DNA of 52,344 nt from Myxococcales bacterium (lineage in GTDB: Bacteria; Myxococcota_A; Polyangia; Polyangiales; Houyiibacteriaceae): positions 1-52,344 of the forward strand of contig JAOTXX010000022.1 in NCBI GenBank assembly GCA_029862185.1, read 5' to 3'. How positions within the stretch are numbered: position 1 is the first letter of the stretch; each line of letters begins with the position of its first letter. The position numbers and the translations under genes are program-made. Positions 1-52,344 of this stretch are shown here, piece by piece. The notes under the pieces are model-generated. The model was not told the DNA's origin and did not search any database. It saw only the letters and a program-made list of their open reading frames with translations.

Positions 1-64
1 AGGATGAGCACTAGCTGGCGCTCTGTCTTTCGCAGGCCTTTTTCGACTCTGGCGACCAGGCGGC

Positions 65-101
65 TTGACGTGGAGCCCTCGGCAAAATAGAACACGTTTC
101 A
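65..101 (+). promoter_or_regulatory. Operon A promoter with overlapping KstR-type operator
   Basis: A sigma70-like promoter is visible: TTGACG at 65-70, a 17-bp spacer, and TAGAAC at 88-93. The inverted repeat TAGAACACGTTTCA at 88-101 fits the actinobacterial KstR consensus TNNAACNNGTTNNA and covers the -10 hexamer, so a bound repressor would occlude the promoter. A near-identical site lies at the same spacing upstream of the hsaA-like gene. The site match is seen directly; its use by the KstR-like protein at 6243-6821 is inferred. Nothing else is recognisable in bases 1-64. Confidence 0.75.
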
Positions 102-142
102 CTTCTAGTGGACCTTTTTCTACCCGGAACCGGGAGGTGGAC

Positions 143-478
143 ATGGCCAGAGTAGCCAACACAGCAGAGTACTTCGACACCCTTGCCGATCGTTTCCTGG
201 CCGACCAGGCCAAGGGTGTGAACGCGACCATCCAGTACACCCTGTCCGGCGACGGTGGCGGCGAGTGGACCATCACGATCGCAGACGGCGAGTTCAAGGG
301 CGTGGAGACCGGTGGCGCCGAGAAGCCGACGCTCAACGTGATGATGGACGCGGCGAAGTTCGTCGAGATGGCAAATGGCGATCTAGACGGTCGCAAAGCG
401 TTCCTCACGCGAAAGCTCAAGGTGAAGGGGAACATCGCCCTCGCCCAGAAGATGCAGAAGTTCTTCCCACAGGGCTAA
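143..478 (+). CDS. SCP2 sterol-carrier domain protein
   Basis: A 111-residue protein consisting of a single SCP2 sterol-binding domain, a fold that holds lipids and sterol-CoA esters in a hydrophobic tunnel. The family-typical middle pattern is visible: a glycine-rich turn, a WTI strand, then a DGxxxG-like segment and a C-terminal KGNIALAQK helix. The ATG at 143 is chosen because GGAGG sits at 133-137; an in-frame ATG further upstream (65) lies inside the promoter and operator. As first gene of the steroid operon it may present steroid substrates or CoA thioesters to the downstream enzymes, which is inferred from context. Confidence 0.85.
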   Translation: MARVANTAEYFDTLADRFLADQAKGVNATIQYTLSGDGGGEWTITIADGEFKGVETGGAEKPTLNVMMDAAKFVEMANGDLDGRKAFLTRKLKVKGNIALAQKMQKFFPQG

Positions 479-505
479 TCAACGCTCAGGACGCGAAACA
501 CTGCC

Positions 506-1414
506 ATGAGCGAGATTCTTTCGGCGCCGTACGTTCTCGAATACACGTACACCCGGAGCACCGGGCCGGTGGTCGGCCGCTTCTTGGAAAGTCTTCGGTA
601 CGAAGTGCTCGAAGGCGTCAAGACGGCGGACGGTCGTGTGCTTTGCCCTCCTCTCGAATACGACGAGGAAGGTGAGCCGACGACGGACGAGTTCGTTCAG
701 TTGCGGCCGTCCGGCACGGTGAAATCTTGGTCATGGGTGCCGGAGCCCCGCAAGGGGCATCCGTTCGACCGCCCCTTCGCATGGGCCCTCATTCAAATCG
801 ACGGAGCCGACAATGCGATGGTCCATGCCGTCGATGCACAGAAGGCCAAACGGATGCGGACCGGGATGCGGGTGCGTCTGCGTTGGGCGGATGAGAAGCA
901 CGGCACGATCCACGATATCGCTTGCTTCGAGCCCATGGCTTCCTACGTGCCGAGTCCGGTTCATCTCGAGTACGACGTGAATCCTGGCAAGCACTACAGC
1001 GCGTATCTGCGCGGCCTGCAGGAGGGCAAGCTCATTGGCGGGCGCGATCCGGAGGCGGGGAAGGTGTACGTGCCGCCGCGCGGAGCGGACCCAATGACGG
1101 GCAACCCCACGGACGAGTACGTCGAAGTGGCCGACGTCGGCGTTCTCACCACGTTCGCGATCATTCGGATCCCGTTCGAGGGCCAGAAGCTCACGCCACC
1201 CTACTGCTTTGGCGCGATCGTCCTCGATGGCGCGGACAGTCCGATTTATCACCTGATCAGCGGGGTCCCGCACGACGAGATTCGGATGGGGATGCGAGTG
1301 AAGGCGAAGTGGAAGCCCCAGGATGAATGGGAGACTTCGCTCGAGAACATTCTTTACTTCGAGCCCACCGGCGAGCCGGATGCGTCCTTCGATAGCTACA
1401 AGGAGCATCTCTAG
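506..1414 (+). CDS. Double DUF35 (OB-fold) protein, Rv3521-like
   Basis: A 302-residue protein built of two DUF35-type units, roughly residues 1-150 and 150-302. Each has a helical linker, a degenerate zinc-ribbon stretch and an OB-fold ending in FEP. Single-unit DUF35 proteins normally carry CxxC pairs, but here the ribbon cysteines are largely lost in both halves. Members of this family are obligate partners of thiolase-like Ltp proteins; Ltp2 with the DUF35 domain of ChsH2 is the studied steroid aldolase. Length and the following two Ltp genes match the M. tuberculosis order Rv3521-Rv3522-Rv3523. It overlaps the next gene by one base, which suggests translational coupling and a physical complex. 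Confidence 0.8.
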   Translation: MSEILSAPYVLEYTYTRSTGPVVGRFLESLRYEVLEGVKTADGRVLCPPLEYDEEGEPTTDEFVQLRPSGTVKSWSWVPEPRKGHPFDRPFAWALIQIDGADNAMVHAVDAQKAKRMRTGMRVRLRWADEKHGTIHDIACFEPMASYVPSPVHLEYDVNPGKHYSAYLRGLQEGKLIGGRDPEAGKVYVPPRGADPMTGNPTDEYVEVADVGVLTTFAIIRIPFEGQKLTPPYCFGAIVLDGADSPIYHLISGVPHDEIRMGMRVKAKWKPQDEWETSLENILYFEPTGEPDASFDSYKEHL

Positions 1415-2469
1415 TGCGCGACGTCGCCATCGTTTCCTTTTCACAACTTCCGTCGGTGAAGGCGATCGACGCTACGGACGAGCCGGAGCTCGTTCAACCG
1501 GTCACCTCCGACGCGATGAAGCAGTTAGGTCTCACGCAGGACGACATCGGCTTCACCTGCTCCGGGAGCACCGACTACCTGCCGGGGCGCCCTTTCTCGT
1601 TCGTTGCGGCAGTCGATGGTCTAAAGGCGTGGCCGCCGATTCGCGAGTCACACGTCGAGATGGACGGGGCCTTTGCGCTCTACGAAGCTTGGGTTCGCCT
1701 CATGCACGGCGACATCGACACCGCACTGGTGTTTTCGTTCGGGAAGAGCTCGCTCGGCCCCGTTCCCGATATCTTGAACCTGCAGAACGACCCATATTAC
1801 GTCCAGCCCCTCGGGCTCGATTCGATCAGCGCCGCCGCGCTCCAGGCGCAGGCGATGATCGACGCGGGCAAGGCGACCGAGCGCGACTTTGCAGAGGTCG
1901 TAGCTCGCAGTCGAATGAACGCGATCGACAATCCAAACGCGCACATCAAGGGCGACTTCAGCGTGGACGAGATGCTCGAAGAGCCCTACATCAGCTCGCC
2001 GCTGCGCAAAAGCTTCTGTTCCCCACTTTCCGATTCGGCCGCGGCCATCGTGCTTGCCGTCGAAGACCGGGCGAGGGAGCTCGTGAAGAGGCCGGCATGG
2101 ATTCGCGGTATCGATCATCGGACCGAACCGCACGCACTCGGCCAACGCGACCTCACGACATCGCCGTCCTCAAAACTTGCTGCCGAGAAGGCGGGCCTCG
2201 TGCAGGGAAAGGTCGACTTGGCGGAGCTTCACGCACCCTTCGCCCATCAAGAGCTCATCTTGCGGGAAGCCATGGGCCTCGGTGACGAGGTGAGCGTCAA
2301 TCCCTCGGGCGGCGCCTTGGCCGCCAATTCGCTGATGACCGCCGGACTGATTCGCTTCGGTGAAGCGGCCAGCCGGATCCTCTCTGGAGATGCGGGTCGT
2401 GCTCTGGCGCACACCACCAATGGCGTCTGCCTTCAGCACAATCTGGTTGCCATTTTGGAGGGAGAATAA
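1414..2469 (+). CDS. Ltp4-like thiolase-fold lipid-transfer protein (probable steroid aldolase subunit)
   Basis: A 351-residue SCP-x/thiolase-fold protein starting at a GTG that shares its first base with the upstream stop codon. The nucleophilic-cysteine position of true thiolases is occupied by aspartate in the segment VEMDGAFAL, so classical thiolysis is unlikely. The C-terminal NPSGGALAAN loop of the thiolase fold is kept. Length matches mycobacterial Ltp4 (about 354 residues). Ltp3 and Ltp4 are known from Rhodococcus to be needed for degrading C24-branched sterol side chains, and related Ltp2 is a retro-aldolase. An aldol cleavage role with the DUF35 protein and the next gene is inferred. 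Confidence 0.75.
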   Translation: MRDVAIVSFSQLPSVKAIDATDEPELVQPVTSDAMKQLGLTQDDIGFTCSGSTDYLPGRPFSFVAAVDGLKAWPPIRESHVEMDGAFALYEAWVRLMHGDIDTALVFSFGKSSLGPVPDILNLQNDPYYVQPLGLDSISAAALQAQAMIDAGKATERDFAEVVARSRMNAIDNPNAHIKGDFSVDEMLEEPYISSPLRKSFCSPLSDSAAAIVLAVEDRARELVKRPAWIRGIDHRTEPHALGQRDLTTSPSSKLAAEKAGLVQGKVDLAELHAPFAHQELILREAMGLGDEVSVNPSGGALAANSLMTAGLIRFGEAASRILSGDAGRALAHTTNGVCLQHNLVAILEGE

Positions 2470-3617
2470 TGGCCGAGCCATGTGCGGTCATCGGGATTGG
2501 CCAGACCAAGCATCGTGAGAGCCGTCGCGATCTCTCGATTCCCGGCCTGGTTCGCGATGCAGCGCTCCGCGCTCTGCAAGACGCGGACATGACTTGGAAG
2601 GACATCGACTCCATCGTGATCGGGACCGCTCCAGACATGTTCGAAGGCGTCATGACGCCGGAGCTCTGGTTGTCCGACGCGCTCGGTGCGGCCGGGAAGC
2701 CGATGTTCCGCGTGCATACCGCCGGCTCGGTGGGTGGCTCGACCGCCGTGGTGGCCGCCCATCTCATTCAAGGAGGCGTTCACGAGAAGGTCCTCACCCT
2801 GGCGTTCGAGAAGCAGAGCGAGTCCAACGCCATGTGGGCGCTCTCGCCGGCCATTCCGTTCCAGCCTCAGCTCGTTGCCGGTGCCGGCGGCTACTTTGCG
2901 CCGCTCATGCGTTCGTACATCCGCCGTGCAGACGCGCATCCGGACACCGGCTGCATGGTAGCCGTGAAGGACCGCCAGCATGGCTTGCTCAACCCGAATG
3001 CCCACCTCCACCTCGACCAGACGCTCGAACAGGTGAAAGCCTCACCAATGCTCTGGGATCCCATTCGCTATTCGGAGACCTGTCCCTCCTCCGACGGCGC
3101 CGTGGCGATGGTCCTCGTGAGCGAGAAACACGCAGGACGAGTGAAGAACCCGGCCTGGGTGAAGGGCACATCGGTCCGAACCGAACGCACGTTCTTTGCG
3201 GGGCGTGACCAGGTGAACCCGGCCGCCGGCAAGCTTTGCGCCAAAGACGTTTACGACGAGGCGGGCATCCGCAACCCGCTCAAGGAGATCGACTGCGCCG
3301 AGGTCTATGTCCCGTTCTCCTGGTTCGAGCCGATGTGGCTCGAGAATCTAGGCTTCGCCGAACAAGGCGAGGGGTGGAAGATGACGATGGAAGGCAAGAC
3401 GAAGATCGGCGGAGAGATGCCCTGGAACATGTCTGGTGGCGTCATGTGCACCAACCCGATTGGAGCCAGTGGCATGCTCCGATTTGCGGAGTCCGCGCGC
3501 CAGGTGCGCGGAACGGCAGAACGGCATCAGGTCGACGGTGCGAAGGTCGCGCTCGGCCACGCCTACGGAGGCGGCTCGCAGTTCTTCGCGATGTGGATCG
3601 TGAGCTCGGAGCGCTGA
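2469..3617 (+). CDS. Ltp3-like thiolase-fold lipid-transfer protein (probable steroid aldolase subunit)
   Basis: A 382-residue thiolase-superfamily protein. It starts with the SCP-x hallmark VIGIGQTKH and ends with GHAYGGGSQFFAM, which holds the conserved C-terminal glycine loop. The usual NACASG active-site segment reads TAGSVGG here, so the nucleophilic cysteine is missing as in the preceding gene. Length fits mycobacterial Ltp3. ATG overlaps the previous stop codon by one base. Two adjacent Cys-less paralogues and a DUF35 protein suggest a hetero-oligomeric C-C lyase acting on a beta-hydroxy sterol-CoA side chain; this is inference from family and context. Confidence 0.75.
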   Translation: MAEPCAVIGIGQTKHRESRRDLSIPGLVRDAALRALQDADMTWKDIDSIVIGTAPDMFEGVMTPELWLSDALGAAGKPMFRVHTAGSVGGSTAVVAAHLIQGGVHEKVLTLAFEKQSESNAMWALSPAIPFQPQLVAGAGGYFAPLMRSYIRRADAHPDTGCMVAVKDRQHGLLNPNAHLHLDQTLEQVKASPMLWDPIRYSETCPSSDGAVAMVLVSEKHAGRVKNPAWVKGTSVRTERTFFAGRDQVNPAAGKLCAKDVYDEAGIRNPLKEIDCAEVYVPFSWFEPMWLENLGFAEQGEGWKMTMEGKTKIGGEMPWNMSGGVMCTNPIGASGMLRFAESARQVRGTAERHQVDGAKVALGHAYGGGSQFFAMWIVSSER

Positions 3618-3629
3618 GCAGGAGGCACG

Positions 3630-5234
3630 ATGGAATATAATCTTGCAGATCTTTACGAGGCGATTGCGGACGCGGTTCCGGATAACGTGGCACTGGCCTC
3701 GGGAGACGTCCACCACACCTACGCAGAGCTCGATAAGCGGGCCAACCGCCTGGCGCACTACTTCACATCACGCGGTATTGGTCCTGGCGACCATGTCGGG
3801 CTGCATCTCTTCAACGGTCACGAGTTCGTCGAAGCAATTCTGGCGCTCTTCAAGATCCGGGCCGTGGGAATCAACATGAACTACAGGTTCGTAGGACCCG
3901 AAGTTCGCTACATGATCGAGAACGCGGACCTGGTGGCGGTGATCACCCAGCGCCGCTTTGTGCCGGTCATCAACGAGGCGATGGAAGGTCGCGAGCCGCT
4001 CAGGTCGCTCATCGTGATCGAAGATGGTGCCGATGCGATCACCGACCAAGAGTCGATCGAATACGAGGCAGCGCTCGCGCAAGGGTCCGAAGAGCGAGAT
4101 TTCGGGTCGAGGTCTGGCAAAGACCTCTACATCATCTACACCGGTGGGACGACAGGGATGCCCAAGGGCGTCATGTGGCGGCATGAGGACTTGTTCTTCA
4201 CCGGGCTCCAAGGCGGTTCGCCAGGTGGTGACCCCGTCGAATCGCCGGAGCAGCTCATCGAGCAGGCCAAAGAGGGCTGGTACACCGTCACCATGCTCCC
4301 CTGCGCGCCGTTCATTCACGGTGCCGCGCAGTGGACGCAGTGGATCTGCCACACGACGGGTGGGAAGCTCGTGCTTCAACACGGCCCAAGCTTCGACGCA
4401 AAGCGCATTCTGTCACTCATTGCCGAAGAGGACGTGTCGACCATTTCGCTCGTAGGCGATGCGATGGCGATCCCTCTGGTCGAGGAGCTCAAGAAGGGCG
4501 ACTACGACATGTCGAACCTGGCCGTCATCGCCTCTGCTGGAGCGATCCTTTCGGCGAGCATCCAGGACGAGCTCGAAGCACTTCTTCCGGACGTGATGAT
4601 CATCAACAGCTTTGGGACAAGCGAGTCGGGCGACCTCGGTCGCGCAGCGGGTGATGAGGAGAGCCACGAGAACCGCCCGTCGTTCTACATGGGTGACGAG
4701 GTCACCGTTCTCGACGAAAACGGTGAGCAGATCGAGCCAGGGTCGGGCAAGATTGGCATGGTCGCTCGATCGGGCCGACTGCCCATCGGTTATTACAAAG
4801 ACCCCGAGAAGACCGCGGAGCGCTTCAAGGAGTTCAACGGGAAGCGCTGGGTCGTGCCCGGGGACTTCGCCACCATCGAAGAAGACGGCCGTATCACGTT
4901 CCTCGGCCGGGGCAGCAAATGCATCAACACCGGTGGGGAGAAGGTCTTCCCCGAAGAAGTGGAAGAAGCCTTGAAGGCGCACCCGAACGTCATCGACGCG
5001 CTCGTCGTTGCGGTTCCAGATCCTCGCTTCGGCTCCAAGGTCGCTGCGGTCTTCAATACGCGTGGCAATCAACAGCTTTCTCTCGATGAGGTACAGCAGC
5101 ACTGCCGTAAGCACATCGCCGGGTACAAGGTCCCCAGGCAGATCACCATTACCGAGACGGTTTCCCGCATGCCGAGCGGGAAGCCCGACTACAAGTGGGC
5201 GGAGGAGATCGCCCGAAATCAGGCGAGCGCCTAG
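3630..5234 (+). CDS. FadD19-like steroid side-chain acyl-CoA synthetase
   Basis: A 534-residue ANL-superfamily ligase that activates a carboxylate to its CoA thioester through an acyl-AMP. The P-loop-like motif YTGGTTGMPKG is at residues 170-180 and is followed by VMWRHED, very like the FadD19 branch of actinobacterial steroid ligases. NSFGTSESG (A5 region), the GDFATIEEDG hinge region and a C-terminal lysine in PSGKPDYKW complete the fold. AGGAGG-like Shine-Dalgarno bases precede the ATG. FadD19 enzymes activate the C26 carboxylate of sterol side chains, including C24-branched ones, and this fits the neighbouring Ltp3/Ltp4 genes. Exact chain-length specificity cannot be read from sequence. 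Confidence 0.8.
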   Translation: MEYNLADLYEAIADAVPDNVALASGDVHHTYAELDKRANRLAHYFTSRGIGPGDHVGLHLFNGHEFVEAILALFKIRAVGINMNYRFVGPEVRYMIENADLVAVITQRRFVPVINEAMEGREPLRSLIVIEDGADAITDQESIEYEAALAQGSEERDFGSRSGKDLYIIYTGGTTGMPKGVMWRHEDLFFTGLQGGSPGGDPVESPEQLIEQAKEGWYTVTMLPCAPFIHGAAQWTQWICHTTGGKLVLQHGPSFDAKRILSLIAEEDVSTISLVGDAMAIPLVEELKKGDYDMSNLAVIASAGAILSASIQDELEALLPDVMIINSFGTSESGDLGRAAGDEESHENRPSFYMGDEVTVLDENGEQIEPGSGKIGMVARSGRLPIGYYKDPEKTAERFKEFNGKRWVVPGDFATIEEDGRITFLGRGSKCINTGGEKVFPEEVEEALKAHPNVIDALVVAVPDPRFGSKVAAVFNTRGNQQLSLDEVQQHCRKHIAGYKVPRQITITETVSRMPSGKPDYKWAEEIARNQASA

Positions 5235-5268
5235 ACCTGCACAATCAGGTGCCAGCACCAGAGGAACC

Positions 5269-6240
5269 ATGTCAGCAGCACAAGACGAAGAGGAGCTTTT
5301 TCCTGGCTATCCGCGCGGATGGTTCGTCATCGGCGTGTCGGCCGAGCTCGCAGCGGGCGACGTCAAACCGATCCAATACTTCGGCAGGCAAATGGTTTTG
5401 TATCGTGCCGAAAGTGGCGCGGCGATCGTGCATGACGCGTTTTGTCCTCACTTGGGCGCGCACCTCGGACACGGTGGCAAAGTGGTCGGCGAGACGATCC
5501 GGTGCCCGTTTCATGGCTGGCGCTTCGACGAAACGGGCAGGTGTGTGGACGTCCCGTACGCCAAACGGATTCCGCCGCGCGCCTGCGTCAATAACCGCCC
5601 CGTGCAGGAGCACAATGGTTTGATCTTCATGTGGAATGCTCGCGTCGAAGGCGAAGCGCCGACCTGGGAGATTCCCGACATCCCCGAATACGGCAGTGAA
5701 GGCTGGACCGACTGGGGCGCGGAGTTGATCGACATCAAGACCCACCCGAAAGAAATCGTCGAGAACCTGGCGGACAAGGGGCACTTCGGTCCGGTGCATG
5801 GCACTTGGGCCAATGAATTTGGCAACGAGTTCAAGGACCACATCGGCATTCAGAGGGTGAAGGGAGTCGCCTATCCGCGCGGCGGAGGCGAAGATCACTT
5901 CGAGCTCCAGTCTACGTACTACGGACCGGGCTACATGCTCACCGAGATGCAGAGCGTGCTGCCGAACATCATGCTTCTGTGTCACACGCCCGTCGATAAG
6001 AACCGCGTTCAAGTTCGGATCGGCGCGATGATCGACATCTCGAACGTCAAAGAGGGCAAAGATCAGTTTCAGGAAGGGTACCGCGAAAACATCATCGTCG
6101 GCTTCAAGGAAGACATCGCGATTTGGGAAAACAAGAAGTACCGAACACGACCGATTCTCTGCGACGGTGATGGCGATGTGGGAGCCTTGCGCCGCTGGTA
6201 TCAGAAGTTCTACATGCCCCAGGCAGAGGTTGGATATTGA
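5269..6240 (+). CDS. kshA: KshA-like Rieske oxygenase (3-ketosteroid 9-alpha-hydroxylase oxygenase component)
   Basis: A 323-residue Rieske non-heme iron oxygenase. The [2Fe-2S] ligands are C59-P-H61 and C79-P-F-H82 (CxH-17-CxxH). The mononuclear iron site is H172 and H177 in ENLADKGHFGPVH, with D282 as candidate third ligand. The C-terminal LRRWYQKFYM is strikingly KshA-like. KshA hydroxylates C9 of 3-ketosteroids, opening ring B together with KstD. The ATG at 5269 follows AGAGGAA. It is about 60 residues shorter than actinobacterial KshA, mainly at the N-terminus. Its reductase KshB is not in the window. A different steroid position as target remains possible. Confidence 0.78.
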   Translation: MSAAQDEEELFPGYPRGWFVIGVSAELAAGDVKPIQYFGRQMVLYRAESGAAIVHDAFCPHLGAHLGHGGKVVGETIRCPFHGWRFDETGRCVDVPYAKRIPPRACVNNRPVQEHNGLIFMWNARVEGEAPTWEIPDIPEYGSEGWTDWGAELIDIKTHPKEIVENLADKGHFGPVHGTWANEFGNEFKDHIGIQRVKGVAYPRGGGEDHFELQSTYYGPGYMLTEMQSVLPNIMLLCHTPVDKNRVQVRIGAMIDISNVKEGKDQFQEGYRENIIVGFKEDIAIWENKKYRTRPILCDGDGDVGALRRWYQKFYMPQAEVGY

Positions 6241-6242
6241 AC

Positions 6243-6821
6243 ATGGATGATCGAGCCAGGCGCATCGTTGAAACGGCCGTCGCATTGGCGGAGCGAGACG
6301 GATACCAGGCAGTTCGGCTGCGGGACGTCGCGGCTACTGCCCAAGTTGCGCTCGGCACCGTCTACAAGCGCTTCGCCAGCAAAGAAGAGATCCTCATCGC
6401 GGCGCTCGAACAGGAGAGCGAGAAGCTCGTCGCGAAGATTGGCAAGAAGCCCGTTCCCGGCGATGGCTCGCGAGAACGCGTGCACTTCGTCTTCTCGGCA
6501 CTCACCAAAGGGCTTCTGCGTCGGCCCAACCTCGCAAAGGCTCTGGTTCGATCGTTGGCCTCCGGTGACCCGAACATCACGGAGCGAGTTGCTAGCTTTC
6601 ATGCACTCATTACAGCAATGGTCATGGCTGCGATTCGTGGCGAAGCTGCGTCCGAGCAAGCGGAGTGGGGCGGGGACGTCGACGAACGCGAGCGCACCAT
6701 TGCTTCGATTCTGCAAAACGTTTGGTTTGCTTCCTTCGTCGGCTGGGCCGGTGGTTTGCATGAGGGGTCCCAGCTTCTCTCGGACATCGACAAGACGACT
6801 GAGCTCCTATTGACTGACTAG
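6243..6821 (+). CDS. kstR: KstR-like TetR-family repressor
   Basis: A 192-residue TetR-family regulator. The helix-turn-helix is at about residues 25-45 (RLRDVAATAQVALGTVYKRF). Similarity to KstR extends beyond the HTH: the N-terminal RRIVETAVALA helix and the C-terminal NVWFASFVGW segment correspond to conserved parts of mycobacterial KstR, which represses sterol catabolism and is released by 3-oxo-cholestenoyl-CoA. The ATG at 6243 lies 2 bases after the kshA stop codon; a TTG at 6237 is less likely. It is the last steroid gene of operon A, whose promoter carries a KstR-type operator, so autorepression is inferred. Confidence 0.8.
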   Translation: MDDRARRIVETAVALAERDGYQAVRLRDVAATAQVALGTVYKRFASKEEILIAALEQESEKLVAKIGKKPVPGDGSRERVHFVFSALTKGLLRRPNLAKALVRSLASGDPNITERVASFHALITAMVMAAIRGEAASEQAEWGGDVDERERTIASILQNVWFASFVGWAGGLHEGSQLLSDIDKTTELLLTD

Positions 6822-6858
6822 GCGAGGGCGCATCAACTCTGCTCAGCGATTTCGATGG

Positions 6859-8958
6859 GTGCTTCCTTGTCCAAAAGGCTGCGAGAACGCACTCGCTCAG
6901 GAGGTCAAGGACCTGGACATCGAGGTCGCCGACGTGCGTCCGACCGCGGCGCATGTGTTGGCAAGCTTGCAGGAAGGCTACCGTCTCTGCTTGTGGTCGC
7001 GCGTAGCATCGCGAGTTCTGCTCCCGCTCCTGGAGGTGGATGCCGACGATGATGCGGCGCTCTACGAGGCTCTCCGAGCGGTTCCCTGGTGGGAGCATTT
7101 CGACGCGAAGCAAACCTTTGCGATCGGTACCTCGCAGGCCCCGAGGAGCCCCTCTCCTTCGCACTACTGGGTGCAACGCGCGAAGGACGCCATCGTCGAT
7201 AGCTTTCGAGATCATTCGGGCTCGCGTCCAAGCATCGACAAGAAAGCTCCTGCGATTCGCCTTCACCTGCACATCGGCGAACGGCACCACGAGCTCGCTC
7301 TCGATTTCTCCGGGGAGGCGTTGCACCGGCGCGGCTACCGCAAAGCGGGTGGGAAGGCGCCTCTCAAGGAAAACCTCGCCGCGGCGATTCTCTATCTCGC
7401 CGGATGGCCGGAGGCGGCCCGCCAAGGATTGTCGCTCATGGACCCGACCTGCGGGTCCGGCACGTTCTTAATCGAAGCGGCCCTGATGGCCACGAATTGT
7501 GCGCCGGGTCTCCTGCGCGAGCGTTTCGGCTTCGAACACTGGCGCAAGCACGACGCCTCTGCATTCGAATCGGAGCGGGACGCGGCGCTGACGGCTCGGC
7601 GGCAGGCATGTCCGGCGAGAATCTTCGGTTGCGACGCATCTGAGCAGGCGCTGAGCTACGTCCAGGAGAACCTCACGGCCGCAGGCGTCGAACAACACGT
7701 CTCACTGGCGGTCAGAGAGCTTTCCGAAGTCGAAAGACCAACCGACGCGGGCATCTTGGTGTGCAATCCACCCTACGGTCACCGGCTCGGGGACGAGGGC
7801 ACCCTCTTCTTGTTCTATCAGTCGCTCGGAGATGCCCTCAAACGCGCATTCGACGGATGGACCGCCTACGTGTTCGCCGCCCACGGGGGCAATCTCAAGC
7901 ACCTCGGTCTTCGACCCGCGCGCCGCCACGTCCTCTACAATGGCGCGATCGAGTGTCGATTGGTGGAGATCCCCGTGCGCGGAGCGATGGGTGGAGAGTC
8001 CGCAAAGCCGCCCGCCTGGCGAAAGCCAAGCGAGAAGGCGTCGATGTTCGCCAACCGGATCAAGAAGAACAAGAAGAAGTGGGGGCGCTGGGCAAAGCGC
8101 AATGGAATCGAATGCTACCGGATCTACGATGCCGACATCCCCGAGTACCACGTCGCTGTCGACCGCTATGGCCCGAAAGCCGTGGTTCACATTTTCCAGA
8201 AAGAACGTGACGCGGACGACGATCGCGCCAAGCAGCGCGTGCAAGATGTCCTGCTGACACTTCCCGAGGCGCTTGGAATCGACCCCGGCGACCTGGTGGT
8301 GAAGGTCCGGCGCAAACACGAGCAAGGCGACCAATACGCACGCATCTCACAGCAAGAAAGCGACATGCTCGTGAGCGAAGGTGACCTCCGCTTCGTGGTC
8401 AACGTGGAAGACCGAATCGACACCGGTCTCTTCTTGGATCACCGGACCGTCCGCGCCTATGCTCAGGAGCACTGCGAGGGCAAGCGCATGCTGAACCTCT
8501 TTGCGTACACCTGCTCAGTCAGCGTCGCCGCAGCGGTCGGCGGAGCCAAGCAGACCAGCAGCGTCGACCTGTCCAACACCTACCTGGACTGGGGCAAGAA
8601 GAACTTCGAGGCCAATGGCATCGACCCGGCAAAGCACCGATTCATCCGAGACGATGCCACCCGCTGGATCGCCCGGGACCGGAACAGCTACGACTGGATC
8701 TTCATCAACCCGCCCACGTTCTCACGCTCCAAGATGAGCAAAGGCGCGTTCAACATACACAAAGACCACAAGAGCCTGATCGAGGACGCCATGAGCTCGC
8801 TCGACAAGAAGGGAGAGTTGCTCTTCACAACCCATGCCCGCGCCTTCGAGCTCGACGAAGCGATCACGCGCCGCTTCCGAGTCGAAGACGCGACCAAGGA
8901 ATTCGTGCCGCCCGACTTCGTGAGATATCCGTTTCAGGCATATCGCCTCCGTCGATAG
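6859..8958 (+). CDS. rlmL: Bifunctional 23S rRNA methyltransferase RlmKL
   Basis: A protein of about 699 residues that fuses RlmL (m2G2445) and RlmK (m7G2069) activities on 23S rRNA. It has an N-terminal THUMP region, then a first methyltransferase domain with DPTCGSGTF at 195-203 and catalytic NPPYG at 303-307. The second domain has LNLFAYTCS from 545 and INPPTF at 616-621. GTG at 6859 is the first usable start; upstream frame codons have no ATG, and homologues have a few more N-terminal residues, so the start is uncertain. It lies 37 bases after kstR and may receive its transcription. Its stop codon TAG is the first three bases of the repeat element at 8956-9102. Confidence 0.9.
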   Translation: MLPCPKGCENALAQEVKDLDIEVADVRPTAAHVLASLQEGYRLCLWSRVASRVLLPLLEVDADDDAALYEALRAVPWWEHFDAKQTFAIGTSQAPRSPSPSHYWVQRAKDAIVDSFRDHSGSRPSIDKKAPAIRLHLHIGERHHELALDFSGEALHRRGYRKAGGKAPLKENLAAAILYLAGWPEAARQGLSLMDPTCGSGTFLIEAALMATNCAPGLLRERFGFEHWRKHDASAFESERDAALTARRQACPARIFGCDASEQALSYVQENLTAAGVEQHVSLAVRELSEVERPTDAGILVCNPPYGHRLGDEGTLFLFYQSLGDALKRAFDGWTAYVFAAHGGNLKHLGLRPARRHVLYNGAIECRLVEIPVRGAMGGESAKPPAWRKPSEKASMFANRIKKNKKKWGRWAKRNGIECYRIYDADIPEYHVAVDRYGPKAVVHIFQKERDADDDRAKQRVQDVLLTLPEALGIDPGDLVVKVRRKHEQGDQYARISQQESDMLVSEGDLRFVVNVEDRIDTGLFLDHRTVRAYAQEHCEGKRMLNLFAYTCSVSVAAAVGGAKQTSSVDLSNTYLDWGKKNFEANGIDPAKHRFIRDDATRWIARDRNSYDWIFINPPTFSRSKMSKGAFNIHKDHKSLIEDAMSSLDKKGELLFTTHARAFELDEAITRRFRVEDATKEFVPPDFVRYPFQAYRLRR

Positions 8959-9102
8959 GGGACACTCTCCGGGGTTCCAACCCCTGGGAATCACTTCATT
9001 CCCACTGCAAGGATCGCAACGGCTTCCGCGAGGCGACGCTGCGATCTTTGTCGGGGGAGCGGCGTGATTTCGGACGCTTAGGGGGGTAGAGAGTGTCCCC
9101 TA
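8956..9102. repeat. Palindrome-ended intergenic repeat, copy A (MITE/REP-like)
   Basis: A 147-bp element bounded by a perfect 14-bp inverted repeat: TAGGGGACACTCTC at 8956-8969 and its complement at 9089-9102. Copy B at 29911-30082 shares the ends and internal blocks GGATCGCARCGRCTTC and GCTGCGATCTT. The TAG stop codons of rlmKL (+ strand) and of the amidohydrolase (- strand) both lie inside the terminal repeats. It may also serve as a bidirectional terminator for these convergent genes. No coding capacity was seen. The repeat is seen directly; mobility is inferred. Confidence 0.75.
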
Positions 9103-9969
9103 GTCGAGCTTGAACAGGCTGATGGCGTTCTGGCGAAGGAACTTCGGCCAGACCTGATCTTTGAATGGCACATTCTGCATCTCCGTGAAGATACGCTCGA
9201 GGGAGAGCCCCATCGGGAAGTAACCGGCGTACATGACCTTGTCGGCGCCGCGGGTGTTGGCGTAGTCGATGATCGCCTTCGGGTAGTGCTTTGGGGCGAA
9301 GGCGCTCGTGCTGTAGTAGAGGTTGGGGTACTTGAGCATCAGCTTGACCGCGAGGTCGACCCAGGGGTCGCCCCCGTGGCGCATCACGAACTTGAGCTCC
9401 GGGAAGAACCAGCACACCTCGTCGATGTGCTCGACCTTTTGCGGCGCCATCGGGATGCGTGGGCCAGGGACGCCAACGCAGAGGCAAATCGGGATGTCTA
9501 GGTCAACGCAGGTCGCGTAGATCGGGTAGTACTTCTTGTCGTTCAATGGGACCTGCGGGCAGAGGCCGGCGGGGAATCCCGTCACCGCCTTGAGGCCATG
9601 GTCCTTGTGCAGCTCCCGGATCTTCCGGACCTCGTCCATGCCGTTGTTCGGATTCGCACCGTAAGACGGAAAAAAGCGATCGGGCCGCTTCTGGCACGCT
9701 TCGAGGTTCGTCGAGTTCGGCCCCGAGATGCCCAACATCGCCTGCTCAACGCCCCATTTGTCCATTTCGCCAATCGCGTACTGGACATAGTCCTTCTGGT
9801 CGCCGATCTCCGGAATGTCCTTGAACATGTACTGCGCCGGCATCTTGAACGCCTTCCGGCTCTCCTCATCGAGGAGCAGCGGCTTGATGAACTCGTACCA
9901 GGCCGTCGGGTCCCCGTCGGGGATGTTCATCATCAGGTCGATGGCTCTGAGACCGTTCGGTATCGGCAT
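9100..9969 (-). CDS. Amidohydrolase-superfamily (amidohydrolase_2) protein
   Basis: A 289-residue TIM-barrel metal-dependent hydrolase or decarboxylase of the amidohydrolase_2 family. Recognisable parts are the beta-strand VEQAMLGISGPN, the HKDHGLKAVTGFPAG stretch, the metal-site segment FVMRHGGDPWVDLA and a C-terminal NAISLFKLD typical of the family. The usual N-terminal HxH pair is not obvious (the start reads IDLMMNIPDG), so metal binding may be altered. It is transcribed divergently from the hsaA-like gene, and the only operator in the 185-bp gap (10048-10061) could control both. A step in steroid ring degradation is plausible, but no substrate can be named. Confidence 0.7.
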   Translation of the reverse strand: MPIPNGLRAIDLMMNIPDGDPTAWYEFIKPLLLDEESRKAFKMPAQYMFKDIPEIGDQKDYVQYAIGEMDKWGVEQAMLGISGPNSTNLEACQKRPDRFFPSYGANPNNGMDEVRKIRELHKDHGLKAVTGFPAGLCPQVPLNDKKYYPIYATCVDLDIPICLCVGVPGPRIPMAPQKVEHIDEVCWFFPELKFVMRHGGDPWVDLAVKLMLKYPNLYYSTSAFAPKHYPKAIIDYANTRGADKVMYAGYFPMGLSLERIFTEMQNVPFKDQVWPKFLRQNAISLFKLD

Positions 9970-10024
9970 GAAATAGCGTCCTTTCAGGGTCCCCCGCGGA
10001 GCCCTATGCTGGAAAGAGGTCCGC

Positions 10025-10061
10025 TGGACATGTGCCCGCCCATAGGCTAGAACACGTTCTA
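10025..10061 (+). promoter_or_regulatory. Operon B promoter with KstR-type operator
   Basis: TGGACA at 10025-10030, a 17-bp spacer and TAGAAC at 10048-10053 form a sigma70-like promoter. The perfect inverted repeat TAGAACACGTTCTA (10048-10061, extended to CTAG...CTAG by one base each side) matches TNNAACNNGTTNNA and overlaps the -10 box exactly as in the operon A promoter. It lies 93 bases before the hsaA start and between divergent genes, so it could control both directions. Confidence 0.8.
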
Positions 10062-10154
10062 GTTTATGGACTGCGGCGGACCATCTGTAAAGCGTTGAAT
10101 GTAGACACCATCATACGCCCGCGGCACGAGCCGGTGGCCCCTGGAGAAAGCATC

Positions 10155-11345
10155 ATGGACGGAGATCATAGCCCCATCCCGACGCGCGACGAGCTGATTC
10201 AGCGTGCCCGAGATCTGGCCCCGAAGCTGATGGAGCGCTCCAAGAAAGCCTGCGAGCTGCGGCGGCTTCCCGACGAGACGATCGAGGACTTCCATCAGCT
10301 CGGGTTCTTCAAAGTCGTCCAACCCAAACGCTATGGCGGCTACGAGATGGACCCGTCCATCATCTTCGATTTGCAGCTCGAGCTCGGGCGCGGCTGTGCC
10401 TCCAGCGCTTGGGTCTATGGGGTGCTCAACGTGCACTCCTGGCAGCTCTCGCTGTTCTCCGAAGAAGCGCAAGACGAGGTTTGGCGTGAGAACCCGAGAA
10501 CGCTGATCTCCTCGTCGTACATGCCGGTCGCCGAGACGGAATGGGTAGACGGGGGCGTGAAGCTCAGTGGTCGCTGGTCGTTTTCCAGTGGCTGTGATTT
10601 CTGCGAGTGGGCATTTCTCGGCGGCTTCGTGCCGACCGAGGAAGGCAAGGCCCCCGACATGCGAACCTTCCTCGTGCCGCGTTCCGACTACGAGATCATC
10701 GACAACTGGCACGTGTCAGGCTTGCGGGGTTCCGGCAGCAAAGATGTGGTCGTCGATGGTGCCTTCATCCCCGATCATCGCATGCACAAGTTCTCGGACG
10801 GGTTCAGGCAGAAAAGCCCGGGCAATGAGATCAATCCATCGCCGGTTTACAAGTACCCGTTTGGCCAAATTCACGTGCGTTCCGTCTCGACGCCTGCCGT
10901 TGGGGCTGCCTTTGGCGCGCTGGACGCCTACATCGATTTCATGAAGACGAAGGTCTCTCAGGCAACCGGCGGCAAAGCGAAGGACTCGTTCACCAACAGC
11001 CTGGTCGCCGCCGAAGCCACGGCAGCGCTCGACCGTGAGGTCTTGACCTTGCGACGCAACTTTCAAGAGATGTTCGGATACCTCGAAAAGGGGGAGAAGA
11101 TCCCGCTCGATCGACGCGTTCACTTTCGAAACGACTCGGCCCGCGCGGTCCGGGTATCAACGGAGGTGGTCGAACAGCTCTTCGTTGCCTGCGGCGCGCG
11201 CGCAGCCTTCGAAGACCACCCTGTCAACCGTCACTTCCAAGATATCCACGCGATTCGTTTGCACCATGCAAACGCGCCCGATGGACCGGCTGCCAACATG
11301 GGTGGCGTCCTCTTCGGCCAGAGCAACTCGGATTTCTTCATCTAG
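10155..11345 (+). CDS. hsaA: HsaA-like flavin-dependent 3-HSA monooxygenase (oxygenase component)
   Basis: A 396-residue protein with the acyl-CoA-dehydrogenase-like fold of two-component flavin monooxygenases. Family signatures include LPDETIEDFHQLGFFKVVQP near the N-terminus, LSGRWSFSSGCDFCEW in the middle and the SGLRGSGSKDVVV stretch. HsaA hydroxylates 3-HSA, the phenolic secosteroid, to the catechol before meta-cleavage, using reduced flavin supplied by HsaB, which is absent here. The ATG at 10155 follows GGAG; an earlier in-frame start at 10032 would run through the operator and is rejected. It is first gene of a tight operon with hsaE, hsaG and hsaF. Other group D phenol hydroxylases are the main alternative. 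Confidence 0.8.
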   Translation: MDGDHSPIPTRDELIQRARDLAPKLMERSKKACELRRLPDETIEDFHQLGFFKVVQPKRYGGYEMDPSIIFDLQLELGRGCASSAWVYGVLNVHSWQLSLFSEEAQDEVWRENPRTLISSSYMPVAETEWVDGGVKLSGRWSFSSGCDFCEWAFLGGFVPTEEGKAPDMRTFLVPRSDYEIIDNWHVSGLRGSGSKDVVVDGAFIPDHRMHKFSDGFRQKSPGNEINPSPVYKYPFGQIHVRSVSTPAVGAAFGALDAYIDFMKTKVSQATGGKAKDSFTNSLVAAEATAALDREVLTLRRNFQEMFGYLEKGEKIPLDRRVHFRNDSARAVRVSTEVVEQLFVACGARAAFEDHPVNRHFQDIHAIRLHHANAPDGPAANMGGVLFGQSNSDFFI

Positions 11346-11350
11346 TAGGC

Positions 11351-12151
11351 ATGGATGATGCGGCGAGACGACAAAAAATCGAGCAGCTCGGAGACGAGTT
11401 GTTCGATGCCCTGCGGGCACGTCGAACGCTGACTCCACTCACCGAACGTTGGCCGGACATCCGAATTGAAGACGCGTATCACGTGTCCCTGCGGATGGTG
11501 AATCGCCGTATCGAGGAGGACGGTGAAAAAGTAATCGGCAAGAAGATCGGTGTCACGAGCCGAGCCGTGCAGGAGATGCTCGGCGTCTTTCAGCCAGACT
11601 TCGGGTACTTGACGGACAAAATGTTGTACCCCAACGGCGGGCCGATGCCGATCAGCGAGCAGTTGATCCAGCCGCGCGCCGAAGGCGAAATCGCCTTCAA
11701 GCTCAAGAAAGATCTCCAGGGGCCCGGCGTCACCAATGACGATGTCCTGGACGCGACCGACTATGTGATGGCCTGTTTCGAGGTCGTCGACAGCCGTGTC
11801 CATGATTGGAAGGTCAAGATCCAGGACACGGTCGCCGACAACGCAAGCTGTGGCCTGTTCGTCCTGGGCGACGAGCACGCCGACCCCACTGGGCTCGATT
11901 TTCCAAATCTGAAGATGCGGGTCTACAAGAACGGCGAGCTGCTGAGCGAAGGCTTGGGCTCTGCGGCGCTCGACTCGCCTCTAAACTGCGTGAGCTGGCT
12001 CGCGAATACCCTCTCGAGATTCGGCATCCGCTTGAATGCAGGGGACGTGGTGCTCTCTGGCTCACTGGTGCCGCTCGAACCCGTGGTCGCGGGGGACGAG
12101 ATGCGCCTCGAAGTCGAAGGGGTCGGTACCGCTTCGGTGCGGTTCACGTAG
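11351..12151 (+). CDS. hsaE: 2-hydroxyhexa-2,4-dienoate hydratase
   Basis: A 266-residue member of the 2-keto-4-pentenoate hydratase (MhpD/HsaE) family. The conserved [17 protein letters not shown] segment, the metal-binding acidic cluster around PRAEGEIAF and the C-terminal GDVVLSGSL with EPVVAGDEM are present. HsaE adds water to 2-hydroxyhexa-2,4-dienoate, the product of ring A cleavage, giving 4-hydroxy-2-oxohexanoate for HsaF. It starts 5 bases after the hsaA stop codon and is followed by hsaG and hsaF, the usual E-G-F module. Assignment to steroids rather than other catechols rests on context. Confidence 0.88.
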
Positions 12152-12165
12152 GGGAGTTGGCAGAG

Positions 12166-13062
12166 ATGACGACGAAAGTGAAAGCAGCGATCATCGGCTC
12201 CGGGAACATCGGCACCGACCTGCTCTACAAGGCGCTTCGAAGCGAAATCATCGAACCGATCTGGATGGTTGGCATCGATCCCGAATCCGAAGGGTTGCGG
12301 CGAGCAAAGGAGCTCGGCCTCAAGACGACCGCCGAGGGCGTCAAGGGCTTGGGGCCGTACATCGCCGAGGACAAAGTGCAGATCGCATGGGACGCGACAA
12401 GCGCCTACGTCCATGAGTCCAACAATGCCCTGGTGAAGAAGTTCGGCGTCAAGATGGTCGACCTCACACCCGCGGCCGTCGGCCCCTTCTGTGTGCCGCC
12501 CGTCAACCTTCGCGAGATGGTTGGGCGCTCCGAGCAAAACGTGAACATGGTGACTTGTGGTGGTCAGGCGACCATTCCCATGGTGGCGGCCGTGAGCCGC
12601 GTTCAGCCCGTCGAGTACGGGGAGATCATTGCAACGGTCTCTTCCAAGTCAGCCGGGCCCGGGACACGCAAGAACATCGACGAGTTTACGCGAACGACGG
12701 CCAGGGGGGTGGAGGTGGTTGGTGGCGCAAAGCGCGGCAAGGCGATCATCATCATCAATCCCGCGGAGCCGCCACTCATCATGCGCGACACAATTCACTG
12801 CCTCACCGAGGACACTCCCAAGCAAGAGGCGATCATCGAATCGGCTCGGGAGATGATCGCCGAGGTTCAGAAGTACGTTCCCGGCTATACGCTCAAGAAC
12901 GGTCCCGTCTTCGATGGCAATCGCGTGTCGTTCTACATGGAAGTCGAAGGGCTCGGTGACTTCCTGCCGAAGTATGCTGGCAATCTCGACATCATGACGG
13001 CCGCGGGCTTGCGCACCGCCGAGCTCATCGCCGAAGAAATCCAGCGCGCGGAGGCAGCATGA
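12166..13062 (+). CDS. hsaG: Acylating acetaldehyde/propanal dehydrogenase
   Basis: A 298-residue NAD-dependent, CoA-acylating aldehyde dehydrogenase of the DmpF/HsaG type. The Rossmann motif GSGNIGTD is at residues 11-18 and the catalytic cysteine is C131 in [10 protein letters not shown]. The ATG at 12166 is chosen, because the longer open frame upstream (from 11806) runs through hsaE. In steroid degradation it converts propanal, channelled from HsaF, to propanoyl-CoA. The stop codon overlaps the hsaF start by four bases (ATGA), fitting the stable dehydrogenase-aldolase complex known for this pair. Confidence 0.92.
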
Positions 13063-14087
13063 ATCTCCAAGGTAAGAAGGTGACACTTCACGACATGAGC
13101 CTGCGCGACGGTATGCATCCGCAACGTCACCAGCTCACGCCCGCGCAAATGATCGAGGTGGCAACGGCCCTCGACGCGGCGGGTGTCCCGCTCATCGAGG
13201 TCACGCACGGCGACGGGCTTGGCGGAGCCTCGGTGAACTACGGCTTTCCGGCGGCGAGCGACGAGGAGTACCTACGCGCGGTCGTGCCCCAGATGAAGAG
13301 CGCCAAGATCTCTGCCTTGCTGATTCCGGGGATTGGCACGGTCGATCACCTGCGGATGGCCCACGACTGCGGGGTGCAGACGATTCGTGTCGCCACGCAT
13401 TGCACCGAGGCGGACGTGTCGGAGCAGCACATCGGCCTCGGTGCCAAGATGGAAATGGACACTGTGGGCTTCCTGATGATGGCCCACATGATCGGCCCGG
13501 AGGAGCTCCTCGAGCAGGCCAAGCTCATGCAGGACTACGGCGCGAACTGCCTCTACATCACCGATTCGGCTGGGTACATGCTCCCGGACGACGTTACCGC
13601 CAGGGTACGCCTGTTTCGCGAGAAGCTCGAGGCACACATCGAGGTGGGTTTCCACGGTCACCACAACATGCACATGGGGATCGCCAACTCGCTTGCGGCC
13701 ATCGAGGCCGGCGCCGGACGCATCGATGGTTCGGTGGCTGGCATGGGTGCAGGCGCGGGGAACACGCCACTCGAAGCGTTCGTTGCCGTCCTTCACCGAA
13801 TGGGCGTCGAGACGGGGGTCGATATGTGGAAGCTGATGGATGTCGCCGAAGAGATCGTCTATCCGATGATGACCCACAAGGTCCGCGTCGATCGTGATTC
13901 TCTCACGCTTGGTTATGCCGGCGTCTATTCGTCCTTCTTGCTTCACGCGAAGCGCGCTGCCGAGAAGTACGGTCTCAAGTCGACCGACATTCTGGTCGAG
14001 CTCGGCCGGATGAAGACGGTTGGCGGCCAGGAAGACATGATCGAGGACGTCGCCCTCGACATGAAGAAGGCTGGATCCGCAGAGTGA
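13059..14087 (+). CDS. hsaF: 4-hydroxy-2-oxohexanoate/-valerate aldolase
   Basis: A 342-residue class II pyruvate aldolase of the DmpG/HsaF family. The metal and substrate motif LRDGMH is at residues 15-20, and the metal-site histidines lie in [11 protein letters not shown] about two thirds along the barrel. The C-terminal helical region that forms the channel to the dehydrogenase is present. It cleaves 4-hydroxy-2-oxohexanoate to pyruvate and propanal. It overlaps hsaG by four bases, and the next gene begins with GTG 4 bases after its stop codon. Confidence 0.92.
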
Positions 14088-14091
14088 CCGC

Positions 14092-15297
14092 GTGACTGAC
14101 TTGGAAGAATTCCGCGCCGAAGCGCGCGCTTGGGTTCGTGAGAACGCGCCGAAGTCGCTCTGGGGAACCAGCGGCAGCGGGCCATTCGACGGCTACTGGG
14201 GCGGGTCCAAATGCGAGGAGACCGACCCCGATATCCTGCGCTGGCGTGACCTTGGCATCGAAAAATGCTGGACGGCGCCGGCGTGGCCCGAGGAATACGG
14301 CGGCGGTGGCCTCAGCCGCGAGCAGGAGAACATCCTCCACGAAGAGATGAAGGCGATCGCGGTGCCGCGGCCGGTAGCGGGGCAGGGTCTCGCGATGTTC
14401 GGGCCGGTTCTGCTCGAGTACGGAAACGATGCGCAGCGGGCGCAACACCTGCCTGGCATTGCCCGCGGTGAGGTGAGGTGGTGCCAGGGCTACTCGGAGC
14501 CCAATGCAGGTTCCGATCTCGCGAACCTGCAGCTCAGAGCGGTGCGCGACGGTGACGAGTTCGTCTTGAATGGCCAAAAGATTTGGACTTCGCACGCCGA
14601 ATTGAGCGATTGGATCTATTGCCTCGCGCGAACCGACCCGAACGCGCCCAAGAAGCAGATGGGCATTTCGGTGATCTTGGTGGACCTCGATACGCCAGGG
14701 ATCACGGTGCGCCGCATCGATCTCATCAGTGGCTATTCACCGTTCTGCGAAACCTTCTTCGACAACGTCCGTGTGCCGGCCGGGAATCTCGTAGGTACCG
14801 AGAACGAAGGCTGGACGATTGCGAAAGCGATTCTCGGACACGAGCGCTCTTCGATCGGTCGCTCGATCGCGCGCCAGCCCGGGTCCGCCCAGCGCGAGGT
14901 CGTAGCCAGGGCACGCAAGCACCTGGCTGCGCCCGAAGGTGCGATCCCCGATCCGCTATTGCGTGATGAGCTGGCGGCGCTCGGGATGCTCGAAGAGGCG
15001 TTCCACCTCACGCTTGCCCGCATTCAACAGAGCGCTGAGTCAGGCACGCCCGGGCCCGAAGGCTCGATCACCAAAATCGTGGGGTCTGAGCTCAAGCAGA
15101 GGCGATTCGAGCTCGGCATGCAGGTCGCGGGCACACAGGGCCTCGGTTGGGAAGGGCCGGGCTTCGACGAGGATGATCTTCAGTACACCCGAGATTGGCT
15201 GCGATCGCGTGCCAGCACGATCGAAGGCGGCTCGTCGGAAATTCAAAAAAACATCGTCTCCAAGCGAGTGCTCGGCCTGCCGGAGGGGAAGAAATGA
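14092..15297 (+). CDS. Acyl-CoA dehydrogenase, catalytic subunit of a heteromeric pair
   Basis: A 401-residue flavoprotein of the acyl-CoA dehydrogenase family with a GTG start. Visible are WCQGYSEPNAGSDLA (FAD/substrate loop), the IWTSHAEL strand and the C-terminal STIEGGSSEIQKNI, which carries the catalytic glutamate region. Actinobacterial steroid catabolism uses alpha2beta2 dehydrogenases such as FadE28-FadE29, in which one subunit keeps the catalytic base. The following gene overlaps by four bases and lacks this motif, matching that pattern. The likely substrate is a steroid-derived CoA ester; which one cannot be read from sequence. Confidence 0.82.
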   Translation: MTDLEEFRAEARAWVRENAPKSLWGTSGSGPFDGYWGGSKCEETDPDILRWRDLGIEKCWTAPAWPEEYGGGGLSREQENILHEEMKAIAVPRPVAGQGLAMFGPVLLEYGNDAQRAQHLPGIARGEVRWCQGYSEPNAGSDLANLQLRAVRDGDEFVLNGQKIWTSHAELSDWIYCLARTDPNAPKKQMGISVILVDLDTPGITVRRIDLISGYSPFCETFFDNVRVPAGNLVGTENEGWTIAKAILGHERSSIGRSIARQPGSAQREVVARARKHLAAPEGAIPDPLLRDELAALGMLEEAFHLTLARIQQSAESGTPGPEGSITKIVGSELKQRRFELGMQVAGTQGLGWEGPGFDEDDLQYTRDWLRSRASTIEGGSSEIQKNIVSKRVLGLPEGKK

Positions 15298-16439
15298 CCC
15301 AGGACAGGGCGCCTTTTCTTCTTCTGAATGATGAGCAGGAGATGCTTTCGAAAACGGCCTACGATTTCATCCGCGAGCGCGCACCGGCTGCGCGCATTCG
15401 AACCTTCCGGGATTCGAACGATGACGTCGGTTTCTCTCGGGAGCTCTGGTACGAGATGGCGGAGCTGGGCTGGCTTGGCTTGCAGATTCCCGAGCCGTAC
15501 GACGGCCTGGGGCTCGGCTTCTTCGATCTCGCGGTCGTTCTCGAGCAAAGCGGGCGCGAGCTGATGCCCGAGCCCTTCGTGTCCACCTTGTTGCTCGGCA
15601 CCCAAGCGCTGCTTCTAGGGGGCAACGAGGAGCAGAAGAAGGCGCTGTTGCCTGGGGTCACGGCCGGCAAAACGCTCATCACAATCGGCTACGAAGAGGC
15701 TGGCAGCCGGGGAGGCCTGTCGAGCCCGACGACGGTTGCAAAGAAGTCGAGCGACGGTTTCGAGCTCAGCGGCGAGAAGCGACAGGTGCTCGACGGACAC
15801 CTCGCCGATCGGATCATCGTATCGGCGGCAACCTCAGACACTGGGTACACGTTGTTGTTGATCGACCCGACGCACAAAGGCGTCACGGTCACGCGACAGT
15901 CTCGCATAGACGGCCTGAACGCGGCCATCGTGCGACTCGATCGCGTCCCCGTGAAGAGCGACGCAGTGGTCGGTGGGCTGGATGCAGGCGCGTTCCTCTT
16001 GGAGGCGGTTTTCGATCGAGCTTCAGTGGGCCTCGCAGCGCAGATGCTTGGCGCGTCGGAGCAGGCGTTCGCCGACACCATCGACTACATCAAGGAACGC
16101 GAGCAGTTTGGCGTGCCCATCGGCTCTTTCCAAGCGCTTCAGCACCGCGCGGTGTCGGTGTACACGGACATCGCGCTGACACGGTCTGCCGTGCTTGCCG
16201 CCGCGAGGGCTATCGACGAGTCGCCAGAGGAAGTCCCACGTTTAGCGTCGCTGGCGAAGGCGATGGCCTCGGAAACGTTCATGCATGCCGCGAAGGAAGC
16301 CATTCAAATGCATGGCGGCATCGGAGTGACCGACGCGCACGACATTGGTTTTTACATGAAGCGTGCACAAGCAGCGTACATGACGTTTGGAACGCCTTTC
16401 CAGCACCGGCGGCGTTGGGCGGAGCTTCACGGTTACTAG
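15294..16439 (+). CDS. Acyl-CoA dehydrogenase, non-catalytic partner subunit
   Basis: A 381-residue acyl-CoA dehydrogenase homologue whose ATG overlaps the upstream TGA (ATGA at 15294-15297). N-terminal helices and the LGWLGLQIPEPYDGLGLG and EAIQMHGGIGVTDAHDIG segments are normal. The C-terminus after MKRAQAAYMTFGT is short and has no EGG(S/T) catalytic-glutamate motif, and the FAD loop is degenerate (GYEEAGSRGG). This is the expected partner of a heterotetrameric dehydrogenase with the preceding gene, as in the FadE28-FadE29 type. The pairing is inferred from overlap and motif loss. Confidence 0.8.
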   Translation: MTQDRAPFLLLNDEQEMLSKTAYDFIRERAPAARIRTFRDSNDDVGFSRELWYEMAELGWLGLQIPEPYDGLGLGFFDLAVVLEQSGRELMPEPFVSTLLLGTQALLLGGNEEQKKALLPGVTAGKTLITIGYEEAGSRGGLSSPTTVAKKSSDGFELSGEKRQVLDGHLADRIIVSAATSDTGYTLLLIDPTHKGVTVTRQSRIDGLNAAIVRLDRVPVKSDAVVGGLDAGAFLLEAVFDRASVGLAAQMLGASEQAFADTIDYIKEREQFGVPIGSFQALQHRAVSVYTDIALTRSAVLAAARAIDESPEEVPRLASLAKAMASETFMHAAKEAIQMHGGIGVTDAHDIGFYMKRAQAAYMTFGTPFQHRRRWAELHGY

Positions 16440-16467
16440 CGACCAACAAGGAAGAGCGAGAAGTACG

Positions 16468-17220
16468 ATGAAAAGGTTTGAAGGAAAGAATGTCGTGATC
16501 ACCGGTGCCGCCGCGGGCATCGGGCAAGCCACCGCTCAGCGCATCGCGGAGGAGGGTGGCAACGTTGCTCTGATCGATATCAATGCCGAGGGGTTGGCGG
16601 ACACCAAGCAGCTTGTCGACGCCCAGGGAGTCAGAGCCTGGGTCTACGAGTGCAATGTGACCGACGGTGCCCGTGTCAAAGAGGTGATCGACAAAGCCGC
16701 ACAAGACATGGGAGGCTTCGACACTTTATGTCACTGCGCAGGCATCCTCCGCACCTATCACACCCATGAGATGACGTTCGATCAGTGGCACCAGATCATC
16801 GACATCAACCTAAACGGCACGTTTTACGTGAACCACGCCGCGCTTCCGCATCTGCTGAAAAACCGATTCAGTGCGATCGTGAACTGCTCGTCGACTTCGG
16901 CGCTGGGAAGCCATCCCTGGATGAGTGCCTACGCGGCATCGAAGGGTGGGATCCTCTCGATGACCCGCGCCCTGTACCAGGAGTACGTGAAGCAAGGCCT
17001 CCGCGCGAACTGCGTAGTCCCCGGCGGCATCGCGACTTCCCTGCACGGAGACTTCAAAGCCCCCGAAGGTGCCGACATGGAGCTGCTCAAAGGCGCCATG
17101 CCCTTCGTAGGCTTTGCCAAACCGAAGCACGCCGCATCCGTCATCGCCTTCCTAGCCTCCGATGACGCCCGCTACATCAACGGCACCGAAATCCGAGCCG
17201 ACGGCGGCGCCCTGTCGTAG
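16468..17220 (+). CDS. Short-chain dehydrogenase/reductase
   Basis: A 250-residue classical SDR. The NAD(P) motif TGAAAGIG is at residues 12-19, with D37 after beta-2 (LIDIN), which favours NAD+. The catalytic serine is at 141-142, with Y155 and K159 in YAASK. The usual NNAG strand reads CHCAG. The ATG at 16468 is chosen over an upstream frame start because homologues begin at MKRFEGK and a purine-rich GGAAGAGCGAG precedes it. It is the last gene of operon B and may oxidise a hydroxyl on a steroid or steroid-CoA intermediate; the substrate is unknown. Confidence 0.82.
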   Translation: MKRFEGKNVVITGAAAGIGQATAQRIAEEGGNVALIDINAEGLADTKQLVDAQGVRAWVYECNVTDGARVKEVIDKAAQDMGGFDTLCHCAGILRTYHTHEMTFDQWHQIIDINLNGTFYVNHAALPHLLKNRFSAIVNCSSTSALGSHPWMSAYAASKGGILSMTRALYQEYVKQGLRANCVVPGGIATSLHGDFKAPEGADMELLKGAMPFVGFAKPKHAASVIAFLASDDARYINGTEIRADGGALS

Positions 17221-17290
17221 GCAGGCGCTCGCGTGGGGGCGGCGGAGTGAGGCAGACGGGTCCACACTCCACGTTTTCGTCGACACTGAA

Positions 17291-17923
17291 TCAGTTCTTG
17301 AGCTTCGCCAGCTCTTGGACTCGGGCAAGAACCCTTGCGTCGACCTTGTGGAGCGCGCCAGCATCGTGCGGCGGCTGAGGATCGTACTCGATCATCAGCT
17401 GCAGAGCTTTTGCGGTCGTTGCATCGGTGAGTAGCTCGGCGAGGTGCAAAGCCATGTCGATTCCGCTCGAGACACCGGCGGCTGTGATGATCCTTCCTTC
17501 CCGAACTACACGCTCTTCGGTCGGAGTAGCGCCATATTTCAGCAACAGGGGTCGCGCGGAGAAGTGGGTCGTTGCCTTACGGCCTTTCAGCAAGCCCGCA
17601 GCCGCAAGGAGCAGTGATCCTGTGCATACGGAGGTCGTGAACTGACTCGTCTCGTGCGCGTTGCGAATCCAATCGAGAATCACATCATCGTGCACGAGCG
17701 CGCGAGTCCCAACCCCACCGGGAATCAAGAGGATGTCGGGGTTGCTCACCTCGTCGAACGTACAATCGACTGTAAGCCCCAAGAACCCATTGTCGGTTCG
17801 AACCTCTCCCTTGCGATGTCCGACGAAACGAACCCCCGCCCCAGGAAGGCGTTGGAGCACTTCATAAGGCCCCACCGCATCCAGCGCGGTTACCTGCTCA
17901 AATAGTGCCACCGCGATTTCCAT
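17291..17923 (-). CDS. DJ-1/PfpI family protein (isonitrile hydratase-like)
   Basis: A 210-residue DJ-1/PfpI-superfamily protein. The nucleophile-elbow cysteine is C100 in TTSVCTGSLLLAAAG, a segment characteristic of the isonitrile hydratase/GATase1-like branch, and the LIPGG strand is at about 66-70. It starts 18 bases beyond the malic enzyme stop codon on the same strand, so it may be the last gene of the ilv-leu transcript. Its natural substrate is unknown. It ends tail-to-tail with the SDR, with 70 bases between them and no clear terminator hairpin. Confidence 0.78.
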   Translation of the reverse strand: MEIAVALFEQVTALDAVGPYEVLQRLPGAGVRFVGHRKGEVRTDNGFLGLTVDCTFDEVSNPDILLIPGGVGTRALVHDDVILDWIRNAHETSQFTTSVCTGSLLLAAAGLLKGRKATTHFSARPLLLKYGATPTEERVVREGRIITAAGVSSGIDMALHLAELLTDATTAKALQLMIEYDPQPPHDAGALHKVDARVLARVQELAKLKN

Positions 17924-17940
17924 GGGATCTCCGCGTGTCC

Positions 17941-19674
17941 CTAGCTGAGTTGCCCACGGACGAACGGTAAGTACGTCGGGTGCCAGAAGCGTTCTCGGAC
18001 GAAAGACTCGATGTCTTCGGGGATGTTTGCTCGGCGAGCTACGCCATCGGCGATGGCCTGTTTAACGACGGCGGCAGCTACTTGGACCGAGGTTTCTTGA
18101 AGGTCGTTGACCGGTGGGTAGATGAGGCCGCCTTCGACGTATTTCTCGATCGTGTAGTCGGCCAGGGCTTGGGATGCTTCCAATACCATGCCGTCCGTGA
18201 TGGACTTGGCGTCGCTCAAAATCGCGCCGAAACCGAGCCCAGGGAAGATGAAGGCATTGTTGCCTTGGCCGATTGGGTGCGTAACCCCGCCCATCATGAC
18301 CGGCGCGAAGGGGCTGCCGGTTGCAACAATCGCCTGACCATCGGTCCAGCGAAAGATGTCGACGGGCTTGGCTTCCGCCGAGTTCGTGGGGTTAGAGAGA
18401 GGGAAGATGATCGGCCACTTGTGGTTGTCGGCCATGGCCCGGACGATTTCCTCATTGAATGCGTCCGGTCTACCGGACAGGCCCAAAAGAACGGTGGCGC
18501 GTGCATTGCGAATCGTCTCCACCAAATTGGGTGTGTCGCCTTCGAACTTCCAATCTCGTGTGATCGCGCGGTCATGCGCAAAGTCGCGCTTGTATTCCTC
18601 CATGTCGCGGTGGCTCATCAGGAGCCCGCGGGAGTCGAGCACGAACACGCGTGCCTTTGCTTCAGCGCGGCTCAATCCTGCTCGAACCAGCCCCTCGCGG
18701 ATCGCCCACGCGACGCCGACTCCCCCTGCGCCTGCGCCATGAATCACGAAGATCTCGTCCTGGAGGCTTTCGTTGCGGAGATGACAGGCTGCGAGGATGC
18801 CTGCGAGCGCGACCGCCCCTGTTCCCTGGATGTCGTCATTGAATGACGGGCCACGATCGCGATAGCGTTCGAGCACGGTGAAGGCCGCAGTTTTCGAAAG
18901 ATCCTCCCACTGGATGACGGCGTCGGGCCAACGGGTCCAGACCGCGTCGACGAATTGGTCGAGGAACTTGTAGTAATCGTCTCCTCGGAGCCGCTTCTGG
19001 CGAACGCCCAAGTAGTTCGGGTCGTTGATCAGGTCCATGCGATCGGTGCCCACATCGAGCGCCACCGGCATGGTGTGGAACGGGCTGACGCCGCCGCCGA
19101 CGGTGTAGAGCGCCATCTTTCCGATCGGAATCGCGAGACCACCATAGCCTTGGTCGCCAATCCCGAGAATCGCCGACGAGTCGGTCGCGACGATCATGCG
19201 GACGTCTTCCATCGGGTAGCACTCGAGTGTTTGATCGGCCCGATCGATGTTGAGCGGCGAATACGAAAGACCCCGAGGGTTCTGGTAAAGCGCGCTAAAC
19301 TGCTGCACCGCGGCGCCGACGGTCGGTGTGTAGACGATGGGGAGCATCTCGTCGAGATGCTTTTCGAGCAATGCGTAAAAGAGAATCTCCTGCCGCTCTT
19401 GCACGGCCCGAAGGTATTGGTACTTGTCGATATCGGTCGGCGCCTGTACGAATCCCTCGTAGACGCGTTCGATTTGCTGTTCGAGCGTGTTGTACTGGGG
19501 CGGAAGAAGGCCGCCGAGTCGAAGCGCTACACGCTCTTCGTAGCTGAATGCGGTGCCCTTGTTGCTCAGCACCAAGCGCAGAAGCGCGATCCCATCGAGA
19601 TAGACCTCCATGTACTTGCGTCCATGATCGTCTTCCTTGAGGTCGAACAGGCGGCTAACGCGTTTGCGCGGCAT
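17941..19674 (-). CDS. maeA: NAD-dependent malic enzyme
   Basis: A 577-residue malic enzyme of the large SfcA/MaeA type, oxidatively decarboxylating malate to pyruvate. Malic signatures are present: YTPTVGAAVQQFS near residue 115, GILGIGDQGYGG-like ILGIGDQGYGG, the metal site FNDDIQGTGAVAL and the NAD-binding IHGAGAGGVGVA. It lies 13 bases after leuB. Placement at the end of the branched-chain amino acid operon makes biochemical sense, since pyruvate feeds IlvB and CimA. It could alternatively have its own promoter, though none is visible. Confidence 0.92.
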   Translation of the reverse strand: MPRKRVSRLFDLKEDDHGRKYMEVYLDGIALLRLVLSNKGTAFSYEERVALRLGGLLPPQYNTLEQQIERVYEGFVQAPTDIDKYQYLRAVQERQEILFYALLEKHLDEMLPIVYTPTVGAAVQQFSALYQNPRGLSYSPLNIDRADQTLECYPMEDVRMIVATDSSAILGIGDQGYGGLAIPIGKMALYTVGGGVSPFHTMPVALDVGTDRMDLINDPNYLGVRQKRLRGDDYYKFLDQFVDAVWTRWPDAVIQWEDLSKTAAFTVLERYRDRGPSFNDDIQGTGAVALAGILAACHLRNESLQDEIFVIHGAGAGGVGVAWAIREGLVRAGLSRAEAKARVFVLDSRGLLMSHRDMEEYKRDFAHDRAITRDWKFEGDTPNLVETIRNARATVLLGLSGRPDAFNEEIVRAMADNHKWPIIFPLSNPTNSAEAKPVDIFRWTDGQAIVATGSPFAPVMMGGVTHPIGQGNNAFIFPGLGFGAILSDAKSITDGMVLEASQALADYTIEKYVEGGLIYPPVNDLQETSVQVAAAVVKQAIADGVARRANIPEDIESFVRERFWHPTYLPFVRGQLS

Positions 19675-19687
19675 GTCGGTCCTTTCC

Positions 19688-20764
19688 TTAGGCGGCTTCG
19701 ATGGCGTTCACGACTGCACCCGCCATCTCCGTTGTCCCGAGCGAACGCTGTCCGCCGCTCAAATCTGCCGTCCTGAGGCCACTGTCGAGGACCTTTTGAA
19801 CCGCATCTTCAATCGTTTTCGCATCTTCATCGAGGTCGAGGCTGTGCCGAAGCAGCATCGCCGCGCTCAAAATGGTGCCAAGAGGGTTTGCGATCCCCCG
19901 GCCGGCGATGTCAGGCGCCGAGCCGTGGATGGGCTCGTAGAGGCCCAGCGTCCCCTCGCCGAGTGATGCGCTCGGGAGCAGCCCGAGCGAGCCCGTCAAG
20001 ACAGCGCCCTCGTCCGAGAGGATGTCACCGAACATGTTGCCGCTGACGATGACGTCGAACGAGGAAGGGTCGGTGACGAGCCGCATGGCTGCCGAGTCGA
20101 CGAGCTGATGGTCGAGACGAATGTCGGGGTTCTCTTTGCCGACCTCGGTGGCAATTTCGCGCCAGACCTGCATCGTCGCAAGCACGTTGGCCTTGTCGAT
20201 TGAGGTAACGTGCCCGCCACGCTTTCTGGCCACTTGAAAAGCCAGCTCGACGATGCGGCGAATCTCGCTCTCGTCGTACATCATCGTGTCGAAGCCCGTG
20301 CGAAGTCCGTTCCTGGTTTCTTTCCCCTTTGGCTGCCCGAAGTAGATACCGCCCGTCAGCTCTCGGATGAAGACGATGTCGACGCCGCGGAGTCGCTCAG
20401 CCTTGAGAGGGGAGGCCGCTTCGAGCCCTCGGAAGAGCTTCACGGGCCGGACGTTGGCGAAGAGCTGCAGTGCTTTTCGCATTCCGAGGAGCCCCTGCTC
20501 AGGTCGAACCGTAGCATTCGGATCGTCCCATTTCGGCCCGCCCACCGCACCGAGCAGGACCGCGTCCGCACTCCGGCAACCGACGATGGTGTCGTCCGGC
20601 AAGGGCACACCCGTTTCGTCGATCGCGATGCCGCCGATCAAGTGAGTGGAAAACGTGAACGTGTGGCCCGACCTGCTCGCGATGGCTTCGAGCACCTGGC
20701 GGGTCGCGTCTACGATTTCGGGCCCGATGCCGTCGCCCGGAAGGAGTGTGATCTTGGCTTTCAT
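19688..20764 (-). CDS. leuB: 3-isopropylmalate dehydrogenase
   Basis: A 358-residue LeuB. It has the N-terminal LLPGDGIGPEIVDATR, the substrate-binding arginines in LGMRKALQLFANVRPVK, the catalytic region ELTGGIYFG with Y then K in the next domain, and the metal aspartates in VIVSGNMFGDILSDE. It oxidises and decarboxylates 3-isopropylmalate, and in citramalate-pathway organisms also 3-methylmalate, so it serves leucine and isoleucine synthesis here given the adjacent cimA. A 56-base gap separates it from cimA. Confidence 0.95.
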   Translation of the reverse strand: MKAKITLLPGDGIGPEIVDATRQVLEAIASRSGHTFTFSTHLIGGIAIDETGVPLPDDTIVGCRSADAVLLGAVGGPKWDDPNATVRPEQGLLGMRKALQLFANVRPVKLFRGLEAASPLKAERLRGVDIVFIRELTGGIYFGQPKGKETRNGLRTGFDTMMYDESEIRRIVELAFQVARKRGGHVTSIDKANVLATMQVWREIATEVGKENPDIRLDHQLVDSAAMRLVTDPSSFDVIVSGNMFGDILSDEGAVLTGSLGLLPSASLGEGTLGLYEPIHGSAPDIAGRGIANPLGTILSAAMLLRHSLDLDEDAKTIEDAVQKVLDSGLRTADLSGGQRSLGTTEMAGAVVNAIEAA

Positions 20765-20820
20765 GTCCTGTTACCTATGCGGCCGGCCATGATGCACGGC
20801 GCGCGTCTCGAGGGCAATGA

Positions 20821-22449
20821 CTAAGTCCGCGCCGCGGTGGCTTCTTGCTGCCCTTCGTGTCTCGCGCGCTCCAACGAAAGACCGTACTCGATGCTGTCGA
20901 CGAGTGCCTGGAGCGACGCCTCGATGATGTTGCTCGATGCGCCGACTGTGCTCCAGCTGTCGTGAGACGATTGGCTGTCGATGAGCACCCTGGTCGTCGC
21001 CCCGGTTCCGCTCCTGCCGTCGAGAATGCGAACCTTGTAGTCCGTGAGGTGCATGTCCGCGATCTCGGGGAAGAACGGTCGCAGAGCCTTACGAAGCGCG
21101 GAGTCTAGGGCGCTTACTGGGCCGTTGCCTTCACCGGCGGTGTGCACGACCTCGTCGCCGATCCGCACCTTCACCGTAGCCTCGGCAAACATGCCGCCGC
21201 CGCGACGCCGTCCGACTCCGGCTTGGAAGTCCAGCACCTCGAACGGCGCTTTGTAGTCGGCCTGGTGGCGCGCCATGAGAACTGCGACCGAGGCCTCGGC
21301 AGCTTCGTAAGCAAAACCCTTGGATTCGAGCTCCTTTATCTTCTCGAGGACTCTCCCCCCACTCGCGGAGCTCACTTCGAGACCAAGCTCTTCGGCCTTG
21401 CTCTGGAGGTTGCTTCGCCCTGACAGCTCGCTGACCACGACGCGCGACTCGTTGCCAACTAGCGTTGGGTCGACGTGTTCGTACGACTCCGGATGACGTC
21501 GGATCGCGGACACGTGAATGCCGCCCTTGTGAGCGAACGCGCTTCGCCCAACGTAGGCTGCATGTTCGTTCGGGCTCAGATTCGCAATCTCCGCGACGTA
21601 GTGGCTGAGGTCGTGGAGCTGCTTGAGGCCGCCTTGTGGAAGACACCGAAGGCCGAGCTTGAGCTCCAGATCAGGGATGACGGAGCAGAGGTTCGCGTTG
21701 CCGCAGCGCTCACCGTAACCGTTGACGGTGCCTTGGACGTGACGCGCACCTGCGCGAATCGCTGCAACTGAGTTTGCGACGCCGCACTCGCCATCGTTGT
21801 GGGCGTGGATGCCAAGGCGCGTGTCGGGAAGCGCCTCCTGGACGGCTTTGATCATCTCTTCGACCTCCCAGGGCATCGAGCCGCCGTTCGTATCGCAGAG
21901 TGTGAGGGTTTCGGCTCCAGCGCGGGCAGCCGCTCGCAGAGTCTCGATCGCGTACCCGGGGTCGGACTTGTAGCCGTCGAAAAAATGTTCCGCATCGTAG
22001 ATCACCCGGCGTCCGCTCTTCTTGAGAAATGCGACGCTCTCCTCGATCATGCGCAGGTTCTCTTCGAGATTGGTTCGCAGCACCTCCGTGACGTGCATGT
22101 TCCATGTCTTGCCAAAGATGGTGCACACCGGCGTTTCGGCTGCGATGAGCGTTTGAAGCTGAGGGTCGTCCTCGGCGCGAAGCTCCGCCCGGCACGTGGA
22201 TCCGAAGGCCGCGATCGTAACGTTCGTCCACGGAAGGTCCTTGGCTCGCTCGAAGAACTCGACGTCCTTGGGATTCGAGCCCGGCCAGCCGCCTTCGATG
22301 AACGCCACGCCTACGGAATCCAAGTGCTCTGCGATACGAAGCTTGTCTTCGCAGGACAAACTCATGCCTTCCATCTGCGTGCCGTCACGCAGAGTGGTGT
22401 CGTAGACCTCCACGACGGGGGCGGAGGCCTTATGTCCGTTGTTGCTCAT
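20821..22449 (-). CDS. cimA: (R)-citramalate synthase
   Basis: A 542-residue HMGL-like/DRE-TIM synthase with a C-terminal LeuA-type regulatory domain. It condenses pyruvate and acetyl-CoA to citramalate, the threonine-independent route to isoleucine. The CimA-type N-terminus TTLRDGTQMEGMSLS and AFIEGGWPGSNPKD differ from LeuA (GEQSPG, IEAGF). The ATG at 22449 is chosen because the frame runs 36 codons further into leuD; even so the genes overlap by 20 bases. Having both this gene and leuA in one operon supports distinct CimA and LeuA roles. Confidence 0.9.
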   Translation of the reverse strand: MSNNGHKASAPVVEVYDTTLRDGTQMEGMSLSCEDKLRIAEHLDSVGVAFIEGGWPGSNPKDVEFFERAKDLPWTNVTIAAFGSTCRAELRAEDDPQLQTLIAAETPVCTIFGKTWNMHVTEVLRTNLEENLRMIEESVAFLKKSGRRVIYDAEHFFDGYKSDPGYAIETLRAAARAGAETLTLCDTNGGSMPWEVEEMIKAVQEALPDTRLGIHAHNDGECGVANSVAAIRAGARHVQGTVNGYGERCGNANLCSVIPDLELKLGLRCLPQGGLKQLHDLSHYVAEIANLSPNEHAAYVGRSAFAHKGGIHVSAIRRHPESYEHVDPTLVGNESRVVVSELSGRSNLQSKAEELGLEVSSASGGRVLEKIKELESKGFAYEAAEASVAVLMARHQADYKAPFEVLDFQAGVGRRRGGGMFAEATVKVRIGDEVVHTAGEGNGPVSALDSALRKALRPFFPEIADMHLTDYKVRILDGRSGTGATTRVLIDSQSSHDSWSTVGASSNIIEASLQALVDSIEYGLSLERARHEGQQEATAART

Positions 22450-23017
22450 GGCGCGTGATCTGATCGTCGAACGAAAGCAGGTAGCCAAGCTGGTCGATGC
22501 CCTCGAGAAGACAGTGCTTCGAAAATGCGTCGATTGGGAACGTCGTTTCGAGCCCATCTAGGGCGGTCACAGACTGACTCTGCAAGTCAATCGTGATCTC
22601 CGTAGAACGGTCGAGCTGAACCGCCTCCATCAGCCTCTTGTAGACGGCTTCGCTCACCTCGACGGGGAGCAGCCCGTTCTTCAACGAGTTGCTCTTGAAG
22701 ATGTCGGCGAAACCCGTCGAGATGATCGCCCGAAAACCCCAGCCGACGAGCGCCCAGGGCGCGTGCTCTCTTGAGGACCCACTCCCGAAATTGTTGCCTG
22801 CGAGGAGGATCTGCGCGCCCTGCGACGCCGCTTGGTTGAGCACGAAATCAGGGTTGTTCGATCCGTCTTTGAGATAGCGCCAGTCGCAAAACAGGCTGTC
22901 GCCAAGACCGTGCTTATCGGTCACCTTGAGAAACCGAGCGGGGATGATCTGGTCGGTGTCCACGTTCTCTTCGGGGAGAGGGACCGCATGCGATGTCAGT
23001 GTGGTGAATTGCGCCAT
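22430..23017 (-). CDS. leuD: 3-isopropylmalate dehydratase small subunit
   Basis: A 195-residue LeuD. Diagnostic segments are VDTDQIIPARFLK near residue 20, NNFGSGSSREHAPWAL around residue 75 and FKNNGLLP-like SLKNGLLPVEV. It forms the swivelling domain of isopropylmalate isomerase with LeuC, and with CimA it would also isomerise citramalate. It lies 11 bases after leuC and overlaps the cimA start by 20 bases. Confidence 0.95.
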   Translation of the reverse strand: MAQFTTLTSHAVPLPEENVDTDQIIPARFLKVTDKHGLGDSLFCDWRYLKDGSNNPDFVLNQAASQGAQILLAGNNFGSGSSREHAPWALVGWGFRAIISTGFADIFKSNSLKNGLLPVEVSEAVYKRLMEAVQLDRSTEITIDLQSQSVTALDGLETTFPIDAFSKHCLLEGIDQLGYLLSFDDQITRHEQQRT

Positions 23018-23028
23018 GACTCAGCCTT

Positions 23029-24438
23029 TCAAGATAGAAGCAAGGTCCGCGGGTCGGTGACTTCGCCTCTGACCGCCGACGCGGCTGCGGTGAGAGGGGA
23101 GGCGAGGAATGTTCGGCCGCCCTTGCCCTGACGCCCTTCGAAATTTCGGTTCGAAGTGCTGACTGCGTATTGCCCGGGTTCCAAGTTGTCGCCGTTCATT
23201 GCGATGCACATCGAGCAGCCGGGCTCACGCCATTCGGCGCCGGCTTCTTCGAAGATCCGGTCGAGCCCCTCGGCCTCGGCCTGTTTCTTGATGTCGTGAG
23301 ATCCAGGCACCACGAGCGTTCGCACCCCGTCCGCTACCTTGCGTCCGCTGAACACGCCGGCCGCCATACGAAGGTCGCTGATGCGGGAGTTGGTGCACGA
23401 GCCAATGAAGACCACGTCGATCTTCTTTCCGAGCAGGCGTTGCCCCGGCTGAAGGTCCATGTAACCCATCGCCTTCTCGAATGCCGCCCGCTGCGAAGCG
23501 TCCTCGAACCGGTCCATCGTGGGCATCGGCTCGCTGATCTGCATGCCCATGCCGGGGTTCGTCCCGTAAGTGATCATCGGCTCGAGCTTGTTGGCATCGA
23601 TGACGACGGTCTTGTCGAAGGTCGCGCCTTCGTCGGTGCGCAGTTGAATCCAGCGTTCGACCGCTGCATCCCAGTCTGCCCCCTGAGGGACGTGGTCTCG
23701 CCCTTTCAGATACTCGAAGGTCGTTTCGTCGGGGCCGATCATGCCGGCGCGTGCACCCGCTTCGATGCTCATGTTGCAGACCGTCATTCGGCCTTCCATG
23801 TCGAGAGCGCGGATTGCCGAGCCGGTGAACTCGATCACGTAGCCGGTGCCGCCGCCGGTGCCGATTTCGGCACAGAGCGCCAGAATGATGTCCTTGGCTG
23901 TGACAGCCGGCATGAGCTGACCTTCGACGCGCACCTCGAGGGTCTTTGCCTTCCGCTGCAAAAGGCACTGCGTTGCGAGAACGTGCTCTACCTCGCTCGT
24001 CCCGATGCCAAACGCCAGGGCACCGAACGCGCCATGGGTCGACGTATGACTGTCGCCGCAAACAATCGTCTTGCCGGGTTGCGTGAAGCCGCGCTCCGGC
24101 CCGATGACGTGCACAATCCCGTTCCGGCTGTCGCCAAGCGCGTAGAGCTCGATGCCAAACTCCTTACAGTTGCTCTCCAACTGCGCGAGCTGTGCCTTTG
24201 CCTGATCGTCGATGACCCAGAGCGCCTTCGGTAGCGTCGGCGTCGAATGGTCCATCGTCGCGATGGTCTTCTCCGGGCGTCGGACCCTGAGGCCGCGCTC
24301 ACGGAGGCCGGTGAAGGCCTGCGGCGACGTGACCTCGTGAATGAGATGCAGGTCGATGTAAAGAACCGCGGGCCGGTCCGGCTCCTCAACGACGACGCGC
24401 GCGTCCCAAACTTTCTGAAATAGTGTTCTTGGTTCCAT
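23029..24438 (-). CDS. leuC: 3-isopropylmalate dehydratase large subunit
   Basis: A 469-residue LeuC of the aconitase superfamily, the [4Fe-4S] subunit of isopropylmalate isomerase. The N-terminus [36 protein letters not shown], the first cluster cysteine in [10 protein letters not shown] and the CxxC pair in [10 protein letters not shown] are all visible. It starts 8 bases after leuA. A long opposite-strand open frame over this gene is a codon-bias shadow. Confidence 0.96.
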
Positions 24439-24446
24439 GATGCTCG

Positions 24447-26087
24447 TTACGCAGCGCTTCCGGCTGCCTTGCTTTCGGTTTGCTTCGCTTCTCTGATCGC
24501 GAGGATACGGTTGATGGCCGCAATATAGGCCTTCGCGCTGGCGACGATGACGTCGGTGTGTGCGCCGTGGCCATGGAACACCCGTGCGCGGGAGTGCGCG
24601 TATTGCGGATTGATCTTGTCGGGCTCAGCGTCACCCTGCTCGTCGGGCGCCACGCGAACGCTCACCTCGCCAAGCGCGTCGATTCCTTCCGTCACCGACT
24701 GCACGGTGTACTCGAGCAAGGTCGCGGGCACGTGTACCAGAGACTGGATGGCTTTGTACACCGCATCGACGGGGCCCGTCCCCACTTCGGCGGCCGTTTG
24801 CGTGGCTCCGTCCGGCCCGGTGAGCTTGACCGTAGCTGTCGGCATTCCGGTGCCGCAGCCAACCTGGATGGCGTCGAGTCGCCAAAACTCCTTTGGTTGG
24901 TAGAGCTCGTCGCTGACCAGGGCCAACAAATCGGCGTCGGTGATGACCTTCTTCTTATCGGCGAGCTTCTTGAAGCGCGCAAACGCCTTGTCGAGCCCGT
25001 CGCCCGATACCGGGTAGCCGAGCTCGACCAAGCGATTCGCGAACGCATGCCGACCGGAGTGCTTGCCGAGGACGAGTTGCGTCTTCCCGGCGCCTACCGT
25101 TTCGGGTCGCATGATTTCGTACGTCTCTTCGTGCTTGAGCATGCCGTCCTGGTGGATGCCGGCTTCGTGCGCAAACGCGTTGGCGCCCACGATGGCCTTG
25201 TTCGGCTGCACGACCATGCCCGTCACCTTGCTGACCAAACGGCTCGCACGGGTGAGCTGCGTGGTGTCGACTCTGGTCTCGATCGCGTAGAGGTCGCGTC
25301 GCACGTGGAGCGCCATCACGACCTCTTCGAGCGATGCGTTACCCGCTCGCTCGCCAATGCCGTTGATCGCGACCTCGACCTGCCGTGCCCCGTGCTGGAC
25401 CGCCGACAAGCTGTTGGCGACCGCCAAACCGAGGTCGTTGTGGCAATGGACGCTGATCACGGCCTTTTCGATGCCAGGTACGTTCTCGCGAAGCATCCCG
25501 ATGCGTCCGCCAAACTCCTCGGGGATCGTGTACCCCACCGTGTCGGGAATGTTCAGCGTGCTCGCACCGGCCTCGATCGCGGCCTGCAAGGCTTCGTAGA
25601 GGAAGTCCATCTCCGTTCGGCCAGCGTCCTCGGGGCTGAACTCGATGTCGTCGCAGAAGCTACGCGCGTAGGCGACCATCTCGCTGATCTTTGCGAGCAC
25701 CTGATCCCGGCTCATCCGCAGCTTGTGCTCGCGATGAATCGGCGACGTCGCAAGGAAGGTATGGATCCGGCCGTGCTTGGCGGGGGCGATCGCCTCAGCT
25801 GCCTTTTCGATGTCGGGTTGGTGAGCCCGCGCCAGGCTGCAGATGGTTGGCGGCTCCGGAGATGGCCGACCTTCCACGCCCGTCACACCCACGGCTTCTG
25901 CGATGGTCTTCACCGCTCGCAAGTCGTCGGGCGAAGCGGCCGCAAAGCCCGCTTCGATGATGTCCACGCCCAGTCGCGATAGGGTCTTCGCCACCTCTAG
26001 CTTCTCCGACGAGGTCATCGTCGCGCCAGGTGATTGCTCTCCATCTCGGAGCGTTGTGTCGAAGATCCGTACGTGATCGGGTTGCAT
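24447..26087 (-). CDS. leuA: 2-isopropylmalate synthase
   Basis: A 546-residue LeuA, the committed step of leucine synthesis. [16 protein letters not shown] at the N-terminus, the metal site [13 protein letters not shown], and [10 protein letters not shown] are typical. The C-terminal LeuA dimer/regulatory domain, with [11 protein letters not shown] and alternating glycine turns, is complete, so leucine feedback inhibition is expected. It lies 38 bases downstream of ilvC. Confidence 0.95.
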
Positions 26088-26125
26088 GATTCATTCTCCC
26101 GACGCCGCTTCGAGCGACGCCTGAC

Positions 26126-27706
<1,581 letters not shown>

Positions 27707-27707
<1 letters not shown>

Positions 27708-29479
27708 TAGTCGTCCTTCCCTGTTTCGAAGATCGGGTTGTGCTCCGACCCGCCGGGTTTGCCCGGCCGCTCAATCATGTTGTGAAGGTCCGCTCCGGCG
27801 GGCACCATCGGGTACACGGAGTCTTCCTGCTCGACACGGAAATCGATGACGACGGTACCCTGAGTGGCTTCCGCCGTGCGAACGGCCGCTTCGACCTCTG
27901 ACCGCTTTTCCACGCGGAGGCCAGTCAAACCATGTGCGTCAGCGAGCTTCACGAAGTCGGGACTCAGGAGCGGAGTTGCGACGTAGCGTCCGCCGTAGAA
28001 GAACTGCTGCCACTGACGAACCATGCCGAGGAAGCCATTGTTGATGATGGCAACGTTGACCTTGATGCCTTCTTGCGCGCAGGTCGACAGCTCTGCCGCT
28101 GTCATTTGAAAGCCACCGTCGCCGCAGATGACCCACACGGACTCATCAGGTTCGGCGAATTTCGCGCCGATTGCGGCAGGCAAGGCAAAGCCCATCGTAC
28201 CGAGGCCGCCCGAGGTGAGCAGTTTCCGCGGATAGTCGTGCTTGTAGTACTGAGCTTCCCACATCTGATGCTGTCCGACGTCGGTGACGACGAGCGCCTT
28301 GCCTTCGGTGAACCGATAGAGGTCGTGGATGACGTGGGCTGCGTAGAGCTTGCCGAGGTCGGGGAGGTTCTTGATGTCCCTGACCGCCGATCCGCCTTTG
28401 ATCTCATCGATGTAGGCCAGCCAGTCCGGGCGGTCGCAGTTCTCGACGCGAGGCATGAGTGCCTCGAGAACCTCGCGCGCGTCGCCGACGATCGGCACAT
28501 CGACGCGGACGTTCTTGTTGATCTCTGCAGGGTCGAGCTCGATGTGAATCTTCTTGGCGTTCTGCGCGTAGGTCTTGAGGTTGCCCGTCACGCGGTCGTC
28601 AAAGCGCATCCCGACGGCGATGATCAAATCCGCGTCCTGGATGGCCTTGTTGACCCAGGTCTCTCCATGCATGCCCATCATCCCGAGGTTTCGGGGGTGA
28701 GTAGCCGGGAATCCACCCAGGCCCAGCAATGTGCAGGCGACCGGAATGTTTGTCGTTTCGATGAACTTCTTGAGGGTCTCCGTGGCTTGCGACTTGATGA
28801 TGCCGTACCCGGAGAAGAGGATCGGACGTTTTGCGTTCTTGATGAGATCGACGGCTTCGTCGAGCTGCTCGGCCAGGGGCGCGTAGTCCGGGCGGTAGCC
28901 GGGAAGCACGATTTCTTCGTCACTCCATTCGAACACACAGGATTTCTGTTGCGCATCCTTGGTGATGTCCACGACGACAGGTCCAGGTCGCCCCGAACGC
29001 GCGATGTAAAACGCCTCTCGAATCGTCGGAGCGATTTGCTCTGGCTCGGTCACCAGGTAGTTGTGCTTGGTGACTGGGATGGTGCAGCCGGTGATGTCGG
29101 TCTCCTGGAACGCGTCGCTGCCGATGAGCTGAGACGGAACCTGCCCCGTGATGCAGACCATTGGGATCGAATCGAGCATGGCGGTGGCAATGCCGGTGAC
29201 CAAGTTGGTCGCTCCAGGGCCCGAGGTTGCGATACAGACACCGACTTGCCCCGATGCACGGGCATAGCCGTCGGCCATGTGCGAGGCGCCTTGCTCGTGG
29301 CGCGTCAGCACATGGTGGATTGGGTATTGGATCATCGCGTCGTAGGCCGGCATAATCGCGCCGCCCGGATACCCGAAGCAGACCTCGACCCCCTCGCGTA
29401 CGAGCGCTTCCCAGATGATCTGGGATCCGGAAAGCGATTCGCCGATGCGATTCTTCAGCTTGGGATTGGCGGGTGTCAC
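27707..29479 (-). CDS. ilvB: Acetolactate synthase large (catalytic) subunit
   Basis: A 590-residue thiamine-diphosphate enzyme. The N-terminal VCFGYPGGAIMPAYD with the following RHEQGASHMADGYARASG holds the ThDP glutamate region, and the C-terminal GDGGFQMTAAEL plus INNGFLGMVRQWQ is the ThDP/Mg motif. The GTG start at 29479 is preceded by AAGGAG. It catalyses the first common step of valine, leucine and isoleucine synthesis and is first gene of the operon, downstream of the attenuator leader at 29553-29870. Confidence 0.96.
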
Positions 29480-29552
29480 GAGGGTCTCCTTCGGTGCTGG
29501 CTGGCTCCAACTAGTTGATTTGAGGCGGTATTCAAGCGGCGCGCGCCCAACG

Positions 29553-29586
29553 AAAAAGGCGCCGGGTCGATCACCGACCGGGCGCC
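29553..29586 (-). terminator. Second intrinsic terminator in the ilvB leader
   Basis: Arms 29558-29569 and 29575-29586 pair over 12 positions with a single C:C mismatch around a 5-base loop, followed on the minus strand by five Ts. It lies 74 bases before ilvB, so transcription must read through it or be regulated there. Confidence 0.75.
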
Positions 29587-29675
29587 TATCCCGAGGACGA
29601 ACTGGGGCATGCCCGACGCACGCCCGGTTGCTGTAGTTTTGTGCTGTGAGTGTCTATTCATGGGTCTTAGGCAAC

Positions 29676-29705
29676 AAAAAAGCCCCCGCATGCTCGATGC
29701 GAGGG
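29676..29705 (-). terminator. Attenuator terminator of the ilv operon leader
   Basis: On the minus strand CCCTCGCAT (29705-29697) pairs with ATGCGGGGG (29691-29683), nine pairs with one G:U, around a CGAGC loop, followed by TTTTTT at 29681-29676. The 5' arm shares its CCC with an alternative helix: GGGACCAGAA at 29747-29738 against TTCTGGCCC at 29711-29703, with one bulged A. The helices exclude each other, as an antiterminator and terminator should. Confidence 0.75.
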
Positions 29706-29750
29706 CCAGAAACGGTGTGGGTTGGTCTGTGGGTTGGTTCTGGTCCCCGC

Positions 29751-29849
29751 CTATGCCTGCGTAACTAGCAGGAGGCTAATAATGAGGCCGACTACGACTA
29801 CAACACCACCGACGAGGCCCGCGCGAAGCGCGTCCATCGGATCATTCAT
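29751..29849 (-). CDS. ilv leader peptide (attenuation)
   Basis: A 32-codon open frame, ATG at 29849 to TAG at 29751, whose product contains 7 Val, 6 Leu and 2 Ile, including VVVVV at residues 16-20 and LIISLLLV at 22-29. Several of these codons (GTA, CTA, ATT) look rare for a GC-rich genome. The antiterminator arm begins two bases after the stop codon, so a ribosome that finishes translation would mask it, while one stalled on Val, Leu or Ile codons would leave it free. An in-frame ATG at 29870 is possible but would be almost leaderless. A single transmembrane helix is the alternative reading of this hydrophobic peptide; position upstream of ilvB favours a leader. Confidence 0.72.
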   Translation of the reverse strand: MNDPMDALRAGLVGGVVVVVGLIISLLLVTQA

Positions 29850-29879
29850 AGCGATCGGTTCATGAACCATTACCGCCCC

Positions 29880-29908
29880 ATTGTGCGGCCAACCCCCCCC
29901 ACGGTCAA
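29880..29908 (-). promoter_or_regulatory. Predicted ilv operon promoter
   Basis: On the minus strand TTGACC (29908-29903), a 17-bp spacer containing a run of eight G, and CACAAT (29885-29880) form a sigma70-like promoter. Transcription would start near 29873, giving a short untranslated region before the leader peptide. The -35 box lies two bases from the end of repeat copy B. Confidence 0.6.
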
Positions 29909-29910
29909 GA

Positions 29911-30082
29911 GGGACACTCTCTACCCCTTCAACCCAATGGAATCACCCGACTTCTCAGCGAAGGATCGCAGCGACTTCGACTCTGCGTAGCGGATCACCC
30001 ACCAACACGTGTGAGCCGGCGCTGCGATCTTAGGGGCAGAAGTCGTTGTGTTTCGGGCAGTTGAGGGGGTAGAGAGTGTCCC
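29911..30082. repeat. Palindrome-ended intergenic repeat, copy B (MITE/REP-like)
   Basis: A 172-bp element with a perfect 17-bp terminal inverted repeat: GGGACACTCTCTACCCC at 29911-29927 and its complement at 30066-30082. Interior blocks such as AAGGATCGCAGCGACTTC and GGCGCTGCGATCTT are shared with copy A. It separates the kinase stop codon (30086) from the ilv promoter, so it may act as a terminator or insulator. No open frame or transposase was seen inside. Confidence 0.75.
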
Positions 30083-30085
30083 GGT

Positions 30086-31684
30086 TTAGCGCTCTTCTAG
30101 GTCTACGGCGACGGTTTGCTCGGTGGGGCTTGCGGTGAGCGGCTCGGAGCGCTGCTCGATTTGGCCGCCGAACGCGTCCCACCATGCCTCGGCGTCTGCG
30201 CGGGTCCAGCGCGCGACCGCGAGTCGATCGAGGGCGTCGGCAAGCTCTTGTCCGGAGGCCGGCCGGTTGGCTTGGTCCTTTTCCAAACAGGCCAGGATGA
30301 GCGACTCGAGCCCGGCGGGGATATCCAGCGGCGACGCTTCTGTGAGTGGAATGGGCTTGGTGTGAAGGTGGTGCAGGCAGACTTCCATGATCGTCTTCCC
30401 ATCGAAGACGTGGCGGCCCGCAAGCAGGTAATATCCAACGGCACCGAGCGCGTAGATATCGGTACGCGCGTCGATCGCCTGCGGTTCCTGGATTGCCTCG
30501 GGACTCAAGTAATGCGGCGTGCCCTTGATCGACATCGTGTTGGTCTTCTCGAGGTCATCGACCTTGCCGAGATTCTTCACGAGGCCGAAATCGAGCACTT
30601 TGGTCACGTCCGGCACGCCGCCCTGACGCGCGAGCATGACGTTGCTCGGTTTGATGTCGCGATGAATCAACCCAACTTGGTGCGCTTCATTCAGTGCAAG
30701 CGCCGCGTCACGAAGAATGCGCACGACCCGCTCGACCGGCTGCGGGCCGCCGGCTTTGACCACTTGGCTCAGGGTCGCCCCGTCGAGCAGCTCCATTGCG
30801 TAGTAGAACAGCCCATCGGGGGTCCGGCCGTAGTCGTAGATGGTGACCGTGTTCGGGTGGGTGAGCTTTGCGGTCAGCTGCACCTCACGCCGAAAGCGGT
30901 CGAGAGCGTCCGAGTCCGCCAGCTCCGGCCGCAGCAGCTTTATGGCGGTTGGCCGCTTCAACATCCCGTGCTGCGCCTCGTAGACGACACCCATCGCGCC
31001 CTCTCCGAGCTTACGGCGGAGATTGTATTGACCGAGGCTTTGGATGTCGCTCACCTCTTTGCGCAATCGGTGAATCACCCTGGACGCAAGGGCTGCGAGG
31101 CCGACCGTGAGTGTCCACCACATGAGCGTGATCACCGATTGAGCAGATGCGACGCGCTGCGCGGACTCCGCCGGGTAGCCGAACACCCGCCAGATGTCGA
31201 GGTCTACGCTCAAATAGTGGTAGTACATCGCCGCCACGAGCGGGATCCCGATGAGGATGCCGAGGATCGTGGTTCGCCGGGCGGAGCTGGGCACGAATAC
31301 GCTCCGGGCAAACATCACGAGCGCTAGAATGAACGCGGTGATCGTCTCGGCCCCGACCTCGGGTCGAATCTCCAGACCCATGCCGATGTAGCAAATGCTG
31401 GTGAGGAAGATGCCAATGTTCTCGATGCCATGAATCGTGTTGACCGAGAGGTTGCCGCGCCGGCAGATCAACCAAACCGCCAACAGCGGTACGATTCCAG
31501 CGGCATGGATCAGGAAACCCGGGTCGGTGACTTGTTCCTCGAGAACCCCAAACAGGACGCCCAGGACCAAGCGAAACACCAAGGCCGTGCCCCCGAGGAT
31601 GGCGCCGATGAGCCCGAACACGGCGACGCGCCGCTGAAGAAAGGCGCGCGCTTCGGGATTCGCGAAGTAGGTACTTTTGCTCAT
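30086..31684 (-). CDS. Membrane-anchored Ser/Thr protein kinase
   Basis: A 532-residue Hanks-type kinase with an unusual N-terminal membrane domain. Residues about 18-205 contain roughly five to seven hydrophobic segments. The cytoplasmic kinase domain starts near 220: GEGAMG at 228-232, ATP-binding K249 in AIKLL, catalytic HRD at 341-343 with KPSN, and DFG at 365-367. A GTPHYLSPE activation-segment end follows. PknB-type kinases usually put the membrane anchor after the kinase domain, so this order is reversed and may let the membrane part sense a signal. No phosphatase or FHA protein is nearby, and the target is unknown. Confidence 0.88.
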   Translation of the reverse strand: MSKSTYFANPEARAFLQRRVAVFGLIGAILGGTALVFRLVLGVLFGVLEEQVTDPGFLIHAAGIVPLLAVWLICRRGNLSVNTIHGIENIGIFLTSICYIGMGLEIRPEVGAETITAFILALVMFARSVFVPSSARRTTILGILIGIPLVAAMYYHYLSVDLDIWRVFGYPAESAQRVASAQSVITLMWWTLTVGLAALASRVIHRLRKEVSDIQSLGQYNLRRKLGEGAMGVVYEAQHGMLKRPTAIKLLRPELADSDALDRFRREVQLTAKLTHPNTVTIYDYGRTPDGLFYYAMELLDGATLSQVVKAGGPQPVERVVRILRDAALALNEAHQVGLIHRDIKPSNVMLARQGGVPDVTKVLDFGLVKNLGKVDDLEKTNTMSIKGTPHYLSPEAIQEPQAIDARTDIYALGAVGYYLLAGRHVFDGKTIMEVCLHHLHTKPIPLTEASPLDIPAGLESLILACLEKDQANRPASGQELADALDRLAVARWTRADAEAWWDAFGGQIEQRSEPLTASPTEQTVAVDLEER

Positions 31685-31703
31685 GCCGGCCCGCCCATGA
31701 TGA

Positions 31704-32465
31704 CTAAGTTCTCAGGTTGTATCCACTGCGCAGGAGCGCGCTTGCCGCAACGAGAACCACGAGGAACGAGACCAGGACGACTCCGGCGCTCGTGACGGGC
31801 GAAACGTCTGCCACACCGAGGAAGCCAAAGCGAAGGCCGTTGACCATGTACAGCAGCGGGTTGAGACGGCTCACCGTATGCCAGGGCTCGGGGAGAAGAT
31901 CGATCGAATAGAAAACGCCACCAAGGAAGGCCAGTGGGAGCAGCACGAAGTTCGGAAATATCGCGAGATGATCGAACTTCTGCGCCCAAAGCGCAACGAT
32001 CATTCCCAGGAGCGCGAGCGTCGCGGTCACGAATATCGTGAAGAAGAGCGTCCAACCCATGTGGTGCAGGGGGAACCAGGTGAAGGAAAGGGCGACGAGG
32101 CACACCAGCGTGCCCACGATGATCGCCCTGATCATCGCGGCGCCTACGTAGGCGAGCACCATCTCCAGTGCGCCAATCGGCGCGACGAGGATGTCGGTAA
32201 TCGTTCCGTTGATCTTCGACTGAAATAGGCTGGACGAGGTGTTTAGGAAGGAGTCCCGAATCATCGTCATCATCACGAGGCCGGGCACCACGAATTGGAT
32301 GTAGGGGACGCCGGAGATCTCGCGAAGCCGGGAGCCCAGTGCGACGCCGAAAACCAAAAAGTAGAGGCTTGTCGTCACGAGTGGGCTCAGTATCGTCTGC
32401 AGCCAGACTTTGCTGAAACGCCGCACTTCCTTGAGGAAGAGCGTCTTGAGGGCGATCGTGCTCAT
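31704..32465 (-). CDS. ABC-2 type transporter permease
   Basis: A 253-residue integral membrane protein with six hydrophobic segments and the ABC-2 family layout: an N-terminal amphipathic helix, a SPLVTTSLYFLVFGVALG first membrane segment, and the late LPLAFLGGVFYSIDLLPEPWHT followed by NPLLYMVNGLRFGFLG. This resembles YadH-like exporters. Its ATG overlaps the ATPase stop codon by four bases, so the two genes form one exporter. Substrate unknown. Confidence 0.9.
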   Translation of the reverse strand: MSTIALKTLFLKEVRRFSKVWLQTILSPLVTTSLYFLVFGVALGSRLREISGVPYIQFVVPGLVMMTMIRDSFLNTSSSLFQSKINGTITDILVAPIGALEMVLAYVGAAMIRAIIVGTLVCLVALSFTWFPLHHMGWTLFFTIFVTATLALLGMIVALWAQKFDHLAIFPNFVLLPLAFLGGVFYSIDLLPEPWHTVSRLNPLLYMVNGLRFGFLGVADVSPVTSAGVVLVSFLVVLVAASALLRSGYNLRT

Positions 32466-33205
32466 GCCGCGTGTCTTCCATCTGCCTTGCGGATCAGCTC
32501 CAGGTAAATGTCTTCGAGCGGGCGTCCGCCGTGGCGTTCCAACAAGCTTTCGCGGCTTTCAACCAGAAGGAGCTCGCCCTTGTGAAGAATGCCGATGCGG
32601 TCCGCGAGCTTCTCGGCTTCTTCGATGTAGTGGGTGGTCAACACGATGGTGGTGCCCGCGGTCCGGAGATCCTCGACCTCTTGCCAGAGCTCGCGGCGTA
32701 GCTCGACGTCCACGCCGGAAGTCGGTTCATCGAGGAAGAGGAGCCGCGGGTCATGGACGAGGGCCTTGGCCACGAGCAGGCGCCGCTTCATTCCGCCAGA
32801 CAGCGTCCGCGTGTACGCGTCGCGCTTATCGCCCAGCGCAAATGTCTCGAGCAGGCTCTCGGCACGACTACGATTCGGCTCGACTCCCATCAGCCCCATT
32901 TGAATCATCAAGCTTTCGAGAGGAGTGAAGAAGGGGTCGTAGCCGATCTCCTGGGGCACCAAGCCAACCAGGCGGCGCGTTGTCCGGAAGTCGTTGACCG
33001 TGTCGAAGCCGAGGACCTCGATGCTTCCTTCGCTGCGCTTGGCCAGACCCGTGATGCAGTGAATCAGGGTCGATTTGCCAGCGCCGTTTGGGCCGAGAAG
33101 GGCGAAAATCTCGCCCTCGTAGACCTCGAGTGACAGGTCTTTGAGCGCCGTGAACTTCCCGTAGCGCTTTGTAACGTGGCGGCAGCGGAGAACCGGCGGT
33201 TTCAT
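32462..33205 (-). CDS. ABC transporter ATP-binding protein
   Basis: A 247-residue ABC ATPase. Walker A GPNGAGKS is at residues 38-45, the signature LSGGMKRRL near 137, Walker B LLFLDEPTSGVD near 155, and the switch histidine is in LTTHYIEEAE. It resembles YadG/CcmA-type exporters and is coupled to the ABC-2 permease. The adjacent kinase lies 20 bases beyond the permease, so the three genes may be cotranscribed. Confidence 0.93.
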   Translation of the reverse strand: MKPPVLRCRHVTKRYGKFTALKDLSLEVYEGEIFALLGPNGAGKSTLIHCITGLAKRSEGSIEVLGFDTVNDFRTTRRLVGLVPQEIGYDPFFTPLESLMIQMGLMGVEPNRSRAESLLETFALGDKRDAYTRTLSGGMKRRLLVAKALVHDPRLLFLDEPTSGVDVELRRELWQEVEDLRTAGTTIVLTTHYIEEAEKLADRIGILHKGELLLVESRESLLERHGGRPLEDIYLELIRKADGRHAA

Positions 33206-33243
33206 CGCGGCCGACTATAGCGACCTATGCAGTGATGACCAGG

Positions 33244-34638
33244 CTACCCTGGCGTATGTCGCAAATGGAACGACTTGGGTCGGGTCAGCTGTGCATAGCC
33301 GAGCGTGGACAAGCTGCAGCCTCGGCCCGAGTCTTTGACGCCCACCCAGGCGAGCTCGGGGTCGAGGTAGTCGCAGCGATTCATGTACCAGGTTCCGGTT
33401 TCGACGCTTTCGCCGATCCCTTGCGCGCGATCCAGGTCACTCGTCCACACCGAGGCAGTCAGGCCGTAATTGCTATCGTTCATGAAGGCGATCGCTTCGG
33501 CGTCGTCCTGCACCCGCATGATGCCGACGGCCGGGCCGAATGTTTCTTCGCTCATGATCCGCATCGAGTGATCGACGTCCACCAGCGCCTGCGGCGCCAT
33601 GTAGGGCAGGCCGCGTTTGGCTGCTTCGAAATGGTTCGGGTCGAGTAGGGCCCGTGCGCCGGCCGCAATCGCTTCGTCGACTTGGGCCTGGATGCCTTCG
33701 GCGTTGCGGATACGAACCACAGGGCCGAGCGTGGTCGAGGCATCCCGCGGGTCGCCGAGCAGGAGCTCGTTGGCCACGCCGACGAAGGCTTCGATGAAGG
33801 GTTCATACACGTCGTGATGCACGTAGATTCGCTCGATACCGCAGCAGGATTGCCCTGCGTTGTAGAACGCACCGTCGACGAGGTTTGCGGCGGAGCGCTC
33901 GATGTCGGCATCACTGCACACGTACGCGGGGTCTTTGCCGCCGAGCTCGAGTGCAGCGCCGATGAAGCGCCTCGATGCGGCGGCTTGGATGGCATGACCG
34001 CCTCCAACCGAGCCGGTGAAGGCCACGAATGCGACCCGCGGATCTCCGATCACGTCCGCAACACCGCCATGATCGAGATAGAGAACCTGAAGGACGCCCG
34101 CCGGCAGCCCGGCTTCCTTGGCGGCACGCCCGATGCGTTCCGCGACGAGCGGCGTCTGCTCCGAGTGCTTGAGCACGACCGTGTTGCCGGCAACGAGCGC
34201 CGGCACCAAGGCGTTGACCGCGGTCAGCCAAGGGTAGTTCCATGGCGCGACCACGAAAACGACGCCCAGGGGCTCCCTCCGAATGAACCGCGTGAAGCCA
34301 TCGCGGTCGGCGAGCTCGATGTCGCCGAGCCCCTGAGCTGCAAGGTCGATCATCGTTCGCCCGCGAAGCAACCAACCGCCCACCTCACCGCCGCCGTCGC
34401 GGACCGGTCGCCCCATTTGCATCGTGAGCTCCTGAGCGACTGCGTCCGCGTCGTGCACCGCAAGCTCCACGAAGCGACGCACCATCGCGCACCGTTCTTC
34501 GAGGCGCAGCGCTCGCCAGGGCCCAAATGCTTTACCGGCGGAGGACAGCGTTCGTTCGATGTCCTCGGCCCCGTCGAGCGCGCGCCCGAAGACGATGCTT
34601 CCATCTACGGGGGAAATCGTTTGGAAGCGCCCAGTCAT
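33244..34638 (-). CDS. Aldehyde dehydrogenase family protein
   Basis: A 464-residue NAD(P)-dependent aldehyde dehydrogenase. The APWNYPW substrate/cofactor motif is at 131-137, FTGSVGGG at 207-214, the catalytic glutamate E231 in LELGGKDP, and the catalytic cysteine C265 in GQSCCGIER. Members with this length and N-terminus include succinate-semialdehyde-type and broad aldehyde dehydrogenases. It is separated from the ABC exporter by 38 bases and is divergent from the epimerase. Substrate not assigned. Confidence 0.9.
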   Translation of the reverse strand: MTGRFQTISPVDGSIVFGRALDGAEDIERTLSSAGKAFGPWRALRLEERCAMVRRFVELAVHDADAVAQELTMQMGRPVRDGGGEVGGWLLRGRTMIDLAAQGLGDIELADRDGFTRFIRREPLGVVFVVAPWNYPWLTAVNALVPALVAGNTVVLKHSEQTPLVAERIGRAAKEAGLPAGVLQVLYLDHGGVADVIGDPRVAFVAFTGSVGGGHAIQAAASRRFIGAALELGGKDPAYVCSDADIERSAANLVDGAFYNAGQSCCGIERIYVHHDVYEPFIEAFVGVANELLLGDPRDASTTLGPVVRIRNAEGIQAQVDEAIAAGARALLDPNHFEAAKRGLPYMAPQALVDVDHSMRIMSEETFGPAVGIMRVQDDAEAIAFMNDSNYGLTASVWTSDLDRAQGIGESVETGTWYMNRCDYLDPELAWVGVKDSGRGCSLSTLGYAQLTRPKSFHLRHTPG

Positions 34639-34710
34639 GGCCGGTAGCGTTTCTCAGCTCCTGCGTGGCGTCAATCCGGGCTTGCACATTGGTCCCCGCC
34701 GGGGCACCAC

Positions 34711-35787
34711 GTGGCGATGACGATGCCCAATCTCGAAGGCAAGATACTGATCACCGGGGCAAGCGGCTTCATCGGCAGCCGGCTGCGCGATGCGCTTCTT
34801 GCCTCCGGTTCCGACGTCGTCGCGATACGCAGGCCGGGGTCCCCCCCCTCGACGGCGGGGCGCTCGGTCGAGGCGGACTACGGCGTCCTCGCCGACTTGG
34901 AGCGCATCATGAGCCAAGAGAGGCCAGACTACGTCTTGCATGTGGCCGGCGTGACCAAGGGCAGCTCCTACGAGGACTTCCGTCTCGGCAACGTCATGCC
35001 CACCCGGAACCTGCTTGCCGCCCTTCGTCGCGAGCATTCAGGCGCAAAGCGATTCGTCCTGGTTTCGTCTTTGGCGTCGTACGGGCCCTCAGCAACCTCG
35101 GCGCCGCATCGCGAGCAGAACCCGCCGCGACCGATCGAGCACTACGGGCAGAGCAAGCGCGAAGCAGAGGAAGCGGTCGAAGAGGAATCCGGCAACACGC
35201 CTTGGACCATCCTACGCCCGTCCGGGGTTTACGGGCCGGGCGACGTCGACTACTTCAACTTGTTCCAAAGCGCGATGCTCGGTTGGAACTTGTATTTCGG
35301 GAATCGCGAGCGACTGATGTCGATCATTTACGTCGATGACTGTGTTCGAGGAATCCTCGAAGCCGCGCAGCACCCGAACAGCGTCAACAAGGGTTACTTC
35401 TTGACTGGCGAGGAGCAGGTCACCTGGGAGCAGTTCCAATCCGAGGTGGTTCGAGTCGTTGGCCGTCGAGCGCGAACAGTCGACTTGCCCGAGCAGTTGA
35501 TGTCGATTGCCGCCCTCGGAGGAGAGCTAGCCACCCGATTCGACAAGAAGCCCAGGCTGTTGAACCTGCAGAAGGCAAAGATGGGCGCGCAGCAGGCCTG
35601 GACCTGCGTGGGTGACGCGGCCAGGCGAGACTTCGGTTTCACGGCCGAAGTCGATCTCCCCGAAGGCATCCGACGAACCCACGATTGGTACGAAGCCAAC
35701 GATTGGTATCAGAGCCTCAACCCAAAGGATTTGCTCTCGGTGCGATCACTCCGCGGCTTGGCTCGTCGGCTCGGCCGCTTCCGGTGA
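34711..35787 (+). CDS. NAD-dependent epimerase/dehydratase (extended SDR)
   Basis: A protein of about 356-358 residues with the extended-SDR Rossmann motif ITGASGFIGSRL at the N-terminus and the YGQSKREAE catalytic Tyr-Lys pair near residue 145. LRPSGVYGPGD follows. The start may be GTG 34711 or ATG 34717 or 34723; none has a decisive ribosome-binding site. Such proteins act on nucleotide sugars or as steroid/isoprenoid dehydrogenases. Its last 42 bases overlap the convergent acyl-CoA dehydrogenase gene. Confidence 0.82.
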   Translation: MAMTMPNLEGKILITGASGFIGSRLRDALLASGSDVVAIRRPGSPPSTAGRSVEADYGVLADLERIMSQERPDYVLHVAGVTKGSSYEDFRLGNVMPTRNLLAALRREHSGAKRFVLVSSLASYGPSATSAPHREQNPPRPIEHYGQSKREAEEAVEEESGNTPWTILRPSGVYGPGDVDYFNLFQSAMLGWNLYFGNRERLMSIIYVDDCVRGILEAAQHPNSVNKGYFLTGEEQVTWEQFQSEVVRVVGRRARTVDLPEQLMSIAALGGELATRFDKKPRLLNLQKAKMGAQQAWTCVGDAARRDFGFTAEVDLPEGIRRTHDWYEANDWYQSLNPKDLLSVRSLRGLARRLGRFR

Positions 35788-37674
35788 GAGCTTCTCCAAG
35801 AGGCGATGCCCGATGGACGTGATCTGATCCAACAGGTAGCGCGCCCTGGGCTCGGCCCGCTCGAGGTGCCGTTCGAGAACTTCGGCTCGTTCCGGATGTT
35901 TCTCGGCCTGCGCCAGGAGAAGCTCGGCGATCGCGGTGTCGCCCAGCAGCTGGATGAGTCGCTCGGCATGCAACATCGCAAAGGCGAAATCGCGCTTTGG
36001 ATTCCAGTTCTTGGTGAGCTCGTCGGACCATTCACCGATCGGCTTGCGACGAAGGCCCTTCACCTTGTTGCCTGCCGTCCTGAGCACCAGGTGTTGCTGC
36101 GCGCTCAATGAGACCGTCTGAAGCTGTGCAACCCGTCGTTCGAGTGGATTCCGGCTCGAGAGCGAACGCCAGCGCGATTGCGCCAAGCGCTTCACGAATA
36201 CCTGCGGGTTCTTGATGATCCCGCCGAGCGTGTCTTTCATCGCCATCAGCGCCTGAATTTGGCTCGTTCCTTCGTAGATTGGCATGACGAGCGCGTCGCG
36301 AAGCAACTTCTCTGGCAGGTAGTCGCGGGTGTAACCGTTGCCGCCGTGAATCTGAAGCGACGTGCGAGCATGCTCGACGGCTTTTTCCGCAGCAACGTAC
36401 TTGAGGAGCGGCGTGAGGCGGCGCGCCATCTTCTCATGGGACTTCATGCGTCGATTCATCCGCTTATTTTCATCTTCGCCGGCGTCCCCGTAGCGAACGG
36501 CGAGGGCCAGTTTCTGCGCCATCTCTTCGTGGAAACAGGCGGTGACCGCCATCGCACGGATGCCCTGGATTTCGGTCTTCATCGTTTCGAGGTACTCGGC
36601 GATCATCTCGTGGCGATCGATCGTCTTGCCCATCGAGCCACGCCCGGCTGCATACTCGACCGCAGCTCGGTACGCGGACTCGCTCAGCCCGAGGCATTCG
36701 AAGCCCACGCCAAGCCGCGCGTTGTTCATCAGGGTAAGCATGTACTTGAAGCCTTCACCCCGTTTGCCCACCAGCTCGGCAGGTGCTTTGTCGTACACGA
36801 GCCCGCACGTCGCAGAACCGTGGTGACCGAGCTTCTCTTCGACACGGCTCAGCTGCACGATGCGTATCCGCTTGCCCTCGGCGTCGTCTTCGTAGGCCTT
36901 CACCAGGAACATCGAAAGCGCGTTGAGGCCGCCCATTGGATCATCGGGGTCGGCGTCCTCGGTGCGCGCGATGACGAAGTGATACTTCCCGTGACCCGAG
37001 GTAATGAAGATCTTCTCACCGGTGACATACCAATTGCCGTCCGCGTCCTGCTCGCCAACTGTGCGAATCGCTGCCATGTCGGACCCGGCGTCGGGCTCGG
37101 TGATGTCCATGCAGCCCCAGGCTTTTCCTGCCGAGATTTCCTCGACCATCTTTCGCCAGCGGGTTTCGTTGATTCGGCCGGTCACCGGATCGATGTCCGA
37201 GCTTCCTTCGAGCGCGGAGAACACAATCGCAGCCATGGCAATGCCCGCGTGGAAGCCATGGTGCGCCATCGCGGAGACGTCGGCGCGCGCCATCAACTCG
37301 CTATTCATGAAGTACAGCATCATTGGCGCGTTCATTCCGCCAAGCTCACGCGGGATCGGCAGATGATGAAGGTCGAGCTGGTTGATTCTCTCGAAGACTC
37401 CGGCGAGCCGCTCCGGGAAAACCACCTCCCCGTCGACGAATTCGACGCCGTTCTGGTCGATCTCTCTCTCGTAGGGCTTGATTTCCTCGGCGGTGAATTG
37501 CCCGAACATCTCGATGATGTCCCGGTAGAACTCGACCGCCTCCTCGGTGTTCCGAAACCCTTCTCCATCCGCATCGGCGAAATCGTGTTCGGTGATTTGC
37601 GCGAGCGAGTCCCAGTCCACGCCCTTGTCGAAGTAGTATTGAAGATCGTCGTTGTCTTTGAAGAAATTCGCCAT
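35746..37674 (-). CDS. Large acyl-CoA dehydrogenase (about 640 residues)
   Basis: A 642-residue acyl-CoA dehydrogenase with an N-terminal extension and a C-terminal helical domain of about 150 residues, as in the FadE5/AcdH-like long group. DITEPDAGSDMAAI (FAD loop), the FITSGHG strand, the IHGGNGYTRDY stretch and the catalytic YEGTSQIQ are intact. It is coupled to the upstream TetR gene with 2 bases between them, so it is probably autoregulated through the operators at 38291-38326. Long-chain or broad acyl-CoA oxidation is likely from family; exact chain length unknown. Confidence 0.88.
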   Translation of the reverse strand: MANFFKDNDDLQYYFDKGVDWDSLAQITEHDFADADGEGFRNTEEAVEFYRDIIEMFGQFTAEEIKPYEREIDQNGVEFVDGEVVFPERLAGVFERINQLDLHHLPIPRELGGMNAPMMLYFMNSELMARADVSAMAHHGFHAGIAMAAIVFSALEGSSDIDPVTGRINETRWRKMVEEISAGKAWGCMDITEPDAGSDMAAIRTVGEQDADGNWYVTGEKIFITSGHGKYHFVIARTEDADPDDPMGGLNALSMFLVKAYEDDAEGKRIRIVQLSRVEEKLGHHGSATCGLVYDKAPAELVGKRGEGFKYMLTLMNNARLGVGFECLGLSESAYRAAVEYAAGRGSMGKTIDRHEMIAEYLETMKTEIQGIRAMAVTACFHEEMAQKLALAVRYGDAGEDENKRMNRRMKSHEKMARRLTPLLKYVAAEKAVEHARTSLQIHGGNGYTRDYLPEKLLRDALVMPIYEGTSQIQALMAMKDTLGGIIKNPQVFVKRLAQSRWRSLSSRNPLERRVAQLQTVSLSAQQHLVLRTAGNKVKGLRRKPIGEWSDELTKNWNPKRDFAFAMLHAERLIQLLGDTAIAELLLAQAEKHPERAEVLERHLERAEPRARYLLDQITSIGHRLLEKLSPEAAEPTSQAAE

Positions 37675-37676
37675 GC

Positions 37677-38285
37677 TCAGTTCTCGCCTTCGTTCTGGGT
37701 GTAGAGGCTCGATCGCGCGACGCGGATCAGCTCGCGCGCGTGACGCTTTCGCGTGCTTCCTCGGGCCGGATCATCCGGCAGAATCGTCTTCAACGTGTCG
37801 ATGACCGCGGTTCCTGCCACCGCCATCGTGATGACCTCGACCGCGTACGCCTGCGGGTCGACGCCGGGCCGGACCAAGCCTTGCCGCTTCGCGCGGTCGA
37901 GCTGCCCGCCTAGCAGCTCGACCCAAGGTCGCACGAATGCTGCGAGCATCGCTTGCATCTGTTCGGGCCGGTCGAGGGTCTCGCGCAGAAACAGACGCGC
38001 ACGGTCTGGGTCCTCGATGAAAAACTCGCTGAGCGCTTGCATCGTCGCGTCGAAGCGCTCTTCGGTAGACGCCTTCAATAGAAGGCCCGGCAACACCGAG
38101 TTCCAGTGCGCGAGCATTTCGGCGAGCACGTTCTCGCGGAGCGCATCTTTCGACCCGAAGTGGTAGAGGAGGCTCGGCTTCCGAATCCCCACCGCATCGG
38201 CAATCTCCTGAACCGAAGTCCCGTCGTACCCCTGCTCCGCGAATAGCCGCGTCGCATGGTTCAGGATCTGATCGCGTACATCCAT
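37677..38285 (-). CDS. TetR-family regulator of fatty-acid type
   Basis: A 202-residue TetR regulator. The HTH is at about residues 25-45 (SVQEIADAVGIRKPSLLYHFGS), preceded by ATRLFAEQGYDGT. The ATG at 38285 is chosen over a TTG at 38297, because the latter falls inside the first operator-like repeat. It controls, by location, the acyl-CoA dehydrogenase that follows, and probably a fatty acyl-CoA ligand relieves repression. Its HTH differs from the KstR-like protein, and its operators differ too. Confidence 0.88.
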   Translation of the reverse strand: MDVRDQILNHATRLFAEQGYDGTSVQEIADAVGIRKPSLLYHFGSKDALRENVLAEMLAHWNSVLPGLLLKASTEERFDATMQALSEFFIEDPDRARLFLRETLDRPEQMQAMLAAFVRPWVELLGGQLDRAKRQGLVRPGVDPQAYAVEVITMAVAGTAVIDTLKTILPDDPARGSTRKRHARELIRVARSSLYTQNEGEN

Positions 38286-38290
38286 TTTCT

Positions 38291-38326
38291 CTACCAACTG
38301 GTCGTCAAATGCCTACCAAATGGTAG
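38291..38326 (-). promoter_or_regulatory. Paired TetR operators
   Basis: Two related inverted repeats, CTACCAACTGGTCG at 38291-38304 and the perfect CTACCAAATGGTAG at 38313-38326, have centres 22 bp apart (two helical turns). They lie directly upstream of the TetR start codon, where an autorepressor would bind. The binding protein is inferred. Confidence 0.65.
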
Positions 38327-38447
38327 GGAGATTGCAAGGGGAAAGCTGTGCCACGACCGAAACCTGCCGAATCGCGCCGCGCAAGGCGCGTTGAGTTTAG
38401 GCTAGGGTAGGCGCTCTCGAGCAGAGGGCCGGGAAAGGCGGGGTTGA

Positions 38448-39146
38448 ATGTCTTGGGATGCGCTGTCTAATCGATGGGAGATTCTACTGGTCGCGCTCAT
38501 TTTGGGCGCTGCACACGTCATCGCACCCCGGTTCAGACGACTCATCAGGTACCCGGAACGACAGCAGGCCTTCGGCGGAGGCCTCTCCGTCGCCTATGTC
38601 TTTCTCCATCTGATTCCGAGCCTCGACGCGTCCGACAGCGTCGTCGGGCCGCGCATCTATTTCATCGCGCTGCTTGGCTTCGTCGTTTTCTACGGCTTGG
38701 ACATCATGTTCCAACCGCCGAATCACACGCACCCGACCAAGTACCATGCGTATCTCGCGGTGTTCTTTGTCTACGATGGGCTAATGGTGTTCACGCTCGG
38801 TCTCCAGCTTCCCCCAACACCCATCCTGACCCTGGTCTTTGCCATCTCGCTCGCGCTCGATGTTCTCGACACCGATCTAGAGCTGGAAGACGAATACGGG
38901 TCACGTTTCGTCAAGTCGGGGCGCTGGGTCCTGCTCGCCGGTGTGGCGGTCGGTTATGCGCTAAGTCTGATCCGACGTCCGCACCTCCTGGAGGTCGATA
39001 TCCTCACCGCGGCGCTCGCCGGGTTCATGATGTTTCACACGTTCAAGAGCCAGTTCCCAGTGAGCCAAAACAACAAGTTCCGCTGGTTCTTGGCAGGGCT
39101 TCTCACGTTCGCGCTGTTGCACGTGTTGCTGGGCGCAGCCGACTGA
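38448..39146 (+). CDS. Integral membrane protein, ZIP-like
   Basis: A 232-residue protein with about seven hydrophobic segments, starting at ATG 38448 after a GGAAAGGCGGGG stretch. The segment GGLSVAYVFLHLIPSL resembles the metal-site helix of ZIP transporters (HxxxE/HLIPE), but the acidic residue is replaced by Ser, so metal transport is uncertain. A histidine-bearing loop PPNHTHPTKYH lies between helices 3 and 4. No partner gene is adjacent. Family assignment is tentative. Confidence 0.55.
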   Translation: MSWDALSNRWEILLVALILGAAHVIAPRFRRLIRYPERQQAFGGGLSVAYVFLHLIPSLDASDSVVGPRIYFIALLGFVVFYGLDIMFQPPNHTHPTKYHAYLAVFFVYDGLMVFTLGLQLPPTPILTLVFAISLALDVLDTDLELEDEYGSRFVKSGRWVLLAGVAVGYALSLIRRPHLLEVDILTAALAGFMMFHTFKSQFPVSQNNKFRWFLAGLLTFALLHVLLGAAD

Positions 39147-39194
39147 GCTGCCACACGCGGCGATCGACGGGCAAAGCTAGCTTTGGTCTGCGCG

Positions 39195-40316
39195 TCAATC
39201 GACCGGGTCGCCGATCGGCATGAGCTGCGCGGGGTCCTTTTCGGCGTGTCCGAGCGGTTCAGCTCGCTCGAGCACGGATATGGTGCGCCACCAAGTTTCG
39301 ACCCCTTCCACGCGTGAAGGCTCTATAGGCGCGCCGATCATCGGCATCAGCAGGTGTGTATCCAAGCGTGGCGCGATCTCGACCAATCGCTCTGCCGGCT
39401 GGTCCCAGTCGTGAATCGCGAGGTCGAAGGTGCCCCAGTGAACCGGTAAGAAGCTTCCACCGCCGAGGAGCTTCAATGCCTCGAGCGCGTTGTCCGGGCC
39501 GAGGTGGATGTGGCCCCAGGCCGGATGGAACGCGCCAACTTCGAGCATCACGAGGTCGAAGGGACCCAGCCGGCGGGCGATCAGTTCGTACTCCGCGGTC
39601 AAGCCGGTGTCGCCGCTGAAGAATGCGGCGTGTCGCGGACCGCGAAGCGCAAAGGACGACCAGAGGGTGCGGTTTCGATCGGCCGCTGCACGCCCAGAGA
39701 AGTGTTGCGAGGGCGCCGCTGTGATCCGGAAGGCGGCGTTCGGAAGCTCGGCGCTCTCCCACCAGTCGAGCTCGGTGATGCGCGCTGGGGGGACACCCCA
39801 GGCCTCCAGGTGTCCGCCGACGCCGAGCGAGGTGTAGAAGGGCACCTCGTGGCGAATCAGCTCGACGATGCTCGGATAGTCGAGATGGTCGTAGTGGTCG
39901 TGCGAGATGATCACCGCGTCGAGCGGCGGGAGCTGCGAGATCGGAACCGGGACCGGTTGAAAACGTTTGGGGCCGATGAGGCGGCTTGGCGAGACACGCT
40001 GACTCCAGACAGGATCGGTGAGGACGCGGACGCCGTCGATCTCGAGCAGCAACGTCGAATGGCCGAGCCAAGTTGCCCGCAACCCGGTTTCAGTGGGCCT
40101 CGCCCAGGCGTCGAGGGGGCTCACCGATGGCAGGGGCGCAACGGGAACGCGCCGGCGACCTCGGAAGAGGAACTCCCGCATCATGGGGAACGTCGCGCCC
40201 TTCTTGAGCCGGAGGCCGACGCCGGAGGTGTTGCGAAAGAACCCGTCGAAGAAGCGCGGGGAAGCCTGCATGCGTTCCCAGCGAAGGCCATGGGGTTGTC
40301 GGCGGAAGGGGGACAT
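39195..40316 (-). CDS. Metallo-beta-lactamase-fold hydrolase (NAPE-PLD/UlaG-like)
   Basis: A 373-residue metallo-beta-lactamase-fold protein. The zinc motif SHDHYDHLD (HxHxDH), GDTGLT (second metal region) and VHWGTFDL (C-terminal histidine) are in place, and the ATWLGHSTLLLEIDG strand precedes them. This arrangement resembles the N-acyl-phosphatidylethanolamine phospholipase D/UlaG group. The ATG at 40316 is chosen because the open frame otherwise runs back over the divergent DUF4202 gene. Phosphodiesterase or lactonase activity on a lipid is inferred from family only. Confidence 0.85.
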   Translation of the reverse strand: MSPFRRQPHGLRWERMQASPRFFDGFFRNTSGVGLRLKKGATFPMMREFLFRGRRRVPVAPLPSVSPLDAWARPTETGLRATWLGHSTLLLEIDGVRVLTDPVWSQRVSPSRLIGPKRFQPVPVPISQLPPLDAVIISHDHYDHLDYPSIVELIRHEVPFYTSLGVGGHLEAWGVPPARITELDWWESAELPNAAFRITAAPSQHFSGRAAADRNRTLWSSFALRGPRHAAFFSGDTGLTAEYELIARRLGPFDLVMLEVGAFHPAWGHIHLGPDNALEALKLLGGGSFLPVHWGTFDLAIHDWDQPAERLVEIAPRLDTHLLMPMIGAPIEPSRVEGVETWWRTISVLERAEPLGHAEKDPAQLMPIGDPVD

Positions 40317-40356
40317 CGGTCCAGAGCCTATAGGGCAATCGCCGATGGTGTCACGG

Positions 40357-40385
40357 TGCGTCAGCGTCAGCGCCAGCGTTGGCGT
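40357..40385. repeat. GCGTCAGCGTC-type low-complexity repeat
   Basis: A short GCGTCA/GCGCCA hexamer repeat in the intergenic region between the divergent hydrolase and DUF4202 genes. A related tract is at 46403-46430. Confidence 0.5.
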
Positions 40386-40399
40386 GGTACCCTGTTGGC

Positions 40400-40984
40400 A
40401 TGTCGCGCCTCGACGATGCACTGAGCGGCTTTGACGCAGCCAACGCCAGGGATCCGAACACAGAGACGGTGAACGGTCAGTTGGTTCCAAAGGAGCTCAT
40501 CTATGGTCAACGGATGTCCGCGCGCCTCGCAGCCTTTGCTCCGGACGCCCCCGAAACCGTTCAGCTTGCGGCGCGCGCCCAGCACATACGCCGCTGGGAA
40601 GTGCCTCGGGATAGCTATCCGGAGGGCAGGGCCGGGTATCTCAAATGGCGCACCGATCTGTACAAACGACATGGCGAAATTGCCGGCGCGATCATGAAGG
40701 ACGTCGGCTACGATGCCGATGCGATCGAACGTGTGAAGACGCTGCTCCGGAAGCGCGGATTAAAAACCGACCCAGACGTGCAGCTGCTCGAAGACGTCAT
40801 CTGTCTCGTGTTTCTAGAGCACTACTTTCACGACTTCGCGCAGAAGCATGAAGAGGAAAAGCTGATTCCGATCGTCCAAAAGACTTGGAAGAAGATGACG
40901 GCCGAGGCACACCGCGCCGCGCTTCAGCTCGACTACGCGCCCGTGGACCTCGCTCTCATTCGGAGGGCTTTGGGGAGCGACTAG
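40400..40984 (+). CDS. DUF4202 family protein
   Basis: A 194-residue protein of the DUF4202 family, rich in helices. RAQHIRRWEVPRDSYP and GYLKWRTDLYKRH, then LEDVICLVFLEHYFHDFAQKH, give an HD-domain-like pattern of histidines and acidic residues, suggesting a metal-dependent hydrolase fold; this is inference. The ATG at 40400 is chosen over an upstream TTG. Its final 29 bases overlap the convergent thioesterase gene. Function unknown. Confidence 0.8.
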   Translation: MSRLDDALSGFDAANARDPNTETVNGQLVPKELIYGQRMSARLAAFAPDAPETVQLAARAQHIRRWEVPRDSYPEGRAGYLKWRTDLYKRHGEIAGAIMKDVGYDADAIERVKTLLRKRGLKTDPDVQLLEDVICLVFLEHYFHDFAQKHEEEKLIPIVQKTWKKMTAEAHRAALQLDYAPVDLALIRRALGSD

Positions 40985-41396
40985 CGTCGGGTGGGATCGA
41001 GTAGGTTACGGTTGCATGCGCGACCGGGTCGTCGCTTCCCGCGGAGTAGATCGTGACTTGCCCCACCGCCAGTCGACTACCGAGCTTGAGCATTTCAGTT
41101 TCCGCGATCACGTCAGCGAGCTTTGGCGCGCGAAGGAAGTTGATGTTGAGGTTGGTGGTGAGCGCGAGGGCGACAGGGCCGATCGTGCCGAGCACCAGGT
41201 AGTACATCGCCGTATCTGCGATCGTCATGAGGACCGGACCCGAAACCGTGCCACCTGGACGCAGGTATCGATCGGTCACCGGAACGCGGATTCGTAAAAA
41301 CCCCTCGCGCAACTCTTCGATTTCGACCGGCATGCGAGCCTGCGGAAAGGCCTTCTGCATGAAGCTATTGATCTCGTCGGCGGTCATCCTCGGCAT
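40956..41396 (-). CDS. PaaI-like hotdog-fold acyl-CoA thioesterase
   Basis: A 146-residue hotdog-fold protein of the PaaI type. The segment LRPGGTVSGPVLMTIADTAMYYLVL holds the conserved helix start, where an aspartate usually serves catalysis. It begins with ATG 41396, sharing one base with the acyl-CoA synthetase stop codon. A pairing of ligase and thioesterase is common in lipid metabolism loci. Substrate chain length is not predictable. Confidence 0.82.
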   Translation of the reverse strand: MPRMTADEINSFMQKAFPQARMPVEIEELREGFLRIRVPVTDRYLRPGGTVSGPVLMTIADTAMYYLVLGTIGPVALALTTNLNINFLRAPKLADVIAETEMLKLGSRLAVGQVTIYSAGSDDPVAHATVTYSIPPDASRSPKPSE

Positions 41397-43183
41397 CAGA
41401 GCTTCAAGCGCCCCTCTTTGACGTCGGTCCAGCGTTCCACTGTCAGCAGCTCGTAGCCAGCTTGGGTGCGAACGTAGAGCGGGTCGCCGACTGCAGCGGG
41501 GTCGACGCCTTCTTTCCTCAGGTCGTTCTTCTGGATTTTGAACGTCCCGGTCTTCGCCAGGCCGCCCATCACACGGACGAATCGCGGTTGCGCATAGGGT
41601 GGGAGCTCCGAAACGGCATCCCAAAACCGGTGCGGGTCGAACTCACCCGAGGGAACCACCGCGGCGAGACCTGCTTGGCCGTCCATGTTTGGAACGGGCA
41701 CACCGATCACAGTCGCTTCGTCGATACGGTCGTTGTGGGTGATGACGTCTGCGACCTCCGCGGTGGACACGTTTTCGCCTTTCCATCGAAAGGTGTCGCC
41801 GATTCGGTCGACGAAGTAGTAGAAGCCGTCGGCATCGCGCCGGAGCAGGTCGCCTGAGCGGAAGTACTGGTCGCCTTTTTTGAACACGTCGTGGAGCAGC
41901 TTCTTTTGTGTCGCCGACTCGTCCGTGTAGCCCCGGTACTCGAGCCCGCCTGTCGAGGCTTTCGGTACACGGATCAGTAGCTCGCCGGCTTCATCGTTGC
42001 CGCACGGAAGGCAAAAGCCCTTCGCGTCACGAGGGTGTTGGTCGAGGTCGACGTCGTAATGGACGATCCGCAGCCAGCCGGCGAGGCCACCGAGGGGGAC
42101 TCGGCCAACCGACCCTTCGCGGCCACTGATGTTGGCGATGAAGCCTGGGGCTTCGGTTGCACCGTAGAACTCGCGGATGTTCTCGATGCCGAATCGCGCT
42201 TTGAATCTCGGCCAGATGTCGGGGCGAAGCCCGTTGCCGACGGCGACGCGTACGGGGTTCGGCAGCTCCTTCGGATGCGGTGGCGAGTTGACGAGGTAGC
42301 GACACAGCTCCCCGATGTAGAGAATCGCCGTCGCCTTGTAGCGGTGAACGTCCTCCCAGAACGCGCTCGCGCTGAACGAGCGGCGCATGGCCATCGGCAC
42401 GCGCGCAATCATCGCGGCCGACGCGCCGAGGAGCAACCCGTTCGCATGATAGAGCGGAAGCACGCAGTACAGCTTGTCGCCTGGGCGGAACGCGTACATC
42501 AGTGGCCCGAAACCCGCACCGGCGAGGATCGCGCGAGCATGTGAGACACGGCATGGCTTGGGCAGACCTGTCGTTCCAGACGTGTAGATGTACACGAAAT
42601 CGTCCTCTACGTTGACCGGGGCGGGGGGGTAGGCCGTGGCCGGCGTGTCGGCAAGAAGACCTGCGTACGGATTCCCGTCGAAGACGAGAATGCGATCGAG
42701 CGATTGGCACAACTCCTCGCAATCGCGCAACCCTGGCTCCAAGGTGTGGCTCACGAGAACCAGCTTCGCGTTGGACACCTCGACCGCATGGGAGAGCGGG
42801 CGCCCGCCAAGATTGGTGTTCAGCAATGCTGCTGTAGCACCGACGCGCGAAATACCGAGCACCGAGGCGATGTAGAAAGGAGAGTTCTCGGCGAGAAGTG
42901 CGACGACGTCTCCGGGTTTGACGCCGGCGGCCGCCATCACGTGCGCGACCCGTGAGCTCGTATTCGCGAGCTCGGACCAGGTAAGATGTTCGTGCTCCAT
43001 TTCATAAGCGAGGTCATGCGGCGCTTCTTGCGCGTTCTTCAGCGCCACGTGAAGAAGGCTGTCGATTTGCCTCAGTCGCGTGCGGAGCAACCAGGGCACG
43101 GTTTCCTTCAAGGCTTTTGGCCCGAAACGCAGCTCTGCCAACACCGAAGACCGCCATGACGACGAAGCTAGGCGCGAAAACAT
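41396..43183 (-). CDS. FATP-type very-long-chain/steroid acyl-CoA synthetase
   Basis: A 595-residue ANL ligase of the FATP/FadD6-like branch (also bile-acid CoA ligases). YTSGTTGLPKP carries the P-loop-like motif, and the family-typical YGATE(A), GDLLRRDADGFYYFVDRIGDTFRWKGENVST region is complete. The N-terminal amphipathic stretch may associate with membrane. The last residues of the C-terminal catalytic lysine loop are in GTFKIQKNDLRKEG. Unlike the FadD19-like ligase in operon A, no KstR-type site precedes this gene. Activation of long-chain or steroid acids is plausible. Confidence 0.85.
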   Translation of the reverse strand: MFSRLASSSWRSSVLAELRFGPKALKETVPWLLRTRLRQIDSLLHVALKNAQEAPHDLAYEMEHEHLTWSELANTSSRVAHVMAAAGVKPGDVVALLAENSPFYIASVLGISRVGATAALLNTNLGGRPLSHAVEVSNAKLVLVSHTLEPGLRDCEELCQSLDRILVFDGNPYAGLLADTPATAYPPAPVNVEDDFVYIYTSGTTGLPKPCRVSHARAILAGAGFGPLMYAFRPGDKLYCVLPLYHANGLLLGASAAMIARVPMAMRRSFSASAFWEDVHRYKATAILYIGELCRYLVNSPPHPKELPNPVRVAVGNGLRPDIWPRFKARFGIENIREFYGATEAPGFIANISGREGSVGRVPLGGLAGWLRIVHYDVDLDQHPRDAKGFCLPCGNDEAGELLIRVPKASTGGLEYRGYTDESATQKKLLHDVFKKGDQYFRSGDLLRRDADGFYYFVDRIGDTFRWKGENVSTAEVADVITHNDRIDEATVIGVPVPNMDGQAGLAAVVPSGEFDPHRFWDAVSELPPYAQPRFVRVMGGLAKTGTFKIQKNDLRKEGVDPAAVGDPLYVRTQAGYELLTVERWTDVKEGRLKL

Positions 43184-43236
43184 GTCGGGAAGTGTACGCG
43201 CTCCAAACCTAGATTCGAGACGTTTTTTTCGGGCTC

Positions 43237-43689
43237 ATGTGGTACAACGACCGGCCCGTGCCGACGTGGACCAACATCAAGGATCACGCGAGGTCCAGCT
43301 ATAAGCTGGCCGAGGAGCACGACCACAGCTTCAAGGTCGTGTTCGCATACCCTGGTAACCGCCTCCAGGCTGTGATCGTGTCGCACTATCAAGCCATGGG
43401 TCGTTCCTGGGTGGACTTTTCGTCGGCCTGTTGCCGAGCCGATCGCATGGAACCGGAGGCCGCGCTTCAACAAAGCTTCAACTTGGCCGTCGGCTCCTTG
43501 TGCTTGGATGGCGATGTGTACGTCGTTCGCCATACCGCGATGGCAGACCACATGCATCTCACCGATCTCGAGGTGTCGATGCACGCGGTTGCCGGTGCTG
43601 CAGACCAGATCGAGCAGTCGCTGCCCCTTTACGAGCCGGCCTCTGATAGGCTCCAGGACGTGGGAGACGTGGAACAGGAGCGCGCCTAA
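43237..43689 (+). CDS. Small protein of unknown function (YbjN/T3SS-chaperone-like fold)
   Basis: A 150-residue protein starting at ATG 43237 (GTG 43258 is possible). The pattern, an alpha-beta-beta-beta-alpha-like layout with FKVVFAYPGNRLQAVIV, a hydrophobic GSLCLDGDVYVVRH hairpin and a C-terminal acidic helix AADQIEQSLPLYE, resembles YbjN and type III chaperone-like folds. This is a visual impression, not a family match. It lies one base from the next small gene, so the pair may be cotranscribed. Confidence 0.55.
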   Translation: MWYNDRPVPTWTNIKDHARSSYKLAEEHDHSFKVVFAYPGNRLQAVIVSHYQAMGRSWVDFSSACCRADRMEPEAALQQSFNLAVGSLCLDGDVYVVRHTAMADHMHLTDLEVSMHAVAGAADQIEQSLPLYEPASDRLQDVGDVEQERA

Positions 43690-43690
43690 C

Positions 43691-44080
43691 TTGCCGTTCG
43701 CGGTCGAGATTTCGGGCTTCTTGGGGGTGTTCACCCTCTTGATGGGGGTTTGGGGCGTCCTCGTACCGGCGCGCCTCGCCGAGTTCGTGACTCGTTTTGG
43801 CTCCAAAGGCGGCCTCTGGTTCGCAGCGGGCATCCGATTGGTCTTCGGGCTCGCGCTTTGGTTTGCTGCCCCGGCTTCGCGCGCGCCGCTCCTGCTTCAG
43901 TTGCTCGGCTTCGCCGCCTTGGTCGCTGCCGTGGTCCTCCCGTTTATGGGCGTCGACCGATTCAAGCGCCTAATCGACTGGTGGACGGCGCTCTCTCCAA
44001 ACGCGATGCGCTTCAACTCACTCTTTGCCGTCGCGGTTGGGGCCGTCATTCTTTGGGCTCTTCTCCCCGTGGCGAGCTGA
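43691..44080 (+). CDS. Small integral membrane protein
   Basis: A 129-residue protein with about four hydrophobic segments, starting at TTG 43691 one base after the previous stop codon. A longer frame from 43508 overlaps the previous gene and is rejected. A basic stretch, FKRLIDWW, links helices three and four. No motif was recognised. It precedes the symporter gene by 15 bases. Confidence 0.55.
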   Translation: MPFAVEISGFLGVFTLLMGVWGVLVPARLAEFVTRFGSKGGLWFAAGIRLVFGLALWFAAPASRAPLLLQLLGFAALVAAVVLPFMGVDRFKRLIDWWTALSPNAMRFNSLFAVAVGAVILWALLPVAS

Positions 44081-44095
44081 TAAAAGACCTGCATC

Positions 44096-45673
44096 ATGCC
44101 TCAGCTAGAGGTCAGCGCTTGGGACTTGGCAATCCTAGTTGGCTACGTGGTGCTCACGCGCGTCGCCTTCGGATGGTTCTTCGCCAGACAGACACGCGGG
44201 GAGGGCGCCGAGGGTTTCTTTCTCGCAGGCCACCGCATGCGTTGGCCCATCATCGGGCTCTCTTTCTATGTCTCGAACATGGGAGGCAGCAGCTTCGTCG
44301 GGTTGCCGGGCGCTGGTTACCAGAACGGTGTCAGCGTCTTTCACTACGAGTGGATGCCGGCGCTGCTCATGATCCTGTTTGCGGTGTTCTTTCTTCCGGT
44401 GTTCCTGCGCGCTCGGATCTACACGGCGCCTCAGTACCTCGAACAGCGCTTCGGGCGTGCGCCAAGGCTCGCGTTTTCGGCGATGCTCTTGTTGACGAGC
44501 ATGCTCGTCGACGCCCCCGGCTCGCTCTACGCAGGCGCGATGGTCCTCAAAACGCTGCTTCCGGGTGTGTCGATATGGATCACGATTACCGTGGCTGCAG
44601 TTGCGGCCGGTGTGTACATCACGTTCGGCGGCCTCGGCGCCGTAGTGGCCAATGACGCCCTGCAGGCGGTCTTGATTCTCGCCGGTGGCATCGTGATCTC
44701 GGTTCTCGCCTGGCAGGCGGTTCCATCATGGGATGCAGTCGTCGAAGCCGCGAAGCCCGGTGCGTTGAATCTCATGCAGCCCGCCAGTGACCCGATCATG
44801 CCTTGGCCGGGGATTGCCGGAGTGTTCATCGTCGGCATGTACTTCTGGTGTACCAACCAGTTCATCATTCAACGCGCGCTCGGTGCACAGACGCTCGACG
44901 ACGGGCGCTGGGGTGCGCTCTTTGCAGGGCTGCTCAAGCTGCCCAATCTCTTCATCTTGATTTTGCCCGGCGTCTTCGCGACCGTGCTGTACCCCAACCT
45001 CGAAAACCCGGACATGGTGTTTCCGATGTTGGCCTTCGATCTTCTTCCGATTGGTCTACGCGGCTTCATGCTCGCGGTGCTCGCCGCGGCCATGCTCTCG
45101 AGCCTCGAGGCGATCCTTCACTCAGCGTCAACCTTGTTCACGATGGACTTCGTTCAGACCGCACGCCCTGACATGGACAGCCAGCAGCTCGCGCGCTTGG
45201 GCCGCGGCGCGATTCTCGTCTTCATGGTCTTTGCCGTCGTTTGGACGCCGCAGATTTCTCGCTTTCCGACCCTCTGGCAATACCTCCAGTCGATTCTTTC
45301 GTATCTAACGCCACCGGTCGTTGCGGTGTTCCTACTTGGCCTGTTCTGGCGCCGAGCAAATGGCGCTGGCGCGCTCGCAGGCCTCGCCGTTGGCGTGCCT
45401 CTGGGGGTTGTCGCTTGGGTTTCCGTCGAGCTGTTGTCCCTGCTCGAGCTTCAGTATCTGTACGCCGCGCTGCTGATGTTCGGGTTGGGCATCCTGCTGG
45501 TCGTCGGGGCCAGTCTTCTGACGCCCGCCCCCGCTGCCAGCGAAGTCGAGCCCCATCTCTGGCGCCCGAGGGATGCGGCCGTTGCGCCTGGCGAGCCTTG
45601 GTACCGAGATTACCGTCTTCAGTCCGTCGTTCTTGCGACGATAACGCTCGCTCTGGTCGTCTGGTGGTGGTGA
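44096..45673 (+). CDS. Sodium:solute symporter (SSS/SLC5 family)
   Basis: A 525-residue transporter with about 13-14 hydrophobic segments. SSS features include the FFLAGHRMRWPIIGLSFYVSNMG opening, the YTAPQYLEQRFG cytoplasmic loop and the helix AAAMLSSLEAILHSASTLFTMDF, which carries the conserved Ser pair for sodium. It sits downstream of two small genes and ends directly beside the outer-membrane-type gene. Substrate (sugar, carboxylate or amino acid) cannot be told from sequence. Confidence 0.9.
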   Translation: MPQLEVSAWDLAILVGYVVLTRVAFGWFFARQTRGEGAEGFFLAGHRMRWPIIGLSFYVSNMGGSSFVGLPGAGYQNGVSVFHYEWMPALLMILFAVFFLPVFLRARIYTAPQYLEQRFGRAPRLAFSAMLLLTSMLVDAPGSLYAGAMVLKTLLPGVSIWITITVAAVAAGVYITFGGLGAVVANDALQAVLILAGGIVISVLAWQAVPSWDAVVEAAKPGALNLMQPASDPIMPWPGIAGVFIVGMYFWCTNQFIIQRALGAQTLDDGRWGALFAGLLKLPNLFILILPGVFATVLYPNLENPDMVFPMLAFDLLPIGLRGFMLAVLAAAMLSSLEAILHSASTLFTMDFVQTARPDMDSQQLARLGRGAILVFMVFAVVWTPQISRFPTLWQYLQSILSYLTPPVVAVFLLGLFWRRANGAGALAGLAVGVPLGVVAWVSVELLSLLELQYLYAALLMFGLGILLVVGASLLTPAPAASEVEPHLWRPRDAAVAPGEPWYRDYRLQSVVLATITLALVVWWW

Positions 45674-46318
45674 CTAGTAGCCCGTGCCGCCGAAACGGTC
45701 CGTATCGCCTCGATAGATGAAACCGATGAAGGGTTCGGCCCACCACGCCCGGCGCTCGAAGAAATCGCGTGTGCCGCTCATCGAGTACTGAAACCCGACG
45801 TCCAGGAAGATCGAGCCTTTGAGGTGAATGCCGAGACCTGCCTTGCCGCTGAACCCAGGCGCGAATTGCCCGCGGCTGTCCTCGCGGCAGTAGTACCAGC
45901 CGCAGCCTCTGCCGATCGCTGCGAAGCTCCAGAGGTTCGCGTCGAATGAGCCTGTGACGTACGGCAGGACCGCGTCGAACAACGGAACTTGGAACCGAAC
46001 GCCGGGCGAGAAGGACAGGCGTACCAGCGGCTCGAGACCCGAAGGGTTCAGCGCACCCGGGATCTTATTGGTGTCGATCGGCGTCCACTGAAGACCAAAA
46101 GCAAAGTCGAACACGATCCAGCCGATGTCGAAGCCTGCCCAGCCCGTGAAGCTCGCACCGGGCCTGACGATTTCATGGTCTACGTTGAAGTAGTTCGGCA
46201 CGCCAACCTCGACCCCGCCTTGAAATCGGAGCGCAACGCGTCGCTCCTGAGCCGAGGCGGATGAAGCGAAAAGGCAGACGGCCAGGGCGATCCACAGGGG
46301 CGACAGGCGAGCATGCAC
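45674..46318 (-). CDS. Predicted outer-membrane beta-barrel protein
   Basis: A 214-residue protein with a clear signal peptide: positive start, hydrophobic LWIALAVCLFASS core, and an ASA|QE cleavage site near residue 23. The mature part alternates hydrophobic and polar residues with many aromatic-ending strands (YVTGSFDANLW, GIHLKGSIFLDVGFQYSMS), consistent with an eight-strand barrel. Two closely spaced cysteines occur in the GCGWYYCRE turn. Function unknown. Its stop codon is directly adjacent to the symporter's. Confidence 0.7.
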   Translation of the reverse strand: MHARLSPLWIALAVCLFASSASAQERRVALRFQGGVEVGVPNYFNVDHEIVRPGASFTGWAGFDIGWIVFDFAFGLQWTPIDTNKIPGALNPSGLEPLVRLSFSPGVRFQVPLFDAVLPYVTGSFDANLWSFAAIGRGCGWYYCREDSRGQFAPGFSGKAGLGIHLKGSIFLDVGFQYSMSGTRDFFERRAWWAEPFIGFIYRGDTDRFGGTGY

Positions 46319-46378
46319 GGGGCGGACCTTACGTCAGGGGTACGGGCAGTGCCACCCCGTAAAGCGACTCCGTCACCA

Positions 46379-46394
46379 CGGGGCTTCGGCCCCG
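46379..46394. terminator. UUCG-loop hairpin downstream of the oxidoreductase gene
   Basis: CGGGGC-TTCG-GCCCCG is a very stable tetraloop hairpin located 33 bases beyond the oxidoreductase stop codon. No T-tract follows on either strand, so termination would need other factors. It may instead be an RNA-stability element. Confidence 0.35.
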
Positions 46395-46402
46395 GAGGAG
46401 GG

Positions 46403-46430
46403 GCAGCGTCAGCGTCCGCGTCCGTGTCAG
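46403..46430. repeat. GCGTCAGCGTCC-type low-complexity repeat
   Basis: A short GCGTCA/GCGTCC hexamer tract that runs into the stop codon of the FAD oxidoreductase gene. It resembles the tract at 40357-40385. Confidence 0.45.
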
Positions 46431-47800
46431 GCGTGGGCGTCGATCCAGGTTGAGAAGCTGTCGTATCCGATTTCTTCGTGCCGCCGTTCGATTCGCTCCG
46501 ACAGCGCCTTCATCGCGTCGACGGACATCGCTTTACCGGCCGCCGCTTGCTCGGCGACCTCCGTTGCTTCGGCCGACCCGCGCCCCGGCGTTTCCACCGC
46601 CTCGTCCCCAACACCCAAGTACGCCGCCACCACCTTCTCAATGATCTCGATCGCGTTTGTCCTGCTGTCTCTGATGTTTCCCTTGCCCGTCAGCACGTTG
46701 CCTAGGCCGAACACGCCGGGTAGGCCGTGAACCTCGCCCGTGTCCCAGCTGTCGTAGTGGTAGAGCTCACCTTTGGTCGGAATGCCTTCAATGGGCCTGG
46801 GGATGCTGCCGATCGAGCTAATCACCATCGACGCGCCCACATCGAACTCGCTGCCCTCCACGCCGCGCACTCTGCCGTCGACGACTTCGGTCTTCTGAAA
46901 CCGAATCCCCGTCAGACGATCGCCTTCGACGATCGTTTCAATGGGCCGCGAGAGCTCTTCGAACTTAACGAAGTACTTACGGATGACGCGGTCCATGATT
47001 TTGACGCGCGCGTTTTGGAGCTTGGCCAGCTGTTCGGGCGTCGGGTTGTCTGCGCTCGCCAGCGGCATGTCTTCTTTGCGGCGTCGGTAGTAGAGCGTGC
47101 AGCCCTTGACCCCGAGCTCTTCGGCGCTGAGGCCGACGGCTTCGAGCGTTCGTGGAATGCCCTTGATTTCCATCTCCACGATGTCCACGTCGATGCCTCG
47201 CGCTCGCAGGGCGCGAGCGTAGAGCTCCAAATTGACGATCTTCACGACGTCTATCGACGCCAGCCCGCCGCCGACGACGATGGTGTCATCGGGAATCTCG
47301 AAGACGGGCCCATCGTAGCCCTCGTCTTCGTAGTGGTTGAACCAGTACACGAACTCGTTTTGGTACACGAGCCCGCGCCCTTCATAGGCATCGGCTCCTT
47401 CGACCGGCAGGCGGCGGTCACGCCAGGCACCGTTTGCGAGCACGACCGCACTGAACCCAAGCTCGCGGTAAAGCTCGTCCCAGGGAAGAGCAGCTCCAAT
47501 CTCCGTTTTCGGGACGAAGATCACGGCGTCGCTACCGAGGTTTTCGTTGATCTTCAGGTATTCTTTGTCACGCAGTTTCTGGTGCCAGCGTGGTAGGCCA
47601 TCTTCGATCTTTCCATACGGCCTGGCGCCCTGCTCGAACACGACGGGGATCGCCCCTCGCGCGGCGCAGGCGGCTGCGGCTTCCGACCCTGCGACGGCTC
47701 CTCCGATGATCGCCACCACCGGCTTCGGCTCCGTCGCGTCCCTCAAAGCGTCAAGCGCATTCACGAGGGCGGGTCTAGCCCGATTCGAGGGATGGAACAA
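46427..47800 (-). CDS. FAD/NAD(P)-dependent oxidoreductase (GltD-like)
   Basis: A 457-residue two-dinucleotide-binding oxidoreductase. The first nucleotide site IIGGAVAGSEAAAAC is an altered GxGxxG in which the middle glycine is alanine. GARPYGKIEDGLP-type flavin contacts and the second site VVGGGLASIDVVK are present. It resembles the FAD/NADPH half of GltD-type proteins but lacks an N-terminal iron-sulfur domain. It ends near the acyltransferase start (8 bases between the genes), which suggests cotranscription. An electron-transfer role for a monooxygenase or desaturase is possible; no partner was identified. Confidence 0.78.
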   Translation of the reverse strand: MFHPSNRARPALVNALDALRDATEPKPVVAIIGGAVAGSEAAAACAARGAIPVVFEQGARPYGKIEDGLPRWHQKLRDKEYLKINENLGSDAVIFVPKTEIGAALPWDELYRELGFSAVVLANGAWRDRRLPVEGADAYEGRGLVYQNEFVYWFNHYEDEGYDGPVFEIPDDTIVVGGGLASIDVVKIVNLELYARALRARGIDVDIVEMEIKGIPRTLEAVGLSAEELGVKGCTLYYRRRKEDMPLASADNPTPEQLAKLQNARVKIMDRVIRKYFVKFEELSRPIETIVEGDRLTGIRFQKTEVVDGRVRGVEGSEFDVGASMVISSIGSIPRPIEGIPTKGELYHYDSWDTGEVHGLPGVFGLGNVLTGKGNIRDSRTNAIEIIEKVVAAYLGVGDEAVETPGRGSAEATEVAEQAAAGKAMSVDAMKALSERIERRHEEIGYDSFSTWIDAHA

Positions 47801-47808
47801 CCGCGCGG

Positions 47809-48813
47809 CTAGATGAAACGGGATGTTCCTCGAACCCCGGTGCTCTGCAAGTCGTCGCTGAACTGATACTCGGGATCGAGCAGCTCGTTGATACGGTCCA
47901 TCACGAGGTCCACCGCGCCTTGAAACTTGTCGCGATACTTGTGCTCCGCCTCCGCGGAGAAAGGCGCGTAGTCCTCGTCGATATGGAACTCCGCGAGCTC
48001 TTCGTAGGGGATCGCATCGCCGATCCGGTAGACGATGGTCCCCGCCTTTCCGATTGGCAGCGAGCCGGTGTATACGTGGTCGCAGCCGTTGCAGCCGATG
48101 GGCACGATGGTCTTCTTGTAGCGAAGCGCTATTTCCATCATCCCGATCCGGCCACGAGGGAGACGAATCGATCGTGTGCCTTGGGGGAAAACGAGAAGGT
48201 CGAGGCCGAGCTCGAACGACCGTTCATTGAGCCTGACGAACTCGGCCATCATGGCGGTGAACACTCGATTGATGCCGATGGCATACGTGCACACACGCGG
48301 GTCGAAGTCCAATCCGAGCATATTGCGCGGTGACTCGAACAGCTCTTTCGGGATTGCCGAAACGTCGACTGTGCTCGGGTCCTCGCCAGGGGTGGCATCC
48401 TTGTTTACGAGCGCTCGTAAGGTGTCGTACTCAGCTTGACTTGGCCGTCTGCCGATGGTCAGCGCGAAGTCCTTGGTGATGATGTAGCCGCGCGAGACGG
48501 TCGGGAGGTTGCTGGTGAGCTCCATGAAAGTCGCGACGATCGGGCTTTCGTAGTACTTCCCCTTCACCCAAACCGTGATGTAGCGCTCTTTGAGCTTCCA
48601 CATCTTGTACATGAACGGGAAGTAGTTGAAGCGGTCCGTGTGGTTCATCGCATAGATGACCGGTTCGTTCGGTATCTTTTCGATTCCTTCGATGTGGATG
48701 TCGATGCCTGGCAGGAAGTTGTAGTTGGGCGTGAGCACGGCGTTGCCGAAAAACACCTGGCCAATCGGACGCTTCATGAGGCGGATGCGCTTGAGTCGCG
48801 GAAGATCGAGCAT
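47809..48813 (-). CDS. PlsC-like acyltransferase with altered active-site motif
   Basis: A 334-residue lysophosphatidic acid acyltransferase-like protein. The motif-1 region reads AMNHTDRFNYFP, so the HX4D motif has asparagine in place of the catalytic aspartate; the second block FPQGTRS (EGTR-like) is also modified, with Q for E. The remaining glycerolipid-binding segment PRGRIGMMEIAL and the IVPIGCNG strand are present. A repurposed or inactive acyltransferase is possible. It starts on a minus-strand ATG at 48813, upstream of the oxidoreductase. Confidence 0.72.
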   Translation of the reverse strand: MLDLPRLKRIRLMKRPIGQVFFGNAVLTPNYNFLPGIDIHIEGIEKIPNEPVIYAMNHTDRFNYFPFMYKMWKLKERYITVWVKGKYYESPIVATFMELTSNLPTVSRGYIITKDFALTIGRRPSQAEYDTLRALVNKDATPGEDPSTVDVSAIPKELFESPRNMLGLDFDPRVCTYAIGINRVFTAMMAEFVRLNERSFELGLDLLVFPQGTRSIRLPRGRIGMMEIALRYKKTIVPIGCNGCDHVYTGSLPIGKAGTIVYRIGDAIPYEELAEFHIDEDYAPFSAEAEHKYRDKFQGAVDLVMDRINELLDPEYQFSDDLQSTGVRGTSRFI

Positions 48814-49030
48814 CGGACGGTCACGATGTGCGCAGAAGCAAGCCTCCTGTCAATTTGCGACTCTCGAGCGCTAGGGGCCATGGGGCGATGGGAAGGAGGG
48901 GTTCCGGCTGACTTTTCCATCGAGGGTGCTACAAAAAGCTTTACGCCTGAGGTATCGATAACGACACCGACGAAACTGGCGAGCCGCTTCGAGAAGACTT
49001 AGGTTGCGGCGAAAGGAAGAAGGAGACTGA

Positions 49031-49309
49031 GTGGCGAGAAGAAGCCCAAGAGGTAGGAAAAGGAAGTTCGAGCGCAATTTCGAGCAGGAAGACAAGCGCG
49101 ACGACCACATCAAGCTGAACGGCGTGGTGAGTCAGGTCTACGCTGGCGGCCAGTTCGAAGTGACCACCGAATCCGGCGCTGCGGTGCGCGCGCAGCTTTG
49201 CGGCCGGATGCGAAAGTTCAGGATCCGCGTGATCCTAGGTGACCGTGTAACGGTGGCGCTGTCCCCGTATGACCTCACGCACGGCATGATCGTGTTTCGC
49301 GATAAGTAG
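49031..49309 (+). CDS. infA: Translation initiation factor IF-1 with basic N-terminal extension
   Basis: A 92-residue protein with the IF-1 OB fold (HIKLNGVVSQVYAGGQFEV to SPYDLTHGMIVFR). IF-1 is usually about 72 residues; here about 20 extra residues, rich in Arg and Lys (ARRSPRGRKRKF), precede the fold. The GTG start follows AAGGAGA at the normal distance, so the extension is real unless an internal start is used. The function of the tail is unknown. It lies 8 bases before the aminopropyltransferase gene. Confidence 0.85.
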   Translation: MARRSPRGRKRKFERNFEQEDKRDDHIKLNGVVSQVYAGGQFEVTTESGAAVRAQLCGRMRKFRIRVILGDRVTVALSPYDLTHGMIVFRDK

Positions 49310-49317
49310 CGCCCACA

Positions 49318-50217
49318 GTGTACGAAGGAGCGTTCCGCATCCTGAGAGCACTTGGCGATGGTCGATCGCTGTCTCGGGATGAAGTCGTTCGTGCCGCAGG
49401 CGAAGCGTCGTCGGTCGTTCGAGAAGTGACGGAACGCTACGCCAAGTGGTTCGAATTCGACGAGGGCAGGGTTCGCTGCTCGGACCGCGGGCTGGCCGCG
49501 CTAGCGAGGGAGCTGGTGGCCCGAGGAGCTGGCGAGACCCGGGACTCGTCGTGGTGCGAGGCGTATGAAGCGATGGCTGCCGAGCGCGGCGCCCCGAAGC
49601 GTGCGCTCGACCAGATCTTCATCACCTCCGACACGGCCGTCCGACGCGCGGAGCTCTTGATCGAGGCCGGTGAGCACCAACGAGGTCTCGTGTTCCTCGG
49701 TGACGACGATCTGACCAGTGCCGCCGTGCAGCTCGCCGGCGCGGGTCGCAAGGTGACCGTGCTCGATACCGACGACGAAATTCTCGGGATCTTGGCCCGC
49801 CACGCGGCGGAGCGAGGCTGGGAGCACGAGACGGTGCACCACGACCTGCGGCAACCGATTCCGAAAGCGATGCGCGCGCGCTCCGGTGCGGTCTTCACCG
49901 ATCCGCCGTACGCCCTCGAGGGCTTTCAGCTTTTCGTGAGCCGGGCCGCCGAAATGCTCAAACCCGACGGCAGGCTCTACGTCTGCTTCGGCCACAGCCG
50001 ACGCGCCAGCGAACGCGGCCTCCAAAAACAGCGTGTGCTCGCCGACACAGGCTTCCTCGTCGAGGCGGTTTTTCCGGACTTCAATGCATACCGAGGAGCG
50101 GAAGCAATCGGCTCGCGGAGCGCGCTTTGGCGATGCCGGGTGACGCCCGAGACGCAGCCCTTGGTCCGAGGAGAAGTCGATGGCGAGCTCTATACGAGCC
50201 GATCGCCCAAGGGCTAG
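49318..50217 (+). CDS. BpsA-like N4-bis(aminopropyl)spermidine synthase family protein
   Basis: A 299-residue protein with an N-terminal winged-helix-like region and a methyltransferase-fold domain. The family hallmarks LGDDDLTSAA at about 127-136 and TDPPYALEG at 194-202 match the branched-chain polyamine synthases (BpsA) known from thermophiles; a DLRQP stretch lies between. It uses decarboxylated S-adenosylmethionine in that family. The GTG at 49318 is the likely start. Cotranscription with infA is probable. A methyltransferase activity is the alternative. Confidence 0.72.
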   Translation: MYEGAFRILRALGDGRSLSRDEVVRAAGEASSVVREVTERYAKWFEFDEGRVRCSDRGLAALARELVARGAGETRDSSWCEAYEAMAAERGAPKRALDQIFITSDTAVRRAELLIEAGEHQRGLVFLGDDDLTSAAVQLAGAGRKVTVLDTDDEILGILARHAAERGWEHETVHHDLRQPIPKAMRARSGAVFTDPPYALEGFQLFVSRAAEMLKPDGRLYVCFGHSRRASERGLQKQRVLADTGFLVEAVFPDFNAYRGAEAIGSRSALWRCRVTPETQPLVRGEVDGELYTSRSPKG

Positions 50218-51146
50218 GCTCGAGCCGCAACGACTTCATCGCACCAGGCGATGAGGTCGCCCGTCACTTCTTGGCGATTCGTTTCGTTGAGCGTTTCATG
50301 TCGCGCGTCGGGATAGAGCTTGAGTCGAACGTCGAAGATCGCGGCGCGCTTGTACGCATCGTAGAGATTCTTCATGCCCTTGCCGTTGTCGCCGACGGGG
50401 TCCTGGTCCCCTGCGAAGAGGTAGAGCGGCTTGTCTTTGGGCACCTTGGCCACGTTGCTCGGCTTCGAGATTCGGTCCAGTGCGTTCAACAAGTCGAGCC
50501 AGGTTTGCGTCGACACTGCGAAACCCATCAGTGGGTCCGCGACGTACTTGTCGACCTCGTCGGGGTCGCGTGAAAGCCAATCGAACTCGGTGCGCGCCGG
50601 CTCGAATGGCTTGTTGTATTCGCCAAAGGTGAGCTTCTGCAGCACCGGGCTCGGCTTGTGCTTCCCGACGCGGACGCGTTCGATCCGCGCGAGCAATTTG
50701 CCGACCATGGCAATGGGAGGTGGCTTTCCGTTCGAACCGGAGAGCGCCGCAGCAACCATGTCGTTGGGACGTTCGAACAGGAGCTGTTGGAGCACGAATG
50801 AGCCCATCGAGTGCCCGAGTATGATGATTGGAAGGTCGCGGTGACGTTTGGCGATTTCCCGATTCACCCCGTGCGCGTCTTCCACGATGCGATTCCAGCT
50901 ATCGCTGTCCGCCAAGTGACCGGGAGGGGCCCCCTCGGGAATGCTCTGACCGTGCCCACGGTGATCATGGGCATAGACGCTGTATCCTGCCGCGGCGAGC
51001 GCCTGCGCAAGACGCGCGTATCGGGAGCCGTACTCCGCCATCCCGTGCAAAATCTGCACGATCGCCTTTGGGTTTTGGATTACCCAGCCGCTCACGTGAA
51101 GATTCGCACCGTCCACAGTCTGAAACGCAAAATCCGCCGACTTCAT
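50214..51146 (-). CDS. Alpha/beta hydrolase (monoglyceride lipase-like)
   Basis: A 310-residue alpha/beta hydrolase of the serine aminopeptidase S33/monoglyceride-lipase group. The oxyanion region HGMAEYGSRY is at 34-43, YAHDHRGHG at 58-66, and the nucleophile S113 is in LGHSMGS. The acid is probably in LFAGDQDPVG and the histidine in PDARHE near the C-terminus. It does not resemble HsaD. It overlaps the convergent BpsA-like gene by four bases. Glycerolipid or ester cleavage is inferred. Confidence 0.88.
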   Translation of the reverse strand: MKSADFAFQTVDGANLHVSGWVIQNPKAIVQILHGMAEYGSRYARLAQALAAAGYSVYAHDHRGHGQSIPEGAPPGHLADSDSWNRIVEDAHGVNREIAKRHRDLPIIILGHSMGSFVLQQLLFERPNDMVAAALSGSNGKPPPIAMVGKLLARIERVRVGKHKPSPVLQKLTFGEYNKPFEPARTEFDWLSRDPDEVDKYVADPLMGFAVSTQTWLDLLNALDRISKPSNVAKVPKDKPLYLFAGDQDPVGDNGKGMKNLYDAYKRAAIFDVRLKLYPDARHETLNETNRQEVTGDLIAWCDEVVAARA

Positions 51147-51175
51147 ATCGGTGGCAGCATACTCGAAATGGCCAC

Positions 51176-51967
51176 TTAATCGATTGCTAGGAATCGAGCC
51201 CAGAGATGGAGGCCTTTGTCGCAGTAGATTTGCAAGACGTTCACCATGGTCGAGCGCTTGTCCGCATCGACCAGCGGATCGGGAAGCAGCGGGTCCAGCA
51301 CCACGTGGCGAATGCCTTCACGTCCCAGCAGAAACGCTTCGCGGACCGAATCGTTGAGCGGGAGCTCTTCGAGACGATCCATGCTGACCTTCAGATCCCC
51401 GTGTAACTTCAAATAGGTCTGCTCCAGCCCTGGGCTGTCCCAAAGGGCCCGCGCGTGCTCTTCTTGCTCGGGATTGAGCTCTTCCAATCGAAACACCGAT
51501 GCCTGCGGCTCGAGGCCGAGCGCCACGAGCTCGCGGCGAAGGCCGTCGATGCCGGGTCTCAGGTTGTTCGGCCGCAGGAACAATCCTGCTTTGAGCTCCT
51601 CGAAGCCGAGGTAGCGAAGCGCGCGAAGCCGGCGCCGAAGGGCAGGGCGATCGGTACGCGACAGGTCTGCGGTGAACACCGCTGCCCAAGATCCGTCCCA
51701 CTGGCTCAGGCGCGAAGAAACGGTTCGCCAGCCATGGATCTTCTCGTTGACCACCTGCGCGCTCGGGCCGAGTCGATACTCGCCCCGACCCGGCGACTCG
51801 ACGAGCCCTTCGGCACGCAGGCGAACGATGGCCACGCGAACGCTGTTCTCGGCAATGTCGAAGACCGATGCAGCCTGGACGAGTGTACGCACAGGTAGCG
51901 CGCCGCCGAACATCGACTCGCCGGCCGAAAGGACCTCCAACACGACCGCTTTGGCACCCACGTTCAT
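51176..51967 (-). CDS. PaaX-family transcriptional regulator
   Basis: A 263-residue regulator with the PaaX layout: an N-terminal winged helix (VRTLVQAASVFDIAENSVRVAIVRLRAEGLVE), the R-rich linker and a middle domain with DRPALRRRLRALRYLGFEELKAGLFLRP, then a C-terminal helical domain. PaaX represses phenylacetyl-CoA catabolism by binding phenylacetyl-CoA. Its upstream region holds a KstR-type operator (52013-52026), so this second regulator may belong to the steroid regulon. The hydrolase follows 29 bases downstream on the same strand. Its own ligand is unknown. Confidence 0.85.
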   Translation of the reverse strand: MNVGAKAVVLEVLSAGESMFGGALPVRTLVQAASVFDIAENSVRVAIVRLRAEGLVESPGRGEYRLGPSAQVVNEKIHGWRTVSSRLSQWDGSWAAVFTADLSRTDRPALRRRLRALRYLGFEELKAGLFLRPNNLRPGIDGLRRELVALGLEPQASVFRLEELNPEQEEHARALWDSPGLEQTYLKLHGDLKVSMDRLEELPLNDSVREAFLLGREGIRHVVLDPLLPDPLVDADKRSTMVNVLQIYCDKGLHLWARFLAID

Positions 51968-52012
51968 CCGTATGACATTACGAGAAATTCGAGACTAATC
52001 TACCAGGCGTAA

Positions 52013-52026
52013 TAGAACACGTTCCA
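52013..52026. promoter_or_regulatory. KstR-type operator upstream of the PaaX-like regulator
   Basis: TAGAACACGTTCCA fits TNNAACNNGTTNNA and differs by one base from the operon B site. It lies 46 bases upstream of the PaaX-like start codon and 79 bases upstream of pdxJ, between divergent genes. Unlike the other two sites, no clear promoter boxes could be placed around it in either direction. Confidence 0.65.
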
Positions 52027-52104
52027 TTTTGGATGTAGCGCATGGGTCTCGGCCAGGCCAGGCGATGCTGACAGGCCCCCCATCCGGAGCTAAGACTGGC
52101 CGCG

Positions 52105-52344
52105 ATGGTGCGGCTCAGCGTCAATGTGAACAAAGTCGCCACGCTTCGAAATTCACGAGGCGGGGCCGTGCCCAGCTTGGTCGAGGCCGTCCAGGTCTGC
52201 GTCGACGCCGGGGCTCCGGGGATCACGGTTCATCCGCGCGCCGATCAGAGGCACATACGCCCCCTCGACGTGTACGAGATTGCCAATGTGCTCGAGTCGG
52301 TGCGCGACCGCGTCGAGTACAACATCGAAGGCGATCCGCGGCCT
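52105..52344 (+). CDS. pdxJ: Pyridoxine 5'-phosphate synthase (5' part, cut by window end)
   Basis: The first 80 codons of PdxJ. The N-terminal [18 protein letters not shown] matches the family's LGVNIDHVATLRQARG, and [13 protein letters not shown] carries the conserved phosphate/active-site stretch (HLREDRRHI in typical members, with Leu replaced by Pro). It makes pyridoxine phosphate from deoxyxylulose phosphate and aminohydroxyacetone phosphate. The gene continues past the window. Confidence 0.9.

Follow-up and report, generated by a model that had tools for sequence, protein, structure and literature searches.

The region upstream of ilvB in the window, which is the whole 52,344-nt stretch of DNA analyzed here, raises the question of what a leader with two intrinsic terminators responds to before a branched-chain amino acid (BCAA) operon. 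The initial annotation had proposed ribosome-mediated attenuation, with both terminators in one leader. That the first terminator (T1) belongs to such an attenuator and that the second (T2) is a real second terminator is judged very probable from the comparisons given below, a judgment that excludes how T2 is controlled.

On the minus strand, 3′ of the leader, the genes ilvB, ilvN, ilvC, leuA, leuC, leuD, and cimA were each recognized by one or more matching NCBIfam models at scores exceeding the cut-off, which bears out the ilv-leu-cimA operon named initially. The first gene of this ilvBNC-leuACD-cimA series is listed here.

27707-29479, minus strand: ilvB, acetolactate synthase large subunit, GTG start, TIGR00118 above cut-off

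An ORF at 19688-20764, after cimA, is one that we take by eye to be leuB-like. Upstream of the leader, a Ser/Thr kinase gene ends at 30086. The genome carrying the window comprises 4.3 Mb in 169 contigs. The nearest ilvB relatives are from MAGs labelled Deltaproteobacteria or Myxococcales, with Polyangiaceae and Sorangium next, and on this sequence placement the window was treated as an uncultured genus in the Sandaracinus-containing family of Myxococcota. The genus set comprised 19 genomes, of which 14 were aligned for the leader and T1 and 15 had a readable leader for T2 and its reading frame (ORF2). The family set for helix comparison comprised 21 loci and was obtained with a motif-specific search, so that it is biased towards structure.

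A palindrome of about 170 bp at 29911-30083 (GGGGACACTCTC...AAGATCGCAGCG...CGCTGCGATC...GAGAGTGTCCCC; -90 kcal/mol) takes up the space from the kinase stop to the ilv promoter. It has 17 matches in the genome, often directly behind a stop codon, and its right end is recognizable before the -35 box in several relatives. The palindrome is suggestive of a REP-like or a non-autonomous mobile element.

Leader peptide and first terminator

The first part of the leader contains the following features.

29880-29908, minus strand: promoter TTGACC-17-CACAAT, from a consensus scan, 9/12 consensus
29751-29870, minus strand: leader ORF1, ATG 29870 to TAG 29751, 39 codons, MVHEPIAMNDPMDALRAGLVGGVVVVVGLIISLLLVTQA
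29749-29776, minus strand: 1:2 hairpin GCCTCCTGC...GCAGGCATAGGC at the end of ORF1, -11.4 kcal/mol
29740-29750, minus strand: antiterminator 5′ arm A, GCGGGGACCAG, directly after the ORF1 stop
29699-29709, minus strand: shared arm B, CTGGCCCTCGC, the antiterminator 3′ arm, overlapping the T1 5′ arm
29675-29707, minus strand: terminator T1, an 11-bp stem (29707-29681) and then TTTTTTG, from a consensus scan and fold

The TTGACC-17-CACAAT promoter of the initial annotation was recovered at 29908-29880. Both hexamers are conserved across the aligned genus genomes, where the consensus is TTGACC-17-CAGAAT. Two promoter-like sites of this quality occur in the 801-bp region, compared with an expectation of 0.1 from shuffles. 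Because ATG 29870 is kept close behind the -10 box (9 nt in the window, 6 to 10 nt in relatives), ORF1 is probably leaderless or nearly so, with translation from at or near the RNA 5′ end.

Among the 39 codons of ORF1 are 17 for Val, Leu, or Ile, including the GVVVVVGLIISLLLV run, and this bias is kept in the genus, as are ATG 29870, the frame, and the C-terminal GVVVVVGLIISLLLVTQA; alignment gaps within ORF1 are of 3 or 12 nt. The frame had first been given as 32 codons with 15 branched-chain residues, a count that is right from the internal ATG 29849, but relatives lack this ATG (in L013, for instance, the residues there are I A I N), and it is ATG 29870 with its longer frame that is kept. 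The codons GTA and CTA, described as rare-looking, are indeed rare, making up 6% of Val and 3% of Leu codons, respectively, in the operon and neighbouring genes.

The ORF1 stop codon (29753-29751) adjoins arm A with 0 bases between them, which corrects the distance of two bases assumed before. Arms A and B form the antiterminator, which contains one A.C mismatch; over the 14 genus leaders, 100% of its cells are paired. One two-sided change, G-C to A-U in L019, was observed in the genus, and owing to the low variation 34 of 500 shuffles reach the antiterminator score. T1 is likewise 100% paired in the 14 genomes, with changes of G-U type only. Across the 21 family loci, pair 3 of the antiterminator is GC or AU, pair 4 is GC, GU, or AU, and pair 10 is AU, GC, or CG, and T1 shows CG, UG, and UA pair types. 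In L029, arms A and C, the alternative partners of B, have both gone from G to A opposite T in B, a double change that agrees with what a switch predicts. The predicted stabilities of T1 (-18.6 kcal/mol) and the antiterminator (-17.7 kcal/mol) are comparable, and the two helices are mutually exclusive. Covariation of the helix pairs in relatives had been named as a check on the model, and the pairs do covary (14 genus genomes; 21 family loci). The proposed competition of an antiterminator with an intrinsic terminator is supported in that arm B is common to both helices and covaries with its partners in the family. The 1:2 hairpin could possibly act as a pause or protector hairpin; it is paired in 96% of cells in 14 genomes with one pair changed on both sides, and its score is reached by 135 of 500 shuffles, so this signal is weak.

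The locus combines a cluster of end-product codons, a terminator before the first structural gene, and a conserved antiterminator that shares an arm with it. By its geometry, arm A would be masked by a ribosome at the stop and free on a stall further upstream; its start abuts the stop in the genus and at other loci precedes the stop by up to about 25 nt. We assign T1 with high confidence, from these sequence features, to the classical ribosome-mediated attenuators.

The peptide might instead have been conserved as a protein independent of ilvB, an outcome that had been named as contrary to attenuation. The leader DNA (29667-29810) was found once per genome in 17 of the 19 genus genomes, and upstream of ilvB wherever the contig extends to ilvB. 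Of the two genomes without it, one has a contig that begins inside ilvB, and the other, of 66% completeness, has just a partial match to ilvB. That ORF1 is a small hydrophobic membrane protein, kept for its product and standing before ilvB by chance, is considered very unlikely. Its GGVVVVVGLIISLLLV stretch could span a membrane and its C-terminal half is well conserved, but conservation there extends to third codon positions and the N-terminal half varies freely. The stop abuts the antiterminator, other myxobacterial loci keep the BCAA bias and the position of the leader peptide and not its sequence, and ORF1 has no Pfam or NCBIfam match. Still more improbable, to the point of being nearly negligible, is membership in a described RNA family, whether as a T-box, a ppGpp riboswitch, or some other type. 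Elements of these kinds are found upstream of ilvB in other bacteria (PMC10272879), but scans of the window and of 8 relatives against the Rfam families, among them T-box, ilvB-OMG, and Leu_leader, gave no hit at a gathering score and no relevant one at E values up to 5. Ribosome-mediated attenuation is the preferred reading of T1.

Second terminator within a second reading frame

Between T1 and ilvB, three further features were recorded.

29476-29661, minus strand: ORF2, 61 codons plus stop, MNRHSQHKTTATGRASGMPQFVLGIGARSVIDPAPFSLGARRLNTASNQLVGASQHRRRPS, with the stop TGA overlapping the ilvB GTG by 4 bases (GTGA)
29603-29616, minus strand: small CATG-loop hairpin in ORF2
29551-29587, minus strand: second terminator T2, a stem (29587-29557) of 12 bp with one C.C mismatch plus a U-run, inside ORF2

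The second, stronger terminator announced in the initial annotation was found at 29587-29557, where it folds at -23.0 kcal/mol compared with -18.6 kcal/mol for T1. Its inclusion in a single leader switch did not hold, as T2 is instead a genus-specific element within a second ORF. All 15 genus genomes whose leader could be read carry it, and an architecture scan found it in none of 23 other leaders; that scan also missed the weaker-stemmed copies of L018 and L020, which the alignment reveals. Two T2 pairs are changed on both sides (C-G to U-A in L025 and U-A to C-G in L014), and in the CATG hairpin 3 of 5 pairs are changed on both sides, with 80% of cells paired over 15 genomes. The covariation score of the CATG hairpin and T2 together was reached by 2 of 500 shuffles, a control that ignores relatedness. 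In comparison with synonymous recodings, 0 to 44 of 300 were as stable as the T2 hairpin (at most 12 in 14 of the 15 genomes), which indicates that RNA structure at T2 is under selection over and above any peptide. The T2 region is U-rich though TTC accounts for 76% of Phe codons. No conserved alternative partner (antiterminator) for the T2 5′ arm stood out among the conserved stems.

Two other candidates in this region were rejected. T2 is single copy in the genome and is not a dispersed genomic repeat, and a conserved TTGAAT between T2 and ilvB had no fitting -10, by eye, to make it a promoter. A 7-bp stem pairing ORF2 columns 61-67 with the ilvB 5′ coding region was also observed.

The ORF2 start lies some 13 nt past the U-run of T1, and T2 occupies codons 26-37 of the 61. 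Its 186-nt alignment of 15 genomes is gap-free, while the nearby spacers vary (A-B 43-46, T1-ilvB 201-204). The frame is open in 14 of the 15 genomes, and 3 of 3000 column shuffles were equally open. The parts of ORF2 preceding T2 resemble protein more than most shuffles do (as high a score in 2/200 and 6/200), and codon-position bias is slight. Amino-acid constraint is weak, with a pN/pS of 0.76 (codons 1-10, 0.54; shifted frames, 0.87 and 1.07) versus 0.08 for ilvB. No Shine-Dalgarno sequence was found at the ORF2 start; the anti-Shine-Dalgarno value of -12.2 in L012 was disregarded owing to its incomplete contig. The pyrBI attenuator has a uridine-rich tract. A U-rich pause tract of this type before T2 was not seen in the ORF2 alignment, which has an A-rich start. 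The simplest reading of these alignments is that ORF2 would be kept for being translated and not for its product.

In L026 (G009:C43), an in-frame TGA in ORF2 after T2 was found together with GTC replacing the ilvB GTG; this is a low-coverage MAG (coverage about 3), and sequencing errors are possible. Before the ilvB Shine-Dalgarno sequence, a block GCTTGAAnGCCGC....AATCnACTAGTTGGAGCCAGCCA (29498-29537, alignment columns about 126-165) is conserved more than the weak ORF2 constraint explains, and no structure or site was recognized in it.

Small reading frames were also observed before ilvB in other genera. In sister genera (L138-L143; G025, G022, G031, G019, G028, and G020), a conserved protein of 46-50 aa, APPLPxxxEVLRRCRxERLGHRFAENxF, lies between T1 and ilvB; it has strong matches only in those sister genera and belongs to no Pfam or NCBIfam family. 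ORF2 was rejected as a homologue of the 46-aa sister-genus protein, the profile of which had no match in the genus. In L033 and L039, from another family of the order, different small ORFs overlap or abut the ilvB start, e.g., one ending in ...NDVQRALA at the stop with an ATGA overlap in L039. To judge from these loci, small coupled ORFs may recur upstream of ilvB.

Control of the second terminator and proposed mechanism

How T2 is controlled admits two main readings. The one tentatively preferred, although far from secure, is a translation-coupled checkpoint of the pyrBI type, in which a ribosome on ORF2 would block the folding of T2 and be handed to ilvB via the GTGA overlap. The position of T2 within the frame fits this arrangement, as do the constant length of ORF2, without indels in 15 genomes despite variable nearby spacers, the open frame in 14 of 15, and the protein-like stretches before T2. 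Intrinsic terminators inside coding sequence or close to it are known to be repressed by translating ribosomes (PMC4824070; pyrL, PMC5021804). The lack of a Shine-Dalgarno sequence and of a pyrBI-type U-rich pause tract, the weak amino-acid constraint, the in-frame stop after T2 in L026, and the failure to find a conserved antiterminator for T2 all count against it. Alternatively, T2 may be a constitutive partial terminator that cuts the leak after T1, with ORF2 a by-product of a fixed-length structured RNA. T2 is strong and conserved, no conserved alternative partner was found for its 5′ arm, and the slight codon-position bias and the closeness of pN/pS 0.76 to the 0.87 of a shifted frame agree with this reading. 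Structure alone, however, leaves unexplained both the open frame and the 186 nt without an indel, which include the most variable 45 nt, and this second reading is regarded as slightly less probable than the first.

On the proposed mechanism, RNA polymerase would start just upstream of 29870 and ORF1 would be translated from the RNA 5′ end, as the spacing of promoter and ATG suggests. On a shortage of Val-, Leu-, or Ile-tRNA the ribosome would stall in the GVVVVVGLIISLLLV run and leave arm A free, so that A could pair with B and T1 would be blocked; the alternative helices themselves are borne out by conservation and covariation. With charged tRNAs ample, the ribosome at the stop would cover the adjoining arm A, and B and the 3′ arm would form T1. 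Polymerases that get past T1 would meet T2 roughly 90 nt later. This second terminator lies within ORF2, and the stop of ORF2 overlaps the start of ilvB. If translation-coupled control of T2 is adopted as the leading, still uncertain, option, T2 would end transcripts without a following ribosome, and a ribosome on ORF2 would melt T2 and may pass to ilvB.

The leader might then constitute two checkpoints, T1 in series with T2 in ORF2, with the operon needing both a BCAA shortage and a ribosome behind the polymerase, and with the second checkpoint having arisen in one genus. This composite is put forward as a tentative model, held with limited confidence. Within it, pyrBI-like control of T2 by ORF2 translation would be plausible.

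Distribution and comparison with known systems

Beyond the genus, the architecture search looked for a BCAA-rich peptide with its stop 10-90 nt before a terminator and a duplex between the stop region and the terminator 5′ arm of -15 kcal/mol or better. This arrangement was detected before ilvB in 23 of 62 non-genus loci, mostly myxobacterial and including two Sorangium cellulosum genomes (L063 and L065), with none on the reverse strand and none in 5 dinucleotide-shuffle rounds; the 62 loci partly represent the same genome via two collections, and the counts are of loci, not independent species. No paper on myxobacterial attenuators was found in the literature searched, which omits most subscription journals, and amino-acid attenuation of ilvB in this myxobacterial group seems to be undescribed. 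With no description found there and no match to an Rfam model, the locus would extend classical amino-acid attenuation of ilvB to Myxococcota.

The enterobacterial ilvB, ilvGMEDA, and leu attenuators have runs of Val, Leu, and Ile codons in the leader peptide and mutually exclusive 2:3 and 3:4 helices. The leader described here shares these codon runs and exclusive helices, its sequence is unrelated, and the enterobacterial leaders are without T2 or ORF2. The Corynebacterium ilvBNC attenuator (IlvL; ilvB-II motif) is alike in its BCAA-rich leader ORF, which begins at or beside the transcription start, and in an antiterminator and terminator with a common arm (PMC11857589, PMC10272879). In comparison to it, the present leader belongs to another phylum and matches no RNA family, its leader ORF has 39 and not 15 codons, arm A follows directly after the stop, and a second terminator and second ORF come after. 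Structured leaders also stand ahead of ilvB in the ilvB-OMG and ilvB RNA motifs, where several lineages have BCAA-rich uORFs (PMC10272879), whereas no Rfam match was obtained here.

For T2, the closest parallels concern terminators placed under ribosomes, and translating ribosomes can repress intrinsic terminators in or beside coding sequence (PMC4824070, PMC5021804). In E. coli pyrBI (pyrL), an intrinsic terminator lies in or overlaps a short frame, so that a close ribosome can prevent termination (PMC5021804, PMC3641672); in contrast, ORF2 has neither a uridine-rich tract nor a Shine-Dalgarno sequence, comes after a separate attenuator, and shares bases with the start of ilvB. The tandem attenuators of Salmonella mgtCBR, called a singular example, are alike in that a single leader contains two short ORFs, each lying over stem-loops of its own (PMC3641672). 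The mgtCBR stem-loops are unlike intrinsic terminators, whereas both terminators here are intrinsic, with U-runs, and precede a biosynthetic operon. Natural leaders of biosynthetic operons rarely carry two intrinsic terminators. With its second one overlapping a reading frame, the locus would allow asking whether a bacterium joins tRNA-charge sensing with a check of transcription-translation coupling. T1 is a known type of attenuator, and T1 plus T2 and ORF2 departs from that type.
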